Part shown: piece after piece, positions 1 through 64,000 of the stretch
Layout: the number at the start of each line of letters is the position of its first letter
How positions within the stretch are numbered: the first letter of the stretch is position 1
DNA from: Bergeyella sp.
Lineage (GTDB): Bacteria; Bacteroidota; Bacteroidia; Flavobacteriales; Weeksellaceae
Reading direction: 5' to 3'
DNA: 64,000 nucleotides
Assembly: GCA_030263285.1 (NCBI GenBank)
Contig: SZYB01000001.1
Span: 186,001 to 250,000, forward strand
Translations under genes and position numbers: made by a program
Notes under the pieces: generated by a model
The model's input: the letters and a program-made list of their open reading frames with translations, nothing else
The model's database searches: none
What the model was told of the DNA's origin: nothing

Positions 1-569
1 CCTGCATTGGCGGCATATTTGGAGATAAGAAATTCATACGCATCGCCAAAAAGGTCAATTTGGCTGTCCTCAAAACTTCCAAAGTTCAGTTCTTCCACTC
101 CTTTCAATACCGCTGCCAAACGACGGTTTTTGTGTTCTACCGTATTGCCCAGCCGGGAGCTGGTGGTGTCAAAATCGGCAAATAATCCCTTTATGTCTCC
201 TTCAGACGGATAGCCGTTTGCCGAACTTTCGATGTCGTCAAAAATCGCTTTTAACTTGGTGTTGAGATTGGGGTTATGATGGGCAGTTTTGGCGATATTA
301 ACAAAAAGTTGATTTGGATAAATAAAATATCCTTTTGCCTTGACCGTATCGTCTTTGATTTCCGAGGTGATATTTTCATCGGGGAAGGTTTCGTAGTCTA
401 CGCGGTTCCCCCCACCCATATAATTAGCGAAATTTTCGCTAATGAAACGATAGAAAAGGGTACCCAATACAAACTGTTTAAAATCCCATCCGTCCACAGA
501 CCCACGCACTTCGTTGGCTATTTTCCATATTTTATTTTGTAATTCCTCCCTTTGATTGATGCTTGTCAT
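1..569 (-). CDS. hsdM: Type I restriction-modification DNA methylase subunit HsdM, N-terminal part (cut by left edge)
   Basis: The reverse strand reads open from an ATG at 569 to the window edge (about 189 codons, 3' end missing). The protein begins [20 protein letters not shown] and continues with the HsdM N-terminal helical domain signature ([19 protein letters not shown], about residues 29-47). HsdM, with HsdS, forms the adenine methyltransferase of a type I restriction system. The SAM-binding and NPPF motifs would lie beyond the edge, so whether the gene is intact cannot be judged. It starts about 720 bases from the 3' end of a tRNA-Ser, with decayed sequence between. Family assignment rests on the N-terminal domain only but is distinctive. 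Confidence 0.88.
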
Positions 570-1293
570 TTTATACTTCTTAAATATTGTGAGTAGGTTA
601 TATGGCTGTTCTTGGGTAAAAATTTTTTGGCAATCAGCCAAACTTTAAATAAGGCCCAAACCTACGCATTATGCTGACCTTAATCTGTATACTTGATTTT
701 TTCACGGTTTCTGCTTTTGAAGAATTAGATCAAAATGGCAATTATGCCGAGATGATGCATCCTAATAAATAATAACCTAACTGTTCTTCCTTTGGGATTT
801 AGAAAAAATAGGAATCATCTTGAAACAAAGTGAAAAACAGGTTTTAAAAAACAGGTTTTTAAAAAAACTAAATAACAAAAAATTTATTATTAAAAAAAGG
901 GGGAATATTTTTATTAAAAAAGGTCTTCTAAAAGACCTTTCTGTCAAGTGGGGGGGTACAGCCTCGGCTGATTAGAGGCTTACCTGTGTCTTCCATGACA
1001 GCACAAGTGCAAGAAAAAAAATAAAACTGGAAGAATCTCAACGGCTGCTTACAAAAAAGCCAAGGGATTTAAGCGGTATGCAGCCTACGGTTTTCCGGAG
1101 ATAGCGGAAAGGATATGCTTAATTTTGTTGAGGGAAATTTTGCCGCCCAAGGTGTTCAAGGGGAGGCCAGCCTAGTTTTTGTACTTTGTTTCTGCTCATT
1201 GTGAAGTTTAGGGGGGATAGAACTCTACGAATCAACAACACCTACAAATTGGGCACTATTATTTTAACACACAAGGGTGGACCATGTTGTTTG
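570..1293. other. Intergenic decayed DNA between hsdM and tRNA-Ser
   Basis: No convincing gene. There are only short open frames: a 33-codon one with an ATG at 671 on the + strand, and an unstarted + strand frame of roughly 50 codons across about 1005-1175 containing AAYKKAKGFKRYAAYGFPEI. I do not recognise either. G7 runs at 950-956, and the only clear signal is the hairpin at 919-940. It looks like remnant sequence between a tRNA and a restriction-modification locus. Confidence 0.5.
919..940 (-). terminator. Hairpin terminator reading leftward
   Basis: AAAGGTCTT / AAGACCTTT form a 9-bp stem with a CTAA loop. On the reverse strand the stem is followed by a T-rich run (911-920 read in reverse), as in an intrinsic terminator for leftward transcription, for example read-through from tRNA-Ser. 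The forward side lacks a T-run. Confidence 0.55.
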
Positions 1294-1380
1294 CAGAGAG
1301 GAAGGGATTCGAACCCTCGATACGGTTACCCGTATACTACCTTTCCAGGGTAGCTCCTTCAACCACTCGGACACCTCTCT
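1294..1380 (-). tRNA. tRNA-Ser (anticodon GGA)
   Basis: Read on the reverse strand, AGAGAGG (5' end at 1380) pairs with CCTCTCT to give a 7-bp acceptor stem, followed by discriminator G as is usual for tRNA-Ser. The anticodon arm is CTACC-CTGGAAA-GGTAG, so the anticodon is GGA. A long variable arm (TATACGG-GTAA-CCGTATC) marks class II, and the T arm has loop TTCGAAT. CCA is not encoded. It lies immediately upstream (leftward) of decayed DNA and hsdM and downstream of ansA on the same strand. Confidence 0.96.
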
Positions 1381-1429
1381 TCAAGGACGTTGCAATATTA
1401 CTAATTTTTTGTCACAAAAATAGGCTAAA

Positions 1430-2455
1430 CTACGGACTCTTTTCTCCTTTTAGGTTTTTAGAAAATAGGTCAGAAAAACTTTCTTCCTTATATCTGGGAT
1501 TGTCAAGAAGATGTAAAGTCTTGACAAAAGCACTTTCCAGTGTCATATCCCCGGCACTTATTGCGCCCAGATGATTAAAAAGATTGCTGTTTTCGTATTT
1601 ACCAAAACAGATTTTTCCGGAAATACATTGGCTGAGCACTATGATTTCTATACCCGAGTTTCTTATCTTTTCTAACGAAGTGAGGGTATCTTTTGCACCG
1701 GATAGTGTTCCGGTGCCATATACTTGTAATAAGAGTATTTTTGTATTGGTGAGGACAAGTATATTTTTCAAGTTTTGCAGAGAAACTCCTGGCAATACTC
1801 TCCAGAAAAATACTTTTGTGGAGAGGTGTAGGTCTGCGAAAAAATCTTTTGATGCGGTACGCCAGAGATTTTCTTTGTTGATCTGTAAATTAACCCCGGA
1901 AGATCCCAATAAAGGATAGTTGGGGCTTTTGTAAGCATCAAAGTTTTCTGCAGAGTATTTTAGTGTCCTGTTGGCTCTAAAGAGTTTGTATTCAAAGTAA
2001 ATTGCAACTTCCTGGATGACCGCTTCGCCATTCTCGTAAAGGCAGGCGTAGTACAGACTGGTAATAAGGTTTTCTTTTGCATCGGTTCTCAGGTCTCCCA
2101 CGGGAAGTTGTGACCCGGTAAATATGACCGGTTTTTTCAGCCCGAAGAGCATGAAACTAAGCGCCGAAGCACTGTAAGACATAGTATCTGTGCCGTGGAG
2201 AATGAGAAAACCATCGTAGAGATGATAATTTTCTTCTATGCAATGCGCAAACTTTTTCCATTCATCAGGACCTATGTCGGAAGAATCCAGAGGTCTATCA
2301 AAGGAGTGTATGTCTACTTCACAGTCCAAGAGGGCAATCTCGGGTATTTTGTCTAAAATATGTTCAAAATCAAGCGGATAGAGACTTCCGGAAGTATACT
2401 CTTTTTCCATTCCTATGGTGCCTCCCGTGTATATGGCGAGTACTTTTTTTCTCAT
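1430..2455 (-). CDS. ansA: Type I (cytoplasmic-type) L-asparaginase
   Basis: 341 residues, the usual length for the AnsA family, with an ATG start and no signal peptide. It hydrolyses L-asparagine to aspartate and ammonia. Both threonine motifs are visible: TGGTIGM (residues 10-16, nucleophile Thr13) and HGTDTM (87-92, Thr89-Asp90). DLRTDAKEN carries the lysine of the catalytic triad. The C-terminal half (SQCISGKICFG and following) matches the regulatory/dimer domain. It is the last gene of a leftward cluster, just after rsmE (19 bases between them), and precedes tRNA-Ser. Family assignment is firm; the symbol follows E. coli usage. Confidence 0.95.
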   Translation of the reverse strand: MRKKVLAIYTGGTIGMEKEYTSGSLYPLDFEHILDKIPEIALLDCEVDIHSFDRPLDSSDIGPDEWKKFAHCIEENYHLYDGFLILHGTDTMSYSASALSFMLFGLKKPVIFTGSQLPVGDLRTDAKENLITSLYYACLYENGEAVIQEVAIYFEYKLFRANRTLKYSAENFDAYKSPNYPLLGSSGVNLQINKENLWRTASKDFFADLHLSTKVFFWRVLPGVSLQNLKNILVLTNTKILLLQVYGTGTLSGAKDTLTSLEKIRNSGIEIIVLSQCISGKICFGKYENSNLFNHLGAISAGDMTLESAFVKTLHLLDNPRYKEESFSDLFSKNLKGEKSP

Positions 2456-2474
2456 TTGGTATTTATAAAATTTT

Positions 2475-3185
2475 TTATTCTGATCCGGTATTCATGTGTA
2501 AGCAATTCCACGCCGAGACGAGGACCCCCGCAGTCTCTGTGCGCAATCTGCCTTTTCCCAAAGAAACAGACATAACGTTTTTTTCTTTTAAGCTAAAAAT
2601 TTCTTTTCTGGAAAAATCTCCCTCTGGTCCTATAAAAAACAAATAATCCCTGTTTTTTGGAATTTCTGAAAGAGAAATTCTGGGGAGCGTGTCATCACAA
2701 TGTGCTATAAAAATTTGATTTTCAGAGAGATTATCTACAAATTCGGAAAACTTAATCAGTGGATTGATTCTAGGAAAATAGACTCGCAGGCTTTGTTTGC
2801 TCGCCGCAACAGACTGTTTTATTATTCTGTTGAGATTTAGATTTTTTCTCTCTGTATTTTCGGTAAGCAAAAAAGTAATCTCAGAAATTCCCATTTCCGT
2901 AGATTTTTCTACAAAATATTCCAGACGGTCCATGTTTTTGATAAGTGCGATGGCAATATGGAGACGAGGTATATTATTATTAGGTAGATTTTTTTCTATT
3001 TTTGATACTTTGAGAATGATGTTTTTGCCTGCTAAAGACAAAACTCCGTGTGCAATACCCCCCTTTCCATCGGTAACGGAAATTTTCTCACCCGACTGCA
3101 TGCGAAGTACTTTGCTTATGTGATGTGCTTCCTGTTCATCAATAACAACAGAATCTTTTTCTATAGATCCGTAAAATAATTTCAT
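2475..3185 (-). CDS. rsmE: 16S rRNA (uracil1498-N3)-methyltransferase RsmE
   Basis: 236 residues. It has an N-terminal PUA-like domain (about 1-70) and a C-terminal SPOUT knot domain with the family signatures FIGPEGDF (184-191) and LGKGRLRTETA (209-219). It methylates U1498 of 16S rRNA in the assembled 30S subunit. It lies between prmA and ansA, on the same strand, 82 bases after prmA. Another translation-modifying gene (prmA) is next door, a common neighbourhood in flavobacteria. Nothing unusual seen. Confidence 0.96.
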   Translation of the reverse strand: MKLFYGSIEKDSVVIDEQEAHHISKVLRMQSGEKISVTDGKGGIAHGVLSLAGKNIILKVSKIEKNLPNNNIPRLHIAIALIKNMDRLEYFVEKSTEMGISEITFLLTENTERKNLNLNRIIKQSVAASKQSLRVYFPRINPLIKFSEFVDNLSENQIFIAHCDDTLPRISLSEIPKNRDYLFFIGPEGDFSRKEIFSLKEKNVMSVSLGKGRLRTETAGVLVSAWNCLHMNTGSE

Positions 3186-3267
3186 AGGTTTTGCAAGGAT
3201 GATGGGGGCTTCGTGCTAACGGATTTACAAAGAATATACTTTTTCATTTTTTAATTCTTAGGGTATG

Positions 3268-4098
3268 TTACTTCTGAAATAGCATGCTTATCCATTCTTC
3301 TTTTTTTGTTTCCTTTAGCAAACGCAGATTTTCCTTCTTACTAATTGCTAAAATATCTTCTCTGTCAAAAAAACAAAGCCCCGAGAGTAGAAGGAGTCCT
3401 CCTTTTTGGAGGACCTTGTTGTATGTGGGAAAATCAGACATGAGAATGTTTCGGTTGATGTTTGCCAAAATAACCTCATAGATTTCTGCTCCCAGACACT
3501 TCGCGTCTCCTAGAATGAGTTGGTCTATGATAATTTTGTTCCTTGTTGCATTCTCTTTTGAGTTTTCTATGCTCCACTCGTCAATGTCTATACAGGTAAG
3601 GTTTTGGGCGCCTTTTTGTTTTGCGAAAATTCCCAAAATAGATGTTCCGCAGCCCATGTCCAATATTTTTTTGTTCCTAAAATCAATATCCAGCATTTGC
3701 TGAATCATGAGGTAGGTTGTGGGGTGGTGTCCGGTGCCAAAAGACATTTTGGGTTGTATGACAATCTCGTGCAATTCCGGATTGGGAGTATGGAACTCCG
3801 CTCTTATTAAAACGGTATTTTCCACGAGGATGGGAGAGAAGTTCTTTTCCCATTCTTCGTTCCAGTTGATGTGGGGCATTATTTCCTTTTGATAGGTGAC
3901 ACCGACCTTAGGTTGAGAAAAAATATTTAAATCCTCCAACCTCTCTTCTTTCCAGCTGTCTTTTGGTATATAGGCTTTCAGACAATCATGTTCTTCCGAA
4001 AAACTGTCGAAGCCTACCTCTGTAAGTTCTGCCATTAAAATTTCGGTCCAGGGATCCCGAGGATGTACCGTAAAGATAAATTCCAGATAAAAAGACAT
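3268..4098 (-). CDS. prmA: Ribosomal protein L11 methyltransferase PrmA
   Basis: 276 residues. SAM-dependent methylation of ribosomal protein L11. The AdoMet-binding loop LDMGCGTS is at 146-153, preceded by the PrmA-specific FGTGHHPTT (120-128), and followed by the substrate-side LANINRNIL near 210. The N-terminal about 90 residues form the L11-recognition domain, shorter than in E. coli, as is usual in Bacteroidota. It follows tpiA on the same strand with a 50-base gap. Confidence 0.96.
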   Translation of the reverse strand: MSFYLEFIFTVHPRDPWTEILMAELTEVGFDSFSEEHDCLKAYIPKDSWKEERLEDLNIFSQPKVGVTYQKEIMPHINWNEEWEKNFSPILVENTVLIRAEFHTPNPELHEIVIQPKMSFGTGHHPTTYLMIQQMLDIDFRNKKILDMGCGTSILGIFAKQKGAQNLTCIDIDEWSIENSKENATRNKIIIDQLILGDAKCLGAEIYEVILANINRNILMSDFPTYNKVLQKGGLLLLSGLCFFDREDILAISKKENLRLLKETKKEEWISMLFQK

Positions 4099-4148
4099 AG
4101 CTTTATTTAAGAATGGGTTTATTTAATAAAGTAAGATCCGGAGAAAAT

Positions 4149-4907
4149 TTAATCAAACGCCTGAATAATTTTTATAAAATCTTCTAAAACCAACGATGCT
4201 CCACCTATCAGTCCGCCATCAACATCGGGTTTGGAGAATATTTCTTTTGCATTGTCGGGTTTTACAGATCCACCATAAAGGATGGAAATTTCTTCCGCGG
4301 TTTCCCTGCCGTATTTTTCTGCAATGAGATTTCTAATCAATGAATGAATTTCCTGTGCCTGATTCGGACTGGCAGTCTCTCCGGTTCCTATGGCCCACAC
4401 AGGTTCATAGGCAATAATCACTTTCTTTATCTCCTCTTCGGAAAGTCCAAACAACGCAGTTTCTGTTTGTTTTTTTACCACTTCCAGGTGCTTACCTGCT
4501 TTTCTTTCTTCCAGGCTTTCCCCGTTACAATAGATGGGTCTGAGCCCTGCTGCCAGCAGAGCATTTATTTTTTCTTTTGCCAGGGTATCATTTTCGCGGT
4601 GGTAGGCTCTTCTCTCAGAGTGTGCTACCAGACTCCCATCCAGTTGCATAGATTGTAACATGGCTGCCGAAATTTCTCCGGTATAGGCGCCATGAGAATG
4701 TTTGGACACATCTTGAGAAAAAAGACCTACTTCCTTGTTTTTAAATATTTCTCTGGCCAGGGAAAGATAAATACTGGGCGGTACGATGGACACTTGGCAG
4801 TGGGTACTTTCTTTTGATTTATATGCCAAAAGATCTTTCATCAGCTTTTCGGCTTCCGGAAATGTTTTGTTCATTTTCCAGTTTCCTGCCACAATATTTT
4901 TTCTCAT
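4149..4907 (-). CDS. tpiA: Triosephosphate isomerase
   Basis: 252 residues, full length. Interconverts dihydroxyacetone phosphate and glyceraldehyde 3-phosphate in glycolysis. Catalytic residues are all present: GNWKMN (Lys11/12 region), His96 in AHSERR and Glu168 in AYEPVWAIGTG. The phosphate-binding YGGSVKPDN and GGLIGGASL are near the end. One oddity is that the residue before the catalytic His is Ala (AHSERR), where most family members have Gly (GHSERR). Sits in the leftward cluster between the oligopeptidase and prmA. Confidence 0.97.
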   Translation of the reverse strand: MRKNIVAGNWKMNKTFPEAEKLMKDLLAYKSKESTHCQVSIVPPSIYLSLAREIFKNKEVGLFSQDVSKHSHGAYTGEISAAMLQSMQLDGSLVAHSERRAYHRENDTLAKEKINALLAAGLRPIYCNGESLEERKAGKHLEVVKKQTETALFGLSEEEIKKVIIAYEPVWAIGTGETASPNQAQEIHSLIRNLIAEKYGRETAEEISILYGGSVKPDNAKEIFSKPDVDGGLIGGASLVLEDFIKIIQAFD

Positions 4908-4938
4908 ATCGTCGTACGGTTTGTTGGATATTTAGTTA

Positions 4939-6996
4939 TTAATCACGAATGCCTTCCAGTTTTAGCAAAAATGCGTAATCCAGAGCGATTTCTCTCAGGT
5001 AATCAAATCTTCCGGAGGCACCACCGTGCCCGTAGTCCATCTCTGTTTTTAATAGAAGCAGGTGATGATCCGTTTTGTAGTCTCTGAGTTTTGCGACCCA
5101 TTTTGCAGGTTCAAAATACTGTACCTGAGAATCGTGAAGCCCCGTAGTTACCAGCATATGAGGGTACTCTTTCCTTTCTACGTTCTCATAAGGAGAATAG
5201 GATTTCATGTATTCATAAGCCTCTTTGTTATGGGGATTTCCCCATTCATCATATTCGTTGGTGGTAAGAGGGATGGTCTCGTCCAGCATGGTATTTACCA
5301 CATCTACAAAAGGAACCGACGCAATCACACCGTTCCACAGGTCGGGCTTTAGGTTAATAACAGCCCCCATGAGAAGCCCCCCTGCGCTGCCTCCGTAAGC
5401 ATATAAGTGTTTGGGAGAGGTGTATTTTTCTTTTATAAGATATTCTCCTACATTGATGAAATCCGTAAAAGTGTTTTTCTTTTTTAGTAACTTTCCGTCT
5501 TCGTACCATTGTCTGCCCATTTCCTGTCCGCCCCTTATGTGGGCTATGGTAAAGGCAAAGCCTCTGTCTAGAAGGCTGAGTCTTGTAGAGCTGAAACTCG
5601 CTTCTTCCGAGTTTCCGTAAGCGCCATAACCATAGAGCAGCAGGGGATAGGTTCCGGTTTTTTTAAATCCATTTTTATAGACTATAGAAATGGGTACAGG
5701 GGTTCCGTCTTCAGCTTTTGCAAATAACCATTCTGAGGTATAGTCGTCTTTATTGTATTCCCCTACGATTTCCTGTATTTTGAGAAGAGTCCGTTCTCCG
5801 GTTTTCAGATTTTCTTCAAATTGAGAGTGGGGAGTAAGCAAAGAGGTATATCCGAATCTAAATTTATCAGTGAAATACTCTGGATTCTGGGAAGAATACA
5901 GTTTGTAGGTAGGCTCGTCAAACTTGATAGGGGTTTGTTTTTTCGTTTTTCTGTCATAAATAACCAGTTCGGATAATCCGTTTTGTCTTTCGCTGAAGAC
6001 CAAAAAATTTTCAAATTCGTCTATACCCTCCATGAGAACCCCCTCACGATGTGGGATAAAATCTTTCCAGTTTTCCACTCCGGTTTTGTCTAGTGGGGTT
6101 TCTATAATCTTAAAATTTAGGGCGTCTTTATTCGTAGTGACAAGAAATTTACCTTCCAGCGGGGTAACATCGTAGATTACATTTTTTATTCTCGGCTGAA
6201 ATACCACAAACTCTCCCAATGGATCATCAGCATCCAGGAACCACTCTTCAGAAGATGTGGTGGCACTGGAGGTAATAAAAATGAATTTTTGGTTTTTTGA
6301 TTTTCCTACGCCTATGTAGTTGGTGGGGTCTTTTTCGTGATAGACCACTACGTCTCTGGAAGAATCTTCTTCTATGCTGTGTCTTAATATTTTTTCGGTA
6401 AGAAGCGTTTTGGGGTTATTGGAGGTATAAAAAAATATTTTGTTGTCATTTGCCCAGGTAGAGTTTCCTGTGGTATTGGATATTTTAAGATCTGTAGTTT
6501 TCCCCGTAATCAGATTTTTAAGAAAAAGCTTATACTGCCGCCTGGATAGCTCATCTACTCCGTAGATCATTTTCGTATTATCAGGACTTATGCTAAAGCC
6601 TGTTGCGGAGAAATAGGCCTTTCCGTCGGCCAATTCATCTGCATCCAGAAGAATTTCCTCCGGTGCTTCCAGACTTCTTTTTTTTCTGCAAAATTTGTAG
6701 TATTGTTTTCCCGTTTCTGTTCTGGAATAATAATAATATCCGTTTTTATATACGGGAACAGATTCGTCTTTTTCCTTTATTCTTGCCTTCATCTCCAGAA
6801 ATAATTTTTCCTGAAGCGGCTTTGTATCCTTCATTTGATCTTCCAGATAACGATTTTCCTGTTCAAGGTATTCTATCACCTTTGCAGAATCCTTTCCTTT
6901 TTTAAAATAATCTATCATCCAATAATAGGGATCTACTACGGTATCTCCGTGAATTTTTCTTATGTGTTCTTTTTTTTCTGCAATCGGGGCTTTCAC
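4939..6996 (-). CDS. Prolyl oligopeptidase family serine peptidase (S9A, oligopeptidase B-like)
   Basis: About 685 residues. An N-terminal beta-propeller domain is followed by an alpha/beta-hydrolase peptidase domain. The nucleophile is in GGSAGG (Ser at about residue 537), an Asp follows in TGLHDSQVQ, and the His is in DYGHGGASGR. It cleaves short peptides, after basic residues if it is truly OpdB-like. No signal peptide, so probably cytoplasmic. Start choice: the frame extends to a GTG at 7029, but homology-like sequence (KAPIAEKKEH) begins right after the GTG at 6996, preceded by an A-rich stretch, so 6996 is preferred. Lies between the BT_3928-like gene and tpiA. Confidence 0.92.
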   Translation of the reverse strand: MKAPIAEKKEHIRKIHGDTVVDPYYWMIDYFKKGKDSAKVIEYLEQENRYLEDQMKDTKPLQEKLFLEMKARIKEKDESVPVYKNGYYYYSRTETGKQYYKFCRKKRSLEAPEEILLDADELADGKAYFSATGFSISPDNTKMIYGVDELSRRQYKLFLKNLITGKTTDLKISNTTGNSTWANDNKIFFYTSNNPKTLLTEKILRHSIEEDSSRDVVVYHEKDPTNYIGVGKSKNQKFIFITSSATTSSEEWFLDADDPLGEFVVFQPRIKNVIYDVTPLEGKFLVTTNKDALNFKIIETPLDKTGVENWKDFIPHREGVLMEGIDEFENFLVFSERQNGLSELVIYDRKTKKQTPIKFDEPTYKLYSSQNPEYFTDKFRFGYTSLLTPHSQFEENLKTGERTLLKIQEIVGEYNKDDYTSEWLFAKAEDGTPVPISIVYKNGFKKTGTYPLLLYGYGAYGNSEEASFSSTRLSLLDRGFAFTIAHIRGGQEMGRQWYEDGKLLKKKNTFTDFINVGEYLIKEKYTSPKHLYAYGGSAGGLLMGAVINLKPDLWNGVIASVPFVDVVNTMLDETIPLTTNEYDEWGNPHNKEAYEYMKSYSPYENVERKEYPHMLVTTGLHDSQVQYFEPAKWVAKLRDYKTDHHLLLLKTEMDYGHGGASGRFDYLREIALDYAFLLKLEGIRD

Positions 6997-7089
6997 TTTT
7001 ATTATTTTTATGCATGAGCTAGACCCCACGTACCGACAATTCTTATAAAATTTATGGCGTATTCTATTATCTGTTTCATGCTTTCTATG

Positions 7090-8190
7090 TTACTTACTGG
7101 TTCTTTTCTCTGTATTAATATAAATCTTTCCCGGCTGTTTGTCCATGATTTTCCCTTTTTTAAGTACCAGAATAAAGGGATTGCTTCTCGCAATGGTTTT
7201 TATGGAAGTAGCGTCCATATTACCTTGTTTTATTTTTCTGAAAGTATTGGGAAAGGGAGCTACTCCTAGTACATAGGTGTTTTTTAGGGTAGCGAGTTTT
7301 TTTTCTGTTGCCAGCAGTATCTTTTTGTCTGCAGATTTAGGGTTATAGGTGAATACCAAAACTGCACGTGGGGCAGATAGTACTTCCAGAGTAATATTTT
7401 GCCCTTCCTTGTCCTCTATGATAAATTTTGATATTTCTGAGGTATGCCCTTTTTTGGTAAGGCGTACTTCTGTTTTATCATCCAGTATTTTCCATGGGCT
7501 GTTTTCTTTCCAGTAGACTTCCTTTTTTATGTATTCATCCTGGTCTATCGTAATTTCTTTTTTTGTTTCAGAATTTTTCAGAGTGTAAAATACTTTGTAC
7601 CGAGAAGGGTTTTCACTCAATTTTTGTTTTTCTTTTACAAGATCTGTACCGATTTTGTAATCTCTAAAGTCTATTATGGGTTCGGTAATAAGACCATACA
7701 GCATGATCACAATACTTGCAAAAGACATAAGGTAGAACAGGAATCTGGACAATCCTTTACTTTCTTTGTTGTCTTTCTTTTCGTTGTATGCTTTATGAAG
7801 GATGATGAGAAACAGGAGTAAAATAACATTTTTATAAAAGCTTTGCCAGGGAGTGAGTTTTATTGCGTCACCAAAACATCCACAATCTGTAACTTTATCG
7901 TAGTACGCAGAATAAAAAGTGAGAAATCCAAAAAAAATACACAGGACAATGAGTGCTTTAAGCGTAAAATGAATATTTCTTCCGAACAGGAGCATAAGCC
8001 CCAAAAAGGTCTCCGTAAGAACCACAAAAACGGAGAGGGGGAGGGAATAATTTTCCAAAAAAGGAAGATTGAACACAGAGGGAGAGAAATATTCTTCCAG
8101 CTTAAAAGAGAACCCCACAACATCCACTGCCTTTACCAAGCCGGAGACTATAAACACAGTGGCTAAAAAAAATCTTAAAACTGTATTCAT
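7090..8190 (-). CDS. BT_3928-type DoxX/MauE-like membrane protein
   Basis: 366 residues. The first about 140 residues hold four hydrophobic helices of the DoxX/MauE type with the conserved DCGCFG near the third. A fifth helix (FYLMSFASIVIMLYGLI) follows at about 150-170, and the remaining about 190 residues are soluble and probably periplasmic. Bacteroidota homologues sit next to DUF1599 and tpiA, as here. Function is not established; MauE relatives assist disulfide or electron-transfer processes, and the cysteine pair fits this, but that is inference. It follows the DUF1599 gene with an 11-base gap, so co-transcribed. Confidence 0.85.
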   Translation of the reverse strand: MNTVLRFFLATVFIVSGLVKAVDVVGFSFKLEEYFSPSVFNLPFLENYSLPLSVFVVLTETFLGLMLLFGRNIHFTLKALIVLCIFFGFLTFYSAYYDKVTDCGCFGDAIKLTPWQSFYKNVILLLFLIILHKAYNEKKDNKESKGLSRFLFYLMSFASIVIMLYGLITEPIIDFRDYKIGTDLVKEKQKLSENPSRYKVFYTLKNSETKKEITIDQDEYIKKEVYWKENSPWKILDDKTEVRLTKKGHTSEISKFIIEDKEGQNITLEVLSAPRAVLVFTYNPKSADKKILLATEKKLATLKNTYVLGVAPFPNTFRKIKQGNMDATSIKTIARSNPFILVLKKGKIMDKQPGKIYINTEKRTSK

Positions 8191-8201
8191 GCAAATTTAT
8201 T

Positions 8202-8744
8202 TCATATATTTTGCGTTATTTTTATACAACAAAATACGGCATAATTGATCATATCATAGTAATTTGCTTCTATACCTTCGGAGGCGAGGGTTTTTCCTTC
8301 GTTGTTTTCTATTTGTTTGGTTCTTAGTATTTTCTGGTAGATGAGGTCTGTTATGGAGGTTAGTCTCATCTCTTTCCATGCTTCTCCATAATCGTGGTTT
8401 TTCTTTTTCATGAGTTCCAGCGCTTCATGAGCAAAGTGATCGTAGAGTTCCATGATTTCTTCGTGCGGTTCTTCCAGTGTGTCAGAAAATCCTTTTTTCA
8501 GCTGGATGAGCCCAATAACGGCATAGTTGACTATGGCGATATATCCTTCCTCCTCGCTTTCTTCTACTTTTTTATTTCCGGTGATCTGCAGTGTTCTCAG
8601 GCGATTTATCTTTATAAATATCTGATCCGTAATAGAGCTGGGTCGCAGTGCCCTCCACGCTGTCCCGTAGTCTGTCAGTTTTTTTTCAAATATGGATCTA
8701 CACCGTGAAATGACGTTTTCAAATTGCCGGGAAGTGCTTTTCAT
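8202..8744 (-). CDS. DUF1599 family protein
   Basis: 180 residues made of two similar halves: KLTDYGTAWRALRPSSITD in the first and KNHDYGEAWKEMRLTSITD in the second, each followed by a helix with a QI/YQKI(L)R-T pattern. This internal duplication is characteristic of DUF1599. Function unknown. First gene of the leftward cluster; a good -7 promoter element lies at 8789-8796, about 45 bases upstream. In Bacteroidota it is typically found divergent from folP, as here, but the spacer is unusually long and decayed. Confidence 0.88.
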   Translation of the reverse strand: MKSTSRQFENVISRCRSIFEKKLTDYGTAWRALRPSSITDQIFIKINRLRTLQITGNKKVEESEEEGYIAIVNYAVIGLIQLKKGFSDTLEEPHEEIMELYDHFAHEALELMKKKNHDYGEAWKEMRLTSITDLIYQKILRTKQIENNEGKTLASEGIEANYYDMINYAVFCCIKITQNI

Positions 8745-8788
8745 ACCGATGACAAGATATCCAGATATAATTTATGACCTTAACGGAG

Positions 8789-8796
8789 CAAAGGTA
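8789..8796 (-). promoter_or_regulatory. -7 promoter element for the DUF1599-to-ansA cluster
   Basis: Reverse strand TACCTTTG matches the Bacteroidota TAnnTTTG consensus exactly. It would start transcription near 8783, leaving a leader of about 40 bases before the ATG at 8744. Confidence 0.7.
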
Positions 8797-9988
8797 TCAA
8801 AAATTATTTGCCTAATCTTCTTCGTTATGCTTAAAAAAAGAGGTGGCAGAAGACGGTTTGTACTCCTATAGACTTTGATACAGAATTCCCCCCCCCCTAG
8901 TTTTAAACTGGGGAAATTTTTTAGTATACTGTTGATAAACCTTAGCTTAGAGGAAGTATTACGAAAAAAATATTAATTAGATTAATGGTGTTTTTACTTT
9001 TTCACTTATTCTCTTGTGACAGAAATGGCGACATATTGGGTAAAGCGCTATTGCTGGATCAATAACTTGAAGCAAGACCAATTGATAATGGGTCTTCTGA
9101 TGTATTCACTTAAGGAGAATAATATTAAGCTGGAGAGAATGTTTTGAAGGAACAGCGGGTTCAGCAGAGAGGATAGCTAGAGGGGTATGATCAGGATTTG
9201 CAGGTCCATGGGCAGTAGCCGGATATTATTCTGGAATTGCGGTGGTGGGTTGCCTCATATTCTAATTATGATGATTATGAAAAAAAATATTTTGATTTTT
9301 GTTATCGCTTTTATAGTAGGTACAGCATTATGATAATAAATGGAAATAAGAAAATTGATACCGAAAAATAGCTAGGGAATATATTTTCTTATTTTTTCTT
9401 TCGTGTTTATGATTCCGCTAATTAAATTTTTATTTCCGGGAACAAAAAAGCTGGAGATAGTAACTCCGGGTTTTTTCATTTAATTTGTTCAAAAACGTAT
9501 TTCGTAAGGGTAAATACACATTGAATTAAGGCTAGGTTATGAAGAAACCTGCATTAATATCAATTCGGATCAAGCCGGGGAACTATTTCTGAAACACAAA
9601 AATTGTTAAATGGCACAAAAAAACATTAGAAGTCGCGTTTTTTAGCCAGTATATAACAATAAATAATGGTACTGCAGCGGTGTAGCCCTAATGAAAGAGA
9701 GATAGGTAATATGGGTAATCAGAATATCTGTGGAACGAGTCCAGTATTATCGAAATAAAAATAAAAGAGCTCATTTCAGGTTTAAAATTGGATTTTAATG
9801 GAGTATTTGGAAAAGTACTCAACAGATATAACATCGATATAGAAGCGGCTGTCTTTACATACCATCGTTGGGATTAGCCGTTAAACATTGGCTATTCATC
9901 ATCTTTGTTGAATGGAGTAAAACGTTTATTTTTATCCTAAACCCTTTTTAGTGTAGGCTTTTTCATTATTTAGGAAAAAGACTTTTAC
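8797..9988. other. Decayed intergenic region between DUF1599 and folP
   Basis: About 1.2 kb with no intact gene. It holds a C10 run (8888-8897), then a series of short + strand fragments. The first looks like a lipoprotein leader (KKILIRLMVFLLFHLFSCD, about 8962-9018) with no proper start and a stop after about 35 codons. A second, interrupted by one TGA (about 9125-9262), contains GTAGSAERIARGV then SGFAGPWAVAGYYSGIAVV. A third is a 21-codon hydrophobic frame from 9266. A fourth is a hydrophobic frame near 9375-9480 (MIPLIKFLFPGTKKLEIV). The last is an unstarted frame of about 50 codons (about 9722-9877). None is recognised; they look like remains of several small genes. Confidence 0.5.
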
Positions 9989-9996
9989 TACTTTTG
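9989..9996 (+). promoter_or_regulatory. -7 promoter element of folP
   Basis: TACTTTTG fits TAnnTTTG. It ends four bases before the ATG at 10001, so the transcript would begin at or next to the start codon. Confidence 0.6.
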
Positions 9997-10000
9997 TGTC

Positions 10001-10852
10001 ATGCGAGATGTTTTGTTTTCTTCATCTTTTTACTCTATAAACTGTAGGGGCAGATTGGTAGATTTATCTACTCCTAAAATCATGGGAATTCTTAATATAA
10101 CTCCGGATTCTTTTTCAGACGGAGGATGTTTTATTTCTCCTTACATTGCGTTAAAACAGGTGGAACTGATGTTGAAAAACGGTGCGGAGGTTATAGATAT
10201 CGGCGCACAATCTACCCGTCCTGGTGCCCAAAAAATTTCTGCTGACGAAGAAATATCCAGACTCGGATTACTTCTACCCGAGATTAGAAAATATTTTCCG
10301 GAGGTACTTCTTTCTCTGGATACTTTTTATGGCAAAGTAGTAGACTTTGGGTCTGAGGAAGGAATAGATATCATTAATGATATCTCTGCCGGCAGCTTTG
10401 ATCCCGATATGCTTTCTTCGGTGGCAAGTTCCGGGTTGCCCTATGTGCTTACTCATAATCATGAGACTTATGAAACCATGCATACTCATAGGATTGAAGA
10501 GGATGTTGTCGTTGCCATTTGTCGTTTTTTTTATGAGAAGACGGATTTTTTGAAATCTTTAGGTATTTATGATGTCATCGTAGATGTAGGTTTTGGTTTT
10601 GGCAAATCTATCGGACAGCAACAACAGCTTATAGCAGAATTATCATATTTTCAGAATATTCCTTTCCCTATGCTGGTGGGGATTTCTAGAAAATCTTTTA
10701 TTTACAAACCTATAAATAAGGATCCTCACTCTGTTGGTAAAGAATTGGAAGACTATCACTTTAAGGTACTTAAAAGTGGAGCAAAAATCCTTAGGGTTCA
10801 TGATGTGAAGGCGGCGAGACAAACACTCACAAGATTTTCAAATGAACTTTAA
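10001..10852 (+). CDS. folP: Dihydropteroate synthase
   Basis: 283 residues. Condenses 6-hydroxymethyl-dihydropterin pyrophosphate with p-aminobenzoate in folate synthesis, and is the sulfonamide target. The pterin-binding signatures are GILNITPDSFSDGG (29-42) and IDIGAQSTRPGA, followed by SLDTF, NDIS and VGISRKSF. The protein carries about 12 extra residues before the conserved INCRGRLVDLS. With the promoter element only four bases upstream of this ATG, translation could be leaderless from 10001 or could start at the TTG four codons later. Convergent with the glycosyltransferase gene, with 7 bases between them. Confidence 0.96.
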   Translation: MRDVLFSSSFYSINCRGRLVDLSTPKIMGILNITPDSFSDGGCFISPYIALKQVELMLKNGAEVIDIGAQSTRPGAQKISADEEISRLGLLLPEIRKYFPEVLLSLDTFYGKVVDFGSEEGIDIINDISAGSFDPDMLSSVASSGLPYVLTHNHETYETMHTHRIEEDVVVAICRFFYEKTDFLKSLGIYDVIVDVGFGFGKSIGQQQQLIAELSYFQNIPFPMLVGISRKSFIYKPINKDPHSVGKELEDYHFKVLKSGAKILRVHDVKAARQTLTRFSNEL

Positions 10853-10859
10853 GCACAGT

Positions 10860-11834
10860 TTAGACAAGTTTGCCGAGAAGAAATTTAAGAATCAACCATT
10901 TTTTCTGGTAATAATTTTTAGTTTGTTTAGCTGCTCTCTTTTTTAATGTTTCCGGAAGGAGTGTATAAAACCCAAAATGTCCTCTGATTACCGCAAGAAA
11001 GTGGGTGGGGCCGTATTTAAGTCCCAGAAAAATCCCGGTACATCCGTCCAGAATGAGTCTGAGAGGAAGCACATAAAAAACGGCACCCAAAGGTAAGTTT
11101 TTTAGTAGCGTGGTGAGATTGTTTCGGATGTTGAGATAGGTTTTTTTAGGGTTGCTTTTTTGTAAGGTACCCCCTCCTATGTGGTAGACAGAAGATCTGT
11201 GTGTGTAGTATATCTTTTTTCCGGAATTAATAATTCTCCAGCAGAGGTCGATCTCTTCTTGATGGGCAAAATACCGCTCGTCAAAGCCATTATGCTCCCA
11301 AAAAACTTTTGACCGAACAAAAAATGCACAACCCGATGCCCAAAAAATTTCGGCAGCGTCGTCGTATTGCCCTGTATCTTTTTCTACAGAATCAAAAATT
11401 CTGCCTCTGCAGTAGGGATAGCCTAAATTATCTAAAAAGCCTCCTGCACCTCCTGCATATTCAAAATATTCTCTTTTATGATAATCCAATATTTTGGGCT
11501 GTATCACCGCAACGTCCTGTACGCTGAGAAATAAACGGATGATTTCTGAAATCCAATTCTCGGTCACCTCCACATCAGAGTTGAGGAGTACATAAACCTC
11601 TGCATCTACGTGTTTTAATCCCTCATTATAACCTTTGGCAAAACCGAAGTTTTTTGCATTTCTTATAATTTTTACCTCACGATGACTCTTTTCTAGCCAT
11701 GCCATAGAATCATCTGTAGAACCGTTGTCTATGACATAAACTTCTGCTCCTTCGGAATACTTGATTACACCAGGTAAGAATGTTTCCATGTGTTTTTTTC
11801 CGTTGAAGTTGAGCAGTGCTATGGCAACTTTCAC
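10860..11834 (-). CDS. Glycosyltransferase family 2 protein
   Basis: 324 residues. A GT-A fold N-terminus: VAIALLNFNGKKHM at 3-16, VIDNGSTDDS and the NSD version of the DXD metal site (VLLNSDVEV). The acceptor-side segment (FDERYFAHQEEIDLCWR) resembles rhamnosyl/galactosyltransferases of the WcaA/RfbN type. The C-terminal about 90 residues contain an amphipathic/hydrophobic stretch (GAVFYVLPLRLILDGCTGIFLG), suggesting membrane association. Substrate unknown; a role in surface polysaccharide is inferred. Starts one base after the stop of the upstream acyltransferase gene, so the two form an operon. Confidence 0.9.
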   Translation of the reverse strand: MKVAIALLNFNGKKHMETFLPGVIKYSEGAEVYVIDNGSTDDSMAWLEKSHREVKIIRNAKNFGFAKGYNEGLKHVDAEVYVLLNSDVEVTENWISEIIRLFLSVQDVAVIQPKILDYHKREYFEYAGGAGGFLDNLGYPYCRGRIFDSVEKDTGQYDDAAEIFWASGCAFFVRSKVFWEHNGFDERYFAHQEEIDLCWRIINSGKKIYYTHRSSVYHIGGGTLQKSNPKKTYLNIRNNLTTLLKNLPLGAVFYVLPLRLILDGCTGIFLGLKYGPTHFLAVIRGHFGFYTLLPETLKKRAAKQTKNYYQKKWLILKFLLGKLV

Positions 11835-11835
11835 T

Positions 11836-12699
11836 TTATATCATATTTTTTATACTGCCCGAATATTTCCACTTTCTGTGAGACCAAAGATAGTTTTCGG
11901 GTTGTTTCCTGATGGTGTTCTCTAGTAGAATATGATATTTTTTTACCAGTTCATAGGGGGCAAACTCCTTGTTTTCAGGACAAATTCTGTAATAATTAAC
12001 TTGATAATGCCCTCTTTTTATCTTTTTCGTTTCACAGTAGATAAAGGCTAAATCCAACTTAGAAGATATTTTATCGTATCCTACGAAAACGGGTGTTCTT
12101 TGATTTAGGAAATGAAGACCTATGTTCACATTCGAGACGTGAGGGGTCTGGTCTGCCACGAACAGATAGACACTGTCTCCGTCATTTGGATTTTTTATCA
12201 TATGCTTTATCACTTCTCCTGCTTCGAGGGATTTGTTTTTGAACCTGTTTCTTATATTCAAAATTTCATTGTTCCAAAACGAATTGTTAACCTTTCTGTA
12301 TACAGAGTAGTAATTTTCTTTTGCACACACGGAGGTAATGCTGAGAAGCCACTCCCAATTGAATACGTGACCGGTGAGGAGGATAATATTTTTTTTTTCT
12401 TTTTCCAGTTCTTTGAAAATCCCATGATGTATATGTTGCACTCTTAGCCTTAGTTCTTTTTCTGTAATGCTTATTAGTTTTATGGTTTCCACCGTATAAT
12501 CGGAAAGGTTTTTGAAAAATTTTTTTTGTATATTCTTCAACTCTTTTTCTGATTTTTTCGGAAAAGAATTTTTTAGATTTTCAAAAACTATTTTTTTACG
12601 GTACTTTACAACATAAAAACCCACAAAAAACATGATGTCCGAGAAAATATACAAAACCCTCAGGGGCACGTAGGATATGATTTTTAGAATTATTTTCAT
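11836..12699 (-). CDS. LpxL/HtrB-type lysophospholipid acyltransferase
   Basis: 287 residues. An N-terminal hydrophobic anchor (about 7-32) precedes the acyltransferase domain with the catalytic HX4E motif in GHVFNWEW (His111, Glu116) and the conserved VADQTP further on. Members transfer an acyl chain to lipid A or aminolipids at the inner membrane. Bacteroidota usually carry one such gene, often paired with a GT2 as here. Exact acceptor not determinable from sequence. Nothing truncated. Confidence 0.9.
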   Translation of the reverse strand: MKIILKIISYVPLRVLYIFSDIMFFVGFYVVKYRKKIVFENLKNSFPKKSEKELKNIQKKFFKNLSDYTVETIKLISITEKELRLRVQHIHHGIFKELEKEKKNIILLTGHVFNWEWLLSITSVCAKENYYSVYRKVNNSFWNNEILNIRNRFKNKSLEAGEVIKHMIKNPNDGDSVYLFVADQTPHVSNVNIGLHFLNQRTPVFVGYDKISSKLDLAFIYCETKKIKRGHYQVNYYRICPENKEFAPYELVKKYHILLENTIRKQPENYLWSHRKWKYSGSIKNMI

Positions 12700-12866
12700 C
12701 TTGATTTACGTTGCAAACATATAAAAGTCGAGTAATTTATCCTATCTTTTAGACCGTCTATTTACTAGATTTATTACAAAAATTTTATAGGTTTGTTCTG
12801 CCGCAAGCCCTATTACTATTATTTGATGTTCGGAATAAAATAAATGGAATAAACAAGTATCGGTTT

Positions 12867-13376
12867 ATGAAAACTTTTATAAGATTGGCTTTGGTTTTTG
12901 TTTTGCTTTTCCCTTACAGGGCTGTCTTCTCACAGACGGTGGGTTTGGACGATATCAAAAGCCAACCTTCACAACATCTTCCGAAGCCGTATAATGAACA
13001 AGACCGTGCAGAAGAAAAAATCGCCGTACTCATAAAAAAGGCTCAGAAGGAGAATAAGAAGATAATTTTGCAGGGAGGGGGGAATTGGTGCGTTTGGTGT
13101 CTTCGTTTCAATGCTTTTGTCCGTGGAAATGCAGAAATAAATAGTATTCTGGAGAAGAATTTTTTATACTATCACCTTAATTACTCTCCGAAGAACAAGA
13201 ATAAAAAAGTATTCGAAAAATACGGCAATCCTGGTGAACGGTACGGTTATCCTGTTCTTCTTGTCCTAGATAAAAACGGAAAACTTATCCATATTCAAAG
13301 CACGCAGCCACTGGAGGAAGGCAATACATACAGTGTCCAGAAGGTAAAAGCGTTGTTTGAACAGTGGGCAAAATAG
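12867..13376 (+). CDS. Secreted thioredoxin-fold protein
   Basis: 169 residues with an N-terminal signal peptide (KTFIRLALVFVLLFPYRAVFS, cleavage about residue 22). The redox motif WCVWC (Cys75, Cys78) sits at the start of the first thioredoxin helix. GYPVLLVLDKNGKL is the later beta-strand with the cis-Pro. Probably a periplasmic thiol reductase or chaperone of the DUF255/thioredoxin_7 type. Stands alone, ending at a strong bidirectional terminator shared with pruA. Specific substrate unknown. Confidence 0.9.
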   Translation: MKTFIRLALVFVLLFPYRAVFSQTVGLDDIKSQPSQHLPKPYNEQDRAEEKIAVLIKKAQKENKKIILQGGGNWCVWCLRFNAFVRGNAEINSILEKNFLYYHLNYSPKNKNKKVFEKYGNPGERYGYPVLLVLDKNGKLIHIQSTQPLEEGNTYSVQKVKALFEQWAK

Positions 13377-13418
13377 AAGCGAAGTATATCGCCAAAGATA
13401 AACCCTAAAAAATACTTG

Positions 13419-13460
13419 AAACGACAAAAAGCCTTCTATCTGGAAGGCTTTTTGTCGTTT
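13419..13460. terminator. Bidirectional terminator between thioredoxin gene and pruA
   Basis: An 18-bp perfect inverted repeat, AAACGACAAAAAGCCTTC with its complement, surrounds a 6-base loop TATCTG. A-run on one arm and T-run on the other make it usable from both sides of the convergent genes. Confidence 0.85.
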
Positions 13461-13474
13461 ATTTGTTTTTAACT

Positions 13475-15100
13475 TTAACCCAAGTAAGGATATTTATAGT
13501 CTTTTGGACTGACAAATGTCTCTTTTATGGATCTTGCAGATACCCATCTCAAGAGATTCATTTTGGAACCTGCTTTGTCGTTGGTTCCGGAGGTTCTTCC
13601 TCCTCCAAAAGGCTGTTGCCCGACTACTGCTCCTGTGGGTTTGTCATTGATGTAAAAATTACCCGAAGCATTTTCCAGTGCTTTAAAGGCTTCTTCTATT
13701 GCGTATCTGTCCCGAGCGAAAATAGATCCGGTGAGAGAATAAGAGGTGGACTTGTCTACCAACTTTAGGGTTTCTTTCCAATCTTTATCTTTGTATACAT
13801 AAACGCTGAGTATCGGACCAAATATTTCTTCTACCATACTTTCATATGTTGGATCGGTGCATTTTATCACTGTAGGATATATAAACCATCCCTTTTTGTC
13901 GTCGTATTTTCCTCCTATAATGACTTCTGCTTCCTCAGATTTTTTGGCTCTCTCTATATAACCTATACACTTTTCAAATGAGTTTTTGTCTATCACTGCA
14001 TTCACAAAGTTTACAGGATCTTCAGGAGATCCTACTTTTATGGAGTCTATCTGTGATTTCATGATTTTCTTTATCTCTTTCCATAAAGACTCTGGGATGT
14101 AGGCTCTGGAGGCGGCAGAACATTTTTGTCCCTGATATTCAAAAGCGCCTCTCACAAGTCCGGTGGCTACTGCTTCTGCATTTGCAGAGGAGTGCGCCAT
14201 CACAAAGTCTTTGCCTCCTGTTTCCCCCACAATTCTCGGATAGGATTTGTATTTGTGGATATTGTTTCCTATCTGTTTCCACATTTCTTGAAATACTTTG
14301 GTAGATCCCGTAAAATGTAAACCGGCAAAATCCGGATGAGACAGAACTCTTTTTGCTGTTTCTCTTCCGTCGGTAAATATCATATTAATCACGCCATCGG
14401 GTAGCCCTGCTTCACTGAATATTTCCATAATCACATGAGCAGAGTAAATTTGTTTATCAGAAGGTTTCCAAACTACTACATTTCCCATCATGGCCATACA
14501 AGCGGGTAAATTACCTGATATGGCAGTAAAGTTAAATGGTGTAACGGCAAAACAAAAACCTTCCAGCGGTCTGTATTCTATACGGTTCCATATCCCATTG
14601 TCGGATATGGGTTGTTCGGCATAGATTTCGGTCATGAACTCTGCATTAAACCTTAAAAAATCGGTAAACTCGCAGGCGGAATCTATTTCGGCTTGGTGAA
14701 CATTTTTCGATTGAGCAATCATAGTTGCCGCATTGAGTTTATCTCGATAAGGTCCCGCGATAAGTTCTGCTGCCTTTAAGAAAATAGCCACTCTCTGTTC
14801 CCACCCCAGGGCATTCCATCTCTCTTTTGCAGCCAAAGCTGTACTGATCGCCCGGTCTATATGTTCGGTATTCCCTGCATAATAAAATCCTAAATCGTGA
14901 TGGTGATCTTGTGGGGACTGCAGCCTGATTTTTTCTTTGGTCGTTATCTTTTTTCCGTCGATAATCATGGGAATTTCAAGTTTTTCTTTCCACATTTTTC
15001 TGTAGGTGGAGATAAGACTCTTCACCTCTTGAGAGGAAGGTTTGTAATTTCTCACCGGTTCGTTTGTGGCAATGGGCACTTGTGAAATAGCTTTGGACAT
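13475..15100 (-). CDS. pruA: L-glutamate gamma-semialdehyde dehydrogenase (P5C dehydrogenase)
   Basis: 541 residues, the length of the stand-alone ALDH4 family. Oxidises glutamate semialdehyde to glutamate in proline breakdown using NAD+. Visible are FNFTAISGNLP (cofactor fold), GETGGKD (general-base Glu) and GQKCSAASRAY with the catalytic Cys at about 327. The C-terminus PFGGGRTSGTNDKAG is typical. The ATG at 15100 follows a clean -7 element (15133-15140). Its bacterial partner putA/prodh is not in the window. Confidence 0.97.
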   Translation of the reverse strand: MSKAISQVPIATNEPVRNYKPSSQEVKSLISTYRKMWKEKLEIPMIIDGKKITTKEKIRLQSPQDHHHDLGFYYAGNTEHIDRAISTALAAKERWNALGWEQRVAIFLKAAELIAGPYRDKLNAATMIAQSKNVHQAEIDSACEFTDFLRFNAEFMTEIYAEQPISDNGIWNRIEYRPLEGFCFAVTPFNFTAISGNLPACMAMMGNVVVWKPSDKQIYSAHVIMEIFSEAGLPDGVINMIFTDGRETAKRVLSHPDFAGLHFTGSTKVFQEMWKQIGNNIHKYKSYPRIVGETGGKDFVMAHSSANAEAVATGLVRGAFEYQGQKCSAASRAYIPESLWKEIKKIMKSQIDSIKVGSPEDPVNFVNAVIDKNSFEKCIGYIERAKKSEEAEVIIGGKYDDKKGWFIYPTVIKCTDPTYESMVEEIFGPILSVYVYKDKDWKETLKLVDKSTSYSLTGSIFARDRYAIEEAFKALENASGNFYINDKPTGAVVGQQPFGGGRTSGTNDKAGSKMNLLRWVSARSIKETFVSPKDYKYPYLG

Positions 15101-15132
15101 TTGTATTATTTTTTATAAAAGATTAAAGTACC

Positions 15133-15140
15133 CAAAAGTA
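15133..15140 (-). promoter_or_regulatory. -7 promoter element of pruA
   Basis: Reverse strand TACTTTTG, exact TAnnTTTG match. Predicted start near 15128, leader about 28 bases. Confidence 0.65.
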
Positions 15141-15249
15141 CGTCAATCTGTTTGGAATTTAAAATTCGGACTTGCATTACAGGTAATCCGGCGTATGGCG
15201 TATATTGTAAAATATTGTATTTTAGCAGGCACAAAGAAAAAGATAATTT

Positions 15250-16101
15250 ATGACCAGAACCGGGGAGGAACTAAAATCTATGGCCATACAAATAAGGAGA
15301 GATATCCTAAGGATGGTACATACGGTAAATTCTGGACATCCCGGTGGGAGTTTGGGCTGTGTGGAGTATTTTGTGGCGCTTTATGGTAAGCTTATGGAGT
15401 ACAAAATTCCGTTTCAGATGGAAGGAAAAGACGAGGATTTATTTTTTTTATCGAATGGGCATATTTCGCCCGTGTATTATTCTACTCTGGCTCGTTTTGG
15501 TTTTTTTCCTGTGGAGGAGCTCAATACCTTTAGGAGAATTAATTCCAGATTGCAGGGGCATCCCACGACTCACGAAGGACTCCCGGGGGTAAGAATAGCC
15601 TCCGGATCTTTAGGACAGGGACTTTCTGTTGCTTTGGGTGCTGCTTTGGGTAAAAAGCTGGATCAAGATAGATATCTCGTGTATTCTCTTCATGGAGATG
15701 GAGAATTGCAGGAAGGGCAAGTTTGGGAAGCGTTTATGTATGCTGCCCATAACAAGATAGATAATATTATTTCCACCGTAGATTACAACAACAGACAGAT
15801 AGATGGAAATGTAAAAGATGTTTTGTCTTTAGGAGATTTAGAGGCGAAGCTCAACTCGTTTGGATGGAAAGTGCTGGTGGAGAAAAACGGAAACGACTTG
15901 GATTCTGTCATAGGAATATTAGAAAAAGCAAAACAAGAAACGGGCAAGGGCGTTCCCGTATCAGTGCTTTTGCATACCGAGATGGGGTACGGAGTAGACT
16001 ACATGATGGGTACCCATACTTGGCATGGGAAAGCACCCAATCAAGAACAATTCGAGAGGGCTCTTGCACAGTTGGAGCTGGATGAAGTTTCGGACTACTA
16101 G
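15250..16101 (+). CDS. Transketolase, N-terminal subunit
   Basis: 283 residues, the thiamine-diphosphate-binding (PP) half of a split transketolase. It moves two-carbon units in the pentose phosphate pathway. Motifs: SGHPGGSLG (about 28-36), SLGQGLSVALG, and the ThDP/Mg site GDGELQEGQVWEA with DYNNRQIDG downstream. ATG start. The Pyr-domain subunit follows about 100 bases later on the same strand; split transketolase is frequent in Bacteroidota. The two must act as a heteromer. Confidence 0.95.
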   Translation: MTRTGEELKSMAIQIRRDILRMVHTVNSGHPGGSLGCVEYFVALYGKLMEYKIPFQMEGKDEDLFFLSNGHISPVYYSTLARFGFFPVEELNTFRRINSRLQGHPTTHEGLPGVRIASGSLGQGLSVALGAALGKKLDQDRYLVYSLHGDGELQEGQVWEAFMYAAHNKIDNIISTVDYNNRQIDGNVKDVLSLGDLEAKLNSFGWKVLVEKNGNDLDSVIGILEKAKQETGKGVPVSVLLHTEMGYGVDYMMGTHTWHGKAPNQEQFERALAQLELDEVSDY

Positions 16102-16203
16102 GGAGGGTATGGGAGAGTATTTAGGTAATGGTATTCAGGGAGAAAGTATCAATATTCTGTGTTCTTTGCTCTTATGGATGCGAGATCTTTAAAAAAAGTA
16201 GCT

Positions 16204-17154
16204 ATGAAATATTCTTATACGGAGAAAAAAGATACGAGAAGTGGTTTTGGAGCTGCGCTGGCAGAGCTTGCCGATGAAAATCCCAAGGTGGTAGTTTTGT
16301 GTGCAGATCTTATCGGTTCTCTCAAGATGGAGAAATTTATAGAAAAGGCTCCCAATAGATTTTTTCAGGTGGGTATTGCAGAGGCCAATATGATGGGACT
16401 TGCTGCGGGTCTCAGTATCAGCGGAAAAATACCTTTTACCGGGACATTCGCTAATTTTTCTACCGCTAGGGTATATGATCAGATTCGTCAGTCTATTGCT
16501 TATTCTGGGAAAAATGTGAAAATATGTGCTTCTCATGCGGGACTTACTTTGGGAGAGGACGGGGCAACTCATCAGACTTTGGAAGATATTGGTCTTATGA
16601 AAATGCTTCCGGGGATGACCGTGATTAATACTTGTGACTATAATCAGACCAAAGCAGCTACGTTGGCCATTGCAAAATATGACGGTCCGGTATACTTACG
16701 CTTTGGTAGACCTGCAGTGCCGGTTTTTATTCCGGTAGACCTACCTTTTGAGATAGGAAAAGGAATTCTTTTGCAAGAAGGATCTGACTTAACCATTGTG
16801 GCCACGGGGCATTTGGTTTGGGAATCTCTTTTGGCTGCAGACGCTCTCAAGAAGAAGGAGGGAGTCTCTTGCGAAGTAATTAATATACACACCATAAAGC
16901 CTCTGGATGAAGAAATTATATTAAAATCTGTCAAAAAAACAGGAAGACTTGTGAGTGCAGAAGAGCATAATTATTTGGGAGGTTTGGGAGAATCTATTGC
17001 AGGAGTGTTGGCAAGAAAAAGACCGACTCCTCAAGAATTTGTGGCCGTAAAGGATACTTTTGGGGAATCCGGCACGCCCGAGGCGCTCATGAGAAAGTAT
17101 AAAATAGATGCAGTAGCAGTGGAGGAAGCGGTTATGAGGCTTCTTAAGAGATAA
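16204..17154 (+). CDS. Transketolase, C-terminal subunit
   Basis: 316 residues from the ATG at 16204. The frame is open 15 codons further upstream, but conserved sequence begins with TRSGFGAALAELA. Carries the pyrimidine-binding domain (VGIAEANMMGLAAGL with the catalytic Glu; FANFSTARVYDQIRQS) and the C-terminal domain (AEEHNYLGGLGESIAGV). Partner of the preceding gene; together they make a complete transketolase for the non-oxidative pentose phosphate pathway. Confidence 0.95.
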   Translation: MKYSYTEKKDTRSGFGAALAELADENPKVVVLCADLIGSLKMEKFIEKAPNRFFQVGIAEANMMGLAAGLSISGKIPFTGTFANFSTARVYDQIRQSIAYSGKNVKICASHAGLTLGEDGATHQTLEDIGLMKMLPGMTVINTCDYNQTKAATLAIAKYDGPVYLRFGRPAVPVFIPVDLPFEIGKGILLQEGSDLTIVATGHLVWESLLAADALKKKEGVSCEVINIHTIKPLDEEIILKSVKKTGRLVSAEEHNYLGGLGESIAGVLARKRPTPQEFVAVKDTFGESGTPEALMRKYKIDAVAVEEAVMRLLKR

Positions 17155-17182
17155 ATATTTTTTATGATAAAGTTGTACAATT

Positions 17183-18409
17183 GTGGTTTTTTCCGTTTTT
17201 AAAAATTATTCCGGAATTATCTATCTTCTCGTCGGGATTAGCGTAGGGAGTGCTCTAGGTATTTTTTTTCCTGCTGTTACCGTTTATGTGAAACCTTTGG
17301 GAGATGTATTTCTCAATTTTCTTTTTGTGTGTGTGGTACCTCTTATTTTTTTTGCGGTAGCGCATTCTATTTCCGATGTATTGAACGAAGGTAGTTTTGG
17401 TAAGCTCTTCGCGAGGCTTATTTTTACTTTCGTTTTGTTTGTTGTCTTGGCAGCAATTTTTAGTATTTCTACTTTATATCTGTTTCCCATAAAAGGCATT
17501 CTTATCTCTGGAGAAGATGTAAAAGACGTGGTGGAGGTAGAAAAAAACTGGGGAGACAGGGTCGTAGATTTCTTTTCTGTGGGTGAGTTTACCTCTGTTT
17601 TTTCTAGAAAACATATGTTGTCGCTTCTTATTTTTTCATTTTTATTGGGGATTTCTGTGCAGAAATCCGGAGAAAAAGGTGTTTTTTTTAAGCGATTTTT
17701 TGCTTCCGGATATGAAGTTTCAAAGCAAACCCTCCTTATCATAATGAGAGCGGCACCTATAGGTCTGGGTGCTTATTTTGCCTATCAGGCTGCCAGTTTG
17801 GGTTCTGAACTTTTTGGTCTTTATGCTTTTCCTCTTCTGTATTTTTACGGTATAGGTTTCGTTTATTTTGTCCTATTTTTTTCCTTCTATGCCTATATTT
17901 CTTTTGGTGGTAAAGGGGTCAGTATTTTTTGGAAAAATAATATTTATCCTTCTCTCACGGCACTGAGTACCTGCAGTAGTTTTGCTACTGTGCCTGCCAA
18001 CATACAGGCTGCGCTGAAAATGGGTATTCCCCCCTCTATTGTTCATGTGGTGATACCACTGGGCAGCACCTTGCATAAGACGGGATCTTCTATATCTTCC
18101 ATTATAAAAATTTATGTTGCATTCCTAATTATGGGTAAAGATTTTTTTGACCCTGTCAATCTTCTCATAGCGTTGGGTATTACCCTATTCGTAACGGTGG
18201 TTGCGGGAGGGATTCCCAATGGAGGGTATATAGGAGAGATGCTTATGATTTCTGCCTATAATTTTCCTGTAGAGACACTCCCCTCCATTATGATTATAGG
18301 TACTTTGGTAGATCCGTTAGCCACGGTGCTTAATGCGACGGGAGATAACATAGCGGCCATATTCATTACCAGATTGATGGGAGACAAGCTAGAATCGATA
18401 GGAGAATGA
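17183..18409 (+). CDS. Dicarboxylate/amino acid:cation symporter (DAACS family)
   Basis: 408 residues. About eight membrane segments plus the two re-entrant loops of the GltP/DctA fold. Signatures are the serine-rich loop in LSTCSSFATVPANIQAA, and TLVDPLATVLNATGDNIAA with the substrate/cation-binding Asp and Asn residues. Imports glutamate, aspartate or C4-dicarboxylates with H+ or Na+; the substrate cannot be chosen from sequence. Start is a GTG (no ATG available before the first helix). It overlaps TACAATTG (17176-17183), a near match to the -7 element, so the true start or promoter is uncertain. Confidence 0.92.
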   Translation: MVFSVFKNYSGIIYLLVGISVGSALGIFFPAVTVYVKPLGDVFLNFLFVCVVPLIFFAVAHSISDVLNEGSFGKLFARLIFTFVLFVVLAAIFSISTLYLFPIKGILISGEDVKDVVEVEKNWGDRVVDFFSVGEFTSVFSRKHMLSLLIFSFLLGISVQKSGEKGVFFKRFFASGYEVSKQTLLIIMRAAPIGLGAYFAYQAASLGSELFGLYAFPLLYFYGIGFVYFVLFFSFYAYISFGGKGVSIFWKNNIYPSLTALSTCSSFATVPANIQAALKMGIPPSIVHVVIPLGSTLHKTGSSISSIIKIYVAFLIMGKDFFDPVNLLIALGITLFVTVVAGGIPNGGYIGEMLMISAYNFPVETLPSIMIIGTLVDPLATVLNATGDNIAAIFITRLMGDKLESIGE

Positions 18410-18525
18410 ACATAAAGAAAATACCCTGATCCTCATGTTTTGAATAAAAAATCTTTGTCAAAACTATTTAAGAATCACGGGGAAATACTTAACTTAGTAT
18501 GAAGAATAAAATAAATTTTACTAGT

Positions 18526-19929
18526 ATGTCTGAGTTTGACGTGGTCATTATAGGGTCTGGTCCTGGGGGGTATGTGGCGGCGATACGTGCTGCCCAGTTA
18601 GGTTTTAGAACAGCGATTATAGAGAAGTATCCTACGATGGGGGGGACTTGTCTTAATGTAGGGTGTATACCCTCCAAGGCGCTTCTTGACAGTTCTGAAC
18701 ATTTTGAGAATGCCAAGCGTAATTTTGCCGAACACGGAATTGAGATTTCAGAACTCGGTATAGATCTTAAAAAGATGGTCGAGCGGAAAAATTCTGTGGT
18801 AGATCAGACAACCAAGGGTATTGCCTATCTTATGGATAAAAATAAGATTACAGTCTATGAAGGGGTAGGAAGTTTTGTGAGTGCTACAGAGATCAAAGTC
18901 ACCAGAAAAGATAATTCTTCCGAGAGTATAAAAACCCGGTATGTTATTATTGCTACCGGTTCCAAGCCCGTTTCTCTTCCTTTCATTACAATAGACAAAG
19001 AGCGAATTATTACCTCTACGGAAGCACTTAATCTTACCCAAATCCCTAGACATTTACTTGTTATTGGAGGAGGGGTGATAGGTCTAGAGTTGGGTTCTGT
19101 CTATCTTAGGTTGGGTGCAGAGGTTACCGTGATAGAGTACCTTGACAAAATAACGCCGGGAATGGATGGTGCACTTTCCAAAGAATTGCTGAAAGTACTG
19201 AAAAAACAGGGGATGAAGTTTTGGCTTTCTACTACTGTGACCAAAGTAGAAAGGAAAGGAGATAAAGTTATTGTAGAAGCTAAGGATAAGAAAGGCGAGG
19301 TGCTCAGCCTGGAGGGGGATTACGCTTTGGTGGCTGTGGGGAGGAGACCGTATACCGATGGGCTTAACCTAGAGGCTGTGAAGGTGAAACTAGATGATAA
19401 GGGCAGGGTAGAGGTAAATGAAAATTTGCAAACCAATATCCCGAACATATATGCCATAGGGGATGTAGTGAAAGGAGCCATGCTCGCGCATAAAGCGGAG
19501 GAGGAGGGTATATTTGTGGTGGAATCTCTCGCAGGGCAAAATCCTCATATCAATTATAATCTCATTCCTGGTGTAATATATACTTGGCCGGAAGTGGCGG
19601 GTGTGGGGTATACCGAAGAGCAAGCCAAAGAAAAGGGTATTTCCTACAAGGTCGGAAGTTTCCCTATGCGTGCCTTGGGCAGAAGCAGAGCTTCAGGAGA
19701 TACGGATGGATTTGTAAAAATAATAGCAGATGAGAAAACCGATGAGGTCATTGGTTTTCATATGATAGGGGCAAGAGCCGCAGATCTTATAGCAGATGGA
19801 GTTACGGCTATGGAGTTTAGGGCCAGTGCAGAAGATATCGCGAGAATGTCTCATGCACATCCTACCTATGCAGAAGCTGTGAGGGAGGCGGCTCTGGATG
19901 CAACAGAAAAGAGAGCCTTACACATGTGA
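18526..19929 (+). CDS. lpd: Dihydrolipoyl dehydrogenase
   Basis: 467 residues from the ATG at 18526; an ATG nine codons earlier (18499) is possible, but the FAD-binding strand FDVVIIGSGPGGYVAAIRAA begins right after the later one. Redox disulfide in GGTCLNVGCIPSKALL, NAD-binding VIGGGVIGLELGS, and the C-terminal active base in HAHPTYAE. E3 component of 2-oxoacid dehydrogenases and glycine cleavage; other subunits are not nearby. Confidence 0.96.
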   Translation: MSEFDVVIIGSGPGGYVAAIRAAQLGFRTAIIEKYPTMGGTCLNVGCIPSKALLDSSEHFENAKRNFAEHGIEISELGIDLKKMVERKNSVVDQTTKGIAYLMDKNKITVYEGVGSFVSATEIKVTRKDNSSESIKTRYVIIATGSKPVSLPFITIDKERIITSTEALNLTQIPRHLLVIGGGVIGLELGSVYLRLGAEVTVIEYLDKITPGMDGALSKELLKVLKKQGMKFWLSTTVTKVERKGDKVIVEAKDKKGEVLSLEGDYALVAVGRRPYTDGLNLEAVKVKLDDKGRVEVNENLQTNIPNIYAIGDVVKGAMLAHKAEEEGIFVVESLAGQNPHINYNLIPGVIYTWPEVAGVGYTEEQAKEKGISYKVGSFPMRALGRSRASGDTDGFVKIIADEKTDEVIGFHMIGARAADLIADGVTAMEFRASAEDIARMSHAHPTYAEAVREAALDATEKRALHM

Positions 19930-19993
19930 GGTTCTGGTTTATAGTGTCTGTGTAACAGAATTCTACAGAAATTAGCCGAAAGAAAAGGGACTT

Positions 19994-21352
19994 ATGAAGC
20001 CAGCGTTAGCGAAAGGCACTCGGGATTTTTCCCCTGCGGAAATAGCAAAGAGAAGGTACATAATACAGGGATTGCAAAAGAATTTTGAGGCTTTTGGCTT
20101 TGAGCCTTTGGAAACCCCCAGTTTTGAGTTGCTTTCTACTCTTACAGGCAAATATGGAGAGGAGGGGGATCGGTTGATGTTTAAAATCTTAAATTCCGGG
20201 GATTTTTCTTCGGGTATAGACGAGAAAGACTGGTCTGCGAGAGATGTAAAAAAAATCACTCAGCAGGTGTCGGAAAAAGCTCTTCGTTATGACCTTACAG
20301 TGCCTTTTGCCAGATACGTTTCCATGAATCTTTCCAGGCTTAATTTTCCGTTTAGGAGATACCAGATACAGCCTGTATGGCGTGCAGACAGACCGCAAAG
20401 GGGCAGGTATAGAGAGTTTTTACAATGCGATGCGGATATTGTAGGAAGTAAAAGTCTTTGGCAAGAGATAGATCTCATACTCCTTTACCAAAAAGCATTT
20501 TCAGATCTTTCTCTTCCCATAAGGATACATATTAACAACCGAAAGATTCTTTCTGGTCTTGCGCAGTATGCAAATATCTCGGATCAGCTTATTGATTTTA
20601 CTACAGCACTTGACAAACTGGATAAGATAGGAGAAGAGGGTGTGATTATGGAACTTCGATCCAAAAATATTTCTGAAGAATCTATTGATAAACTTAGTTT
20701 TTTATTTAAAAGACACGATCCTTCCAGAGTTTTGGATCTTTTGGAAGGGTATTTCTCTTCCGTAGATATTGGGAAAAAGGGGTTGGAAGAGCTTAGATTT
20801 GTGCTTGAGAATGCTTATGCCTTGGAAGTTAAAGAAGAGAATTTGGTCTTTGATATTACCCTTGCAAGAGGATTGGAATATTATACCGGAGCCATTTTTG
20901 AGGTAAAGCCTTTGGGGGTGGATTCCAATTCTATAGGGGGAGGGGGAAGATACGATAATCTTACTGAGGTTTTTGGTATAAAAAATATATCGGGTGTTGG
21001 GATTTCTTTTGGACTGGATAGAATCTATCTGCTGTTGGAGGCTTTGGGTTTGTTTCCGAAAGAATTGGATGAGGGATTTGTGACAGATTATCTGTTTGCA
21101 AACTATGGATTAAGAGAGGCTTTGTTTTCCCAAAGTATCATATCACAGCTCAGAGTAAAAGGAGTTTCTGCGGAACTCTATCCGGATACAAATAAGATGA
21201 AAAAATTCTTCGCTTATTCAGAAAAGAAAAAAATAAAAAATCTGGTTTTTATAGGAGAAACGGAGCTGCTAAATAAAACTATTACTATAAAAAATCAAGT
21301 AAATGGCTTCCAAGAAACGTTGCCTGTTTCTGAATTTTTAGCCCAATTTTGA
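19994..21352 (+). CDS. hisS: Histidyl-tRNA synthetase
   Basis: 452 residues, class II synthetase. Starts with [15 protein letters not shown]. Motif 2 is in [23 protein letters not shown]. Histidine A loop [14 protein letters not shown], motif 3 region [14 protein letters not shown] and the C-terminal anticodon-binding domain are all present. ATG start 65 bases after lpd. Intact. Confidence 0.97.
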
Positions 21353-21534
21353 GTTTATGAAAATGCTTTTTGGTCGTTTTTTGTCTTATCTCTCTGTGTA
21401 TGAGTGAAGGGAGGACGGTAAAGAAAAAAATGAGCAGGGGAAGAGATAGGTGGAGTATAGAATATGTAAACCTGAATAGCGTCTGTGGGACTTGAGCGGG
21501 CAGAGATAAATACAGAAAGAAAGGTTGTGCCAAA

Positions 21535-22350
21535 ATGATTTTAGGTGACGGTTTTATTTACAGAAGGCCGAACGATTTGTTTTTATCGACAATAGTGGAC
21601 AGCTATTTTTATATTGATACGAATCTTGGTAGGTTGACCTTTCATCCGGAATATGTTGTTCCCTTTCCACAAATAACTTTCGGTTATTTTTTTAATCATC
21701 CTTTTTTAGTTACCCATCTCAATACAAATAATGCTGTTACGGTAAATATTGTGGTTTCCAGAATTTCAACTCAAAAAATAATAATACAGCCCACTACAAA
21801 AAGAATCAGAATTATCGGAGCACATTTAAAACCTTTTGGTTTGGCTTATTTTACCCGACAGCCTGTCAATAGACTACCCTGGCTGATTGACGCAGAAGAA
21901 TTATTTGGCAACGTTGCCGAGAAGTTCGCAAAAAGAATAAATGACTGCCAAAAAGCCGAACAAATGTTTAGCGAGGTAGAAAAAGTATTTTTAGATAACA
22001 TACTTATTCGGGATTTATCGCTTATCACAGAAGTTACCGGACTGATTGAGAAAAATGTGGGAAACATCAAGATATCCGAATTATCCAGACAATTAGGTGT
22101 TTTAGAACGAACGATCAGAAACCATTTTTACAACCATATTGGTTGCTCACCCAAAGAATATTTACGGATTGTAAAACTGAAACAGGTTGTATACGAATTA
22201 AAGCATTCGCAAAAATCATTAACCCATATTGCCCACGATAATGATTATTTTGACCAGGCACATTTCATTCACGAAATAAAAGGCATTACGGGACGATCAC
22301 CTAATCAACTCAGAAAAGAAATTCCGACTTTCCGTTTTTTACAATTTTAA
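21535..22350 (+). CDS. AraC family transcriptional regulator
   Basis: 271 residues. The N-terminal about 150 residues form a beta-rich sensor-like domain (INL of the DUF6597 type, judged by layout FIYRRPNDLFLSTIVDSY). The C-terminal about 100 residues are an AraC/XylS double helix-turn-helix: NIKISELSRQLGVLERTIRN and a second at SLTHIAHDNDYFDQAHFIHE, ending KGITGRSPNQLRKE. It likely controls the following YceI and membrane-protein genes. Codon choice looks more varied than in the flanking hisS and alaS, suggesting transfer (impression, not computed). Confidence 0.9.
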   Translation: MILGDGFIYRRPNDLFLSTIVDSYFYIDTNLGRLTFHPEYVVPFPQITFGYFFNHPFLVTHLNTNNAVTVNIVVSRISTQKIIIQPTTKRIRIIGAHLKPFGLAYFTRQPVNRLPWLIDAEELFGNVAEKFAKRINDCQKAEQMFSEVEKVFLDNILIRDLSLITEVTGLIEKNVGNIKISELSRQLGVLERTIRNHFYNHIGCSPKEYLRIVKLKQVVYELKHSQKSLTHIAHDNDYFDQAHFIHEIKGITGRSPNQLRKEIPTFRFLQF

Positions 22351-22400
22351 TTTATTTGGCTAAACGATCTTTGTCGCAAGAAATTTAAAATAGTAGGACA

Positions 22401-22928
22401 ATGAAAACAATGACAATTTTGGCAGTATCATTATTGGCGACGACCCGTCTTTCTTTTACCGGTCAAAAGGGAGCAGAGCAGGGAAAAGTTGAGTTTAGCA
22501 TCAAAAAAGCACTGTCGACCGTGAAGGGTCAATTCAAAAAGTTTGATTATAAAATTAAAATCGACGAAAGCGGTTCGGGAACCATCAGTGGAACGGCTGA
22601 AATAGCAAGTGTTGTGACAAACAGTGCAATGAGGGACCGACACCTACAAAATGAAAAGTGGTTTTATGCCAAAAGATTTCCGCAGATTGTTATTCAATCT
22701 CATAAAATCTCCAGGCAAAAGGAGGGGGAATATATTGGGACATTTGAAATTAAAATTAAAGGTAAGTCGCAGACAAAAGACATTCCCTTTACAATCATAA
22801 CGGATGGAAATAAGAAAACCCTAATTTCAACATTTAAATTATCCATTGGTTCATTTGACATTGGTGGTGGCTTTGTCGGCTATTTGGTTGGCGATGAGGT
22901 AACAGTTAATCTGAATCTACCTTTTTAA
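22401..22928 (+). CDS. YceI-like lipid-binding secreted protein
   Basis: 175 residues. N-terminal signal peptide (MKTMTILAVSLLATTRLSF). The rest has the YceI lipocalin-like pattern: VEFSIKKALSTVKGQFKKF at the start, RDRHLQNEKWFYAKRFPQI in the middle and KSQTKDIPFTI before the last strands. YceI family proteins bind polyisoprenoids in the periplasm; the in vivo role here is unknown. Fifty bases after the AraC gene and just before a membrane protein, same strand, so probably one expression unit. Confidence 0.88.
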   Translation: MKTMTILAVSLLATTRLSFTGQKGAEQGKVEFSIKKALSTVKGQFKKFDYKIKIDESGSGTISGTAEIASVVTNSAMRDRHLQNEKWFYAKRFPQIVIQSHKISRQKEGEYIGTFEIKIKGKSQTKDIPFTIITDGNKKTLISTFKLSIGSFDIGGGFVGYLVGDEVTVNLNLPF

Positions 22929-22949
22929 AACTTTTTAGAATCGGTGATC

Positions 22950-23396
22950 ATGAAACGCAAGATTATTGTGAGGATTCATCTTATTGCTACGATTATCGCA
23001 GCATTGACCATCGCCACATTTTTTACCCTTTCTCTTATTGCAGAAATCAAAGGCGATAAAATACTTATAAAAGGTGTGAAAGCGTTTATCTTGTGTGCGT
23101 TGCCAATTATGGTTTTGGCTATGCCCACACTAAAAATAACAGGGGACCAACTTGCAGGAAAATCAAAAAACCTGCTTGTGCTGGCAAAGGTAAAAAGAAT
23201 GAAATGGGTTATTGTCAATGGCATGGGCTTGATGCTATTGGCAGTTTTTTTATATTATCGTTCACATTATCAGTCAATAGACGATATTTTTTTTGTTGCC
23301 CAAATTGCAGAATTTGGACTGGGATTAACCAATTTGACAATAGTAATTCTCAACGCAAGGGATGGGTTTCAGTTATCGGGCATACTAAAAGAATAA
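22950..23396 (+). CDS. Four-helix integral membrane protein of unknown family
   Basis: 148 residues from the ATG at 22950; a GTG two codons upstream is also in frame. Four hydrophobic segments at about 8-28, 44-60, 85-101 and 115-135, with small polar loops rich in Lys (KSKNLLVLAKVKRMK). I do not recognise a family. Position directly after the YceI-like gene and under the same apparent AraC control suggests a linked function, but this is context only. Confidence 0.75.
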   Translation: MKRKIIVRIHLIATIIAALTIATFFTLSLIAEIKGDKILIKGVKAFILCALPIMVLAMPTLKITGDQLAGKSKNLLVLAKVKRMKWVIVNGMGLMLLAVFLYYRSHYQSIDDIFFVAQIAEFGLGLTNLTIVILNARDGFQLSGILKE

Positions 23397-23559
23397 TGAG
23401 AAAGACAAAGAAAGACCCATCCGGGGTTTTACGTAGCCGATCGTGCTTTTGTTTCGATAGGGCATTGAGGGGGGAATATAAAACCGCCTTGCAATGGGTG
23501 AGTATTCAATGTTTTGCTACGGATAAAACGTTTATTAAGGCGCTTTGTGTTTAGTTTTG

Positions 23560-23567
23560 TACTTTTG
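23560..23567 (+). promoter_or_regulatory. -7 promoter element of alaS
   Basis: TACTTTTG, exact TAnnTTTG match. It overlaps a GTG that is in frame with alaS at 23567, so it argues that translation starts at the downstream ATG (23597). Confidence 0.65.
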
Positions 23568-23596
23568 TGGCAGTTATAACTCGGCAATTTTATTAC

Positions 23597-26215
23597 ATGA
23601 CTTCTAAGGAAATACGACAGGAATTTTTGGATTTTTTTGAAGAGAAAAGGCATCTTATCGTGCCCTCTGCTCCCATTGTCTTAAAGGATGACCCTACGCT
23701 TATGTTTTCTAATTCTGGCATGACACAGTTCAAGGATTATTTTTTGGGATACAGAACTCCAAAAAATAGAAGAATTGCCGATACACAAAAATGCCTTCGT
23801 GTCTCTGGAAAACATAATGATCTGGACGATGTAGGGAGGGATACTTATCATCATACGATGTTTGAGATGCTGGGGAGCTGGTCTTTTGGGGATTATTTTA
23901 AGAAAGAGGCTATTGCTTGGGCTTGGGAGCTTTTAATAGACCGTTATAAAGTTTCTCCGGAGGATATTTATGTAACGATTTTTGAAGGGGATATTTCCGA
24001 GAATTTGGAAAAAGACGAAGAGGCTTTCGGTTTCTGGAAGGCTCATGTATCGGAAGATAGAATATTATTAGGGAACAAAAAAGATAATTTTTGGGAGATG
24101 GGAGAGAGCGGTCCTTGTGGACCCTGTTCCGAGATTCATATAGACCTTAGGTCTGAGACGGAAAAACAGAGAATTTTGGGTAAAGATCTGGTAAACAAAG
24201 ATCACCCGCAAGTATTGGAGATATGGAATCTGGTTTTTATGGAATTCAACAGAAAATCCGATGGTACTTTAGAAAAACTACCTACGAGGCACGTAGACAC
24301 GGGAATGGGGTTTGAACGGCTTTGCATGGCGCTCCAGGGAAAAGAATCTACTTATGATTCAGATATTTTTTCCCCTCTTATAGAAAGGGTAGAAAGAATT
24401 TCTGGTAAGAGATACACAGCAAAATTAGAGGACGAGAAAGATATTGCCATGCGTGTGGTGGTAGATCACATACGGGCAGTCACCTTTGCCATTGCAGACG
24501 GGCAGTTGCCTTCTAATAATGGTGCGGGTTATGTGATAAGAAGGATATTGAGACGGGCAGTCTCCTATGCTTATCGTTTTTTAGGTACAGATCAGCCATT
24601 TTTTTATAAGCTGGTAGAGGTACTGAAAAACCAGATGGGGAGCTTTTTTCCTGAGTTGATTTCCCAGAAAAAACTTATCATAGAGGTGATAAAAGAAGAG
24701 GAGGTTGCGTTTTTCAAAACTATAGCACACGGATTGGTACGTGTGGAAAAGCTGATTTCCGATACTCTGAAAAGGGGGGGGGATATCCTTGCCGGCAAGG
24801 ATATTTTCGAGCTTTATGACACCTATGGTTTTCCAGATGATCTTACCAGAATTCTTGCAGAAGAAAAGGGGCTTACCCTTGATATCAGCTCCTTTGAGCA
24901 GGAACAAAAAAAGGCCAAAGAGAGATCTAAAGGAGCAGCACAAAGCAAAGTTTATGATTGGGTAGTTCTCAAAGATGCTCCGGAAAAATTTGTAGGTTAC
25001 GATGTTTTGAGCATAAAAACACAGATTACCCGTTATAGAAAGATGGAGAGTAAGGAGGGGGTGTTGTATCAGATTGTGCTTGAAAACACTCCGTTTTATC
25101 CCGAAGGCGGGGGACAGATAGGAGATACAGGATATATTGTTCCTCTTGAGAGGGGGCAGGGGCGGGATAGAGTACAAGTCTTGGATACTAAGAAAGAAAA
25201 TGGACTCATTATCTCTTCGGTGAAAACTCTTCCGGAAAATCCTGGTGCTGTTTTTTTTGCCGAAGTAGATGAGAATAGAAGACTGGCTACTCAAAAAAAT
25301 CATTCGGTTACGCATCTTTTGCACGAGGCATTGCGAAATATTTTGGGGGATCACGTAGAGCAGAAGGGTTCTTATGTGGGTCCGGACTATCTCCGTTTTG
25401 ATTTTTCTCATTTTTCAAAATTGACAGATGAAGAAACGGAGAGGATAGAGAACGATGTAAACGAGAAAATAAAAGAAAATATTCCTCTTAAAGAGTCTCG
25501 CCATGTTCCTATAAAGCAGGCGTTGGATAGCGGGGTGAGGGCGTTATTTGGAGAAAAATATGGAGATTTTGTACGTCTCATAGAGTTTGGACTCTCTAGA
25601 GAACTTTGTGGGGGGACGCACGTGCAAAATACGGGGGAGATTGGTCATTTTAAAATACTATCAGAAAATTCCGTTGCTGCAGGCATACGCAGGATAGAGG
25701 CAATTTCCGGTAATGCTTATAACGCTTATGTGGAGAATATAGAGCAACAATTTATCAAGGCTTCTGTGCTTTTAAAATCCAAAGATCTTACCAGGGCCAT
25801 AAAAAAACTTTTGGAAGAGAATAAAAAGTTAAGTTCGGAAATAGAAATACTGAAAAAAGAAAAAGTAAAGTCTGAGGTATTAAGTTGGAAGTCTGATTTT
25901 ATTGACAAGGGAAATAAAAAACTTCTAGTAAAAAAAACCTCCATGGATGTCGAAAGCATAAAGGATGTTGTTTTTCAATTAAAAAGGGGAGTGTCCGGTG
26001 CTGTTATTATTATTTTTTCCAAAAAAAATGATAAGCCCTTTATTTCTGTCGGGGTTTCGGACGATTTGGTCTCTGTCTATCAGGCAGTAAATGTGGTGAA
26101 TGAATTGGCAGCAGAAATTAGGGGCGGCGGTGGCGGAAATGCGGGTTTTGCTGCAGCTGGAGGGAAATATCTGGAAGGGATAGAAAAGGCCTATCAAAAG
26201 GCTCTGGAGTTGTAA
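23597..26215 (+). CDS. alaS: Alanyl-tRNA synthetase
   Basis: 872 residues from the ATG at 23597 (MTSKEIRQEFLDFFEEKRH, the normal N-terminus); an upstream in-frame GTG lies inside the promoter. Aminoacylation domain with FSNSGMTQFKDYFLG and TRHVDTGMGFERL, editing domain with HSVTHLLHEAL and CGGTHVQNTGEIGHF, and the C-terminal coiled coil (about 700-745) plus DHHA1/C-Ala domain ending in RGGGGGNAGFAAAGG. A G9 run (24774-24782) lies in the linker. Complete. Confidence 0.97.
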   Translation: MTSKEIRQEFLDFFEEKRHLIVPSAPIVLKDDPTLMFSNSGMTQFKDYFLGYRTPKNRRIADTQKCLRVSGKHNDLDDVGRDTYHHTMFEMLGSWSFGDYFKKEAIAWAWELLIDRYKVSPEDIYVTIFEGDISENLEKDEEAFGFWKAHVSEDRILLGNKKDNFWEMGESGPCGPCSEIHIDLRSETEKQRILGKDLVNKDHPQVLEIWNLVFMEFNRKSDGTLEKLPTRHVDTGMGFERLCMALQGKESTYDSDIFSPLIERVERISGKRYTAKLEDEKDIAMRVVVDHIRAVTFAIADGQLPSNNGAGYVIRRILRRAVSYAYRFLGTDQPFFYKLVEVLKNQMGSFFPELISQKKLIIEVIKEEEVAFFKTIAHGLVRVEKLISDTLKRGGDILAGKDIFELYDTYGFPDDLTRILAEEKGLTLDISSFEQEQKKAKERSKGAAQSKVYDWVVLKDAPEKFVGYDVLSIKTQITRYRKMESKEGVLYQIVLENTPFYPEGGGQIGDTGYIVPLERGQGRDRVQVLDTKKENGLIISSVKTLPENPGAVFFAEVDENRRLATQKNHSVTHLLHEALRNILGDHVEQKGSYVGPDYLRFDFSHFSKLTDEETERIENDVNEKIKENIPLKESRHVPIKQALDSGVRALFGEKYGDFVRLIEFGLSRELCGGTHVQNTGEIGHFKILSENSVAAGIRRIEAISGNAYNAYVENIEQQFIKASVLLKSKDLTRAIKKLLEENKKLSSEIEILKKEKVKSEVLSWKSDFIDKGNKKLLVKKTSMDVESIKDVVFQLKRGVSGAVIIIFSKKNDKPFISVGVSDDLVSVYQAVNVVNELAAEIRGGGGGNAGFAAAGGKYLEGIEKAYQKALEL

Positions 26216-26229
26216 GTTTTTTTAATTTT

Positions 26230-27003
26230 TCAGAGAGCATTCTTCCATGTTCTGCTTAATGAGACAAAATCTTCTACAGAAAGTTCTTCGGCTCTTTTTT
26301 CCAGAAAAGGATGTGAGAGTATGTGTTCTGGAATTTGGAGTGTTTTTAAAGAGTTAGAGAGTTTTTTTCTTCTTTGGTTGAAGCCTGTTCTTACTATGGA
26401 TCTGAAAAGTGTGTCCACCTCTTCTATATTTTTTTGAGAAGTTCTTGTGAGTCTTATCACCCCCGATTTTACCTTGGGCGGAGGAGAAAATACCCTCTCA
26501 CCTACGGTAAAGAGATACTCTACCCTATAGCGGGCTTGTATGAGTACCGAGAGTATTCCGTAGGATTTTGTTTTGGGCAGGGAGCTCACCCTTTCTGCTA
26601 CTTCTTTTTGGAACATACCCACCACTTCCGGAATTTGTGTCTGGTAATCCAGAATTTTGAAGAGAATTTGGGAAGAGATATTATAGGGGAAGTTTCCGAT
26701 TATTTTTATTTGTTTTCCCTGTGCGAAATTAAAATTTGTTTTTAAAAAATCCCCTATAAAGCATCGCGGAGAGATTTGCGAAGTATAATTTTCTAACAGG
26801 TATTCTATAGAATCTTTGTCGATTTCTGCCAAAAAGACAGTGGCGTTTTTTTTGAGCAGATACCTAGTGAGGACTCCTGTACCAGGTCCTACTTCGACCA
26901 CATTCTCTTCGTCCTTTACCTCTAGGGCGTGCACTATTTTTTTTGCGATATTCTCGTCGGTAAGAAAATGCTGCCCAAGATGTTTTTTCGCTTTTACAAC
27001 CAA
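26230..27003 (-). CDS. rsmA: 16S rRNA dimethyladenosine transferase RsmA (KsgA)
   Basis: 257 residues. Dimethylates A1518 and A1519 of 16S rRNA. KKHLGQHFLTDENIAKKI is the family N-terminus. AdoMet loop VVEVGPGTGVLT follows, and the catalytic NFPYNISSQIL lies in the middle. The start is a TTG at 27003; no ATG lies in frame before the conserved region. Convergent with alaS (14 bases apart) and divergent from ftsX. Confidence 0.95.
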   Translation of the reverse strand: MVVKAKKHLGQHFLTDENIAKKIVHALEVKDEENVVEVGPGTGVLTRYLLKKNATVFLAEIDKDSIEYLLENYTSQISPRCFIGDFLKTNFNFAQGKQIKIIGNFPYNISSQILFKILDYQTQIPEVVGMFQKEVAERVSSLPKTKSYGILSVLIQARYRVEYLFTVGERVFSPPPKVKSGVIRLTRTSQKNIEEVDTLFRSIVRTGFNQRRKKLSNSLKTLQIPEHILSHPFLEKRAEELSVEDFVSLSRTWKNAL

Positions 27004-27064
27004 TACTTTCTGTTTTCTGTTTCGGGGATAAATTTCGTAAATATTTTAGTAATTTAGCCGAAAA

Positions 27065-27072
27065 TATTTTTG
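27065..27072 (+). promoter_or_regulatory. -7 promoter element of ftsX
   Basis: TATTTTTG, exact TAnnTTTG match, ending six bases before the ATG at 27079. The transcript would have almost no leader. Confidence 0.55.
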
Positions 27073-27078
27073 TCTTTC

Positions 27079-27978
27079 ATGGCTCAGACAGCAGATGATT
27101 TTAATAGAAAGAGGCTTCGTTCAAGTAATATCACGGTGGTAGTCTCCATAGCGCTTGTGCTTTTTCTTTTGGGACTTATGGGGCTCATCCTTATCAATGC
27201 ACAGAGATATTCCGATTATGTAAAAGAGCAGTTGGTGGTCAGTGTTTTTTTTGATGAAAATTATTCGACTAAAGATGCGGGCAAATTGTCCCGGTTGGAG
27301 CAATCGGCTCTAAACACCATACAGGGTTTTCCTTTTGTGAAAAATGCAAGATACATCAGCAGAGATAAGGCAGCCGAAGAAGCCAGGAAAAGCATGGGAA
27401 TAGAATCAGATGCTCTTTTTGATAAAAACATATTTCCCTCTTCTGTAGAGGTTTCCTTAAGATCAAATTATGTTTCTCCAGAAAAAATAGAGGAAATTAT
27501 CAAACAACTTGCCAGTGTTTCGGGTGTGAGAGAAGTGAAAAACAACAGCAAGGTGATGTTTGAGATTTATGATAGCTTGGACAGAATCTTAAAATGGATT
27601 CTCGGTTTTTCTGTTCTTTTTCTTGTTCTGGCTATTGTACTTATCAACAATTCTATACGACTGAAGATATTTTCCAAAAGATTTATCATAAAGACCATGC
27701 AGCTGGTGGGAGCCAAGAGGCGTTTTATCCTAAAACCTTTTATAGGGGAGGCTGTACTTTTAGGTTTTCTCGGTTCTCTTTTGGCTCTTTTGGCTCTTTT
27801 TGGGCTTTGGTATTATTTTATGAAAGAAATAGGTCAAGATATTTATCAGGAAGATATCCGTTATATCTTGCTTGTCCTGCTTGTATTTTTGGTAGGCATA
27901 TTTATTACGGTTTTCAGTACTGTCATTGCGACATGGAGGTTTCTAAGCTCTTGTGAAGAGGATTTATATTATTCCTAA
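27079..27978 (+). CDS. ftsX: Cell division permease-like protein FtsX
   Basis: 299 residues from the ATG at 27079 (MAQTADDFNRKRLRSSN). A TTG three codons upstream is in frame but overlaps the promoter. One N-terminal helix (about 20-42), an extracytoplasmic domain of about 130 residues, then three helices (about 175-195, 222-245, 265-290): the FtsX layout. Works with the ATPase FtsE (not in the window) to activate peptidoglycan hydrolases at division. Head of a run ftsX-DUF3098-uppP-truB that is conserved in Bacteroidota. Confidence 0.93.
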   Translation: MAQTADDFNRKRLRSSNITVVVSIALVLFLLGLMGLILINAQRYSDYVKEQLVVSVFFDENYSTKDAGKLSRLEQSALNTIQGFPFVKNARYISRDKAAEEARKSMGIESDALFDKNIFPSSVEVSLRSNYVSPEKIEEIIKQLASVSGVREVKNNSKVMFEIYDSLDRILKWILGFSVLFLVLAIVLINNSIRLKIFSKRFIIKTMQLVGAKRRFILKPFIGEAVLLGFLGSLLALLALFGLWYYFMKEIGQDIYQEDIRYILLVLLVFLVGIFITVFSTVIATWRFLSSCEEDLYYS

Positions 27979-27989
27979 AATTATTTTTT

Positions 27990-28265
27990 ATGTCTAAGGT
28001 TTTTAAAGAATCGGAAAATACTGCCCCTTCGTTTTATTTTGGGAAGAAGAACTACATATTTATGTTGGTGGGGCTGGGTTTTATCACATTAGGATTTTTG
28101 CTCATGTTGGGTTATGATGCAAATACCAGGCCTGACGGGACCCATGATCCCAACTACTGGAATGAGACCATATACTCCGTAAGAAGAGTGAGGGTTGCTC
28201 CGCTTTTGGTTGTCTTAGGCTTCGCCGTGGAAGCATATTCTATACTCTATCTTCCTGAAAAATAA
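27990..28265 (+). CDS. DUF3098 family membrane protein
   Basis: 91 residues with two hydrophobic helices (about 22-43 and 68-87). The segment between carries NYWNETIYSVRRVRVAPLLV, typical of DUF3098. No known function. Eleven bases after ftsX and 38 before uppP, the same order as in other flavobacteria, which suggests an envelope role. Confidence 0.88.
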   Translation: MSKVFKESENTAPSFYFGKKNYIFMLVGLGFITLGFLLMLGYDANTRPDGTHDPNYWNETIYSVRRVRVAPLLVVLGFAVEAYSILYLPEK

Positions 28266-28303
28266 TTTTTATCACTTCTCAGTTATAATAATCATCATTT
28301 TTT

Positions 28304-29116
28304 ATGGATTTTATCAAAGCCATGGTTATAGCCGTTATCGAAGGTCTTACGGAGTTTTTGCCTGTCTCTTCTACGGCCCATATGATTTTTATGAGTTCTG
28401 TTTTTGGGATAGAAGAAGATAATTTTGTAAAAATGTATCAAGTGTCTATACAGTTTGGGGCTATCCTGGCTGTGGTAGTTTTATATTCGAAAAAGTTTTT
28501 TGATTTTAAAAATGTTTATTTCTATCTAAAGTTGGTTTTGGCTGTTTTGCCCGCCTTGGTTTTGGGTAAACTTTTTAATGAAAAGATAGATCTTATACTA
28601 GAAAAGCCAATTCCTATTGCGATAGTTCTCATTATAGGCGGTGTAGTGCTTTTGTTTATTGATCGTATTTTCAAGAACCCTAGCATAGATAGCGAAAAAA
28701 ATGTTTCGTATAAATCGGCTCTTATCATCGGTTTTTGGCAGTGTCTTGCTATGATGCCAGGCACAAGTAGAAGTGCAGCTTCCATAATAGGCGGGATGCA
28801 GCAAAAACTTACTCGGAAGGCAGCCGCAGAATTTTCTTTTTTTCTTGCTGTACCCACTATGCTTGCCGTAACGGTGTATTCCTTGTTTCTTAAAAACTGG
28901 GGAACCTACGGAGGAGAAAAAAAAGGGTATGAACTTTTACTGCACGATAACTATCTTATGCTTTTTTTAGCAGGTAATATGGTGGCTTTTTTGGTGGCAA
29001 TGCTTGCGGTTAGGTTTTTTATTGGTATTATTTCTCGCCATGGCTTTAAACCTTGGGGCTGGTATAGAATTATTGTGGGCAGCATTTTGCTCTCGTATCT
29101 CATTTTTATTCGTTAA
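28304..29116 (+). CDS. uppP: Undecaprenyl-diphosphatase (BacA/UppP)
   Basis: 270 residues, about eight membrane segments. Recycles undecaprenyl pyrophosphate to the monophosphate carrier for cell-wall and surface polysaccharide synthesis. The two catalytic repeats are EGLTEFLPVSSTAHM (14-28) and MMPGTSRSAASIIGG (about 149-163). It lies directly before truB on the same strand with a 14-base gap. Confidence 0.96.
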   Translation: MDFIKAMVIAVIEGLTEFLPVSSTAHMIFMSSVFGIEEDNFVKMYQVSIQFGAILAVVVLYSKKFFDFKNVYFYLKLVLAVLPALVLGKLFNEKIDLILEKPIPIAIVLIIGGVVLLFIDRIFKNPSIDSEKNVSYKSALIIGFWQCLAMMPGTSRSAASIIGGMQQKLTRKAAAEFSFFLAVPTMLAVTVYSLFLKNWGTYGGEKKGYELLLHDNYLMLFLAGNMVAFLVAMLAVRFFIGIISRHGFKPWGWYRIIVGSILLSYLIFIR

Positions 29117-29130
29117 AAAATAGATTTCAT

Positions 29131-29826
29131 GTGACAGCAGACGACTTACTTATGGGCAAGACTCTACTTGTGGACAAGCCTTTGGACTGGAGTTCTTTTC
29201 AGGTGGTAAACAAGATAAAATTCTGTATAAAGAAGCAGTTTAAACTAAAAAAAATAAAGGTGGGACATGCGGGAACATTGGATCCCAAGGCGAGTGGTCT
29301 CTTGGTGGTATGTACAGGGAAAGCCACCAAGGGTATTCCCATAATACAAAATGCTGAAAAGGAATATGAGGCTATTATAAAAATTGGAGCTCAGACTCTT
29401 TCTTATGATACCGAACATCCCGAAATTAATCTAAAAGATTTTTCTATGATCACAAATGAAGAGATAGAGAAAACTCTTGCGCAATTTGTGGGAGAAACAG
29501 AACAAAAGCCTCCTGTTTTTTCTGCAATTAAGGTACAGGGAGCGAGGGCATACCATCTTGCCAGAAAAGGACGGGAAGTGCAGATGAAAGGTAGGAGGAT
29601 TACTATTATTTCAATCTCAAAGATAAATATTAATCTTCCTTATATTTCTTTTACTGTATCCTGCTCAAAAGGTACCTATATTCGTAGTCTCGCCCATGAT
29701 ATTGGGAGAGCTTTAGGGACGGGGGCCTATCTCTTTGCTTTAAGGAGAACCAGAGTAGGAGTCTATAGCGTGGATGCCGCTACAGACTCTTATCTGACAA
29801 AAGATTTCAGGTTTACAGAATTTTAG
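29131..29826 (+). CDS. truB: tRNA pseudouridine55 synthase
   Basis: 231 residues, the compact bacteroidetal form. Catalytic Asp51 in GHAGTLDPKASGLL. Other motifs are KEYEA, PPVFSAIKVQGARAYHLAR and SKGTYIRSLAHDIG. Start is the GTG at 29131: the ATG two bases earlier is out of frame, and MTADDLLMGKTLLVDKPLDW is the expected N-terminus. Its TAG overlaps the TAA of the convergent helix-hairpin-helix gene. Confidence 0.96.
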   Translation: MTADDLLMGKTLLVDKPLDWSSFQVVNKIKFCIKKQFKLKKIKVGHAGTLDPKASGLLVVCTGKATKGIPIIQNAEKEYEAIIKIGAQTLSYDTEHPEINLKDFSMITNEEIEKTLAQFVGETEQKPPVFSAIKVQGARAYHLARKGREVQMKGRRITIISISKININLPYISFTVSCSKGTYIRSLAHDIGRALGTGAYLFALRRTRVGVYSVDAATDSYLTKDFRFTEF

Positions 29827-30773
29827 TTTTTTAGGAGGTACCCGTTCATTTTTTCTTTTTCTGCCGAATTGATTTTGAGAAGATCAAAAATTTCTTCTTT
29901 CGTTTTTTCACCTTTTCTGTACAAGATAATTTCGGTTGCAAATTTTCTGAAATAAGGATGGCTTTTCAGCCATGTTTCCGGTGCATCCCCTAAGTGGTAT
30001 CTTTTTGCATGGTGAATGTCTAGGCTGGTGTTGTTTATTATTTTTTCTGCTTCTTCGGGCGTGATATAGTAAATCTCTCGTATTTGGTTTTTGTTTACAA
30101 AACCGCCCAGCGTTTTTCTAAATGAGAGTAGTCTTCTAATGATGCCTTCTTCAATGTCTATATCTTTGAAGTCCTCATACCGCATACTATTGAGCTCTTT
30201 GTTGCGTTTTCCCCAGGGAGCAAGTGAGCTATGTGGCTTTTTTTGAGATGTTTTTTTCTCTGATGAGATTTTTATATAAGGTCTGAGTTGTAAAAATTTT
30301 TGTTCGGAGATGACAAAACAGTTTTTTATCTCTTCTAGGGTTTTGAATTTTCCTTTCAATTTTTTGTCTCTATAGTTAATGATGACTTGTGCCTGGTTTG
30401 GGCTGAAGCCCAGAGCAACCCAACCCTTAAGATCTAATACATTGGGATCAAAAGAGGATAAATGCATTTGCTTTACGTAAATATTTTTAATACCCCCGTA
30501 ATTATTTTTTTTATACCCTTTTATATTTATATCTTCTGCAAAGTGGGTAGTCGACCTGTTGTGTTCAGAATTTGCATCCGAGAGAGGTTTCGATTTTTCT
30601 TTCTGAAAGCTATTTTTTTCTTGTATATCTACCACTTCTACAGGAACAGGTTCTCCGGATTTTGCCTCTTTGTAGATACTGAAACAAAGCTGGAATATCA
30701 ATATGAAAACTCCGAAAATGGAGAGACCCACAATTTGTCTCTGTCTCATGCTAAAAGATAATTTTTTCTCCAC
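29823..30773 (-). CDS. Membrane-anchored helix-hairpin-helix (ComEA-like) protein
   Basis: 316 residues. A single N-terminal helix (about 14-34) anchors it. Helix-hairpin-helix modules follow: DPNVLDLKGWVALGFSPNQ, KFKTLEEIKNCFVISEQKF and a further pair (VNKNQIREIYYITPEEAEKI). Such domains bind DNA; ComEA proteins are DNA-uptake receptors, but the repeated bacteroidetal version has no proven role. Start is a GTG at 30773; an ATG at 30749 is an alternative. Convergent with truB (stop codons overlap) and 26 bases downstream of the MerR gene. Confidence 0.85.
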   Translation of the reverse strand: MEKKLSFSMRQRQIVGLSIFGVFILIFQLCFSIYKEAKSGEPVPVEVVDIQEKNSFQKEKSKPLSDANSEHNRSTTHFAEDINIKGYKKNNYGGIKNIYVKQMHLSSFDPNVLDLKGWVALGFSPNQAQVIINYRDKKLKGKFKTLEEIKNCFVISEQKFLQLRPYIKISSEKKTSQKKPHSSLAPWGKRNKELNSMRYEDFKDIDIEEGIIRRLLSFRKTLGGFVNKNQIREIYYITPEEAEKIINNTSLDIHHAKRYHLGDAPETWLKSHPYFRKFATEIILYRKGEKTKEEIFDLLKINSAEKEKMNGYLLKN

Positions 30774-30799
30774 TTAATGTTCCTGGAAATATCTGAAGT

Positions 30800-31138
30800 T
30801 TAGTTTTCCTCTGTAAGGTTGTCCTTTAGTTTGGTGAGTTCTGCCTTTACGAATTCTAATCTTTCTATCATAGATACGGTATCACTCAGTTTTGCATTTG
30901 TTGTAACGGCAAGTTTTGCTCCGTCTAATGTATAGCCTTTTTCTTTTACCAGATGATATATAATTTTCAGGTTTTTGATATCCTCCGGAGTAAAGTACCG
31001 GTTTCCTTTTTTATTTTTTTTGGGGCGGAGGATGAGAAACTCCTGCTCCCAATAACGTATGAGAGAGGTATTTACATTAAAAGCTTTGGCTACTTCGCCT
31101 ATAGAATAGTAGAGTTTTTCTGGTAGATCAATTTTCAT
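30800..31138 (-). CDS. MerR family transcriptional regulator
   Basis: 112 residues. Winged helix-turn-helix at residues 5-75: YYSIGEVAKAFNVNTSLIRY, WEQEF, KGNRYFTPEDIKNLKIIYHL. A short helical tail follows (MIERLEFVKAELTKLKDNL) for dimerisation, with no cysteine effector site. This short MerR form is conserved in Bacteroidota next to the helix-hairpin-helix gene; effector and target unknown. A clean -7 element lies at 31186-31193. Confidence 0.9.
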   Translation of the reverse strand: MKIDLPEKLYYSIGEVAKAFNVNTSLIRYWEQEFLILRPKKNKKGNRYFTPEDIKNLKIIYHLVKEKGYTLDGAKLAVTTNAKLSDTVSMIERLEFVKAELTKLKDNLTEEN

Positions 31139-31185
31139 GAACTTTGTTGGCTAAAATTCTTTACAAGACATTACGAACCAGCCCA

Positions 31186-31193
31186 CAAAGGTA
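31186..31193 (-). promoter_or_regulatory. -7 promoter element of the MerR gene
   Basis: Reverse strand TACCTTTG, exact consensus, with predicted start near 31180 and a leader of about 42 bases. Confidence 0.65.
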
Positions 31194-31274
31194 TGTAAAA
31201 ATATATTTTTTACGTTATTTGTCTGTTCACCTTATTTTCTTTGTATTGCATAAGATTTTAATAAGTAAAATTTG

Positions 31275-31282
31275 TACCTTCG
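31275..31282 (+). promoter_or_regulatory. -7 promoter element of rpsA
   Basis: TACCTTCG, one base from TAnnTTTG, a frequent variant in this phylum. Transcription from about 31288 gives a leader of about 135 bases before the rpsA ATG. Confidence 0.6.
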
Positions 31283-31421
31283 CAGAGCTTTTTTCGGAGT
31301 GGGCTTTCTGTTAGGCAGTAGTTTAATTGTTATTACGTATAACGACTTCCTTTTTTTGGAGCCGATAAAAGTTGAAAATAATAGAAGCCCCCAAAAGAAG
31401 GAATACAAATTTTGTTTTTTT

Positions 31422-33200
31422 ATGTCTGAAATGACAACTAAAAAAGAGGAACTTCTTCTAAACCAAAACGTAACACCGGAAAATTTTGATTGGGATTCTT
31501 TTGAGTCGGGTCTGGATGCGGAGGCAAGAAAGGAAAAATCTGACCTTGAGGAAATTTACAAAGGATCTCTCAATGATTTAGAAGACGATGATGTATTGGT
31601 GGGTAAAGTGGTAAGAATTACCGACAAAGAAGCCATTGTAGATATTAACTTTAAATCTGAGGGGGTCATTTCTCTCAACGAATTTCGTTACAACTCAGAT
31701 CTTAAAGTAGGGGATGAAGTGGAGGTAGTGGTGGATAAAAGAGAGGATAAAACAGGACAGCTCCAGCTCTCTCACAGAAAAGCAAGAACTCTAAAAGCTT
31801 GGGAAAAAGTAAACGAACTTCATGATACAGGAGAGGTGGTTATTGGGTTTGTAAAATCCAGAACCAAAGGAGGAATGATTGTCGATGTACACGGTATAGA
31901 AGCCTTTTTGCCAGGTTCTCAGATTGATGTAAAACCTATAAAGGACTATGACCAATATGTAGGGAAAACGATGGAGTTTAAGGTGGTAAAGATTAATCCT
32001 GAGTTTAAGAATGTTGTGGTTTCTCACAAGGCCCTTATAGAGGCAGATATTGCAGATCAGAAAAAAGAAATCATTTCACAACTGGAGAAAGGGCAGGTCT
32101 TGGAAGGTACAGTAAAAAATATCACTTCTTACGGTGTGTTTATAGATCTGGGAGGAGTAGATGGTCTTATCCACATCACTGATCTTTCTTGGTCTAGAGT
32201 CAATCATCCGTCAGAGGTTTTGGAAGACGGACAAACAGTGAAAGTGGTGATCCTTGATTTTGATGACGAGAAAACAAGAATACAGTTGGGTATGAAGCAA
32301 CTAGAGGCTCATCCTTGGGATTCTATAGATGCTAATTTGAAGGTAGGGGATAGAGTAAAGGGTAAGGTGGTGGTTCTTGCAGACTATGGTGCATTTGTGG
32401 AGATAGCTCCAGGGGTGGAAGGACTTGTCCACGTCTCTGAGATGTCTTGGTCTACCCATTTAAGATCTGCGGGCGATTTTATAAAAGTAGGAGACGAGAT
32501 AGAGGCAGAAATTCTTACCCTCGACAAAGAGGATAGAAAAATATCTTTGGGAATCAAGCAACTGAGCCAGGATCCTTGGGAAAATATTGAAGTAAAATAT
32601 CCTATTGGTTCTCAGCACAGGGGAAAAGTAAGGAATTTTACTAATTTCGGCGTTTTTGTAGAATTGGAAGAGGGTATAGATGGTCTTATCTATATATCCG
32701 ATCTTTCTTGGACTAAAAAAATCAAACACCCGTCAGAATTTTGTGACGTAGGTGATATTTTGGAAATTGTGGTTTTGGAGTTGGATAAAGAAGCGAGGAG
32801 AATTTCTTTAGGGCATAAACAACTTTCTGAAAACCCTTGGGATACCTTTGAGACGAAATATGCAGAAGGTACAATACATTCAGGGCTTGTTACCGAAATT
32901 TTTGATAAAGGAGCCCAAGTACAATTTGAGGATGAAGAAATAGAGGCTTTTTGCCCGTCCAGACTTCTTGAGAAAGAAGATGGAAATAAAATAAAGGTGA
33001 ACGAGAAAGCAGACTTTAAAGTAATAGAATTCAATAAAGAATTTAAGAGAGTGGTGGTTTCTCATACGGGCATCTTCAGAGATGAGGAGAAGAAAAATGT
33101 CAAAGAAACCAAGTCATCTGGTGCTGGAGAAGAGAAAACAACACTGGGAGACATAGGGGCTTTAGCCGATCTCAAGAAAAAAATGGAAAAAGGGAAATAG
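31422..33200 (+). CDS. rpsA: 30S ribosomal protein S1
   Basis: 592 residues from the ATG at 31422 (MSEMTTKKEELLLNQN). The frame is open 50 codons further upstream, but that stretch overlaps the promoter and is not S1-like. Six S1 RNA-binding domains in a row: the first two diverged (VGKVVRITDKEAIVDI, GFVKSRTKGGMIVDVHG), then domains 3-5 with the classical SYGVFIDLGG / DYGAFVEIA / NFGVFVELEEG, and a degenerate sixth (IFDKGAQVQFED). Acidic N-terminus and Lys-rich C-tail. Strong terminator follows. Confidence 0.96.
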   Translation: MSEMTTKKEELLLNQNVTPENFDWDSFESGLDAEARKEKSDLEEIYKGSLNDLEDDDVLVGKVVRITDKEAIVDINFKSEGVISLNEFRYNSDLKVGDEVEVVVDKREDKTGQLQLSHRKARTLKAWEKVNELHDTGEVVIGFVKSRTKGGMIVDVHGIEAFLPGSQIDVKPIKDYDQYVGKTMEFKVVKINPEFKNVVVSHKALIEADIADQKKEIISQLEKGQVLEGTVKNITSYGVFIDLGGVDGLIHITDLSWSRVNHPSEVLEDGQTVKVVILDFDDEKTRIQLGMKQLEAHPWDSIDANLKVGDRVKGKVVVLADYGAFVEIAPGVEGLVHVSEMSWSTHLRSAGDFIKVGDEIEAEILTLDKEDRKISLGIKQLSQDPWENIEVKYPIGSQHRGKVRNFTNFGVFVELEEGIDGLIYISDLSWTKKIKHPSEFCDVGDILEIVVLELDKEARRISLGHKQLSENPWDTFETKYAEGTIHSGLVTEIFDKGAQVQFEDEEIEAFCPSRLLEKEDGNKIKVNEKADFKVIEFNKEFKRVVVSHTGIFRDEEKKNVKETKSSGAGEEKTTLGDIGALADLKKKMEKGK

Positions 33201-33223
33201 TCATTTTTTATGAACTTAAGAAG

Positions 33224-33262
33224 ATTCCCCCTCATTATTGAGCGGGGGAATTTTTATTTTTT
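33224..33262 (+). terminator. Terminator of rpsA
   Basis: ATTCCCC...GGGGAAT outer stem with an inner CTCA/TGAG stem and TTAT loop, followed by TTTTTATTTTTT. Classic intrinsic terminator 24 bases after the rpsA stop. Confidence 0.8.
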
Positions 33263-33330
33263 CCTTTTATTGACGGAAAATAGGTAAAATTTTTATCTTT
33301 TTTTGGTCTGCTGCATTATTATGTGCATTA

Positions 33331-34085
33331 TTATGAAAGTCTTTTATGGATTTGCTTAGGAGCCGGTAGTATCCTAGGTTTGTTTTTTGCTGAGTAGTTT
33401 TTTAGTCTTTCCATAACTTCTGCGTTATTCCTTACAGCAGGATCCGTCTGCACTGTTTTTGATTCCAAAGTGTATATTTTCCTTGTTGTTTTTTTGTTAT
33501 GGAGTACAAAAATTTAAAGGGAATATTTTCTTTGTCTGTAATTGTTTTGGCTATAGTGCCCACATGTGATTAACAAAATATTGGCAAACACAGCTGCCAA
33601 ATGCAAATATTTTCTTTGTTGAAAAGTATCGATCACCGCTTTTGGGGAAATGCTTTTTGCCAATTTTAGAAGAAGATCTTCGTCGTTTTTTTCTTCGGAT
33701 CCCCTGGGGAACGGAATGTGCCCGTAATTAATTGAGGTTTTTTCTCTTTAGAAGCTCTGTAAAGGATAAAAGCAAGCTTTTCTATTTCTTACTTTTAGGA
33801 TTTCCATAGGCAAAGATCCCGAAGTATGTGCCACTAACGCATTGAGATCTATATTTTCGGATATTTTCTCGGACGCTGTGCAGTATCGGAGACACAAATC
33901 GAGTAGAGATGAGCCTTTTCTAATCTATCTGTATTGTAGGGGATGGATAATTTTTCCGATATATTTTTAAGTTCTTGTTTGTTTCTACTGTAAATTGCCT
34001 AATCTTTGTATCGCTTTCTGTATACGCTTTGGCCAAGAGTGACAGCCAATATTTCCGGGATCCTACGATGCATACTTTTTTATAA
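33331..34085 (-). pseudogene. Degraded Rossmann-like/DUF2520 domain protein
   Basis: No open frame survives, but reverse-strand fragments appear in the right order across shifting frames. They are VCIVGSRKYWLSLLAKAYTE (Rossmann start, from about 34075), LEKAHLYSICVSDTA, NALVAHTSGSLPMEIL, KACFYPLQSF then a stop, LAKSISPKAVIDTFQQRKYL with HLAAVFAN, NIPFKFLYS, and TVQTDPAVRNN ending at the TAA at 33331-33333. These match the conserved blocks of Bacteroidota DUF2520/NADP-oxidoreductase-like proteins (VAHTSGS, YPLQ, AVFA.NF, TGPAVRND). At least four frameshifts or stops separate them, and the start codon is lost. Lies in the 970-base gap between rpsA and fabI. Confidence 0.82.
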
Positions 34086-34169
34086 CAGATAAGTCCGTAT
34101 AAAAAAAACTCATAAAAATGAGCTTTTATGTACTATGATTTTTTAATTCTATATTTTATATTTTAGTTT

Positions 34170-34979
34170 CTATTCGTTTTCGTATTTGTTTATAATCTTC
34201 TGAGATACTCCCATATTGCTAAATCCTCCGTCATGGAAAAGGTTTTGTAAGGTTACCTTCCTGGTGAGGTCAGAGAACATTGCAACACAATAATTTGCGC
34301 AGTCTTCTGCACTTGCATTCCCTAATGGAGACATATCTTCTGCATACCCCAAAAACCCGCCGAAACCCTTCACACCGCTTCCGGCAGTAGTGGGAGTAGG
34401 CGACTGAGAAACAGTATTTACCCTCACCTTTCTTTCTCCCCAATAGTATCCAAAACTTCTGGCAATGCTTTCAAGGTAAGATTTGTTGTTCGCCATGTCA
34501 TTATAATCCGGGAAAGTTCTTTGTGCCGCAATATAGGTAAGAGCCAGAATAGATCCCCATTTATTCATACAATCTTTATCCCAGGCTACCTTCATCATTT
34601 TATGAAAGGACACAGCAGAAATATCCCAGCCTTTTTCCAGCCAGTCATAATTCACATCTGTATAGTGTTTTCCTTTTCTTACGTTTACAGACATCCCAAT
34701 GGAGTGAAGGATAAAATCTATTTTACCAAATTTTTTAATCGTGGTATCAAAGAGTCTCTCCAGGTCTCCCATGGAGGTAGCATCTGCTCCTATCACTTCT
34801 GCCCCTGTTTTTTTAGAAAGTTCATCAAGCTCTCCCATTCTCAAGGCGATAGGGGCGTTAGAGAGAATGAATTCTGCCCCTTCCTCATGGCACCTCTCTG
34901 CTACTTTCCACGCGATGGATTGATTGTTCAGCGCACCAAAGATAATTCCCTTTTTTCCTTTTAAAAGTCCGTATGACAT
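34170..34979 (-). CDS. fabI: Enoyl-ACP reductase (NADH), FabI
   Basis: 269 residues from the ATG at 34979 (MSYGLLKGKKGIIFGALNNQ); the frame is open 11 codons further up without a better start. SDR-type Rossmann fold; last reduction in each fatty-acid elongation round and target of triclosan-type inhibitors. Catalytic Tyr-X6-Lys is in YNDMANNKSYLESIAR, and SIAWKVAERC and RVNTVSQSPT are FabI-typical. A -7 element sits at 35010-35017. Confidence 0.96.
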   Translation of the reverse strand: MSYGLLKGKKGIIFGALNNQSIAWKVAERCHEEGAEFILSNAPIALRMGELDELSKKTGAEVIGADATSMGDLERLFDTTIKKFGKIDFILHSIGMSVNVRKGKHYTDVNYDWLEKGWDISAVSFHKMMKVAWDKDCMNKWGSILALTYIAAQRTFPDYNDMANNKSYLESIARSFGYYWGERKVRVNTVSQSPTPTTAGSGVKGFGGFLGYAEDMSPLGNASAEDCANYCVAMFSDLTRKVTLQNLFHDGGFSNMGVSQKIINKYENE

Positions 34980-35009
34980 ATGATAAAATAATTTTTTAAA
35001 TAACCTCAA

Positions 35010-35017
35010 CAAAAGTA
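35010..35017 (-). promoter_or_regulatory. -7 promoter element of fabI
   Basis: Reverse strand TACTTTTG, exact consensus; predicted start near 35005, leader about 25 bases. Confidence 0.6.
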
Positions 35018-35240
35018 ATAATTTTATTGATCTTTATTTGAGCCCTTATTTTCCTTTTTTAGGTGGGGGCGTTTTTTCTCGGCTAAGATATATTGTCTTT
35101 GATATGTAATCTAGGGAGGTAGTTGACTGATAAAATATATTTTTCCAGACACGGAAGAAAAAAAACGCCCCACATTTTTAGTGAAATTTTCAGACTCTTT
35201 TCTTGCGTTGTCATATTTTAAAAATTTTTTATTCAAGAGC

Positions 35241-35267
35241 TTGTTAAACTAGAAATAAGTACCTTTG
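35241..35267 (+). promoter_or_regulatory. Complete -33/-7 promoter upstream of the dtd remnant and mazG
   Basis: TTG at 35241-35243 and TACCTTTG at 35260-35267 with 16 bases between. The -7 element is exact. It now drives decayed sequence, then the MazG-like gene 450 bases on. Confidence 0.65.
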
Positions 35268-35294
35268 TCCCTCATATATAAATATTCTGCAGGG

Positions 35295-35715
35295 TTGCGC
35301 GCGGTAGTCTTATTGCAAAAATTTGGTAATGAATAATTGCGGAGAATCCGATATAGGGGGTTTTCAAAAAAGGCAAAGTAGCGCTTGTGCACAGTACCTT
35401 GTGTGGAAGGCATCTCTATTTTTTTAGTATAAAAATAGTATGGTGTATAGAAAGGGGGCCTATTCTTTGTACAGAGAAAAAACTCTTGATGCCGGCTTAG
35501 CTACAGAATTGATCATTCTCTTGTCAAGAGATCCAAGAGTTGGGGGCTTTATTTTCATTTATCTTCAGATATTTCTAAAGTGAATCTAAGGGTTGCCTTT
35601 TTCTTCCCTGGCGAGAGAAAAAGGAGACGAGACTATTTGCGGACGGGTTCCATTGGATATAGCGGGAAATTTCATACCTTCCCGGCCTGTTACCGGGACC
35701 TTATCAAGGATAATT
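35295..35715 (+). pseudogene. Probable remnant of D-aminoacyl-tRNA deacylase (dtd)
   Basis: The gap between the promoter and the MazG-like gene contains LRAVVLLQKF (from about 35295), like the Dtd start (M)RxVLQR. Just before the MazG ATG it contains GRVPLDI followed by PVT with exactly the spacing of the Dtd C-terminal block GxFGADM-x8-GPVT. The middle is scrambled by stops. In flavobacteria dtd commonly sits directly before this MazG-like gene, so position agrees. The similarity is short, so this is a hypothesis rather than a firm call. Confidence 0.42.
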
Positions 35716-36045
35716 ATGGAAGTACAGAAGTTACAAAAACGCGTGGATGAATGGATCCTAAGTTATGGGATACGGTATTTTAGTGAGCTTACCAATATGG
35801 CGCTTCTCACAGAAGAAGTAGGGGAGGTTGCTAGGATTATCGCTAGGAGGTATGGAGAGCAAAGTGAAAAAAAATCTGACAAGGATAGGGATTTAGGGGA
35901 GGAGCTGGCGGATGTTCTCTTTGTTCTCCTTTGCCTTGCAAATCAGACAGGCATTGACCTCCAAAAAGCCTTTGATAGGAAAATGGACGAAAGAACTTTG
36001 CGTGACAAGGAAAGGCATCTGAACAATGAAAAGCTGAAGAAATAG
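35716..36045 (+). CDS. MazG-like nucleotide pyrophosphohydrolase
   Basis: 109 residues from the ATG at 35716 (MEVQKLQKRVDEWILSYGIR). The all-alpha NTP-PPase fold shows the metal-binding EEVGEVAR (about 33-40) and DLGEELADVLFVLLCLA with its acidic EExxD cluster. Hydrolyses nucleoside triphosphates, probably house-cleaning of non-canonical nucleotides. The frame is open further upstream, but that stretch resembles dtd remnants. aroA starts 11 bases later. Confidence 0.92.
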   Translation: MEVQKLQKRVDEWILSYGIRYFSELTNMALLTEEVGEVARIIARRYGEQSEKKSDKDRDLGEELADVLFVLLCLANQTGIDLQKAFDRKMDERTLRDKERHLNNEKLKK

Positions 36046-36056
36046 TCCTGATTTAT

Positions 36057-37277
36057 ATGTTATTAAAAAAATCTATACTCAGAGATCGACAACATGTTCG
36101 GATATGTGGATCAAAAAGTATCTCTAACAGACTTCTTGTATTAAAAAGACTTTTTGGAAATATTACTATAAAAAATCTTTCTACTGCTCGGGACACATAT
36201 CTATTGCAGAAGTCTTTGGAGTTTGACCGGGAAGAAACAGATATCCATCATGCGGGAACGGCGATGCGCTTTCTTACCTCGTACTATGCTATAATGCAGG
36301 GGAAAACCACTATCCTTACGGGATCCCGGCGTATGAAAGAAAGACCCATACAATTTTTGGTAGATGCGTTACGTGGGTTGGGAGCCGACATTCAGTATAT
36401 GGAAAAAGAAGGATATCCTCCGCTGAGGATCAAAGGGAAAATGCTCAGTAAAAATTTTGTAAAAATAAGGGCGGATGTCTCCTCTCAGTTTATTACTTCA
36501 CTTTTACTCATTGGCGCAAAGTTGGAAAATGGATTAGTTGTAGAATTGCAGGGGGAAGTCACTTCCAGGCCTTATCTGGAAATGACCTTAAAACTTTTGC
36601 GTGATGTAGGCATTGCCACAGAGTTTAAGGATACCGGGATCAAGGTCTTTCCTTCTCTGAAAAATTCAAAAAACTATGAATATACGGTAGAGAGTGACTG
36701 GAGCTCTGCCAGTTATTTTTATTCTTTGGCAGCCATAGGAAGAAAATCTATATCCCTCTCCAACTTTGGAGAAGAATCTTTGCAAGGGGATTCTGTACTC
36801 AAAAAAATATATGAGGAGTTTTTTGGGATTAAAACCCTGCAACGTACTCAAGACACAGTAGAGCTTGTTCCGGTGCGGAATTTCGTATATCCGGAGTTTA
36901 TTGAATTTTGTATGAATGACTGTCCGGATATAGCTCAGACCGCTTGTGTTACTGCTACGGCTCTTAAAATTCCTTTCTGTATTACGGGGCTTTCTACCCT
37001 GAAAGTAAAAGAGACCGATCGTCTAATTGCTTTACAAAAGGAACTTAAAAAAATAGGAGGAGAAACAGAGGTGACAGACCAAAGTATTTGGTCTGTACAA
37101 CTGGGTAAGGCAAATGAAAATATAACGATAGAGACCTACAATGATCATAGGATGGCCATGTGTTTTGCCCCTTTCTGTCTTTTGCAGGAGCTGGAGATCA
37201 AAGACGCTGGCGTGGTAGAAAAATCTTATCCCGAGTTTTGGGAAGACCTTGATTCTGTCACAAAAAAGACAGAATAG
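36057..37277 (+). CDS. aroA: 3-phosphoshikimate 1-carboxyvinyltransferase (EPSP synthase)
   Basis: 406 residues, shorter than the E. coli enzyme but normal for Bacteroidota. Transfers enolpyruvate from PEP to shikimate 3-phosphate. Visible: the KSISNRLLVL lysine-serine site, HAGTAMRFLTSYYA, ILTGSRRMKERPI, and near the end KVKETDRLIALQKEL and NDHRMAMCFAP. Co-directional with the MazG gene and convergent with tamB. ATG start. Confidence 0.95.
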   Translation: MLLKKSILRDRQHVRICGSKSISNRLLVLKRLFGNITIKNLSTARDTYLLQKSLEFDREETDIHHAGTAMRFLTSYYAIMQGKTTILTGSRRMKERPIQFLVDALRGLGADIQYMEKEGYPPLRIKGKMLSKNFVKIRADVSSQFITSLLLIGAKLENGLVVELQGEVTSRPYLEMTLKLLRDVGIATEFKDTGIKVFPSLKNSKNYEYTVESDWSSASYFYSLAAIGRKSISLSNFGEESLQGDSVLKKIYEEFFGIKTLQRTQDTVELVPVRNFVYPEFIEFCMNDCPDIAQTACVTATALKIPFCITGLSTLKVKETDRLIALQKELKKIGGETEVTDQSIWSVQLGKANENITIETYNDHRMAMCFAPFCLLQELEIKDAGVVEKSYPEFWEDLDSVTKKTE

Positions 37278-37301
37278 CCGGGTCTCCCCTATATTTTGTT
37301 T

Positions 37302-40300
37302 TCAGTTAAGTGTATCGGTTTTTACGGAATCTTTTTTATCGTAAAAGGTATGTTGTGTTTGTTGAAAGAATGCGTTGAAGTTTTTGTGATAGACAATACC
37401 TATGCCATAGGTCTGATTGTAGCCGGAAGCCCCCCCCCCCATTAGTAGTCCTATATTTGAGGGTTTTGAGTACACTTGCAGAAGTCTGGAGCCGTCATTT
37501 TTTTTGCTCCAATCGTATTCTATGATCCCTTCTCCCGTCAGATAAGAATTGGTTGCGTTATTTGCTTTTGAAATAGGAACTCCTAATCCTGTTTTGATTT
37601 TTACTCTGGGAGAGACAGCAATATTAACACTCGCGTTGGCTCTATCATTTATATTTTCCGAGTTATCTCCCTTAAGATAATTGAGATCTACCTGAAATTG
37701 GTTGCTGATGTTGTTAAGTACAGAGCCCAGTTGTTTGAACAGCATATTGTAGCCTGAGGATTCCAGCGTACTTCCTACATTAATTGCATACCCCCCTGTA
37801 TTTGCTACATTAAAGCTGCTCATTGTAAGTATAGAGCCGAACTGAATAATTTTTTCATCTTCGTTACTCATTTTTGCTTTGAGTATTTCTTTGAGTTGAG
37901 ACGAAACAGAAGGAGCGCTTACGTCAAGCGTAATTTTTGGGTTGTCAAGTGTTCCGGTTATTTTGGTGGTGAGCACTACATTTATAGGGGGGATGCTGCC
38001 TGTCCCCAGGTACTGCCCCGCATTGGTGACCGTTCTTTGATAATTTGCTTTGATATCCAGTCGAGGAGTCATGGGATTACCGTTCCATACAAGATTACTT
38101 TCTTTATTTATCTGGAATTTTCTCTCCAAAATTGCTTTTGAAACAAAGGATCCATTATCTACAAAATAGCTTCCTTCTAGGTTGATGGTACCGTTTTTAG
38201 ACATTTTGAATCTGAGTCCCTTTGAGGTCCCTCTCACGCTGATATCTCCAAAATCGTCTCCCACCAATACATTTACGGAGGTGCTTTTGTCTACATCCAG
38301 ATTAAAGTCAATGTTCATATTGGCTCCGTATTGTATTCTTTTTTCTACGGTAAATTCTCCCGATTGGTTTTTTGTAACGAATCTCAACATCTTAAACTCG
38401 TCTACGTTGGAGGTAGAATTTGAGTTGAAAGTAAATACGGAGTTAGAAAGTACTTTCATGTTTGGAGTAGAAATGTCTAACTGTGTTACGGGACCCGAGA
38501 TGAATAGGTCTCCCTTGCTAAAAATCCTTCCCCAAAAAAGATCATTATCTCTCTGGTAAGAGTCTAAAACCATCAGGTTGTTTGCTCTTATGATGAGATT
38601 GACCCCTAATGAGGAAAGGGACTCAAAGCGGATAAAACCTGCCAAAGTGCCATTTGAATAATCACGAAGATCTTTTATTTCCAGATTGTTAAGTTCTGCA
38701 AAACCCTTAGAGATGGGTATGCTTACATCTTTGAATTGATAATCTACTCCGGTAAAATTTATTCTTAGGCCGAGTCCGGAGAGATTTATATTTCCGTTAT
38801 AATCTATATCATTCAATGGTCCCGTTAAAGCTATCTCTCCGCTTGCTTTTCCTCTTAAACGACTGAAGACCGTCGATATAAAATTCTGCGCAATACCGAT
38901 GTCCATATCGTTCATTTTTGCCTTTAGGTCTACAAGGGGAGCTTTTTCAGAATTGTCGATGATTCCGGAGATTTCAAGATTTTTGTGTTGTAAAAGGTTT
39001 GATGAATAAATACTGAGATCTAAATCATAAACATTGGGTTTTTCACTATTGGTGGTGACAAAAGAAATATTTCCCATCTTTTTTTTCTCCATAACAATAT
39101 CATCTATTTTTAGTTCTATAAGGGGGATGACATTATTTTCAGAAATCCTGAGCATGAGGGTACCACTGGCTTTACCCTCTATATTTAGGGTATTTTTCAG
39201 GGGTTGCATCTCAAAAATTTTACCTATTTCCAGATTATCAATTTCTACATCTGCAAAAAATTTTTTAGCAGATGTATATTCTACTTCTTTTATTTTTAAC
39301 CTGCTTTTGTCTGATAGAAAAAGAATATTTTTTACAAGAATGGATTTATCTTTTTTTACGTAGGTAATAAAGGAAGGAATCTCCGGTTCTTTTGTTATGC
39401 TCCATGCGACTTTATTAAACATGAGGGTTGTAGGTTTTATTAAGAAAACATAGTCTCCATTTTGACTGGTGGTCTGATCCACCGAGATTTTATATTTTGT
39501 TTCGTTTCCTTCTGCTTCATTTTTACCACTATAAAGAAACAGAACGGAGAGGCAGAGGAAATTTTTCTCTTTTTCGTTTCCGCTTATAATGAGAGATTTT
39601 ATTAAATTTTCTCCTGTTTTGGCTTTTTCCACCTTCGCAAAAATTTTCTCTTTCTTGTAGGCGGTATTTATTTTGAGTATGATATTTTCTGCTATAATAC
39701 TGTCGGAAATCATTTCGGGATCGGTTTTTATCTGAGGCATTTGTGTAGAGGAAATCTCTTGATTAAAATTTTTTTGTTTTTCCTCTTCTTCAGTTTTTTT
39801 TAATATAAGGTAAACGGCCTTTTTTAATGAGCCATTTATGATCAGATCATTGGTGTTTCCGTTATATTTCCCTGAAATATGAAGCCCGTTTTCTGTTTTA
39901 AGCGTGGGAATAAAAAATGCGATAAGATTTTGATGTACATCAAAATTCAAACTAAAATTCTGTCCCACAAATTTTCTTTTGGGCTCAGGTTCTTGAAGTA
40001 TTTTGTGTAATCCGTTTTGGAAAATTGCTCCCAAATTTTTTATACTATAAATTCCGGTTATTTTTCCTTCTGCCAATTCGGGGATTTTTATATCTATCTC
40101 TCTTTCTCTATCACGAGTGAGGGTTTTGATGCTTGCATTTTTTATAGAAATATTTTGTTGTGGAGATGTTAGTGTAGTGTTCTTTAAGTTTGCTTCCAGA
40201 ACCAAGTCGTCTATAGAAGAAAGAGAAAATTTAGCCTCTATGTTTCCGCTAAGTATTTGTTCCGATTTTGTATTTCCGGTGACTAGGTCCAGATTTAGAA

Positions 40301-41912
40301 AGCTAAGACGTACCTCTGTATCGCCTTTCAGTTTTTTTGTGCTAAAATCTATAACTCCCTTTATTTCCCCTTTTGCCTCAGTATCATCAAGCCGTACCCA
40401 GCCCTTAAAGTTTTTTTTCTCTATAATCCCCTTTAATTCTGTGTTGATGAGTGTTTTGCTTGCTATTCTTATATTTTTTATATCTGCTTTTATTTTTAGT
40501 TTTATCAATTCTGGGTCAAATGATTCTCCGGCTATTTCTATTTTTCCCGATACGGTGCCTAGATCTTTGGATTTTGTAATGGCAGAGAGATTGAGTTTGT
40601 CAATATCCAGAGTACCTCTGTAGATGGGTTTATTTGTGGAGTGATTTTCCAGCTCGAAGTGGTGAATGGTGGCGCTTCCTATGCCTGCAACCAGTTGCAT
40701 TTGGGATATTTTAATTTTTTTTGGGGAAAGTCGAAAACCTCCTTTTAGCCGAATATTTCCAAAATTATCTGCAAGATGCTTCATTTTTACGGAAATGAAA
40801 GAGGGAAGGCTTTTCTTGAGATCCATATAGGAGAAATTTGCGGATATTTGGTGGGTTTGGACAGCAAGGGACTTGCCTACAAGATTTTGAAATTTTATTC
40901 TATCGGTCTGAAATTTTATTTTGTCGTTAGATAGTGCAAAATGATCTAGGACAAAATTATTCAGTGAACCATACATTGCCCCACTAACGTTGAAAGTAGA
41001 GAAATTATCCCAGTTATCTATAAAATAACCGATGTCATACCCGCTTATTTTGTTGCCTTTTTCAAAGGACAGTTCCCAGTTTACCTTATTGCCGAAATCC
41101 TGCCAGCCCGTTTTTTTGTCCAAACCTAATTTCAAGTTTCCCTTAAGGAGAGAGGCCTCTGTATCTAAAAATAAATTATCCAAAGAAAGCGCTTCCGAAG
41201 TCAAAGCAAAATTACCTGTAAAATTGTTTACCCTATATTTTTTTCCCCATCTTTTTGTCCGGAAAGAGAACCTTTCCACTTTTGCTCTCACTTCTGCATT
41301 CACCACGGACAAACTGGGTACTTCTAGACAGAATTCGTCAGCGGAGAGCCATTTCCCCGAATCTCCCAGGGAGTTTTCGTTTGTTATAGAAACCCTAGAA
41401 TCTTCTATTTTTACTCCCATGTTCATCCTAAAGGGTGGTTTTTGGGGGTCTCTTTCTTTCTCGTCGTCAAACAAATTTATCCACCGAACAAAATTCGAGA
41501 TGCTATCACCCTTATATGTAACTACTTTTACATCTGCTTTTTTTAGGGTAATAGACTTAAATATCAAGGGTTCTTCTTTTCCTGTTATTGCATTTTTAGC
41601 AAGTTTTAGCCAGTCAGAATTTGCTTTTAGTTCCCGTATTTTGATGAACTCGGTACCTTTATGGTCTTCTGCTCTCAAGTCGAGAAATTTTATATCTCCA
41701 AAGAAATCAATATACACTTCTTTTGTAGAGATTTTTGTTTTGAAATCTTTGTTTAGGATATCAAGCGCCTGTTTGGCAATCCACTGCTGGGTAGAGTGAG
41801 CATTAAGAAGAAGTATGACAGAGAAAAAGCACAGAATAATCCCTCCCAAAGAGTAAAATAAAATCTTTAATATCCTTGATATCCTTTTGGGATTGAGTAT
41901 TTTTCTTGTCAC
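37302..41912 (-). CDS. tamB: TamB-like inner-membrane translocation/assembly protein
   Basis: 1536 residues. N-terminal membrane helix (about 14-33), an AsmA-like start (LNKDFKTKISTKEVYIDFFG), then a very long beta-rich repeat region and the C-terminal TamB/DUF490 domain (about 1050-1500, e.g. GSFVSKAILERKFQINKES). Thought to bridge the periplasm and help move lipids or proteins to the outer membrane. Start is a GTG at 41912 preceded by AAGGAA. A G11 run (37430-37440) encodes MGGGA about 43 codons before the stop. Divergent from tsaD. Confidence 0.9.
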   Translation of the reverse strand: MTRKILNPKRISRILKILFYSLGGIILCFFSVILLLNAHSTQQWIAKQALDILNKDFKTKISTKEVYIDFFGDIKFLDLRAEDHKGTEFIKIRELKANSDWLKLAKNAITGKEEPLIFKSITLKKADVKVVTYKGDSISNFVRWINLFDDEKERDPQKPPFRMNMGVKIEDSRVSITNENSLGDSGKWLSADEFCLEVPSLSVVNAEVRAKVERFSFRTKRWGKKYRVNNFTGNFALTSEALSLDNLFLDTEASLLKGNLKLGLDKKTGWQDFGNKVNWELSFEKGNKISGYDIGYFIDNWDNFSTFNVSGAMYGSLNNFVLDHFALSNDKIKFQTDRIKFQNLVGKSLAVQTHQISANFSYMDLKKSLPSFISVKMKHLADNFGNIRLKGGFRLSPKKIKISQMQLVAGIGSATIHHFELENHSTNKPIYRGTLDIDKLNLSAITKSKDLGTVSGKIEIAGESFDPELIKLKIKADIKNIRIASKTLINTELKGIIEKKNFKGWVRLDDTEAKGEIKGVIDFSTKKLKGDTEVRLSFLNLDLVTGNTKSEQILSGNIEAKFSLSSIDDLVLEANLKNTTLTSPQQNISIKNASIKTLTRDREREIDIKIPELAEGKITGIYSIKNLGAIFQNGLHKILQEPEPKRKFVGQNFSLNFDVHQNLIAFFIPTLKTENGLHISGKYNGNTNDLIINGSLKKAVYLILKKTEEEEKQKNFNQEISSTQMPQIKTDPEMISDSIIAENIILKINTAYKKEKIFAKVEKAKTGENLIKSLIISGNEKEKNFLCLSVLFLYSGKNEAEGNETKYKISVDQTTSQNGDYVFLIKPTTLMFNKVAWSITKEPEIPSFITYVKKDKSILVKNILFLSDKSRLKIKEVEYTSAKKFFADVEIDNLEIGKIFEMQPLKNTLNIEGKASGTLMLRISENNVIPLIELKIDDIVMEKKKMGNISFVTTNSEKPNVYDLDLSIYSSNLLQHKNLEISGIIDNSEKAPLVDLKAKMNDMDIGIAQNFISTVFSRLRGKASGEIALTGPLNDIDYNGNINLSGLGLRINFTGVDYQFKDVSIPISKGFAELNNLEIKDLRDYSNGTLAGFIRFESLSSLGVNLIIRANNLMVLDSYQRDNDLFWGRIFSKGDLFISGPVTQLDISTPNMKVLSNSVFTFNSNSTSNVDEFKMLRFVTKNQSGEFTVEKRIQYGANMNIDFNLDVDKSTSVNVLVGDDFGDISVRGTSKGLRFKMSKNGTINLEGSYFVDNGSFVSKAILERKFQINKESNLVWNGNPMTPRLDIKANYQRTVTNAGQYLGTGSIPPINVVLTTKITGTLDNPKITLDVSAPSVSSQLKEILKAKMSNEDEKIIQFGSILTMSSFNVANTGGYAINVGSTLESSGYNMLFKQLGSVLNNISNQFQVDLNYLKGDNSENINDRANASVNIAVSPRVKIKTGLGVPISKANNATNSYLTGEGIIEYDWSKKNDGSRLLQVYSKPSNIGLLMGGGASGYNQTYGIGIVYHKNFNAFFQQTQHTFYDKKDSVKTDTLN

Positions 41913-41981
41913 TTCCTTGATGATAAATATTCTCTCCGGGTAAAAAAGAGGGGGTTAACTTTTAAAATTGCTATTATTCTC

Positions 41982-41989
41982 TACATTTG
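41982..41989 (+). promoter_or_regulatory. -7 promoter element of tsaD
   Basis: TACATTTG, exact TAnnTTTG match, ending seven bases before the tsaD ATG, so the mRNA leader can be only a few bases. Confidence 0.65.
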
Positions 41990-41996
41990 CAGTGTT

Positions 41997-43034
41997 ATGA
42001 AAAAGCCCATTATCCTAGGAATAGAGTCTTCTTGCGATGACACTTCCGTGGCCCTGATACGGGGGAGAGAAGTATTGTCTAACATATCCACGAGCCAAGA
42101 CATTCACATGGAGTATGGAGGAGTGGTTCCTGAACTTGCTTCCAGAGCACACCAAAAAAACATCATTCCCGTAGTGGGACTTTCCCTACAGAGGGCAAAT
42201 ATACAACAAAAAGATATTGTTGCTATTGGTTTTACCAGAGGACCGGGACTTATGGGTTCTCTTCTGGTGGGTTGTTCGTTTGCAAAATCTTTGGCGATGA
42301 GTCTCTCGGTTCCACTTATAGAAGTAAACCATCTTCAGGCACATATTCTGGCGCATTTTATTGAAGGCGCAAATGCTTCTCCCCCCGGATTTCCTTTTAT
42401 CTGTCTTACGGTGAGCGGGGGACATACTTTGCTGGTTTTGGTGCGGGAGTATTTTGATATGGAAATTTTGGGTCAAACTTTGGACGATGCTGCGGGAGAG
42501 GCATTTGACAAAACCGGAAAAATATTGGGACTTGATTATCCTGCGGGTCCCATAATGGACAAACTTGCCAAAGAAGGAGACGAAAATTCTTTTTCTTTTT
42601 CTCGTCCCAAGATCGATGGGTTTGATTATTCTTTCAGCGGGCTTAAAACTTCTGTTTTGTATTTTGTTCAAAGAGAGATGCAAAAAAATCCGGATTTTGT
42701 GAAAGGAAATTTACCTAATCTTTCTGCAAGTATACAAAAATGTATTGTGGATATTCTGATGGTAAAACTGGAAAAGGCGGTCATGAAATATGGAGTTCCC
42801 CGTGTGGCCATAGCAGGTGGAGTTTCAGCGAATTCGGCGCTTCGTAGTGCAGTAGAGAAAAGAAAATACAGTCTGGGCTGGGAGATATATCTTCCCAAAT
42901 TCGAATACACGACGGATAATGCTGCCATGGTGGCTATGGTAGCCCAGCTGAAATATGAACGCAGCTTATTCTCGTCTCTTTCTGTTACTCCTAGAGCCCG
43001 GTATCCCCTGAACGAAATAAATTTAGAAATATAA
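41997..43034 (+). CDS. tsaD: tRNA N6-adenosine threonylcarbamoyltransferase TsaD
   Basis: 345 residues. Final step of t6A37 formation in tRNAs reading ANN codons. ILGIESSCDDTSVAL at the start, the metal-binding HLQAH (His112, His116), TVSGGHT, DDAAGEAFDK, and VAIAGGVSANSALR with the later DNAAMVA. ATG start is unambiguous. Divergent from tamB with an 84-base spacer holding its promoter. Confidence 0.97.
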   Translation: MKKPIILGIESSCDDTSVALIRGREVLSNISTSQDIHMEYGGVVPELASRAHQKNIIPVVGLSLQRANIQQKDIVAIGFTRGPGLMGSLLVGCSFAKSLAMSLSVPLIEVNHLQAHILAHFIEGANASPPGFPFICLTVSGGHTLLVLVREYFDMEILGQTLDDAAGEAFDKTGKILGLDYPAGPIMDKLAKEGDENSFSFSRPKIDGFDYSFSGLKTSVLYFVQREMQKNPDFVKGNLPNLSASIQKCIVDILMVKLEKAVMKYGVPRVAIAGGVSANSALRSAVEKRKYSLGWEIYLPKFEYTTDNAAMVAMVAQLKYERSLFSSLSVTPRARYPLNEINLEI

Positions 43035-43202
43035 TTTTTTACGGAAAGGATAGATAGAGTTATCCGAAATAAATTTAAAAAACCAATATTTTATTGCATT
43101 TTAGATACGCAAGAACAAGAAAGACGATAGATACTTTTACGGGGGGACCCCGGTAACAAGCAGGACCAATGATTTAGCTTAGAACAAAAATACCGTTAAC
43201 TC

Positions 43203-44108
43203 ATGCAATTGTTTATAAAACATAAAAATGTACTTTCCGGATTAAGGGAAAAACCCTTCAATTTGGAAAAGGATATACAGAGAATTTTCGAGCAAAATCT
43301 AAATAAGATTTTGAATCTGAAGCTTATAAAATCAGAGTTTATTATCAAAAATAACCGTATAGATACCCTTGCGTTTGATGAGGAAAGCAAGTCTTTTGTG
43401 ATCATTGAATACAAGCGTAACCAGAATTATAGTGTAGTGGATCAAGGGGTTTCTTACCTAAATTTAATGTTGGAATATAAGGCCGATTTTATCGTAGAGT
43501 ATAACGAAGCCCAAAAAGAAACCCTAAAACGCGATGATGTAGACTGGTCACAGAGCAAAATTATTTTTGTAGCACCTTCTTTTACCAATTTTCAGAAGCA
43601 ATCAACTAATTTTAGCGATTTGGCCATAGAACTATGGGAGATTAAACAGTTTGAGAATGATGTGGTGGTTGCCATCCCTATCAAAAAATCAAAATCTGCA
43701 CCCAGTATCAGACAGGTACAACAGAGTGAAAAATCCGAAATAAGTAAAATTACCAAGGAGATAAAAGTCTACACGGAAGAAGATCATCTGGAGGGAAAAA
43801 GTGAGGGAATAAAAGAATTATATGAAATCTACAAACAGGCGATAGTACAGCTCTTACCTGAGATAGAGATAGAGCCCAAGAAAAAATATATCGCTTTTAA
43901 GAAACAAAAAAATGTTGTGGACATAAATATTCAACAAAAGGGACTAAAAATGTGGATTAATGCCAGGTGGAATGAAATAAACGATAGTAAAGGAATTGCA
44001 AAAGACGTTTCCACCTCCGGACATTGGGGGAATGGCGATTATGAAATTTCCGTAAACAGTACCCATGATTTAGAATATATTATGAGCCTGATAAAACAGA
44101 TTTTGTGA
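43203..44108 (+). CDS. DUF5655 protein with PD-(D/E)XK nuclease-like N-terminus
   Basis: 301 residues. The N-terminal half shows a PD-(D/E)XK arrangement: Asp54 in NNRIDTLAFDE, then Glu69-x-Lys71 in VIIEYKRNQNYSVVDQ with Gln81, and an upstream acidic residue in IQRIFEQNL. The C-terminal about 110 residues (VQLLPEIEIEPKKKYIAFKK, then a long segment ending at a Leu) match DUF5655. Homologues are scattered among bacteria and often lie in accessory regions; nuclease activity and a defence role are inference. Alone between tsaD and a pseudogene, so probably a transferred gene. Confidence 0.85.
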   Translation: MQLFIKHKNVLSGLREKPFNLEKDIQRIFEQNLNKILNLKLIKSEFIIKNNRIDTLAFDEESKSFVIIEYKRNQNYSVVDQGVSYLNLMLEYKADFIVEYNEAQKETLKRDDVDWSQSKIIFVAPSFTNFQKQSTNFSDLAIELWEIKQFENDVVVAIPIKKSKSAPSIRQVQQSEKSEISKITKEIKVYTEEDHLEGKSEGIKELYEIYKQAIVQLLPEIEIEPKKKYIAFKKQKNVVDINIQQKGLKMWINARWNEINDSKGIAKDVSTSGHWGNGDYEISVNSTHDLEYIMSLIKQIL

Positions 44109-44130
44109 AGACAGTAAGAGCGTATAAATT

Positions 44131-44796
44131 ATGGTAAAGGTGTTATTTTTATTTTTTTCGATGGGTTTTTTCTCTCAGCATTTTCCCGAGTTGGATGTTG
44201 ATCTGGCAGAAAAATTGTCTCAAAACCCTTAAAAAGTGTATCAATGCAGAGTATCCCAACAAACCCTCTCATGTCATGAACAGTGCCAAGGAGGTGGGTT
44301 TTGCTATAGATTGGGCAAAAGTAAATGGGGATGTAACATTTTTAGAAGAGTTAGAAGCCAAAGCGAAATCATTTTATATGTTATATGGAGGATAAGAATT
44401 TTCCTGCGTATTTGGAACCCAACGGATCTGATTTTTTTTTCTCCCAGTCTGGAAGTTGCAGACCTTATGAGGAGAGTTTTGCCTGAAGAAAAATTTATAA
44501 CCTGGTTCGGTGGGTTTTATGACGAGAGGAGTATCAGAAATTTGGAGAAAATTCCCGTAATAAGTGATATTGAAGACTACCAGATCGTGCATTTGGTAGG
44601 TTTGTCCTTTTCCAGAGCATGGTGCATGAAAAGCGTAGCAAAAGTATTGCCCAAAGGTCACTCACTTAAAGAAAGGTTGATGAACAACGCTTACAGGTTT
44701 ATAGAGAAGGCGCTCCCTTTAGTGTTTTCTGGGAACTACGGGGGAGACCATTGGTTGGCGAGTTTTGCCCTCTACAGCTTGGATCCTTGGGGTTGA
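44131..44796 (+). pseudogene. Degraded DUF2891 family protein
   Basis: Remains of a secreted DUF2891 protein of roughly 350-380 residues. The intact start MVKVLFLFFSMGFFSQ looks like a signal peptide, and then FPELDVDLAEKLSQN runs into a stop. In the next frame come KCINAEYPNKPSHVMNSA and, after an apparent in-frame loss of a large middle part, FAIDWAKVNGDVTFLEELEA. Another frame gives KNFPAYLEPNGSDF, then SPSLEVADLMRRVLPEEKF, IVHLVGLSFSRAWCMKSVAK and GGDHWLASFALYSL. At least two frameshifts plus the deletion make it non-functional. Function of the family is not established. Confidence 0.82.
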
Positions 44797-45230
44797 TCAT
44801 CATTTTTGTAATTTTTCACAGGCACAAATAACACGAATAATCGGTGGTTAACCTACTTCGTATAATCAGGGGGTAATTTTCCAATGATATTCACACAAAA
44901 TATGTTTTATGGGAGAGCATTACCCAATTAGTTTGGGGTTTTGTCTTGTTTTTTATTTCTTTTTTCTGTGTAATGATCAGTATGGAAGGGTCAATCCGGT
45001 GAGAGATTGGTTTTCCTGTGGGGCTTATGGTGCTTGACAATATGGTAATGACTAAAATAATAATGAAGGATATGGATTCTTTGGTTACTACGGGTAGATG
45101 AGGGGAATGGCGAAATACAAAGCCCTTTTGCTCTAAAGGGAATAATTTTACTAGTTTTGCCGTGGTAGAAGAAGCGGGTAGTCTGTGTTGCAGGAAAAGA
45201 TAGGCATTTAAGAGTGATTAAATTAAAATT
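44797..45230. other. Intergenic region with no intact gene
   Basis: Between the DUF2891 remnant and queH. One + strand frame from about 44947 reads like a hydrophobic leader then a Tyr/Asn/Gly-rich stretch (NPVRDWFSCGAYGA, NNNEGYGFFGYYG) but is cut by several stops. No recognised family, promoter or RNA. Confidence 0.4.
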
Positions 45231-45881
45231 ATGTTAGCTGTACAAAGAGAAAAACTTGTGTTGCCCGAGGGGGGAAAGAGGCTTTTACTCCACTCTTGCT
45301 GTGCTCCTTGTTCCGGAGAAGTCATGGAGGCGGTTATTTTTTCTGGGATAGAATTTAGTATCTTTTTTTATAATCCCAATATTCATCCCAAAAAAGAATA
45401 CGAACTGAGGAAAGAGGAAAATATTCGTTTTGCAGAGAAGTATGATATTCCCTTTATAGATGCAGATTATGATGTAGATAACTGGTTTTCCAGAGCCAAA
45501 GGTATGGAGTGGGAGCCGGAGCGTGGAATTCGCTGTACGATGTGTTTTGATATGAGATTCGAGAGAACCGCCCTGTACGCTTATGAAAATGGTTTTGATG
45601 TTATTTCTAGCTCACTCGGTATCTCCCGGTGGAAGAATATGAATCAGATTAACGATTGTGGGCTAAGGGCGGCAAAGCCTTATGAAGGGGTGCGTTACTG
45701 GACATTCAATTGGCGCAAAAAAGGGGGGGCTTCCAGAATGTTGGAGATTAGTAAAAAAGAACAGTTTTATATGCAGGAATATTGTGGCTGTGCATATTCT
45801 CTTAGGGATACCAATAAATGGCGTATGGAAAATAATAGGGACAAAATAAAACCGGGAGAGAAGTATTACGGGAGAGATTGA
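45231..45881 (+). CDS. queH: Epoxyqueuosine reductase QueH
   Basis: 216 residues. Reduces epoxyqueuosine to queuosine in tRNA; QueH is the non-orthologous replacement of QueG. Iron-sulfur/metal cysteines: [11 protein letters not shown] near residue 22-32, [14 protein letters not shown] near 103-116, and [11 protein letters not shown] near the end. Also typical are [16 protein letters not shown] and [15 protein letters not shown] start. No other queuosine gene lies in the window and no preQ1 riboswitch is evident upstream. Confidence 0.95.
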
Positions 45882-46460
45882 GATTGACAGAGAAGTTTTG
45901 TTATTATTTCCGGCTTTTTTTCCTTCTTCTTTGTTGGGTATGGTAATTTTCCCATACATTATAAGGTTTAACTCTCTGGAATTTTTCTCTACTCTACCTA
46001 CTCATTTCCCTATTTTTTGAGTCTGTTTATCTCTGTTCCCACACTCTGTGTGCTAGTAATTGTGTTACATAAATTTTTATGCCATAAAAGTACACGGGAG
46101 AGGTAAAAAAGGATCGGGCCAGTACATATTTTTTGTATTTGGATAAGCTAAGTTGGTATTCTTTTTATCTTAAAAATAGGCTTAAATCCGGAAAAATATT
46201 CGGAGAGCAGATCTAAATTTGGATAGGCATTATAGCTTTTTGTAAGTCCGTCTTTTGTAATTCTTATTTTAGAAATGGGAAAAAACTAGGATATATATAT
46301 ACTAAATAATTGATTTTCATTATCCTGTATAGATATTAATGAAAGGCAAAAATTTTTGATTCTAACATAGAAAAAAAATATATCTTTAGGCGATTTGAGG
46401 CTTAAACTCGGACACTTGGCAGTATGACAAAACAAAATAATAACCTTTAAAAAGACGATT
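45882..46460. other. Intergenic region between queH and citrate-type transporter
   Basis: No gene seen. It contains one hairpin, GTATGG (45938-45943) with CCATAC (45952-45957), lacking a T-run. The rest is A+T-rich sequence with no recognisable protein fragments in six frames. Confidence 0.45.
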
Positions 46461-47750
46461 ATGCTAGCAATTATAGGGTTTTTGATGATTGGTATTTTTA
46501 TGGTGCTTATAATGACAAAAAAGATGACACCATTAACATCCTTGGTTCTGGTGCCGGTTTTGGTGGCGGTGGTCGCAGGTTTTGGGGAGGGTTTGGGAGA
46601 CATGATGAAGGCCGGAGTAAAAGAAGTGTCTCTTACGGGAGTCATGCTTATTTTTGCCATTTTGTATTTTAGTCTGATGATTGATACCGGTCTATTTGAA
46701 CCTCTTATCAATTTGATTATAAATGCAGTAGGAGATGATCCGGTAAAGACCACCGTAGGTACTGCGGTTCTCACAATTTTAGTCTCTCTGGATGGTGATG
46801 GCGCCTCCACTTATATTATTGTTGTAGTTGCTCTGATGCCTTTATACAGAAGACAAGGACTCAATCCATTAGTTCTTACCTGTATTATTATGTTAGTGGC
46901 TGGAGTTATGAATATTCTTCCTTGGGGCGGACCTACGGCAAGGGTAATGAGCTCACTAAAATTGGGGCATGATCAGATTTTTGTTCCTCTTATTCCTGTC
47001 ATGGGCTTTGGTTTGGTATGGGTGTTTATCGCTGCCTACATATTAGGTGTTAGAGAAAAAAACAGAATTAGAAAATATGGAAAGTTTACCGAGTATAGTA
47101 ATGGCGATATTTCTGGGGAGAGGGATGTTGCTCTGGGAAGACCAAAACTTATATGGGTAAATTTTATTCTTACTCTTTCGCTGTTAATTGTAATGATTCT
47201 GGACGTTATTCCTTTGGCTATCGCTTTCATGATCGCTTTTTGTATCGCTTCCATCCTAAATTATCCGAAGCTAAAAGATCAGCAAAAAATTATGACAAAA
47301 CATGCAGGAAATGCTTTGGCAGTGGCCGGGATGATATTTGGAGCGGGTATTTTTACGGGAATACTCAATGGAACAGGAATTATGCATGCTATGGGAAGAG
47401 CCGTGATAGACATAGTACCCAGTAGTTGGGATCAGTACCTCTCTACTGTAACCGCAGTGTTTAGTATGCCTCTTACATTTTTTCTTACTAACGATGCATA
47501 TTACTTTGGTATCCTCCCTATTATAGTCGCTGCAGGAGAGCATTTTGGTATTGCCCCTGAAGTTATGGGCAGAGCAAGTCTAGTGGGACAAGCTTCGCAT
47601 CTTCTTAGTCCGCTTGTTCCTTCCACTTATCTTTTGGTTTCTTTGGCTGGAGTAGAATTTTCTGACCATTTAAGGTTTACTATTAAATGGGCTTTTGGAA
47701 CCTTTGTCTTCATGCTGGCGGGAGCTTTTATTTTGGGAGTGATTGCATGA
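46461..47750 (+). CDS. CitMHS-type citrate/divalent-metal symporter
   Basis: 429 residues with about 11-12 membrane segments. Matches the CitM family of the ion-transporter superfamily: LSLDGDGASTYIIVVVALMP-like signature VSLDGDGASTY near 112-122, NILPWGGPTARVM, and near the end LTNDAYYFGILPII. Family members import citrate complexed with Mg2+ or Ca2+, but substrate is not settled by sequence. Stands alone; ATG start. The following 330 bases hold the groES control region. Confidence 0.92.
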   Translation: MLAIIGFLMIGIFMVLIMTKKMTPLTSLVLVPVLVAVVAGFGEGLGDMMKAGVKEVSLTGVMLIFAILYFSLMIDTGLFEPLINLIINAVGDDPVKTTVGTAVLTILVSLDGDGASTYIIVVVALMPLYRRQGLNPLVLTCIIMLVAGVMNILPWGGPTARVMSSLKLGHDQIFVPLIPVMGFGLVWVFIAAYILGVREKNRIRKYGKFTEYSNGDISGERDVALGRPKLIWVNFILTLSLLIVMILDVIPLAIAFMIAFCIASILNYPKLKDQQKIMTKHAGNALAVAGMIFGAGIFTGILNGTGIMHAMGRAVIDIVPSSWDQYLSTVTAVFSMPLTFFLTNDAYYFGILPIIVAAGEHFGIAPEVMGRASLVGQASHLLSPLVPSTYLLVSLAGVEFSDHLRFTIKWAFGTFVFMLAGAFILGVIA

Positions 47751-47913
47751 ATTTTTTGTTTTTTCGTACATCTCTGGTGTAGCTATTTTTTTCATAATTC
47801 TCTTTGTCTGGGTGATCTTGGGTGTTAGCTGCTTAAAGTTTATGGGCGCATTATTTCCCCCGTATCATTTTAGGTGCACATCTTAAGATAGTGACATTTT
47901 TTCCGTAATTATT

Positions 47914-47928
47914 TGTCATTTACTGACA
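47914..47928. promoter_or_regulatory. Inverted-repeat operator/activator site upstream of groES
   Basis: TGTCA-TTTAC-TGACA, a 5-bp inverted repeat with a 5-base spacer; another TGACA half-site lies at 47892-47896. It sits about 100 bases upstream of the -24/-12-like promoter, where an enhancer-binding protein would act. Confidence 0.45.
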
Positions 47929-48026
47929 TTTTGTGTGGGAGTAAAATTATTGTTATTATTTAAATTACTGGTAATCTGTGTTTTTGTTTTGCATAATCAG
48001 AATACAAAATATCCCTTTCTTAGTAC

Positions 48027-48042
48027 TTGGCACAACTTTCGC
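48027..48042 (+). promoter_or_regulatory. Sigma-54-like -24/-12 promoter of groES-groEL
   Basis: TTGGCACAACTTTCGC has GG (48029-48030) and GC (48041-48042) exactly ten bases apart and matches YTGGCAC at the -24 box; the -12 box is TCGC rather than TTGC. Predicted start near 48054, leader about 30 bases. No TAnnTTTG element is present nearby. Confidence 0.5.
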
Positions 48043-48084
48043 GAGAGTGTCAGTCAAGGTTTAACCATTAAAATACAAAATATT

Positions 48085-48363
48085 ATGTCAGTAAAATTCA
48101 AACCATTAGCGGACAGGGTTTTGGTAGAGCCTAGTCCTGCGGAAACTAAAACAGCATCGGGGATTATCATTCCAGACACAGCGAAGGAAAAGCCACAGGA
48201 GGGTACTGTGGTGTCGGTAGGAGCCGGCAAGAAAGAAGAGCCTCTTACGGTGAAGGTGGGGGATAAAGTGCTTTATGGAAAGTATTCCGGAACGGAAATC
48301 AAGTTTGAGGGGAAGGATTATTTGATTGTAAGGGAATCTGATCTGTTGGGTGTGATAGGGTAG
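48085..48363 (+). CDS. groES: Co-chaperonin GroES
   Basis: 92 residues from the ATG at 48085 ([16 protein letters not shown]). The frame is open 50 codons further up but runs through the promoter. Mobile loop [14 protein letters not shown], roof and base strands [21 protein letters not shown]-terminus SDLLGVIG. Caps GroEL in ATP-driven protein folding. groEL starts 47 bases later in the same operon. Confidence 0.97.
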
Positions 48364-48398
48364 AATCCAAGTAAGTTTTGTGTGAAAATTTAAATTAA

Positions 48399-50039
<1,641 letters not shown>

Positions 50040-50086
50040 GTTCTTTTTCCGGACCGGTTGCGAATCAGGTCTTGGAGAACAAGCAA

Positions 50087-50113
50087 AAAACGACCCCTTT
50101 GGGTCGTTTTTTT
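50087..50113 (+). terminator. Terminator of groES-groEL
   Basis: AAAACGACCC-CTTT-GGGTCGTTTT stem-loop (10-bp stem, 4-base loop) followed by TTT, 48 bases after the groEL stop. Confidence 0.85.
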
Positions 50114-50189
50114 CGTCTTTATAGGACAGAGAAACGAGTTTTAACTTTTTCTTCCCTCTATAAGGGAGATTTTTTTGATTTGAAATTCC

Positions 50190-50197
50190 TAATTTTG
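50190..50197 (+). promoter_or_regulatory. -7 promoter element of lysS
   Basis: TAATTTTG, exact TAnnTTTG match, 20 bases upstream of the lysS ATG at 50217. Confidence 0.6.
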
Positions 50198-50216
50198 TGT
50201 ACAAAAAAATAATACA

Positions 50217-51914
50217 ATGTCCTTATCCGAGCAGGAAATTATACGAAGAGAAAAGTTAAAAAAACTAGAAGCATTAGGAATAGAAGCATTTCCGGCAGCA
50301 GAATACAAAGTTACCGATACTACCCAAACGATAAAAGATCACTTTCAGGAAGGAAAAAAGGTAGTTATTGCGGGAAGGATGATGTCCAGAAGGATACAGG
50401 GAAAAGCAAGTTTTGCAGAACTTCAAGATTCAGAGGGAAGGATACAGTTGTATTTTAACAGAGACGAAATAGGTTCGGAAGGGGATCAATTTCTCTATAA
50501 TGAGGTGTATAAGTATCTTTTGGATATAGGGGATATCATAGGCGTAGAGGGAGAATTATTTACCACTCGGGTAGGGGAGAAAACGGTAATGGTGAAGAAT
50601 TTTACTTTGCTTACCAAGTCTCTAAGACCGTTACCGCAACCCAGAACCGATGAAAACGGAGTGGTGCATGATGCTTTTAATGACCCGGAACTTCGGTACA
50701 GACAGCGCTATGTGGATCTTATTATAAATCCGCAGGTAAAAGATATATTTATAAAGAGAACAAAGCTGTTTAATGCCATGCGTCAGTATTTTAATGATGC
50801 AGGCTATTTTGAGGTAGAAACCCCTGTATTACAGTCTATTCCGGGAGGAGCAGCAGCGAGGCCTTTTATTACACATCACAATGCACTGGATATTCCTCTT
50901 TATTTGAGAATTGCAAATGAACTTTACCTCAAAAGGCTTATTGTGGGAGGTTTTGATGGGGTATATGAGTTTTCTAAAAACTTTCGTAATGAAGGCATGG
51001 ATAGGCTACATAATCCGGAATTTACCGCCATGGAGATCTATGTTGCCTATAAAGATTATCATTGGATGATGGATTTTACAGAGAAACTCTTGGAACATTG
51101 TGCGATGGCGGTCAATGGTACTACGAAGGCTGTTTTTGCAGGTCGGGAAATAGATTTTAAAGCTCCCTATCCCAGAATATCCATGACGGAAGCTATTTTT
51201 AAATATACAGGATTTGATATTACCGATAAATCTGAGTTTGAGCTGAGAAGTTTTGCGCTTAGTGTAGGGATAGAGGTAGATGAGACGATGGGGAAAGGGA
51301 AGCTGATTGATGAGATTTTTGGAGAAAAATGCGAAAGAAAATTTATACAACCCACCTTTATCATTGATTATCCTATAGAGATGTCTCCGCTTACCAAAAA
51401 GCATAGGGAAAAGGAGGGACTTACCGAGCGTTTTGAGCTTATGATTTGTGGAAAGGAAGTAGCGAACGCCTATTCTGAGTTGAATGATCCTGTAGACCAA
51501 AGAACACGCATGGAAGAACAGCTAAGACTTTCTGAAAAAGGAGACGACGAAGCGATGTTTATAGATCAAGACTTTTTGCGTGCTCTGGAATATGGGATGC
51601 CCCCTACTTCCGGACTTGGGATTGGGATGGACCGACTGATCATGTTTCTTACGGGTAATGAGTCTATACAGGAGGTTTTATTTTTTCCTCAGATGAGACC
51701 GGAGAAAAACACGCTCACTTCTGAACTGACAGAAGATGAAAAACTTATTATGGACACTCTGGATTCCGAAAATGGGGAGGCTCTTTTGTCAGCATTTAAA
51801 GAATCCTCGGGTCTATCCGGAAAGAAATGGGACAAGGCTACAAAAAACCTTACCAAGAATGCTTATATAAAAATAGAAAAATTGGAAGATATTCTTTGGA
51901 TAAAGAAAATATAA
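50217..51914 (+). CDS. lysS: Lysyl-tRNA synthetase (class II)
   Basis: 565 residues. N-terminal OB-fold anticodon-binding domain ([20 protein letters not shown]), then the class II core: motif 1 in [15 protein letters not shown], motif 2 [19 protein letters not shown], motif 3 [14 protein letters not shown]. The C-terminal about 65-residue helical extension after motif 3 ([20 protein letters not shown]) is seen in flavobacterial LysS. ATG start; intact. Confidence 0.97.
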
Positions 51915-52489
51915 ATGCCCTAAAGGAACCCATGTCTAGATGAACGGAAGCAGGGATCGTCTTATTTCTTGCTTTTTACTGACTCTTAGTTTTTTTAGGT
52001 TCAAGATGATTAATTTCCTTTTTTTGACAAAATTTTTTCAATAATTCGTTTTAAAATTTCTTTTCCGCTATCATTATATCAAAACCAGGTCCCCATTTTT
52101 AATTGATATGATGACCAGTACTAGTTGTTTTAAGACAAAAGAAACGAGAAGTATTGGCAGAAGTACAGAAAATACTTTTTGATGTAAGGGTGAACGATGA
52201 GAAGTTAGGGATTCTGTCAAGGTGGAAAAAAGTTTTAAAATAACATTAGTTTTTGCTCAAAAAAGTTATGATGCAGGGAAAATATCCATGTATGGCTTAT
52301 CTATTGCTGACAAGAATCTTGCTGATGCTAAAGGAAATCTGATACGAACGAACTATAACTATATTGTTTTCTATCCTAAATTTTGGCTGTTTATTTTTAT
52401 TGAAGAATACAAATAGTTGTAACACTCTCCGAAATTGGGACTTAGGGTTAAGATATTAAAAAGATTCACTCTAAATCCTTGGAATTATT
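51915..52489. other. Decayed DNA after lysS
   Basis: No intact gene. Two unexplained + strand frames overlap in different phases. VLRQKKREVLAEVQKILFDV continues to about 52243, and a 64-codon frame with a GTG start at 52222 (MEKSFKITLVFAQKSYDAGK, Lys-tail) ends at 52416. Neither is recognised. They may be pieces of a single broken gene, since one ends where the other begins. Confidence 0.4.
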
Positions 52490-52728
52490 TCGACAAAACA
52501 GAAAAGATGCAGTCATGGGTTTAAGTTAGGAGTTATTTTGGAAGCGTTAAAGGATCTGAGACTCTGGCGTCTTTGGCGAAAAAGTATGAGTTTCAACCCG
52601 CGCAAATATTCCTTTGGAAGTCTCAAGCAATGGTTGATGGGGTTCAGATTCTTGGGACAGAAGAAAGTGAACCCCCTACTGATCACGGGAAGAAATTAAT
52701 GTGGGCATACCCTGTCAGCATTGAATTT
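52490..52728 (+). pseudogene. IS3-family transposase OrfA remnant
   Basis: STKQKRCSHGFKLGVILEAL in one frame, then after a one-base shift GSETLASLAKKYEFQPAQIF followed by LWKSQAMVDG. Together these are the helix-turn-helix N-terminus of IS3/IS911-type OrfA (FKxxVxLEALK...LxELAxKYxxxPxQIxxWKxxF). The C-terminal leucine zipper and all of OrfB are absent, and no terminal inverted repeats are seen. The next gene's start follows within 50 bases. Confidence 0.78.
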
Positions 52729-52772
52729 TTTTTCGGAAATTGGGCGGTTTGAGATTTGAGTATAATACAAAC

Positions 52773-54188
52773 ATGAAAAGGAGTTCTGAATTAGAGGAGA
52801 GTGCGCTTAAACGAGGTTTAAAAAATAGGCACGTTCAGTTGATTGCTTTGGGGGGAGCCATAGGAACCGGACTTTTTCTAGGAATTGGTTCTGCGGCAGT
52901 TTTAGCTGGACCGTCTGTGATTCTGGGGTATGCGATTGCAGGGATTATCGCCTTTTTTATCATGCGGCAATTGGGCGAAATGGTGGTAGAAGAGCCTGTT
53001 TCCGGAAGTTTTTCTCATTTTGCGTATAAATATTGGGGAGCTTTTCCGGGCTTTGTTGCGGGGTGGAATTATTGGATGCTGTATGTTCTTGTGAGTATGT
53101 CAGAGCTTACGGCCATAGGGATTTACGTTCAGTTTTGGTGGCCGGAAATTCCGCTTTGGGAGAGTAGCCTGTTTTTCTTTATCGTTGTTAATGCACTTAA
53201 TTTAACCTCTGTCAAAATATATGGAGAAACGGAGTTTTGGTTTTCTATCATAAAGGTGACCGCGATTGTCTTAATGATCATTTTTGGTTTTTACCTTCTC
53301 ATTTCTGGGAGTGCCGGACCCGAGGTTGGGGTTTCTAATCTGTGGAATCACGGCGGATTCTTTCCCAGAGGAATATTACAGAAAGATGAAAGTGCAGGGT
53401 TTGAAGGGTTACTTGCAGCTATGGCGATTATTATGTTTTCTTTTGGGGGATTAGAACTTATAGGGATTACTGCTGCAGAGGCTGCCAATCCAGAGAAAAA
53501 TATTCCTAAGGCTACGAATCAGGTAATCTACAGAATATTAATATTTTATATGGGATCTCTTATTATTTTGTTTTCTCTTTCTCCTTGGTCAAAAATTACC
53601 GCAGGAAGTAGTCCCTTTGTCATGGTGTTTGAAAGGTTAGAAAGTATTGAATTTACTTTTTTGGGACGTCATTTCTATTTTATGCGTATTATGGCAAACG
53701 CTCTTAATATCATAGTGCTCACGGCTGCCTTATCGGTATATAATGGTTGTGTGTATAGTAATAGTCGGATGTTATATGGGTTATCTCAACAGGGGAATGC
53801 ACCCAAATTTTTATCTAAAGTTAGTAGTAAAGGAGTTCCTGTATTCGCTATTATGTTGTCTTCTTTTTTCGTTGCCTTTTGTGTTATTATTAATAAGATT
53901 TTACCAGACAAGGCACTTCAGATCCTAATTTCTCTAGTGGTTTCTACTCTCTTAATTAACTGGATTATGATCAGTCTCACACACCTTATGTTCAAGAAAA
54001 AGAATAAAAGAACAAAGTTTCCCTCTTTATTTTATCCATTGTCCAACTACATATGTCTTTTGTTTCTTTTGGGCTTGCTTGTGATCATGTGTATAACCGG
54101 GATGGGAGTTTCTGTTCTCCTTATTGTACCGTGGTTACTGTTGTTATTTTTGTTTTACTATTTTTTTGCAAGAAAACATCATCCCTAG
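52773..54188 (+). CDS. Amino-acid permease (APC superfamily, AAT type)
   Basis: 471 residues from the ATG at 52773 (MKRSSELEESALKRGLKNRH). The start at a TTG 11 codons earlier is less likely. Twelve membrane segments. GGAIGTGLFLGIGSA marks helix 1a/1b with its substrate-binding loop, and ITAAEAANPEKNIPKATNQ is typical of the AAT subfamily (AroP, LysP, ProY, GabP). Imports amino acids with protons; substrate not predictable. It follows the IS remnant directly. Confidence 0.92.
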   Translation: MKRSSELEESALKRGLKNRHVQLIALGGAIGTGLFLGIGSAAVLAGPSVILGYAIAGIIAFFIMRQLGEMVVEEPVSGSFSHFAYKYWGAFPGFVAGWNYWMLYVLVSMSELTAIGIYVQFWWPEIPLWESSLFFFIVVNALNLTSVKIYGETEFWFSIIKVTAIVLMIIFGFYLLISGSAGPEVGVSNLWNHGGFFPRGILQKDESAGFEGLLAAMAIIMFSFGGLELIGITAAEAANPEKNIPKATNQVIYRILIFYMGSLIILFSLSPWSKITAGSSPFVMVFERLESIEFTFLGRHFYFMRIMANALNIIVLTAALSVYNGCVYSNSRMLYGLSQQGNAPKFLSKVSSKGVPVFAIMLSSFFVAFCVIINKILPDKALQILISLVVSTLLINWIMISLTHLMFKKKNKRTKFPSLFYPLSNYICLLFLLGLLVIMCITGMGVSVLLIVPWLLLLFLFYYFFARKHHP

Positions 54189-54236
54189 CGTGTAAGTAAT
54201 CCGTTGTAATTAATTTTAGCTAAGGACATAATTTTT

Positions 54237-54244
54237 TATATTTG
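54237..54244 (+). promoter_or_regulatory. -7 promoter element of thyA
   Basis: TATATTTG, exact TAnnTTTG match; predicted start near 54249, leader about 20 bases. Confidence 0.55.
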
Positions 54245-54269
54245 GTCGTTGTAATCATTAAATAAGCTT

Positions 54270-55064
54270 ATGCAAAATTATCTAGATCTACTCCAGAAAA
54301 TATACCTGGAGGGGCAAGACAAAATGGACAGGACAGGTACAGGAACAAGAAGTATTTTTGGGTATCAGTTAAGGTATGATCTGGATGAGGGTTTTCCTCT
54401 GGTTACAACCAAAAAAATACATCTGAAGTCCGTTATTTATGAGCTTCTGTGGTTTCTGAAGGGAGGTACAAATGTAAAATATCTCAATGATCACGGGGTA
54501 ACCATCTGGGATGAATGGGCGGATGAAGAAGGAAATTTGGGTCCTGTATACGGAGCACAGTGGAGAAACTGGAAAGGAGCAGATGGTAGGGGGATAGACC
54601 AGATAACCGGTGTGATAGAGGGGATAAAGAAGAATCCAGATTCCAGGCGGCTTATTGTTTCCGCATGGAATGTATCAGAAATTCCGCTTATGGCTTTGGC
54701 CCCTTGTCACACCATGTTTCAGTTTTACGTGGCGAAGGGAAGGCTTTCATTACAGTTATACCAGAGAAGTGCAGATGTTTTTTTGGGAGTTCCGTTTAAT
54801 ATTGCCAGTTATGCTCTGCTTCTTAAGATGGTGGCTCAGGTTTGCGATCTGAAAGTGGGAGAGTACGTGCATTCATTTGGGGATGTACATATTTATAAAA
54901 ATCATTTTGAACAGGTAGAAAAACAGCTTTTGAGGACTCCAAGGCCACTCCCCGATATGAAGTTAAACCTGGAGATAAAGAATATTTTTGATTTTACTTT
55001 TCAGGATTTCATGTTGGAAAACTATGATCCGTACCCTGCTATTAAAGCCCCAGTTGCCGTTTAG
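54270..55064 (+). CDS. thyA: Thymidylate synthase
   Basis: 264 residues, the usual bacterial length. Makes dTMP from dUMP using methylene-tetrahydrofolate, tying it to FolP upstream in folate metabolism. Catalytic Cys146 in [12 protein letters not shown]; phosphate-binding [11 protein letters not shown] and [20 protein letters not shown]-terminus ends APVAV as expected. ATG start. Confidence 0.97.
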
Positions 55065-55121
55065 CCTTTTTATCCGAAAAATTTGTACATTGACCGAATC
55101 TAAGACACACGTAAGTTATAT

Positions 55122-57626
55122 ATGAAAAGAGTTATTTTAATCGCTGTTTCGGTCGTTTTGAGTCTTCAAAATTTTTATTCCCAGACAGAGACTTCAGGAA
55201 GGGAGCCCATTTACAGGGCGGCTGCAACAAAAAAAACCGAGCTCGTACATACCCGGCTTAAGGTCAGTTTTGGCTTTGACAAAGAAGAACTCTATGGAGA
55301 AGAATGGCTCACCGCCAAGCCTTTTTTCTATGCTACAGATTCGTTGATTCTGGATGCAAAAGCTATGCTCATCCATGAAGTGGCAATGGAGAAATACGGG
55401 AAAAAAAAACCATTAAAGTACACGTACGACTCTTCCGGTTTGAAGATAGGTTTGGATAGAGTTTATTCAAAAGACGAAAATTATACCGTGTACATAAAAT
55501 ATACGGCGAGACCTAATGAGATAGATAAAGGGGAAGGAGGAGTAATGAAGGAGAATAAAGGACTGTATTTCATAAACGCTCAGGGTAAAGATCCTGACAA
55601 ACCCACCCAAATATGGACTCAGGGGGAGACGGAATCCTCTTCGGTTTGGTTTCCTACGATTGATAAACCTAACCAAAAAACCACACAAGAAATTTATATG
55701 ACCGTGCCCGATAAATACGTTACGCTTTCCAACGGTCTTCTCAAAGATCAAAAAAAAGAGGCAGAGGGACAGAGAACAGATCATTGGGTAATGGATAAGA
55801 AACACGCTCCGTATCTGTTTTTCATGGGGGTAGGGGACTTCGCGGTTGTAAAAGATAAATGGAAAACCATCCCTGTAGATTACTATGTAGAGAAAGAATA
55901 TGCGCCTTATGCGAAAGAAATTTTTGGAAATACTCCAGAGATGATTACCTTTTTTTCTAAAAGACTTGGCTATGAGTTTCCGTGGCAAAAGTATTCTCAG
56001 ATTGTAGTGAGAGACTTTGTTTCCGGTGCTATGGAAAATACCACTGCGGTATCTCATTTAGATCTGGCTCAGCAGAAAAAGGGGGATTTAATTGACGAAA
56101 ATAAATGGGAAAGGGTGATCGCTCATGAATTGTTTCATCACTGGTTTGGTGATCTGGTGACTGCTGAAAGCTGGAGCAATCTTACCGTTAATGAATCCTT
56201 TGCAAATTATTCTGAGTATTTATGGAACGATTATAAGTACGGAAAAGATTATGCCGATTATTATCTTATCGGTGATCTGGAGAGGTATCTGAAGTCTGAG
56301 CAAGATTTTTTTAAGAATCTCGTGCGGTATGATTATAAAACCAGAGGCGAGATGTTTGATGTGGTGAGCTATAACAAAGGGGGAGGGATACTTCACATGC
56401 TTCGGAATTATCTTGGGGATGATGCATTTTTTACAGGGCTTACAGATTATCTAAAAACACATGAGTACGGTACAGCAGAAGTGGATATGCTGAGAATTTC
56501 TTTAGAAAAAGTATCGGGTAAAGATCTTAATTGGTTTTTTAATCAGTGGTATTTTGGGAGCGGACACCCCAGACTTTCCTATTCATACTCTTATGATGAT
56601 GCAAAAAAAGAAGTAAGGGTTTCTATTGATCAGTCTCAGAACTTGTATTTTCAGTTTCCTCTTTCTATTGACCTATATATAAAGGGCAAGCCGGAGAGAA
56701 AAAAAGTATGGATAAAGGCAAAACCCAAAAACAGCTTCACCTTTTCTGCCGGCAGAAATCCTGATTTTATAAGCATCAATCCTGATGGGGTCATCCTGTC
56801 CGAAATTAAAGAAAACAAGACACAGGCACAATACGCCACTCAGTATTTACGATCGAAAGACTTTTATGACAGGTATAGGGCCATAGTGGCTCTTTCTAAG
56901 GATACCAATAAAGAGGAGGTAGCGATAAAAACACTTGTGAAGGCATTAAGGGATCCTTTTTTCAGAATTCGGATTAAAGCGATCAAAAATCTGGATTTAT
57001 CAAATGCTCTGGTGGCCGGGCTCGCTACTTCAGAAATAGAGAAATTGGCGGAAAATGATGAAAAAACGCTGGTACAGGCGGCGGCTATTATGGCTCTTAC
57101 TCAAACGAATAACAAAAAGTTTTCAAAGATTTATGAACGGGGAATAAATGCCGTATCTAATGCCGTAAAGTATGCTTCCATAGTAGGTATATCTCAGATT
57201 GATCCCAACAGGGCATCGGGTCTGATCAGTAAAACGGATTTATCCAATGTTTCTGAAGAGACTATGGATATACTTTTGCCTATGATTATCAGGAACAGGA
57301 TAGAGAAACAAATGCCTGCAATTGCAAAAACAGTGGTGTTGTACCCTTATATTAAATTTCAGGATATGAAAAGGGGAGAGTTGGCGGAAGAAGGGTACAA
57401 CTGGATCATGAGTTCCGATAGCATGGAAGCTACAGAAAAAGCAATGAGTTTTCTCAAAACCATAAAAAAGGAAATAGGTAATAATCCACAAGCGAAAATG
57501 GCGATTGTATATGTTTTAAGAAATGGGCTCGCTCAGAAAACAAAATTGCTAGATGAGAACCCCTCTAATGCCTCAGTTAAAGGTCAGGTCGACCTAATTA
57601 ATAAAACAATAGAGCTGTACAAGTAA
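55122..57626 (+). CDS. M1 family metallo-aminopeptidase, secreted
   Basis: 834 residues with an N-terminal signal peptide (KRVILIAVSVVLSLQNFYSQ). The gluzincin core has the exopeptidase motif GAMENTTA, zinc ligands His335, His339 and Glu358 in HELFHHW...NE (HEXXH-x18-E), and the catalytic Tyr region. C-terminal about 250 residues resemble HEAT-like helices. Likely releases N-terminal residues from peptides in the periplasm or cell surface. Monocistronic, with a terminator at 57649. Confidence 0.93.
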   Translation: MKRVILIAVSVVLSLQNFYSQTETSGREPIYRAAATKKTELVHTRLKVSFGFDKEELYGEEWLTAKPFFYATDSLILDAKAMLIHEVAMEKYGKKKPLKYTYDSSGLKIGLDRVYSKDENYTVYIKYTARPNEIDKGEGGVMKENKGLYFINAQGKDPDKPTQIWTQGETESSSVWFPTIDKPNQKTTQEIYMTVPDKYVTLSNGLLKDQKKEAEGQRTDHWVMDKKHAPYLFFMGVGDFAVVKDKWKTIPVDYYVEKEYAPYAKEIFGNTPEMITFFSKRLGYEFPWQKYSQIVVRDFVSGAMENTTAVSHLDLAQQKKGDLIDENKWERVIAHELFHHWFGDLVTAESWSNLTVNESFANYSEYLWNDYKYGKDYADYYLIGDLERYLKSEQDFFKNLVRYDYKTRGEMFDVVSYNKGGGILHMLRNYLGDDAFFTGLTDYLKTHEYGTAEVDMLRISLEKVSGKDLNWFFNQWYFGSGHPRLSYSYSYDDAKKEVRVSIDQSQNLYFQFPLSIDLYIKGKPERKKVWIKAKPKNSFTFSAGRNPDFISINPDGVILSEIKENKTQAQYATQYLRSKDFYDRYRAIVALSKDTNKEEVAIKTLVKALRDPFFRIRIKAIKNLDLSNALVAGLATSEIEKLAENDEKTLVQAAAIMALTQTNNKKFSKIYERGINAVSNAVKYASIVGISQIDPNRASGLISKTDLSNVSEETMDILLPMIIRNRIEKQMPAIAKTVVLYPYIKFQDMKRGELAEEGYNWIMSSDSMEATEKAMSFLKTIKKEIGNNPQAKMAIVYVLRNGLAQKTKLLDENPSNASVKGQVDLINKTIELYK

Positions 57627-57648
57627 GACAAACGACGAAGGAGAGGAG

Positions 57649-57675
57649 TCCGGAAATTTATTTCCGGATTTTTTT
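57649..57675 (+). terminator. Terminator of the M1 aminopeptidase gene
   Basis: TCCGGAAA-TTTA-TTTCCGGA (8-bp stem, 4-base loop) followed by seven T. Confidence 0.85.
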
Positions 57676-57763
57676 GGTTGTAAGACCATTGTAAGACTGT
57701 CAAAGAATTCTGTATTGCCACTATGTAATGCTTTTGATCTGCTTTGTGACGTTAAGAAAAAAA

Positions 57764-57985
57764 TCAGAGATCGAATACGCCGGGCCTTCTGATAATAAAA
57801 ATATCTTTTACCCAAAGAAAAAAGGCAAGAAGGAGATAGAAAAGAAAAAAAACTCCGACGGTGGCAAAAGTAGAGTAGATAAAAAAAATCCGAAGTTTAG
57901 AAACAGGTATGCCCAGTTTTGTACCTGTTCTTGTAAGTACCCCAAACCATTTTCGTTCCAGTTGATGTTTTATACTGTATATCAT
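57764..57985 (-). CDS. PspC-domain membrane protein
   Basis: 73 residues. Basic N-terminus (IKHQLERKWFGVLTRTGTKL) with the PspC pattern GVxTRxGxKLGIPVSKLRIFF, then one strongly hydrophobic helix (about 35-58) and an FDL C-terminus conserved in flavobacterial PspC-like proteins. PspC is an envelope-stress sensor in proteobacteria; the short bacteroidetal version is of unknown function. Same strand and 17 bases downstream of bshA, so likely in that operon. Confidence 0.85.
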   Translation of the reverse strand: MIYSIKHQLERKWFGVLTRTGTKLGIPVSKLRIFFIYSTFATVGVFFLFYLLLAFFLWVKDIFIIRRPGVFDL

Positions 57986-58002
57986 GATGCCTTTAGGTTT
58001 AT

Positions 58003-59148
58003 TTATTTTACAGGTTTGTAAAAGTTGTCTAATGTTTCTTTGTACAGATTTTCGTAGAGAGGGATTATTTTTTGTATATCAAAGTTCAGTGCATGATCTT
58101 TTGCCTTTTGCTTCATTTTTTTGAGCAGATCTTCATCTTGCAAAATTTTTATAGCATAATTACTCATTTCCTCTACGTTATCTACCTCTACAAGGTATCC
58201 TGTTACCCCTTGCAGGTTTATTTCCGGAATTCCTCCCACATTTGAGCTAACGATGGGGGTGGATGCAGCCATGGCTTCTAGTGCGGCGAGTCCAAAGCTC
58301 TCTTGCTCTGAGGGAAGTAAAAACAGATCTGCTACATAAAGGATTTTGCTAGGATCAGTCACTTTACCCAGCAAATGTATTTTATTTATCAGCTTGGGAT
58401 TTTCTTCCAAAAACTGGTTGATTTTTTCTGTATCGGGGCCTTCCCCAATGATGATAAGCGTTGCGGGAAGTTTTTTATTTACATTCCTAAATATTTCCAA
58501 CACTTTGTCTATCCTTTTTACCGGTCTCAGATTGGAGACATGGATGAGTATCTTTTCTTCCGCGGTAGCAAAACGCTTCCTCTCACATGCCGAAATCGAG
58601 AAATCAGAAATACGGTTGTCTGTAAAATTGTGAATCACGGTGATGTTCTTTTTTATCGAAAAAATTTGTAATGTTTCTGCTTTCAGACTCTCGGATACGG
58701 CGGTAATGCTATCGGATTTATTGATAGAAAATTCCACGGCACTTTTATAACTAGGGTGCTGCCCCACAAGCGTAATATCTGTCCCATGAAGGGTGGTGAC
58801 GAGAGGTACGTCTTTTTTTTCCTCTTTTAACATTTGTTTGGCAGTAAAGGCTGCGTAGGCATAAGGTACAGCATAATGAGCATGTAAAAGATCCAGCCAA
58901 TGACGCTTCACTACATTGTATATCATGGAGGAAAGGGCAATATCATAAGGCTGATACTGGAATAGAGGATAGGGCTGTACATTTACTTTATGAAAAAATA
59001 TATTGGGATGTGTGATGTCAAGCCTTGCAGGAAGATTATTGGATATAAAATGAACTTCATATCCTTTTTGTGCAAGTGACATGCCCAGCTCGGTAGCCAC
59101 TATTCCGCTTCCGCCAAAAGTGGGGTAACACAAAATACCTATTTTCAT
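58003..59148 (-). CDS. bshA: N-acetyl-alpha-D-glucosaminyl L-malate synthase BshA
   Basis: 381 residues from the ATG at 59148 (MKIGILCYPTFGGSGIVATE); a frame 12 codons longer lacks support. GT4 glycosyltransferase making GlcNAc-malate, first step of bacillithiol, the low-molecular-weight thiol of Firmicutes and many Bacteroidota. BshA signatures: GGSGIVATELG, LHAHYAVPYAYAA, TLHGTDITLVG, and the GT4 nucleotide-sugar Glu in LPSEQESFGLAALEAMA. bshB and bshC are not in the window. Ten bases after the GH3 gene. Confidence 0.94.
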   Translation of the reverse strand: MKIGILCYPTFGGSGIVATELGMSLAQKGYEVHFISNNLPARLDITHPNIFFHKVNVQPYPLFQYQPYDIALSSMIYNVVKRHWLDLLHAHYAVPYAYAAFTAKQMLKEEKKDVPLVTTLHGTDITLVGQHPSYKSAVEFSINKSDSITAVSESLKAETLQIFSIKKNITVIHNFTDNRISDFSISACERKRFATAEEKILIHVSNLRPVKRIDKVLEIFRNVNKKLPATLIIIGEGPDTEKINQFLEENPKLINKIHLLGKVTDPSKILYVADLFLLPSEQESFGLAALEAMAASTPIVSSNVGGIPEINLQGVTGYLVEVDNVEEMSNYAIKILQDEDLLKKMKQKAKDHALNFDIQKIIPLYENLYKETLDNFYKPVK

Positions 59149-59158
59149 TCTTTCTTTT

Positions 59159-60907
59159 TTACTCTTTATTTGCAACCACAACAAGATCTATTCCCATGCC
59201 ATAACGTAAGTCTTCATTAATATCTACGGGTAGCTTTCCCGTAACGGAATGTTCTCCTTTTATGTTTTTTCCCGCAGAGATTTGAGCGTCCTCATTATTT
59301 TCATAAGCCACGAGTACGCTTTTTATGTTCTCGATTGGGAAATCGCATAAAGCATAAGGGCTGGCAAAAACGTTGAGTATTATGGTGTGATTTTTTGCGA
59401 GCTTTTTTATTATCTCTTTGCTGGCATCAGATATTTTGTAGGGTGTATAGGCAGTAGAGTTGTCTTTGTGTATTCCTACAATAATGCAGGACTTGGGGGG
59501 AAGAGAGGAGGCTTGAGAAGAAGAGATTAAGTTGATATGATGAGATTTTTTTAGTTCTTCATAAAAAGATGCAAAAGAACCTTCCTCCAGTGGTAGGTAG
59601 TAATAGGTTTTTTTTCTTTTGAGGGGTAAAACAGATTCTTTATTCTTTATGAGTGTGAGAGAATGGGCATATAACTTTTGTACCAACTCTTTATGCTCGG
59701 GACTCAAGAGTTTTTTGATAATATTTTCGTTGATTTTGCCTTTACGGGAAACTAAAGAAGTATCTCGTCTGAGGTGCTGCTGCTTATTATTTTTATTTCG
59801 ATCCAATAGTCCCAGATAATATTTGGTGAGCAATATCTTTTTTACGCTTTCTTTCAGTCTTTTTTCAGGGATTTCTCCATTTTTTATTCCATTTTTTATA
59901 AGTCTTTTGCCCTCGGCTACATCTTGTGAAAAAAGCATAATATCGTTACCTGCCCTAAAGGCTAAATCCTCCAGCACTCCGGGTTTATATCTTTTTGCCA
60001 CGGCAGCCATGTCCAGAGCATCGGTTACAATGATCCCCTTGTAGTTCATTTTATTTTTTAGCAGACCTGTAATTATTTTTTTTGAAATAGAGGAGAGAGC
60101 CTTTTTGTCCAGACTAGGAATATTAAGGTGTGCCACCATTATGCTGGCTATTCCCTTATCAGAAAGCATGCGGAAAGGCGCCAGTTCCGTAGAGTCGAGT
60201 CTTTGTAAAGAATGCTTTAGGGTAGGTAGGTCCAGGTGAGAGTCTGTTTGGGTATCTCCGTGACCGGGAAAGTGCTTTAAGGTAGCGAGTACTCCTTCAT
60301 CTTGTAAACCTTTTGCGTAAGAAAGTGCAGAGCAGCTTACGTTCTTTACATCAGAACCAAAACTCCTGTTCCCTATGATGGGGTTCAGGGGATTGGTATT
60401 AACGTCTGCCACGGGAGCAAAAATCCAATTGATGCCCAGCAGTTTAGCGTCTCTGGCAAGGTTTTGTGCCATCCTGTAGATGAGTTTTTTGTCCTGTATT
60501 GCCCCCAAAGCCAAAGCCCACGGAAGTTTGTAGGTGTTTTTGAGTCTTTGCTGAAGTCCCCATTCTGCATCTATACCCACAAACAGCGAAATGGGAGATT
60601 TTTTCTGAAATTCTTCTATCAGTTGTTTTTCCCTGTCTGCGTCTTCCTGCATAAGAATGATGCCTCCTATTTTTTCTTCTATAATCATTTTTCTCACTTT
60701 GTCTATCCCTTTTTCCCCTTTATTGGTATAAAGTGCCACGAGGAAAAGCTGTCCTATTTTTTCGTCCAGAGAGAGGGACCGGTACATCTTGTTGATAAAT
60801 TTTTTGGCCTTTCGTTTCTCATATTTTGTGGTTCCTTTAGGGGTATACTGAGAGAAGAGGAGGACAAACGAGAAGAGAGTAAAAATAAAACTTATGTAAA
60901 ATTTCAT
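59159..60907 (-). CDS. Glycoside hydrolase family 3 beta-N-acetylhexosaminidase (NagZ-like)
   Basis: 582 residues with a signal peptide (KFYISFIFTLFSFVLLFSQ). The GH3 N-terminal barrel shows KHFPGHGDT (211-219, acid/base His-Asp dyad) and nucleophile Asp296 in VTDALDM, both as in NagZ. A C-terminal alpha/beta domain follows. Probably removes GlcNAc from muropeptides during cell-wall recycling. Many bacteroidetal homologues carry an added beta-lactamase-like domain that is missing here, so this is the short form. Promoter at 60958-60965. Confidence 0.93.
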   Translation of the reverse strand: MKFYISFIFTLFSFVLLFSQYTPKGTTKYEKRKAKKFINKMYRSLSLDEKIGQLFLVALYTNKGEKGIDKVRKMIIEEKIGGIILMQEDADREKQLIEEFQKKSPISLFVGIDAEWGLQQRLKNTYKLPWALALGAIQDKKLIYRMAQNLARDAKLLGINWIFAPVADVNTNPLNPIIGNRSFGSDVKNVSCSALSYAKGLQDEGVLATLKHFPGHGDTQTDSHLDLPTLKHSLQRLDSTELAPFRMLSDKGIASIMVAHLNIPSLDKKALSSISKKIITGLLKNKMNYKGIIVTDALDMAAVAKRYKPGVLEDLAFRAGNDIMLFSQDVAEGKRLIKNGIKNGEIPEKRLKESVKKILLTKYYLGLLDRNKNNKQQHLRRDTSLVSRKGKINENIIKKLLSPEHKELVQKLYAHSLTLIKNKESVLPLKRKKTYYYLPLEEGSFASFYEELKKSHHINLISSSQASSLPPKSCIIVGIHKDNSTAYTPYKISDASKEIIKKLAKNHTIILNVFASPYALCDFPIENIKSVLVAYENNEDAQISAGKNIKGEHSVTGKLPVDINEDLRYGMGIDLVVVANKE

Positions 60908-60949
60908 AAAAAATTATTAAATCATACAGTGATAGTTACACATAATATG

Positions 60950-60957
60950 TATCTTCG
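60950..60957 (+). promoter_or_regulatory. Rightward -7-like element before the lipoprotein gene
   Basis: TATCTTCG, one base off TAnnTTTG, abutting the leftward GH3 element (60958-60965). Both directions share the same 16 bases. Confidence 0.4.
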
Positions 60958-60965
60958 CAAAGGTA
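60958..60965 (-). promoter_or_regulatory. -7 promoter element of the GH3-bshA-PspC operon
   Basis: Reverse strand TACCTTTG, exact consensus; start near 60952, leader about 45 bases before the ATG at 60907. Confidence 0.65.
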
Positions 60966-61031
60966 ACCTATTTAGGTATCACTTTCGCTTGCTTTGGGGG
61001 TACAATTCAACAAAATATAAATGCAATACGG

Positions 61032-61556
61032 ATGAGAAATTCTTTTTTCCTTTTATCCTTGACTTTCTTGAGTGTCTTTTTGGTAGGCTGTACCAAGAGG
61101 GTAGTGGAAGAAAAAAATGGAGCAGTTTATTCCAAGGCTTACGATGTGAGAGTTAATTTCAAAAAAGACCCTAGTGACAATGTCTGGTATTATCAGGAAA
61201 GGATAATTAATACTGCTTACTCTGACGTGGTCTTGGTTTATGCTGCTCAAGCGTTTGATAATAATAATAATCCTATTTGGGAGACTCTGCCACGCACTTA
61301 TTATACGAGGGACGGGAAGAGTGCTTTTTATGATTATAAATTCATCCAGACAAAGTTGGAAATCACGCTTACTTCAAAAGAGGATCTGAACAATTTGCCG
61401 TTTTTTACCAAAAACAGAATTTTCAGGGTAGTTTTGGTACCTGCTTCCAGAGGGGAAAGTGCAAATTTGTCACCGGAGAATCTTAGAAAATTACCTTACG
61501 AGGAAGTGATAAAAAGGCTGGGTATGGAAAAATCTTCCATAAAGACACCTAAGTAG
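61032..61556 (+). CDS. Predicted lipoprotein, YcfL-like (DUF1425)
   Basis: 174 residues. Lipoprotein signal peptide MRNSFFLLSLTFLSVFLVGC with the lipobox LVGC (Cys20). The remainder is a compact beta-rich domain (RVNFKKDPSDNVWYYQERII onward) resembling DUF1425/YcfL, a periplasmic fold of unknown role. Divergent from the GH3 gene and followed by a terminator. Family assignment is moderate. Confidence 0.7.
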   Translation: MRNSFFLLSLTFLSVFLVGCTKRVVEEKNGAVYSKAYDVRVNFKKDPSDNVWYYQERIINTAYSDVVLVYAAQAFDNNNNPIWETLPRTYYTRDGKSAFYDYKFIQTKLEITLTSKEDLNNLPFFTKNRIFRVVLVPASRGESANLSPENLRKLPYEEVIKRLGMEKSSIKTPK

Positions 61557-61576
61557 TTTTTTGCTTAGAATTGGAA

Positions 61577-61610
61577 AAATGCCCGTTTACCAGAATGGGC
61601 ATTTTTTATT
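61577..61610 (+). terminator. Terminator of the lipoprotein gene
   Basis: AAATGCCC (61577-61584) and GGGCATTT (61597-61604) form an 8-bp stem followed by a T-rich run; the A-rich left arm may also serve the convergent rsmD. Confidence 0.75.
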
Positions 61611-61640
61611 TTTTACTAAAGTTGTACAAAGTTTTCTTTA

Positions 61641-62195
61641 TCAAACGGGAGAAAAAAAACTGAAACTTACATTTCCATATTTCCTTCTATCTATGAGCGA
61701 ACTGTGTTGAAAAGAAATTTTGCTGGAATGTTCTAACACAAAAGTGCCTTCTGATCTGAGGTAAGCATTTTTCAGGATCAGGTGTATCAGTTCTTCGTAT
61801 TTATGCTGTGAGGTACTCTCAAAGGGGGGATCTGCAAAGATAATGTTGTAGTTATTCTGGTATTTGTTCTTTTTAAGCCAGTCATATGCATCGGTACGGA
61901 CAAAATTTAGGGATAAATTCATTTCCAAATCGGACGCCATGGCAGATACAAACTGTATATGTTTTGCATTGGTGTCTATCAGTGTCACGTCTGTACAGCC
62001 TCTGGAAGCAAATTCCAACGAGATAGAACCGAGTCCGGAAAACAGATCAAGCACCGAACAAGAATCAAAAGAGTACCGATTGCCCAGAATGTCAAAAAGC
62101 GCCTCCTTGGCAAAATCTGTGGTAGGACGTACCTCAAAATTTTTAGGCGCTATTATTTTTTTAGATTTCCATTTTCCGGAAATGATCCGATACAT
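61641..62195 (-). CDS. rsmD: 16S rRNA (guanine966-N2)-methyltransferase RsmD
   Basis: 184 residues. YRIISGKWKSKKI N-terminus, RPTTDFAKEALFDIL, AdoMet loop VLDLFSGLGSISLEF (48-62) and the catalytic DPPF at 122-125. Methylates G966 of 16S rRNA. Downstream of the DUF3822 gene on the same strand (54-base gap), a flavobacterial pairing. Confidence 0.95.
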   Translation of the reverse strand: MYRIISGKWKSKKIIAPKNFEVRPTTDFAKEALFDILGNRYSFDSCSVLDLFSGLGSISLEFASRGCTDVTLIDTNAKHIQFVSAMASDLEMNLSLNFVRTDAYDWLKKNKYQNNYNIIFADPPFESTSQHKYEELIHLILKNAYLRSEGTFVLEHSSKISFQHSSLIDRRKYGNVSFSFFSPV

Positions 62196-62249
62196 AGAGA
62201 GGAAATTTTGGTCATCTTGATGATGATGGATCTTACTAAATTAAATATG

Positions 62250-62969
62250 TCAATAATTTAGTATAAAATGTTTTTTGTGACTGTTTTCATAACATATTTT
62301 CACATTATTTACAAATTTTCTTAGTTCGGAAATAAAAGTTTCATTTTCTACCACTTCTCCATAAATAAAAAAATGGGTGTCTTTAGAAGAAAATTCTATT
62401 TTATCCAAGGTAAATAGGACAAAATACAGAAAGTCGACATCGCTACGGATATCAAGATTGTTATAAAGCACCACCTTTTTTTCATCCAGTGCCACAAACT
62501 CACACTGTTGAAAGTAGAGATTAATGTGCATTTCTTTTTGGTTTTTTGTCTGAATACTGTTCAGCAGTTTGTTTCCGGAAAAACCAAGCGTATGAGGAAT
62601 ATTTCTGCTTTGCATTTCTCTGTAATATTCCTTAGGCAGGGCATAATAAAATTGAATTTTGTATTTCTTATTGTATGACAGGGTGAGCTCTTCCTTGTCT
62701 TTTTTTACGGGAGCATTATAGCTTATAAGCGAGTGAGCCATTTCGTGTCGCTCAAAACCCTTGGGCATCATACTGAAATGATTAATGGCAGAAACAGCTT
62801 GTATGCTGCCGATACTTTTTTTTGCAAGAATTTCTCTTAATTTATGATGGATAAGGTAAGCGTCCGTTTCATTTTCTATAAAAAATGATCTGCCCTCTAT
62901 AACATTACCCCGTTCTGCCAACTGATACTGAAGTCCATCTTTAGTAAAGAGTAAAAGCAATTTTTTCAT
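62250..62969 (-). CDS. DUF3822 family protein
   Basis: 239 residues, no signal peptide or membrane helix. The pattern KLLLLFTKDGLQYQLAERGN at the start, a middle HTLGFSGNKLLNSI and a C-terminal VVENETFISELRKFVNNV match DUF3822, a two-lobed actin-like (ASKHA-type) family found in Bacteroidota next to rsmD. Function unknown. Confidence 0.85.
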   Translation of the reverse strand: MKKLLLLFTKDGLQYQLAERGNVIEGRSFFIENETDAYLIHHKLREILAKKSIGSIQAVSAINHFSMMPKGFERHEMAHSLISYNAPVKKDKEELTLSYNKKYKIQFYYALPKEYYREMQSRNIPHTLGFSGNKLLNSIQTKNQKEMHINLYFQQCEFVALDEKKVVLYNNLDIRSDVDFLYFVLFTLDKIEFSSKDTHFFIYGEVVENETFISELRKFVNNVKICYENSHKKHFILNY

Positions 62970-63530
62970 CGTGTTGAAGTTCTTATTTTCGGAGAAATTC
63001 TACAATTACAGAGCCGGAGTGTTGATGTAATATTTTTTTGTGTTATCGTAATTTATTTTCAGCTGATCCGCCAAAGTTTTTCCCACCCTATTTTGCATGG
63101 TTCCGTTTCTTGTACCGTCGATGATTTCTCGCTTTTTATTTTATGAGCTCTACAGAAATTCAATGTATTTATCAGTTTTTTCTTTTTAATCAAAGAGCTC
63201 TCAAAACTATCAAATATTTTTGAATTATGTTCAGATTTATAAAGGTAGAGGTTCAGCATCCAGTTTTTTTATTCTTGTTTTTGGTAGTTTTTTTAGATTT
63301 TTTTCTTTAGCAGGGATCCCTCTCTCATATTTTGATGAAGGGAAGCATCATTGAGCGATAAGTCCTTCTTTTGGGCAGCTATGGGTAAAGGCGTGAGTAC
63401 CCCGAAAGCTGATGATATTTTCTTTTACAGAAATTACTGCTCCCGAGAGGCGACTATTGATTACCGATACGAGATCTCTTTTTTTCACTTTTCTGCTTCT
63501 TATGATGTGGTTTTTTTGATACGTTTTTTC
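62970..63530. other. Decayed region upstream of DUF3822
   Basis: No convincing gene. On the reverse strand a 66-codon frame (63059-63259, MLNLYLYKSEHNSKIFDSFE) and an unstarted piece (about 63355-63490, VINSRLSGAVISVKENIISF) are left, with stops between. They could be remains of one gene that once followed the metallophosphoesterase gene. Not recognised. Confidence 0.4.
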
Positions 63531-64000
63531 TTATCCCAGTTCTATCACTTCAAGATTTTTAATTTCTTTGTTGTCTATTGTAAATCTCATGAGTGTTCTA
63601 GTTTTTTGCCAGCCTACTTTTCCGGCGGCCCCGGGGTTGAGATGTAAAATCTCAAATTCCGGGTCATACATGGCTTTAAGAATATGAGAATGTCCAGAGA
63701 TAAAAAGTTTTGGGGATTTTTTTATGATTTCTTTTTTCGCAAGGGCAGAGTATTTTTTTGGATATCCTCCAATATGCACCATAAGTACTTCTACCTGTTC
63801 GCAAAAAAAACGGCTGACCTCCGGAAACTCGGCTCTTATATCGGCACTATCTATGTTTCCGTATACTCCTCTCAGGGGTTTTATATTTTTTATCGCTTTT
63901 GCCACCTCCGGACTCCCGAAATCTCCCGCATGCCACACCTCATCTGCTTTCTCAATATAAGAGAGTATTTTTGAGTCCAGGTAGGAATGCGTGTCCGAAA
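63531..64000 (-). CDS. Metallophosphoesterase, YfcE/MJ0936 family (cut by right edge)
   Basis: The reverse strand is open from the window edge. The visible 156 residues begin with SDTHSYLD, so only about 8 N-terminal residues are missing. All metal motifs are present: DTH, WHAGDFG, YGNID, HIGG and GHSHI. Hydrolyses phosphodiesters or phosphomonoesters; physiological substrate unknown. The downstream 560 bases are decayed. No disruption seen in the visible part. Confidence 0.92.
   Translation of the reverse strand, partial: SDTHSYLDSKILSYIEKADEVWHAGDFGSPEVAKAIKNIKPLRGVYGNIDSADIRAEFPEVSRFFCEQVEVLMVHIGGYPKKYSALAKKEIIKKSPKLFISGHSHILKAMYDPEFEILHLNPGAAGKVGWQKTRTLMRFTIDNKEIKNLEVIELG

Follow-up and report, generated by a model that had tools for sequence, protein, structure and literature searches.

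The well-known routes by which bacteria control groESL are few in number and comprise sigma-32 and the HrcA/CIRCE system. The latter, which also controls groESL in other bacteria, relies on HrcA, a repressor acting on a sigma-A promoter. Among the activators that work with sigma-54, PspF, the psp activator of E. coli, couples a sigma-54 AAA+ domain to a Fis-type helix-turn-helix (HTH), lacks an N-terminal sensor domain, and negatively autoregulates.

A sigma-54-type route is described for Flavobacterium psychrophilum, in which mapped transcription starts assign the sigma-54-type motif SM4 to groES-groEL, lon, dnaK, grpE-dnaJ, htpG, skp and clpB (PMC9723704). The promoter mutagenesis of that study concerned the remFG-sprCDBF operon. 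In the accessible part of the report, SM4 has no assigned activator and "might correspond to distinct activators", and the sole entry for the regulator gene THC0290_0733, a neighbour of LptE that precedes groES by four locus tags, concerns its own SM5 promoter (PMC9723704). A PSSM survey of Bacteroidota and Planctomycetota, as far as its accessible text extends, reports GroEL, GroES, DnaK, DnaJ and GrpE as enriched for predicted sigma-54 promoters, with the strongest enrichment in Flavobacteriia; that text names no activator for the chaperone genes and does not contain the term UAS (PMC12316311). The same text calls GroES of B. thetaiotaomicron sigma-54-dependent, citing as reference 80 a Blattabacterium genome paper. 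This looks wrong and, because of the nature of the reference, the statement is given no weight here. RpoN in Walczuchella, Uzinura and Blattabacterium has been called unusual, with a role in nitrogen suggested as possible, in the accessible part of PMC3971599. Sulcia is without rpoN according to the same paper.

The window considered here is a stretch of 64,000 nucleotides on contig C12 of a Bergeyella genome of 1.68 Mb. It encodes groES (48085..48363, + strand, 92 aa, PF00166 match of 1.3e-34) and groEL (48411..50039, + strand, 542 aa), and the intergenic gap 5' of groES spans 47751-48084 (about 335 bp). The encoded GroEL is at most 91% identical to Chryseobacterium GroEL from named genomes, judged from the best 80 loci among the matches listed. 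Three loci labelled Candidatus Rokubacteria, Streptomyces griseus and Chryseobacterium gleum (L197, L259 and L215) carry groEL 74-81% identical to that of the window and of the general Bacteroidota type; they are probably mislabelled bins. On the 3' side of groEL, a hairpin followed by a T-run, AAAAAACGACCCCTTTGGGTCGTTTTTTT (50085-50113), is by eye a probable terminator.

The window shares with F. psychrophilum, for which the accessible text of PMC9723704 is the source, a -24/-12 motif before groES-groEL. This box, TTGGCACAACTTTCGC (48027..48042, + strand), departs from TTGGCAC-N5-TTGC at one of 11 fixed positions. Its GG (48029-48030) and GC (48041-48042) are spaced ten bases apart, and the letters thus confirm the -24/-12 geometry given in the preliminary description of this DNA. 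In the standard sigma-54 geometry, transcription starts about 12 nt downstream of the GC of the -12 element, which predicts a start at 48054 (+ strand) and a 31-nt leader. One-mismatch boxes number 15 among the matches listed for the 1.68-Mb genome, and 11 of the other 14 are located within ORFs of more than 100 codons. Since such places are this few and mostly in ORFs, an accidental box in the 335-bp gap is unlikely (about 0.15%). A scan of the whole genome allowing up to two mismatches returned 184 and 174 matches, the reversed pattern giving 86 and 104; of 30 among the matches listed, 22 besides groES fall within ORFs, and no clear regulon emerges.

Conservation of the box was assessed on groES loci from three sources, namely a search of the order Flavobacteriales (70 loci out of 96 genomes with a match, with some places represented twice), the named loci (79 of 80, L238 being without groES), and 18 loci of the family set. 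The resulting 166 upstreams, window included, were cut to 132 by grouping on shared k-mers alone. The core TGGCAY-N7-G occurs within 110 nt of the groES start codon in 120 of these 132 dereplicated loci, among them the window, while 200 Markov shuffles of the same upstreams gave a mean of 1.2 and a maximum of 5. Elsewhere the core is found in 0/64 regions before miaB, 0/115 before groEL and 1/65 before the activator gene EBP2 discussed below. Some of the 12 loci without a strict core carry GGCAA and GGTA variants. The miss at L205 is artefactual, because groES runs off the contig there and the wrong stretch was taken, so 120/131 is the fairer count. In G284, where the 110 nt before groES contain no box, a box-like CGGCATATTCTTAGTG (by eye) and two TCTGCCAAAATTTCCAT operators are instead located before an extra gene preceding groES.

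The genome also encodes the corresponding sigma factor. RpoN is present in a single copy (E 7.6e-51) and carries the three sigma-54 domains, namely the AID, the core-binding and the DNA-binding domain. Within the order, rpoN was found in 92 of 99 genomes, down to a size of 345 kb, and in all 72 genomes with a completeness of 90% or more and contamination no higher than 5%. HrcA (PF01628), by contrast with bacteria using HrcA/CIRCE, is unmatched in the window's genome, and no CIRCE element precedes groES: the best match in 47701-48085 is wrong at 6 of 18 fixed positions, in line with the earlier remark that no CIRCE repeat was seen. This nearest CIRCE-like stretch (48027-48053, 12/18 fixed positions) consists of the box and the bases following it, and is likely due to chance. 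HrcA/CIRCE control was rejected on these two grounds. The assignment to RpoN and an enhancer-binding activator in its place, as originally proposed, is strongly supported by the encoded RpoN, the unmatched HrcA, the box in 120 of 132 loci and the SM4 promoter at groES-groEL of F. psychrophilum in the accessible text of PMC9723704; only the detail of the enhancer probably needs revision. The sigma-54 reading of groESL is sound, and is largely known already from F. psychrophilum.

The binding site of the activator was sought in the relatives. De novo expectation maximisation (EM) on 55 groES upstreams, window included, converged on TGcCA-aAa-TGTCA, with a log-likelihood of up to 382 compared with 50-62 in ten shuffled runs. 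A model of this operator, TGNCA-N3-TGNCA, was then retrained on 54 upstreams with the window left out. It scores at least 12 bits in 111 of the 132 groES upstreams, including that of the window, compared with 0.4% of shuffles, and in 66 of the 87 upstreams outside training, which are relatives and hence not fully independent. At the same threshold, control regions yield operators in 2/115 cases before groEL and 0/65 before EBP2. The exact form TGNCA-N3-TGNCA is present in 67/132 groES loci, where shuffles give 0.5, and in 116/132 when one mismatch is allowed. Paired operators are most commonly spaced 29-33 bp apart (30 of the 88 loci having two).

The position of the operators is restricted as well. 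Their centres cluster at -20, -31, -41, -51, -62, -72 and -104 relative to the -24 GG, with a period of 10.4 bp and a Rayleigh R of 0.85 (111 sites, shared ancestry ignored). This period indicates that the operators stay on one helical face. In several Flavobacteriaceae the operator coincides with the form AATGCCAGC...GCTGGCATTTTT, which raised the question of a mere terminator stem. This explanation was rejected, as the phasing survives removal of the AATGCCA/TGGCATT sites: with these forms and the -20 class both dropped, 57 sites give an R of 0.85, and 37 held-out sites lacking the terminator-like form give 0.87 (shared ancestry ignored). At four loci (L123, L124, L128 and L132), a terminator-like stem that follows the preceding gene, located 30-80 nt 5' of the -24 box, includes TGCCAGC-TGTCA-GCTGGCATTTTT; by eye, terminator and operator seem to have this sequence in common.

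The window itself departs from this pattern. Compared with F. psychrophilum, as far as PMC9723704 is accessible, its operators are unusually distant and weak, and EBP2 is far from groES. Allowing even one mismatch, no N3-spaced site precedes groES in the window. The best match of the gap to the model trained on relatives is operator A, AGTGACATTTTTTCCGT (47890..47906, - strand), with 12.3 bits. It ranks second in the 64-kb window under the free model, fourth under the palindromic model (12.1 bits), and 109th of the 132 groES loci by score, one of its halves being poor. Operator B, ACTGACATTTTGTGTGG (47922..47938, - strand), is 32 bp away in the same orientation and is weak, with -2.3 bits and rank 272 (free model) or 1.2 bits and rank 105 (palindromic model); by itself it is not significant. 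The two are centred at -131 and -99 from the -24 GG, which is beyond the usual range and out of the helical phase series. Since paired sites are most often 29-33 bp apart, A and B, two TGACATTT sites, are read, with somewhat more confidence than doubt, as a displaced and decayed pair.

The preliminary description placed an enhancer, TGTCA-N5-TGACA, about 100 bases upstream of the promoter and added an extra TGACA half-site. Both are in place. The palindrome, TGTCAtttacTGACA, occupies 47914..47928, its right half being the start of operator B, and the half-site (47892..47896, + strand) is part of operator A. The proposal stands as to the kind of site, one of activator type, but probably not as to the N5 spacer: as a general enhancer this form was dropped, because the exact N5 spacing is found in 11/132 groES loci and N3 is the commonest form in relatives. 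The palindrome has one exact copy genome-wide, in the groES gap, where about 1-2 would be expected by chance, and at up to one mismatch the pattern is unenriched (16 places, versus 26 for the reversed pattern). By itself it is therefore weak evidence.

The genome's other chaperone genes had been named as a place to search for the same pair of motifs, and dnaK gave a mostly favourable result. An operator of at least 12 bits is present in 18 of 26 dnaK upstreams, own genome included, compared with 0.6% of shuffles; dnaK was outside training, and 8/26 upstreams are without such an operator. In the window's genome, the dnaK operator AGTGTCATTTTGTCATA (C12, L316 2039) has the clean N3 form and scores 19.6 bits. 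It is centred 20 nt 5' of the GG of CTGGTATAAAATTAGG, which is box-like but a poor match; relatives keep the box. Nine operator matches of at least 14 bits were found in the stretches of this genome that were examined, and the seven besides those of miaB and dnaK have no convincing box. One of these, TCTGTCAAAATGACATA (19.9 bits, L317 1068, about 317067 on C12), is located in a gap 5' of what is by eye a carboxypeptidase-like gene.

Two proteins with a PF00158 domain at E<=1e-30 are the sigma-54 activators of this genome. The first, EBP2, has 430 aa and is encoded beside miaB on contig C23. It consists of a sigma-54 AAA+ domain (PF00158, 13-179) bearing a GAFTGA loop and a Fis HTH (PF02954, 390-426), and resembles PspF in this architecture and in having no N-terminal sensor domain. 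EBP2 differs from PspF in its linker of about 125 aa between AAA+ and HTH, in its linkage to miaB and mostly to groESL, in its inferred targets, which would be cytosolic chaperone genes, and in an AAA+ sequence nearer to FleQ and NtrC. Among solved relatives of this domain, FleQ and NtrC-family structures match best, followed by PspF (E 6e-56). An alignment of 25 EBP2 orthologues shows that AAA+ and HTH are well conserved and the linker less so, except for an ER-I-YK-LFDM patch, a candidate signal input of EBP2. The second activator, EBP1, combines REC and AAA+ domains (C12, L003 1015-2244); the domain search found no DNA-binding domain (HTH) in it.

The genomic neighbourhood points to EBP2. 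Outside the window's own family, miaB and EBP2 are present in the fetched stretch of 10-16 kb around groES at 24 of 29 Flavobacteriales loci, including those of a 630-kb and a 345-kb genome. In the own family, EBP2 is near groES in 0/10 loci, and EBP2 and miaB are close together elsewhere in the genome in 7/7 genomes examined. Only one activator domain passes the E<=1e-30 threshold in 11 of 29 genomes, among them G211 (345 kb) and six of about 600 kb. In 10 of these 11 the domain is within about 3 kb of groES, and in the eleventh (G207) it is beside miaB. Upstream of groES, G211, G221, G230, G238 and G265 each have both a strong operator and a -24/-12-like element. On this evidence, EBP2 is most likely the activator of groES-groEL.

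The operator is also found before the operon of EBP2 itself. Upstreams of miaB had been chosen as a negative control and scored 59/64 at 12 bits; the reading as autoregulation came afterwards. With a threshold of 9.5 bits, 87 of 89 miaB loci have an operator (loci not dereplicated, cut-off set without a shuffle control), and in 85 of these 87 a TAnnTTTG element follows 14-28 nt past the operator centre. The two miaB loci that lack the operator (L152 and L325) belong to G211 and G207, both single-activator genomes. In the window's genome, miaB (C23, L315 5515) is preceded by ACTGCCATATTGGCATA, a clean N3 operator of 17.7 bits, and then by the promoter TATATTTG. An operator over a sigma-A-type promoter with no sigma-54 core (0/64) points to repression by a product of the same operon, and autorepression of EBP2 at its own miaB operon is probable. 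EBP2 would thus activate chaperone genes and repress its own operon.

The proposed mechanism can be summarised as follows. Sigma-54 (RpoN) polymerase would transcribe groES-groEL from the box at 48027-48042, and EBP2 would occupy TGNCA-N3-TGNCA operators, which in the window may be the two degenerate sites at 47890-47906 and 47922-47938, 131 and 99 bp upstream of the -24 element. At groESL and dnaK, bound EBP2 would touch sigma-54 polymerase and open the promoter via ATP hydrolysis. Where its operator covers the sigma-A promoter of miaB-EBP2, it would block polymerase and thereby limit its own amount. The box, rpoN, the EBP2 gene, the unmatched HrcA, the phased operators of relatives and the genome's own dnaK and miaB operators are all observed, and the binding of the operators by EBP2, the activation of groESL and the self-repression are steps that we infer from them. 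The whole explanation is held with high confidence. Counted against it are the window's weak, out-of-phase operator, the presence of EBP1, which could act in its place, and the distance between EBP2 and groES in the own family.

If sigma-54 transcribes groESL, the enhancer in the window's lineage might still be the TGTCA-N5-TGACA palindrome rather than the N3 operator. The palindrome, present as one exact copy genome-wide, has its centre about 133 bp upstream of the start predicted above, which is a usual distance for an enhancer. N5 spacing exceeds its expectation of 0.5 in shuffles, as do other spacers, which between N4 and N12 occur in 3 to 16 of 132 loci (N4 16, N6 10, N7 14, N12 16). A palindrome-constrained EM seeded with N5 remained N5-like; the unconstrained one, in contrast, drifted to N3, and the constrained N5 fit reached 171 compared with 339 for N3. 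Furthermore, N3 is far commoner in the relatives, both as exact copies and with one mismatch, and the operators of miaB and dnaK in the own genome are both of the clean N3 type, so the preference of the protein seems unchanged. An N5 enhancer in this lineage is accordingly a tentative reading, and rather unlikely.

A different activator is less probable again. EBP1 or another protein would then control groESL, and the TGNCA sites would belong to an unrelated regulator, a reading to which the encoding of EBP1 in the own genome and the remoteness of EBP2 from groES in the own family lend some weight. It is opposed by the genomes in which EBP2 is the one strong activator, which retain box and operator at groES in those loci examined, by the operator over the miaB promoter 5' of EBP2, and by the domain search of EBP1, which found no DNA-binding domain; it is considered improbable. 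Finally, the groES box could be a chance match, with groESL driven by a sigma-A or read-through promoter that escaped recognition. The 15 one-mismatch boxes listed for the genome leave room for such a match, but the box core is found at the same place in 120/132 groES loci. Moreover, no TAnnTTTG is present on the + strand in 47701-48085, as had been stated from the start, and groESL of F. psychrophilum has an SM4 promoter according to the accessible text of PMC9723704. A chance box is thus very improbable.

The reach of the circuit beyond the order was examined in groES loci from other classes of the phylum. The TGGCAY core is present in 0/30 of these, a loose CIRCE-like pattern in 11/30, and the operator model fires in 15/30. 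In family f22 (L056-L081), 14 groES loci have near-perfect TTGGTA-type boxes, mostly TTGGTACGG-N3-TTGC, and at seven loci (frame by eye) the operator match falls within the terminal part of an adjacent coding sequence. Since it fires in half of the outside loci and within coding sequence in f22, the operator model is not perfectly specific. EBP2 and miaB were found upstream of groES at the named loci of two Mucilaginibacter, one Olivibacter and one Pedobacter, and the EBP2-miaB-groES arrangement therefore extends past Flavobacteriales.

In the accessible parts of the open-licence literature, outside which most subscription papers fall, no activator or operator is assigned to these chaperone promoters. 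As far as searches show, the probable activator, the operator, its phasing and the autoregulation are new with respect to that literature. Together, candidate activator, operator and helical phasing make the chaperone circuit directly testable.

It is likely that a single PspF-like activator, EBP2, whose gene accompanies miaB and, except in the window's own family, mostly lies close to groESL, governs a sigma-54 heat-shock regulon throughout Flavobacteriales and beyond. It would do so via short-range TGNCA-N3-TGNCA operators tied to the helical face of the promoter and would repress its own operon by means of that operator, and the circuit would survive genome reduction to 345 kb. The EBP2 circuit would give a specific explanation of why tiny symbiont genomes retain RpoN, a retention called unusual in the accessible part of PMC3971599. 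If this is true, some flavobacterial insect symbionts would keep RpoN for the control of chaperones and not for nitrogen.
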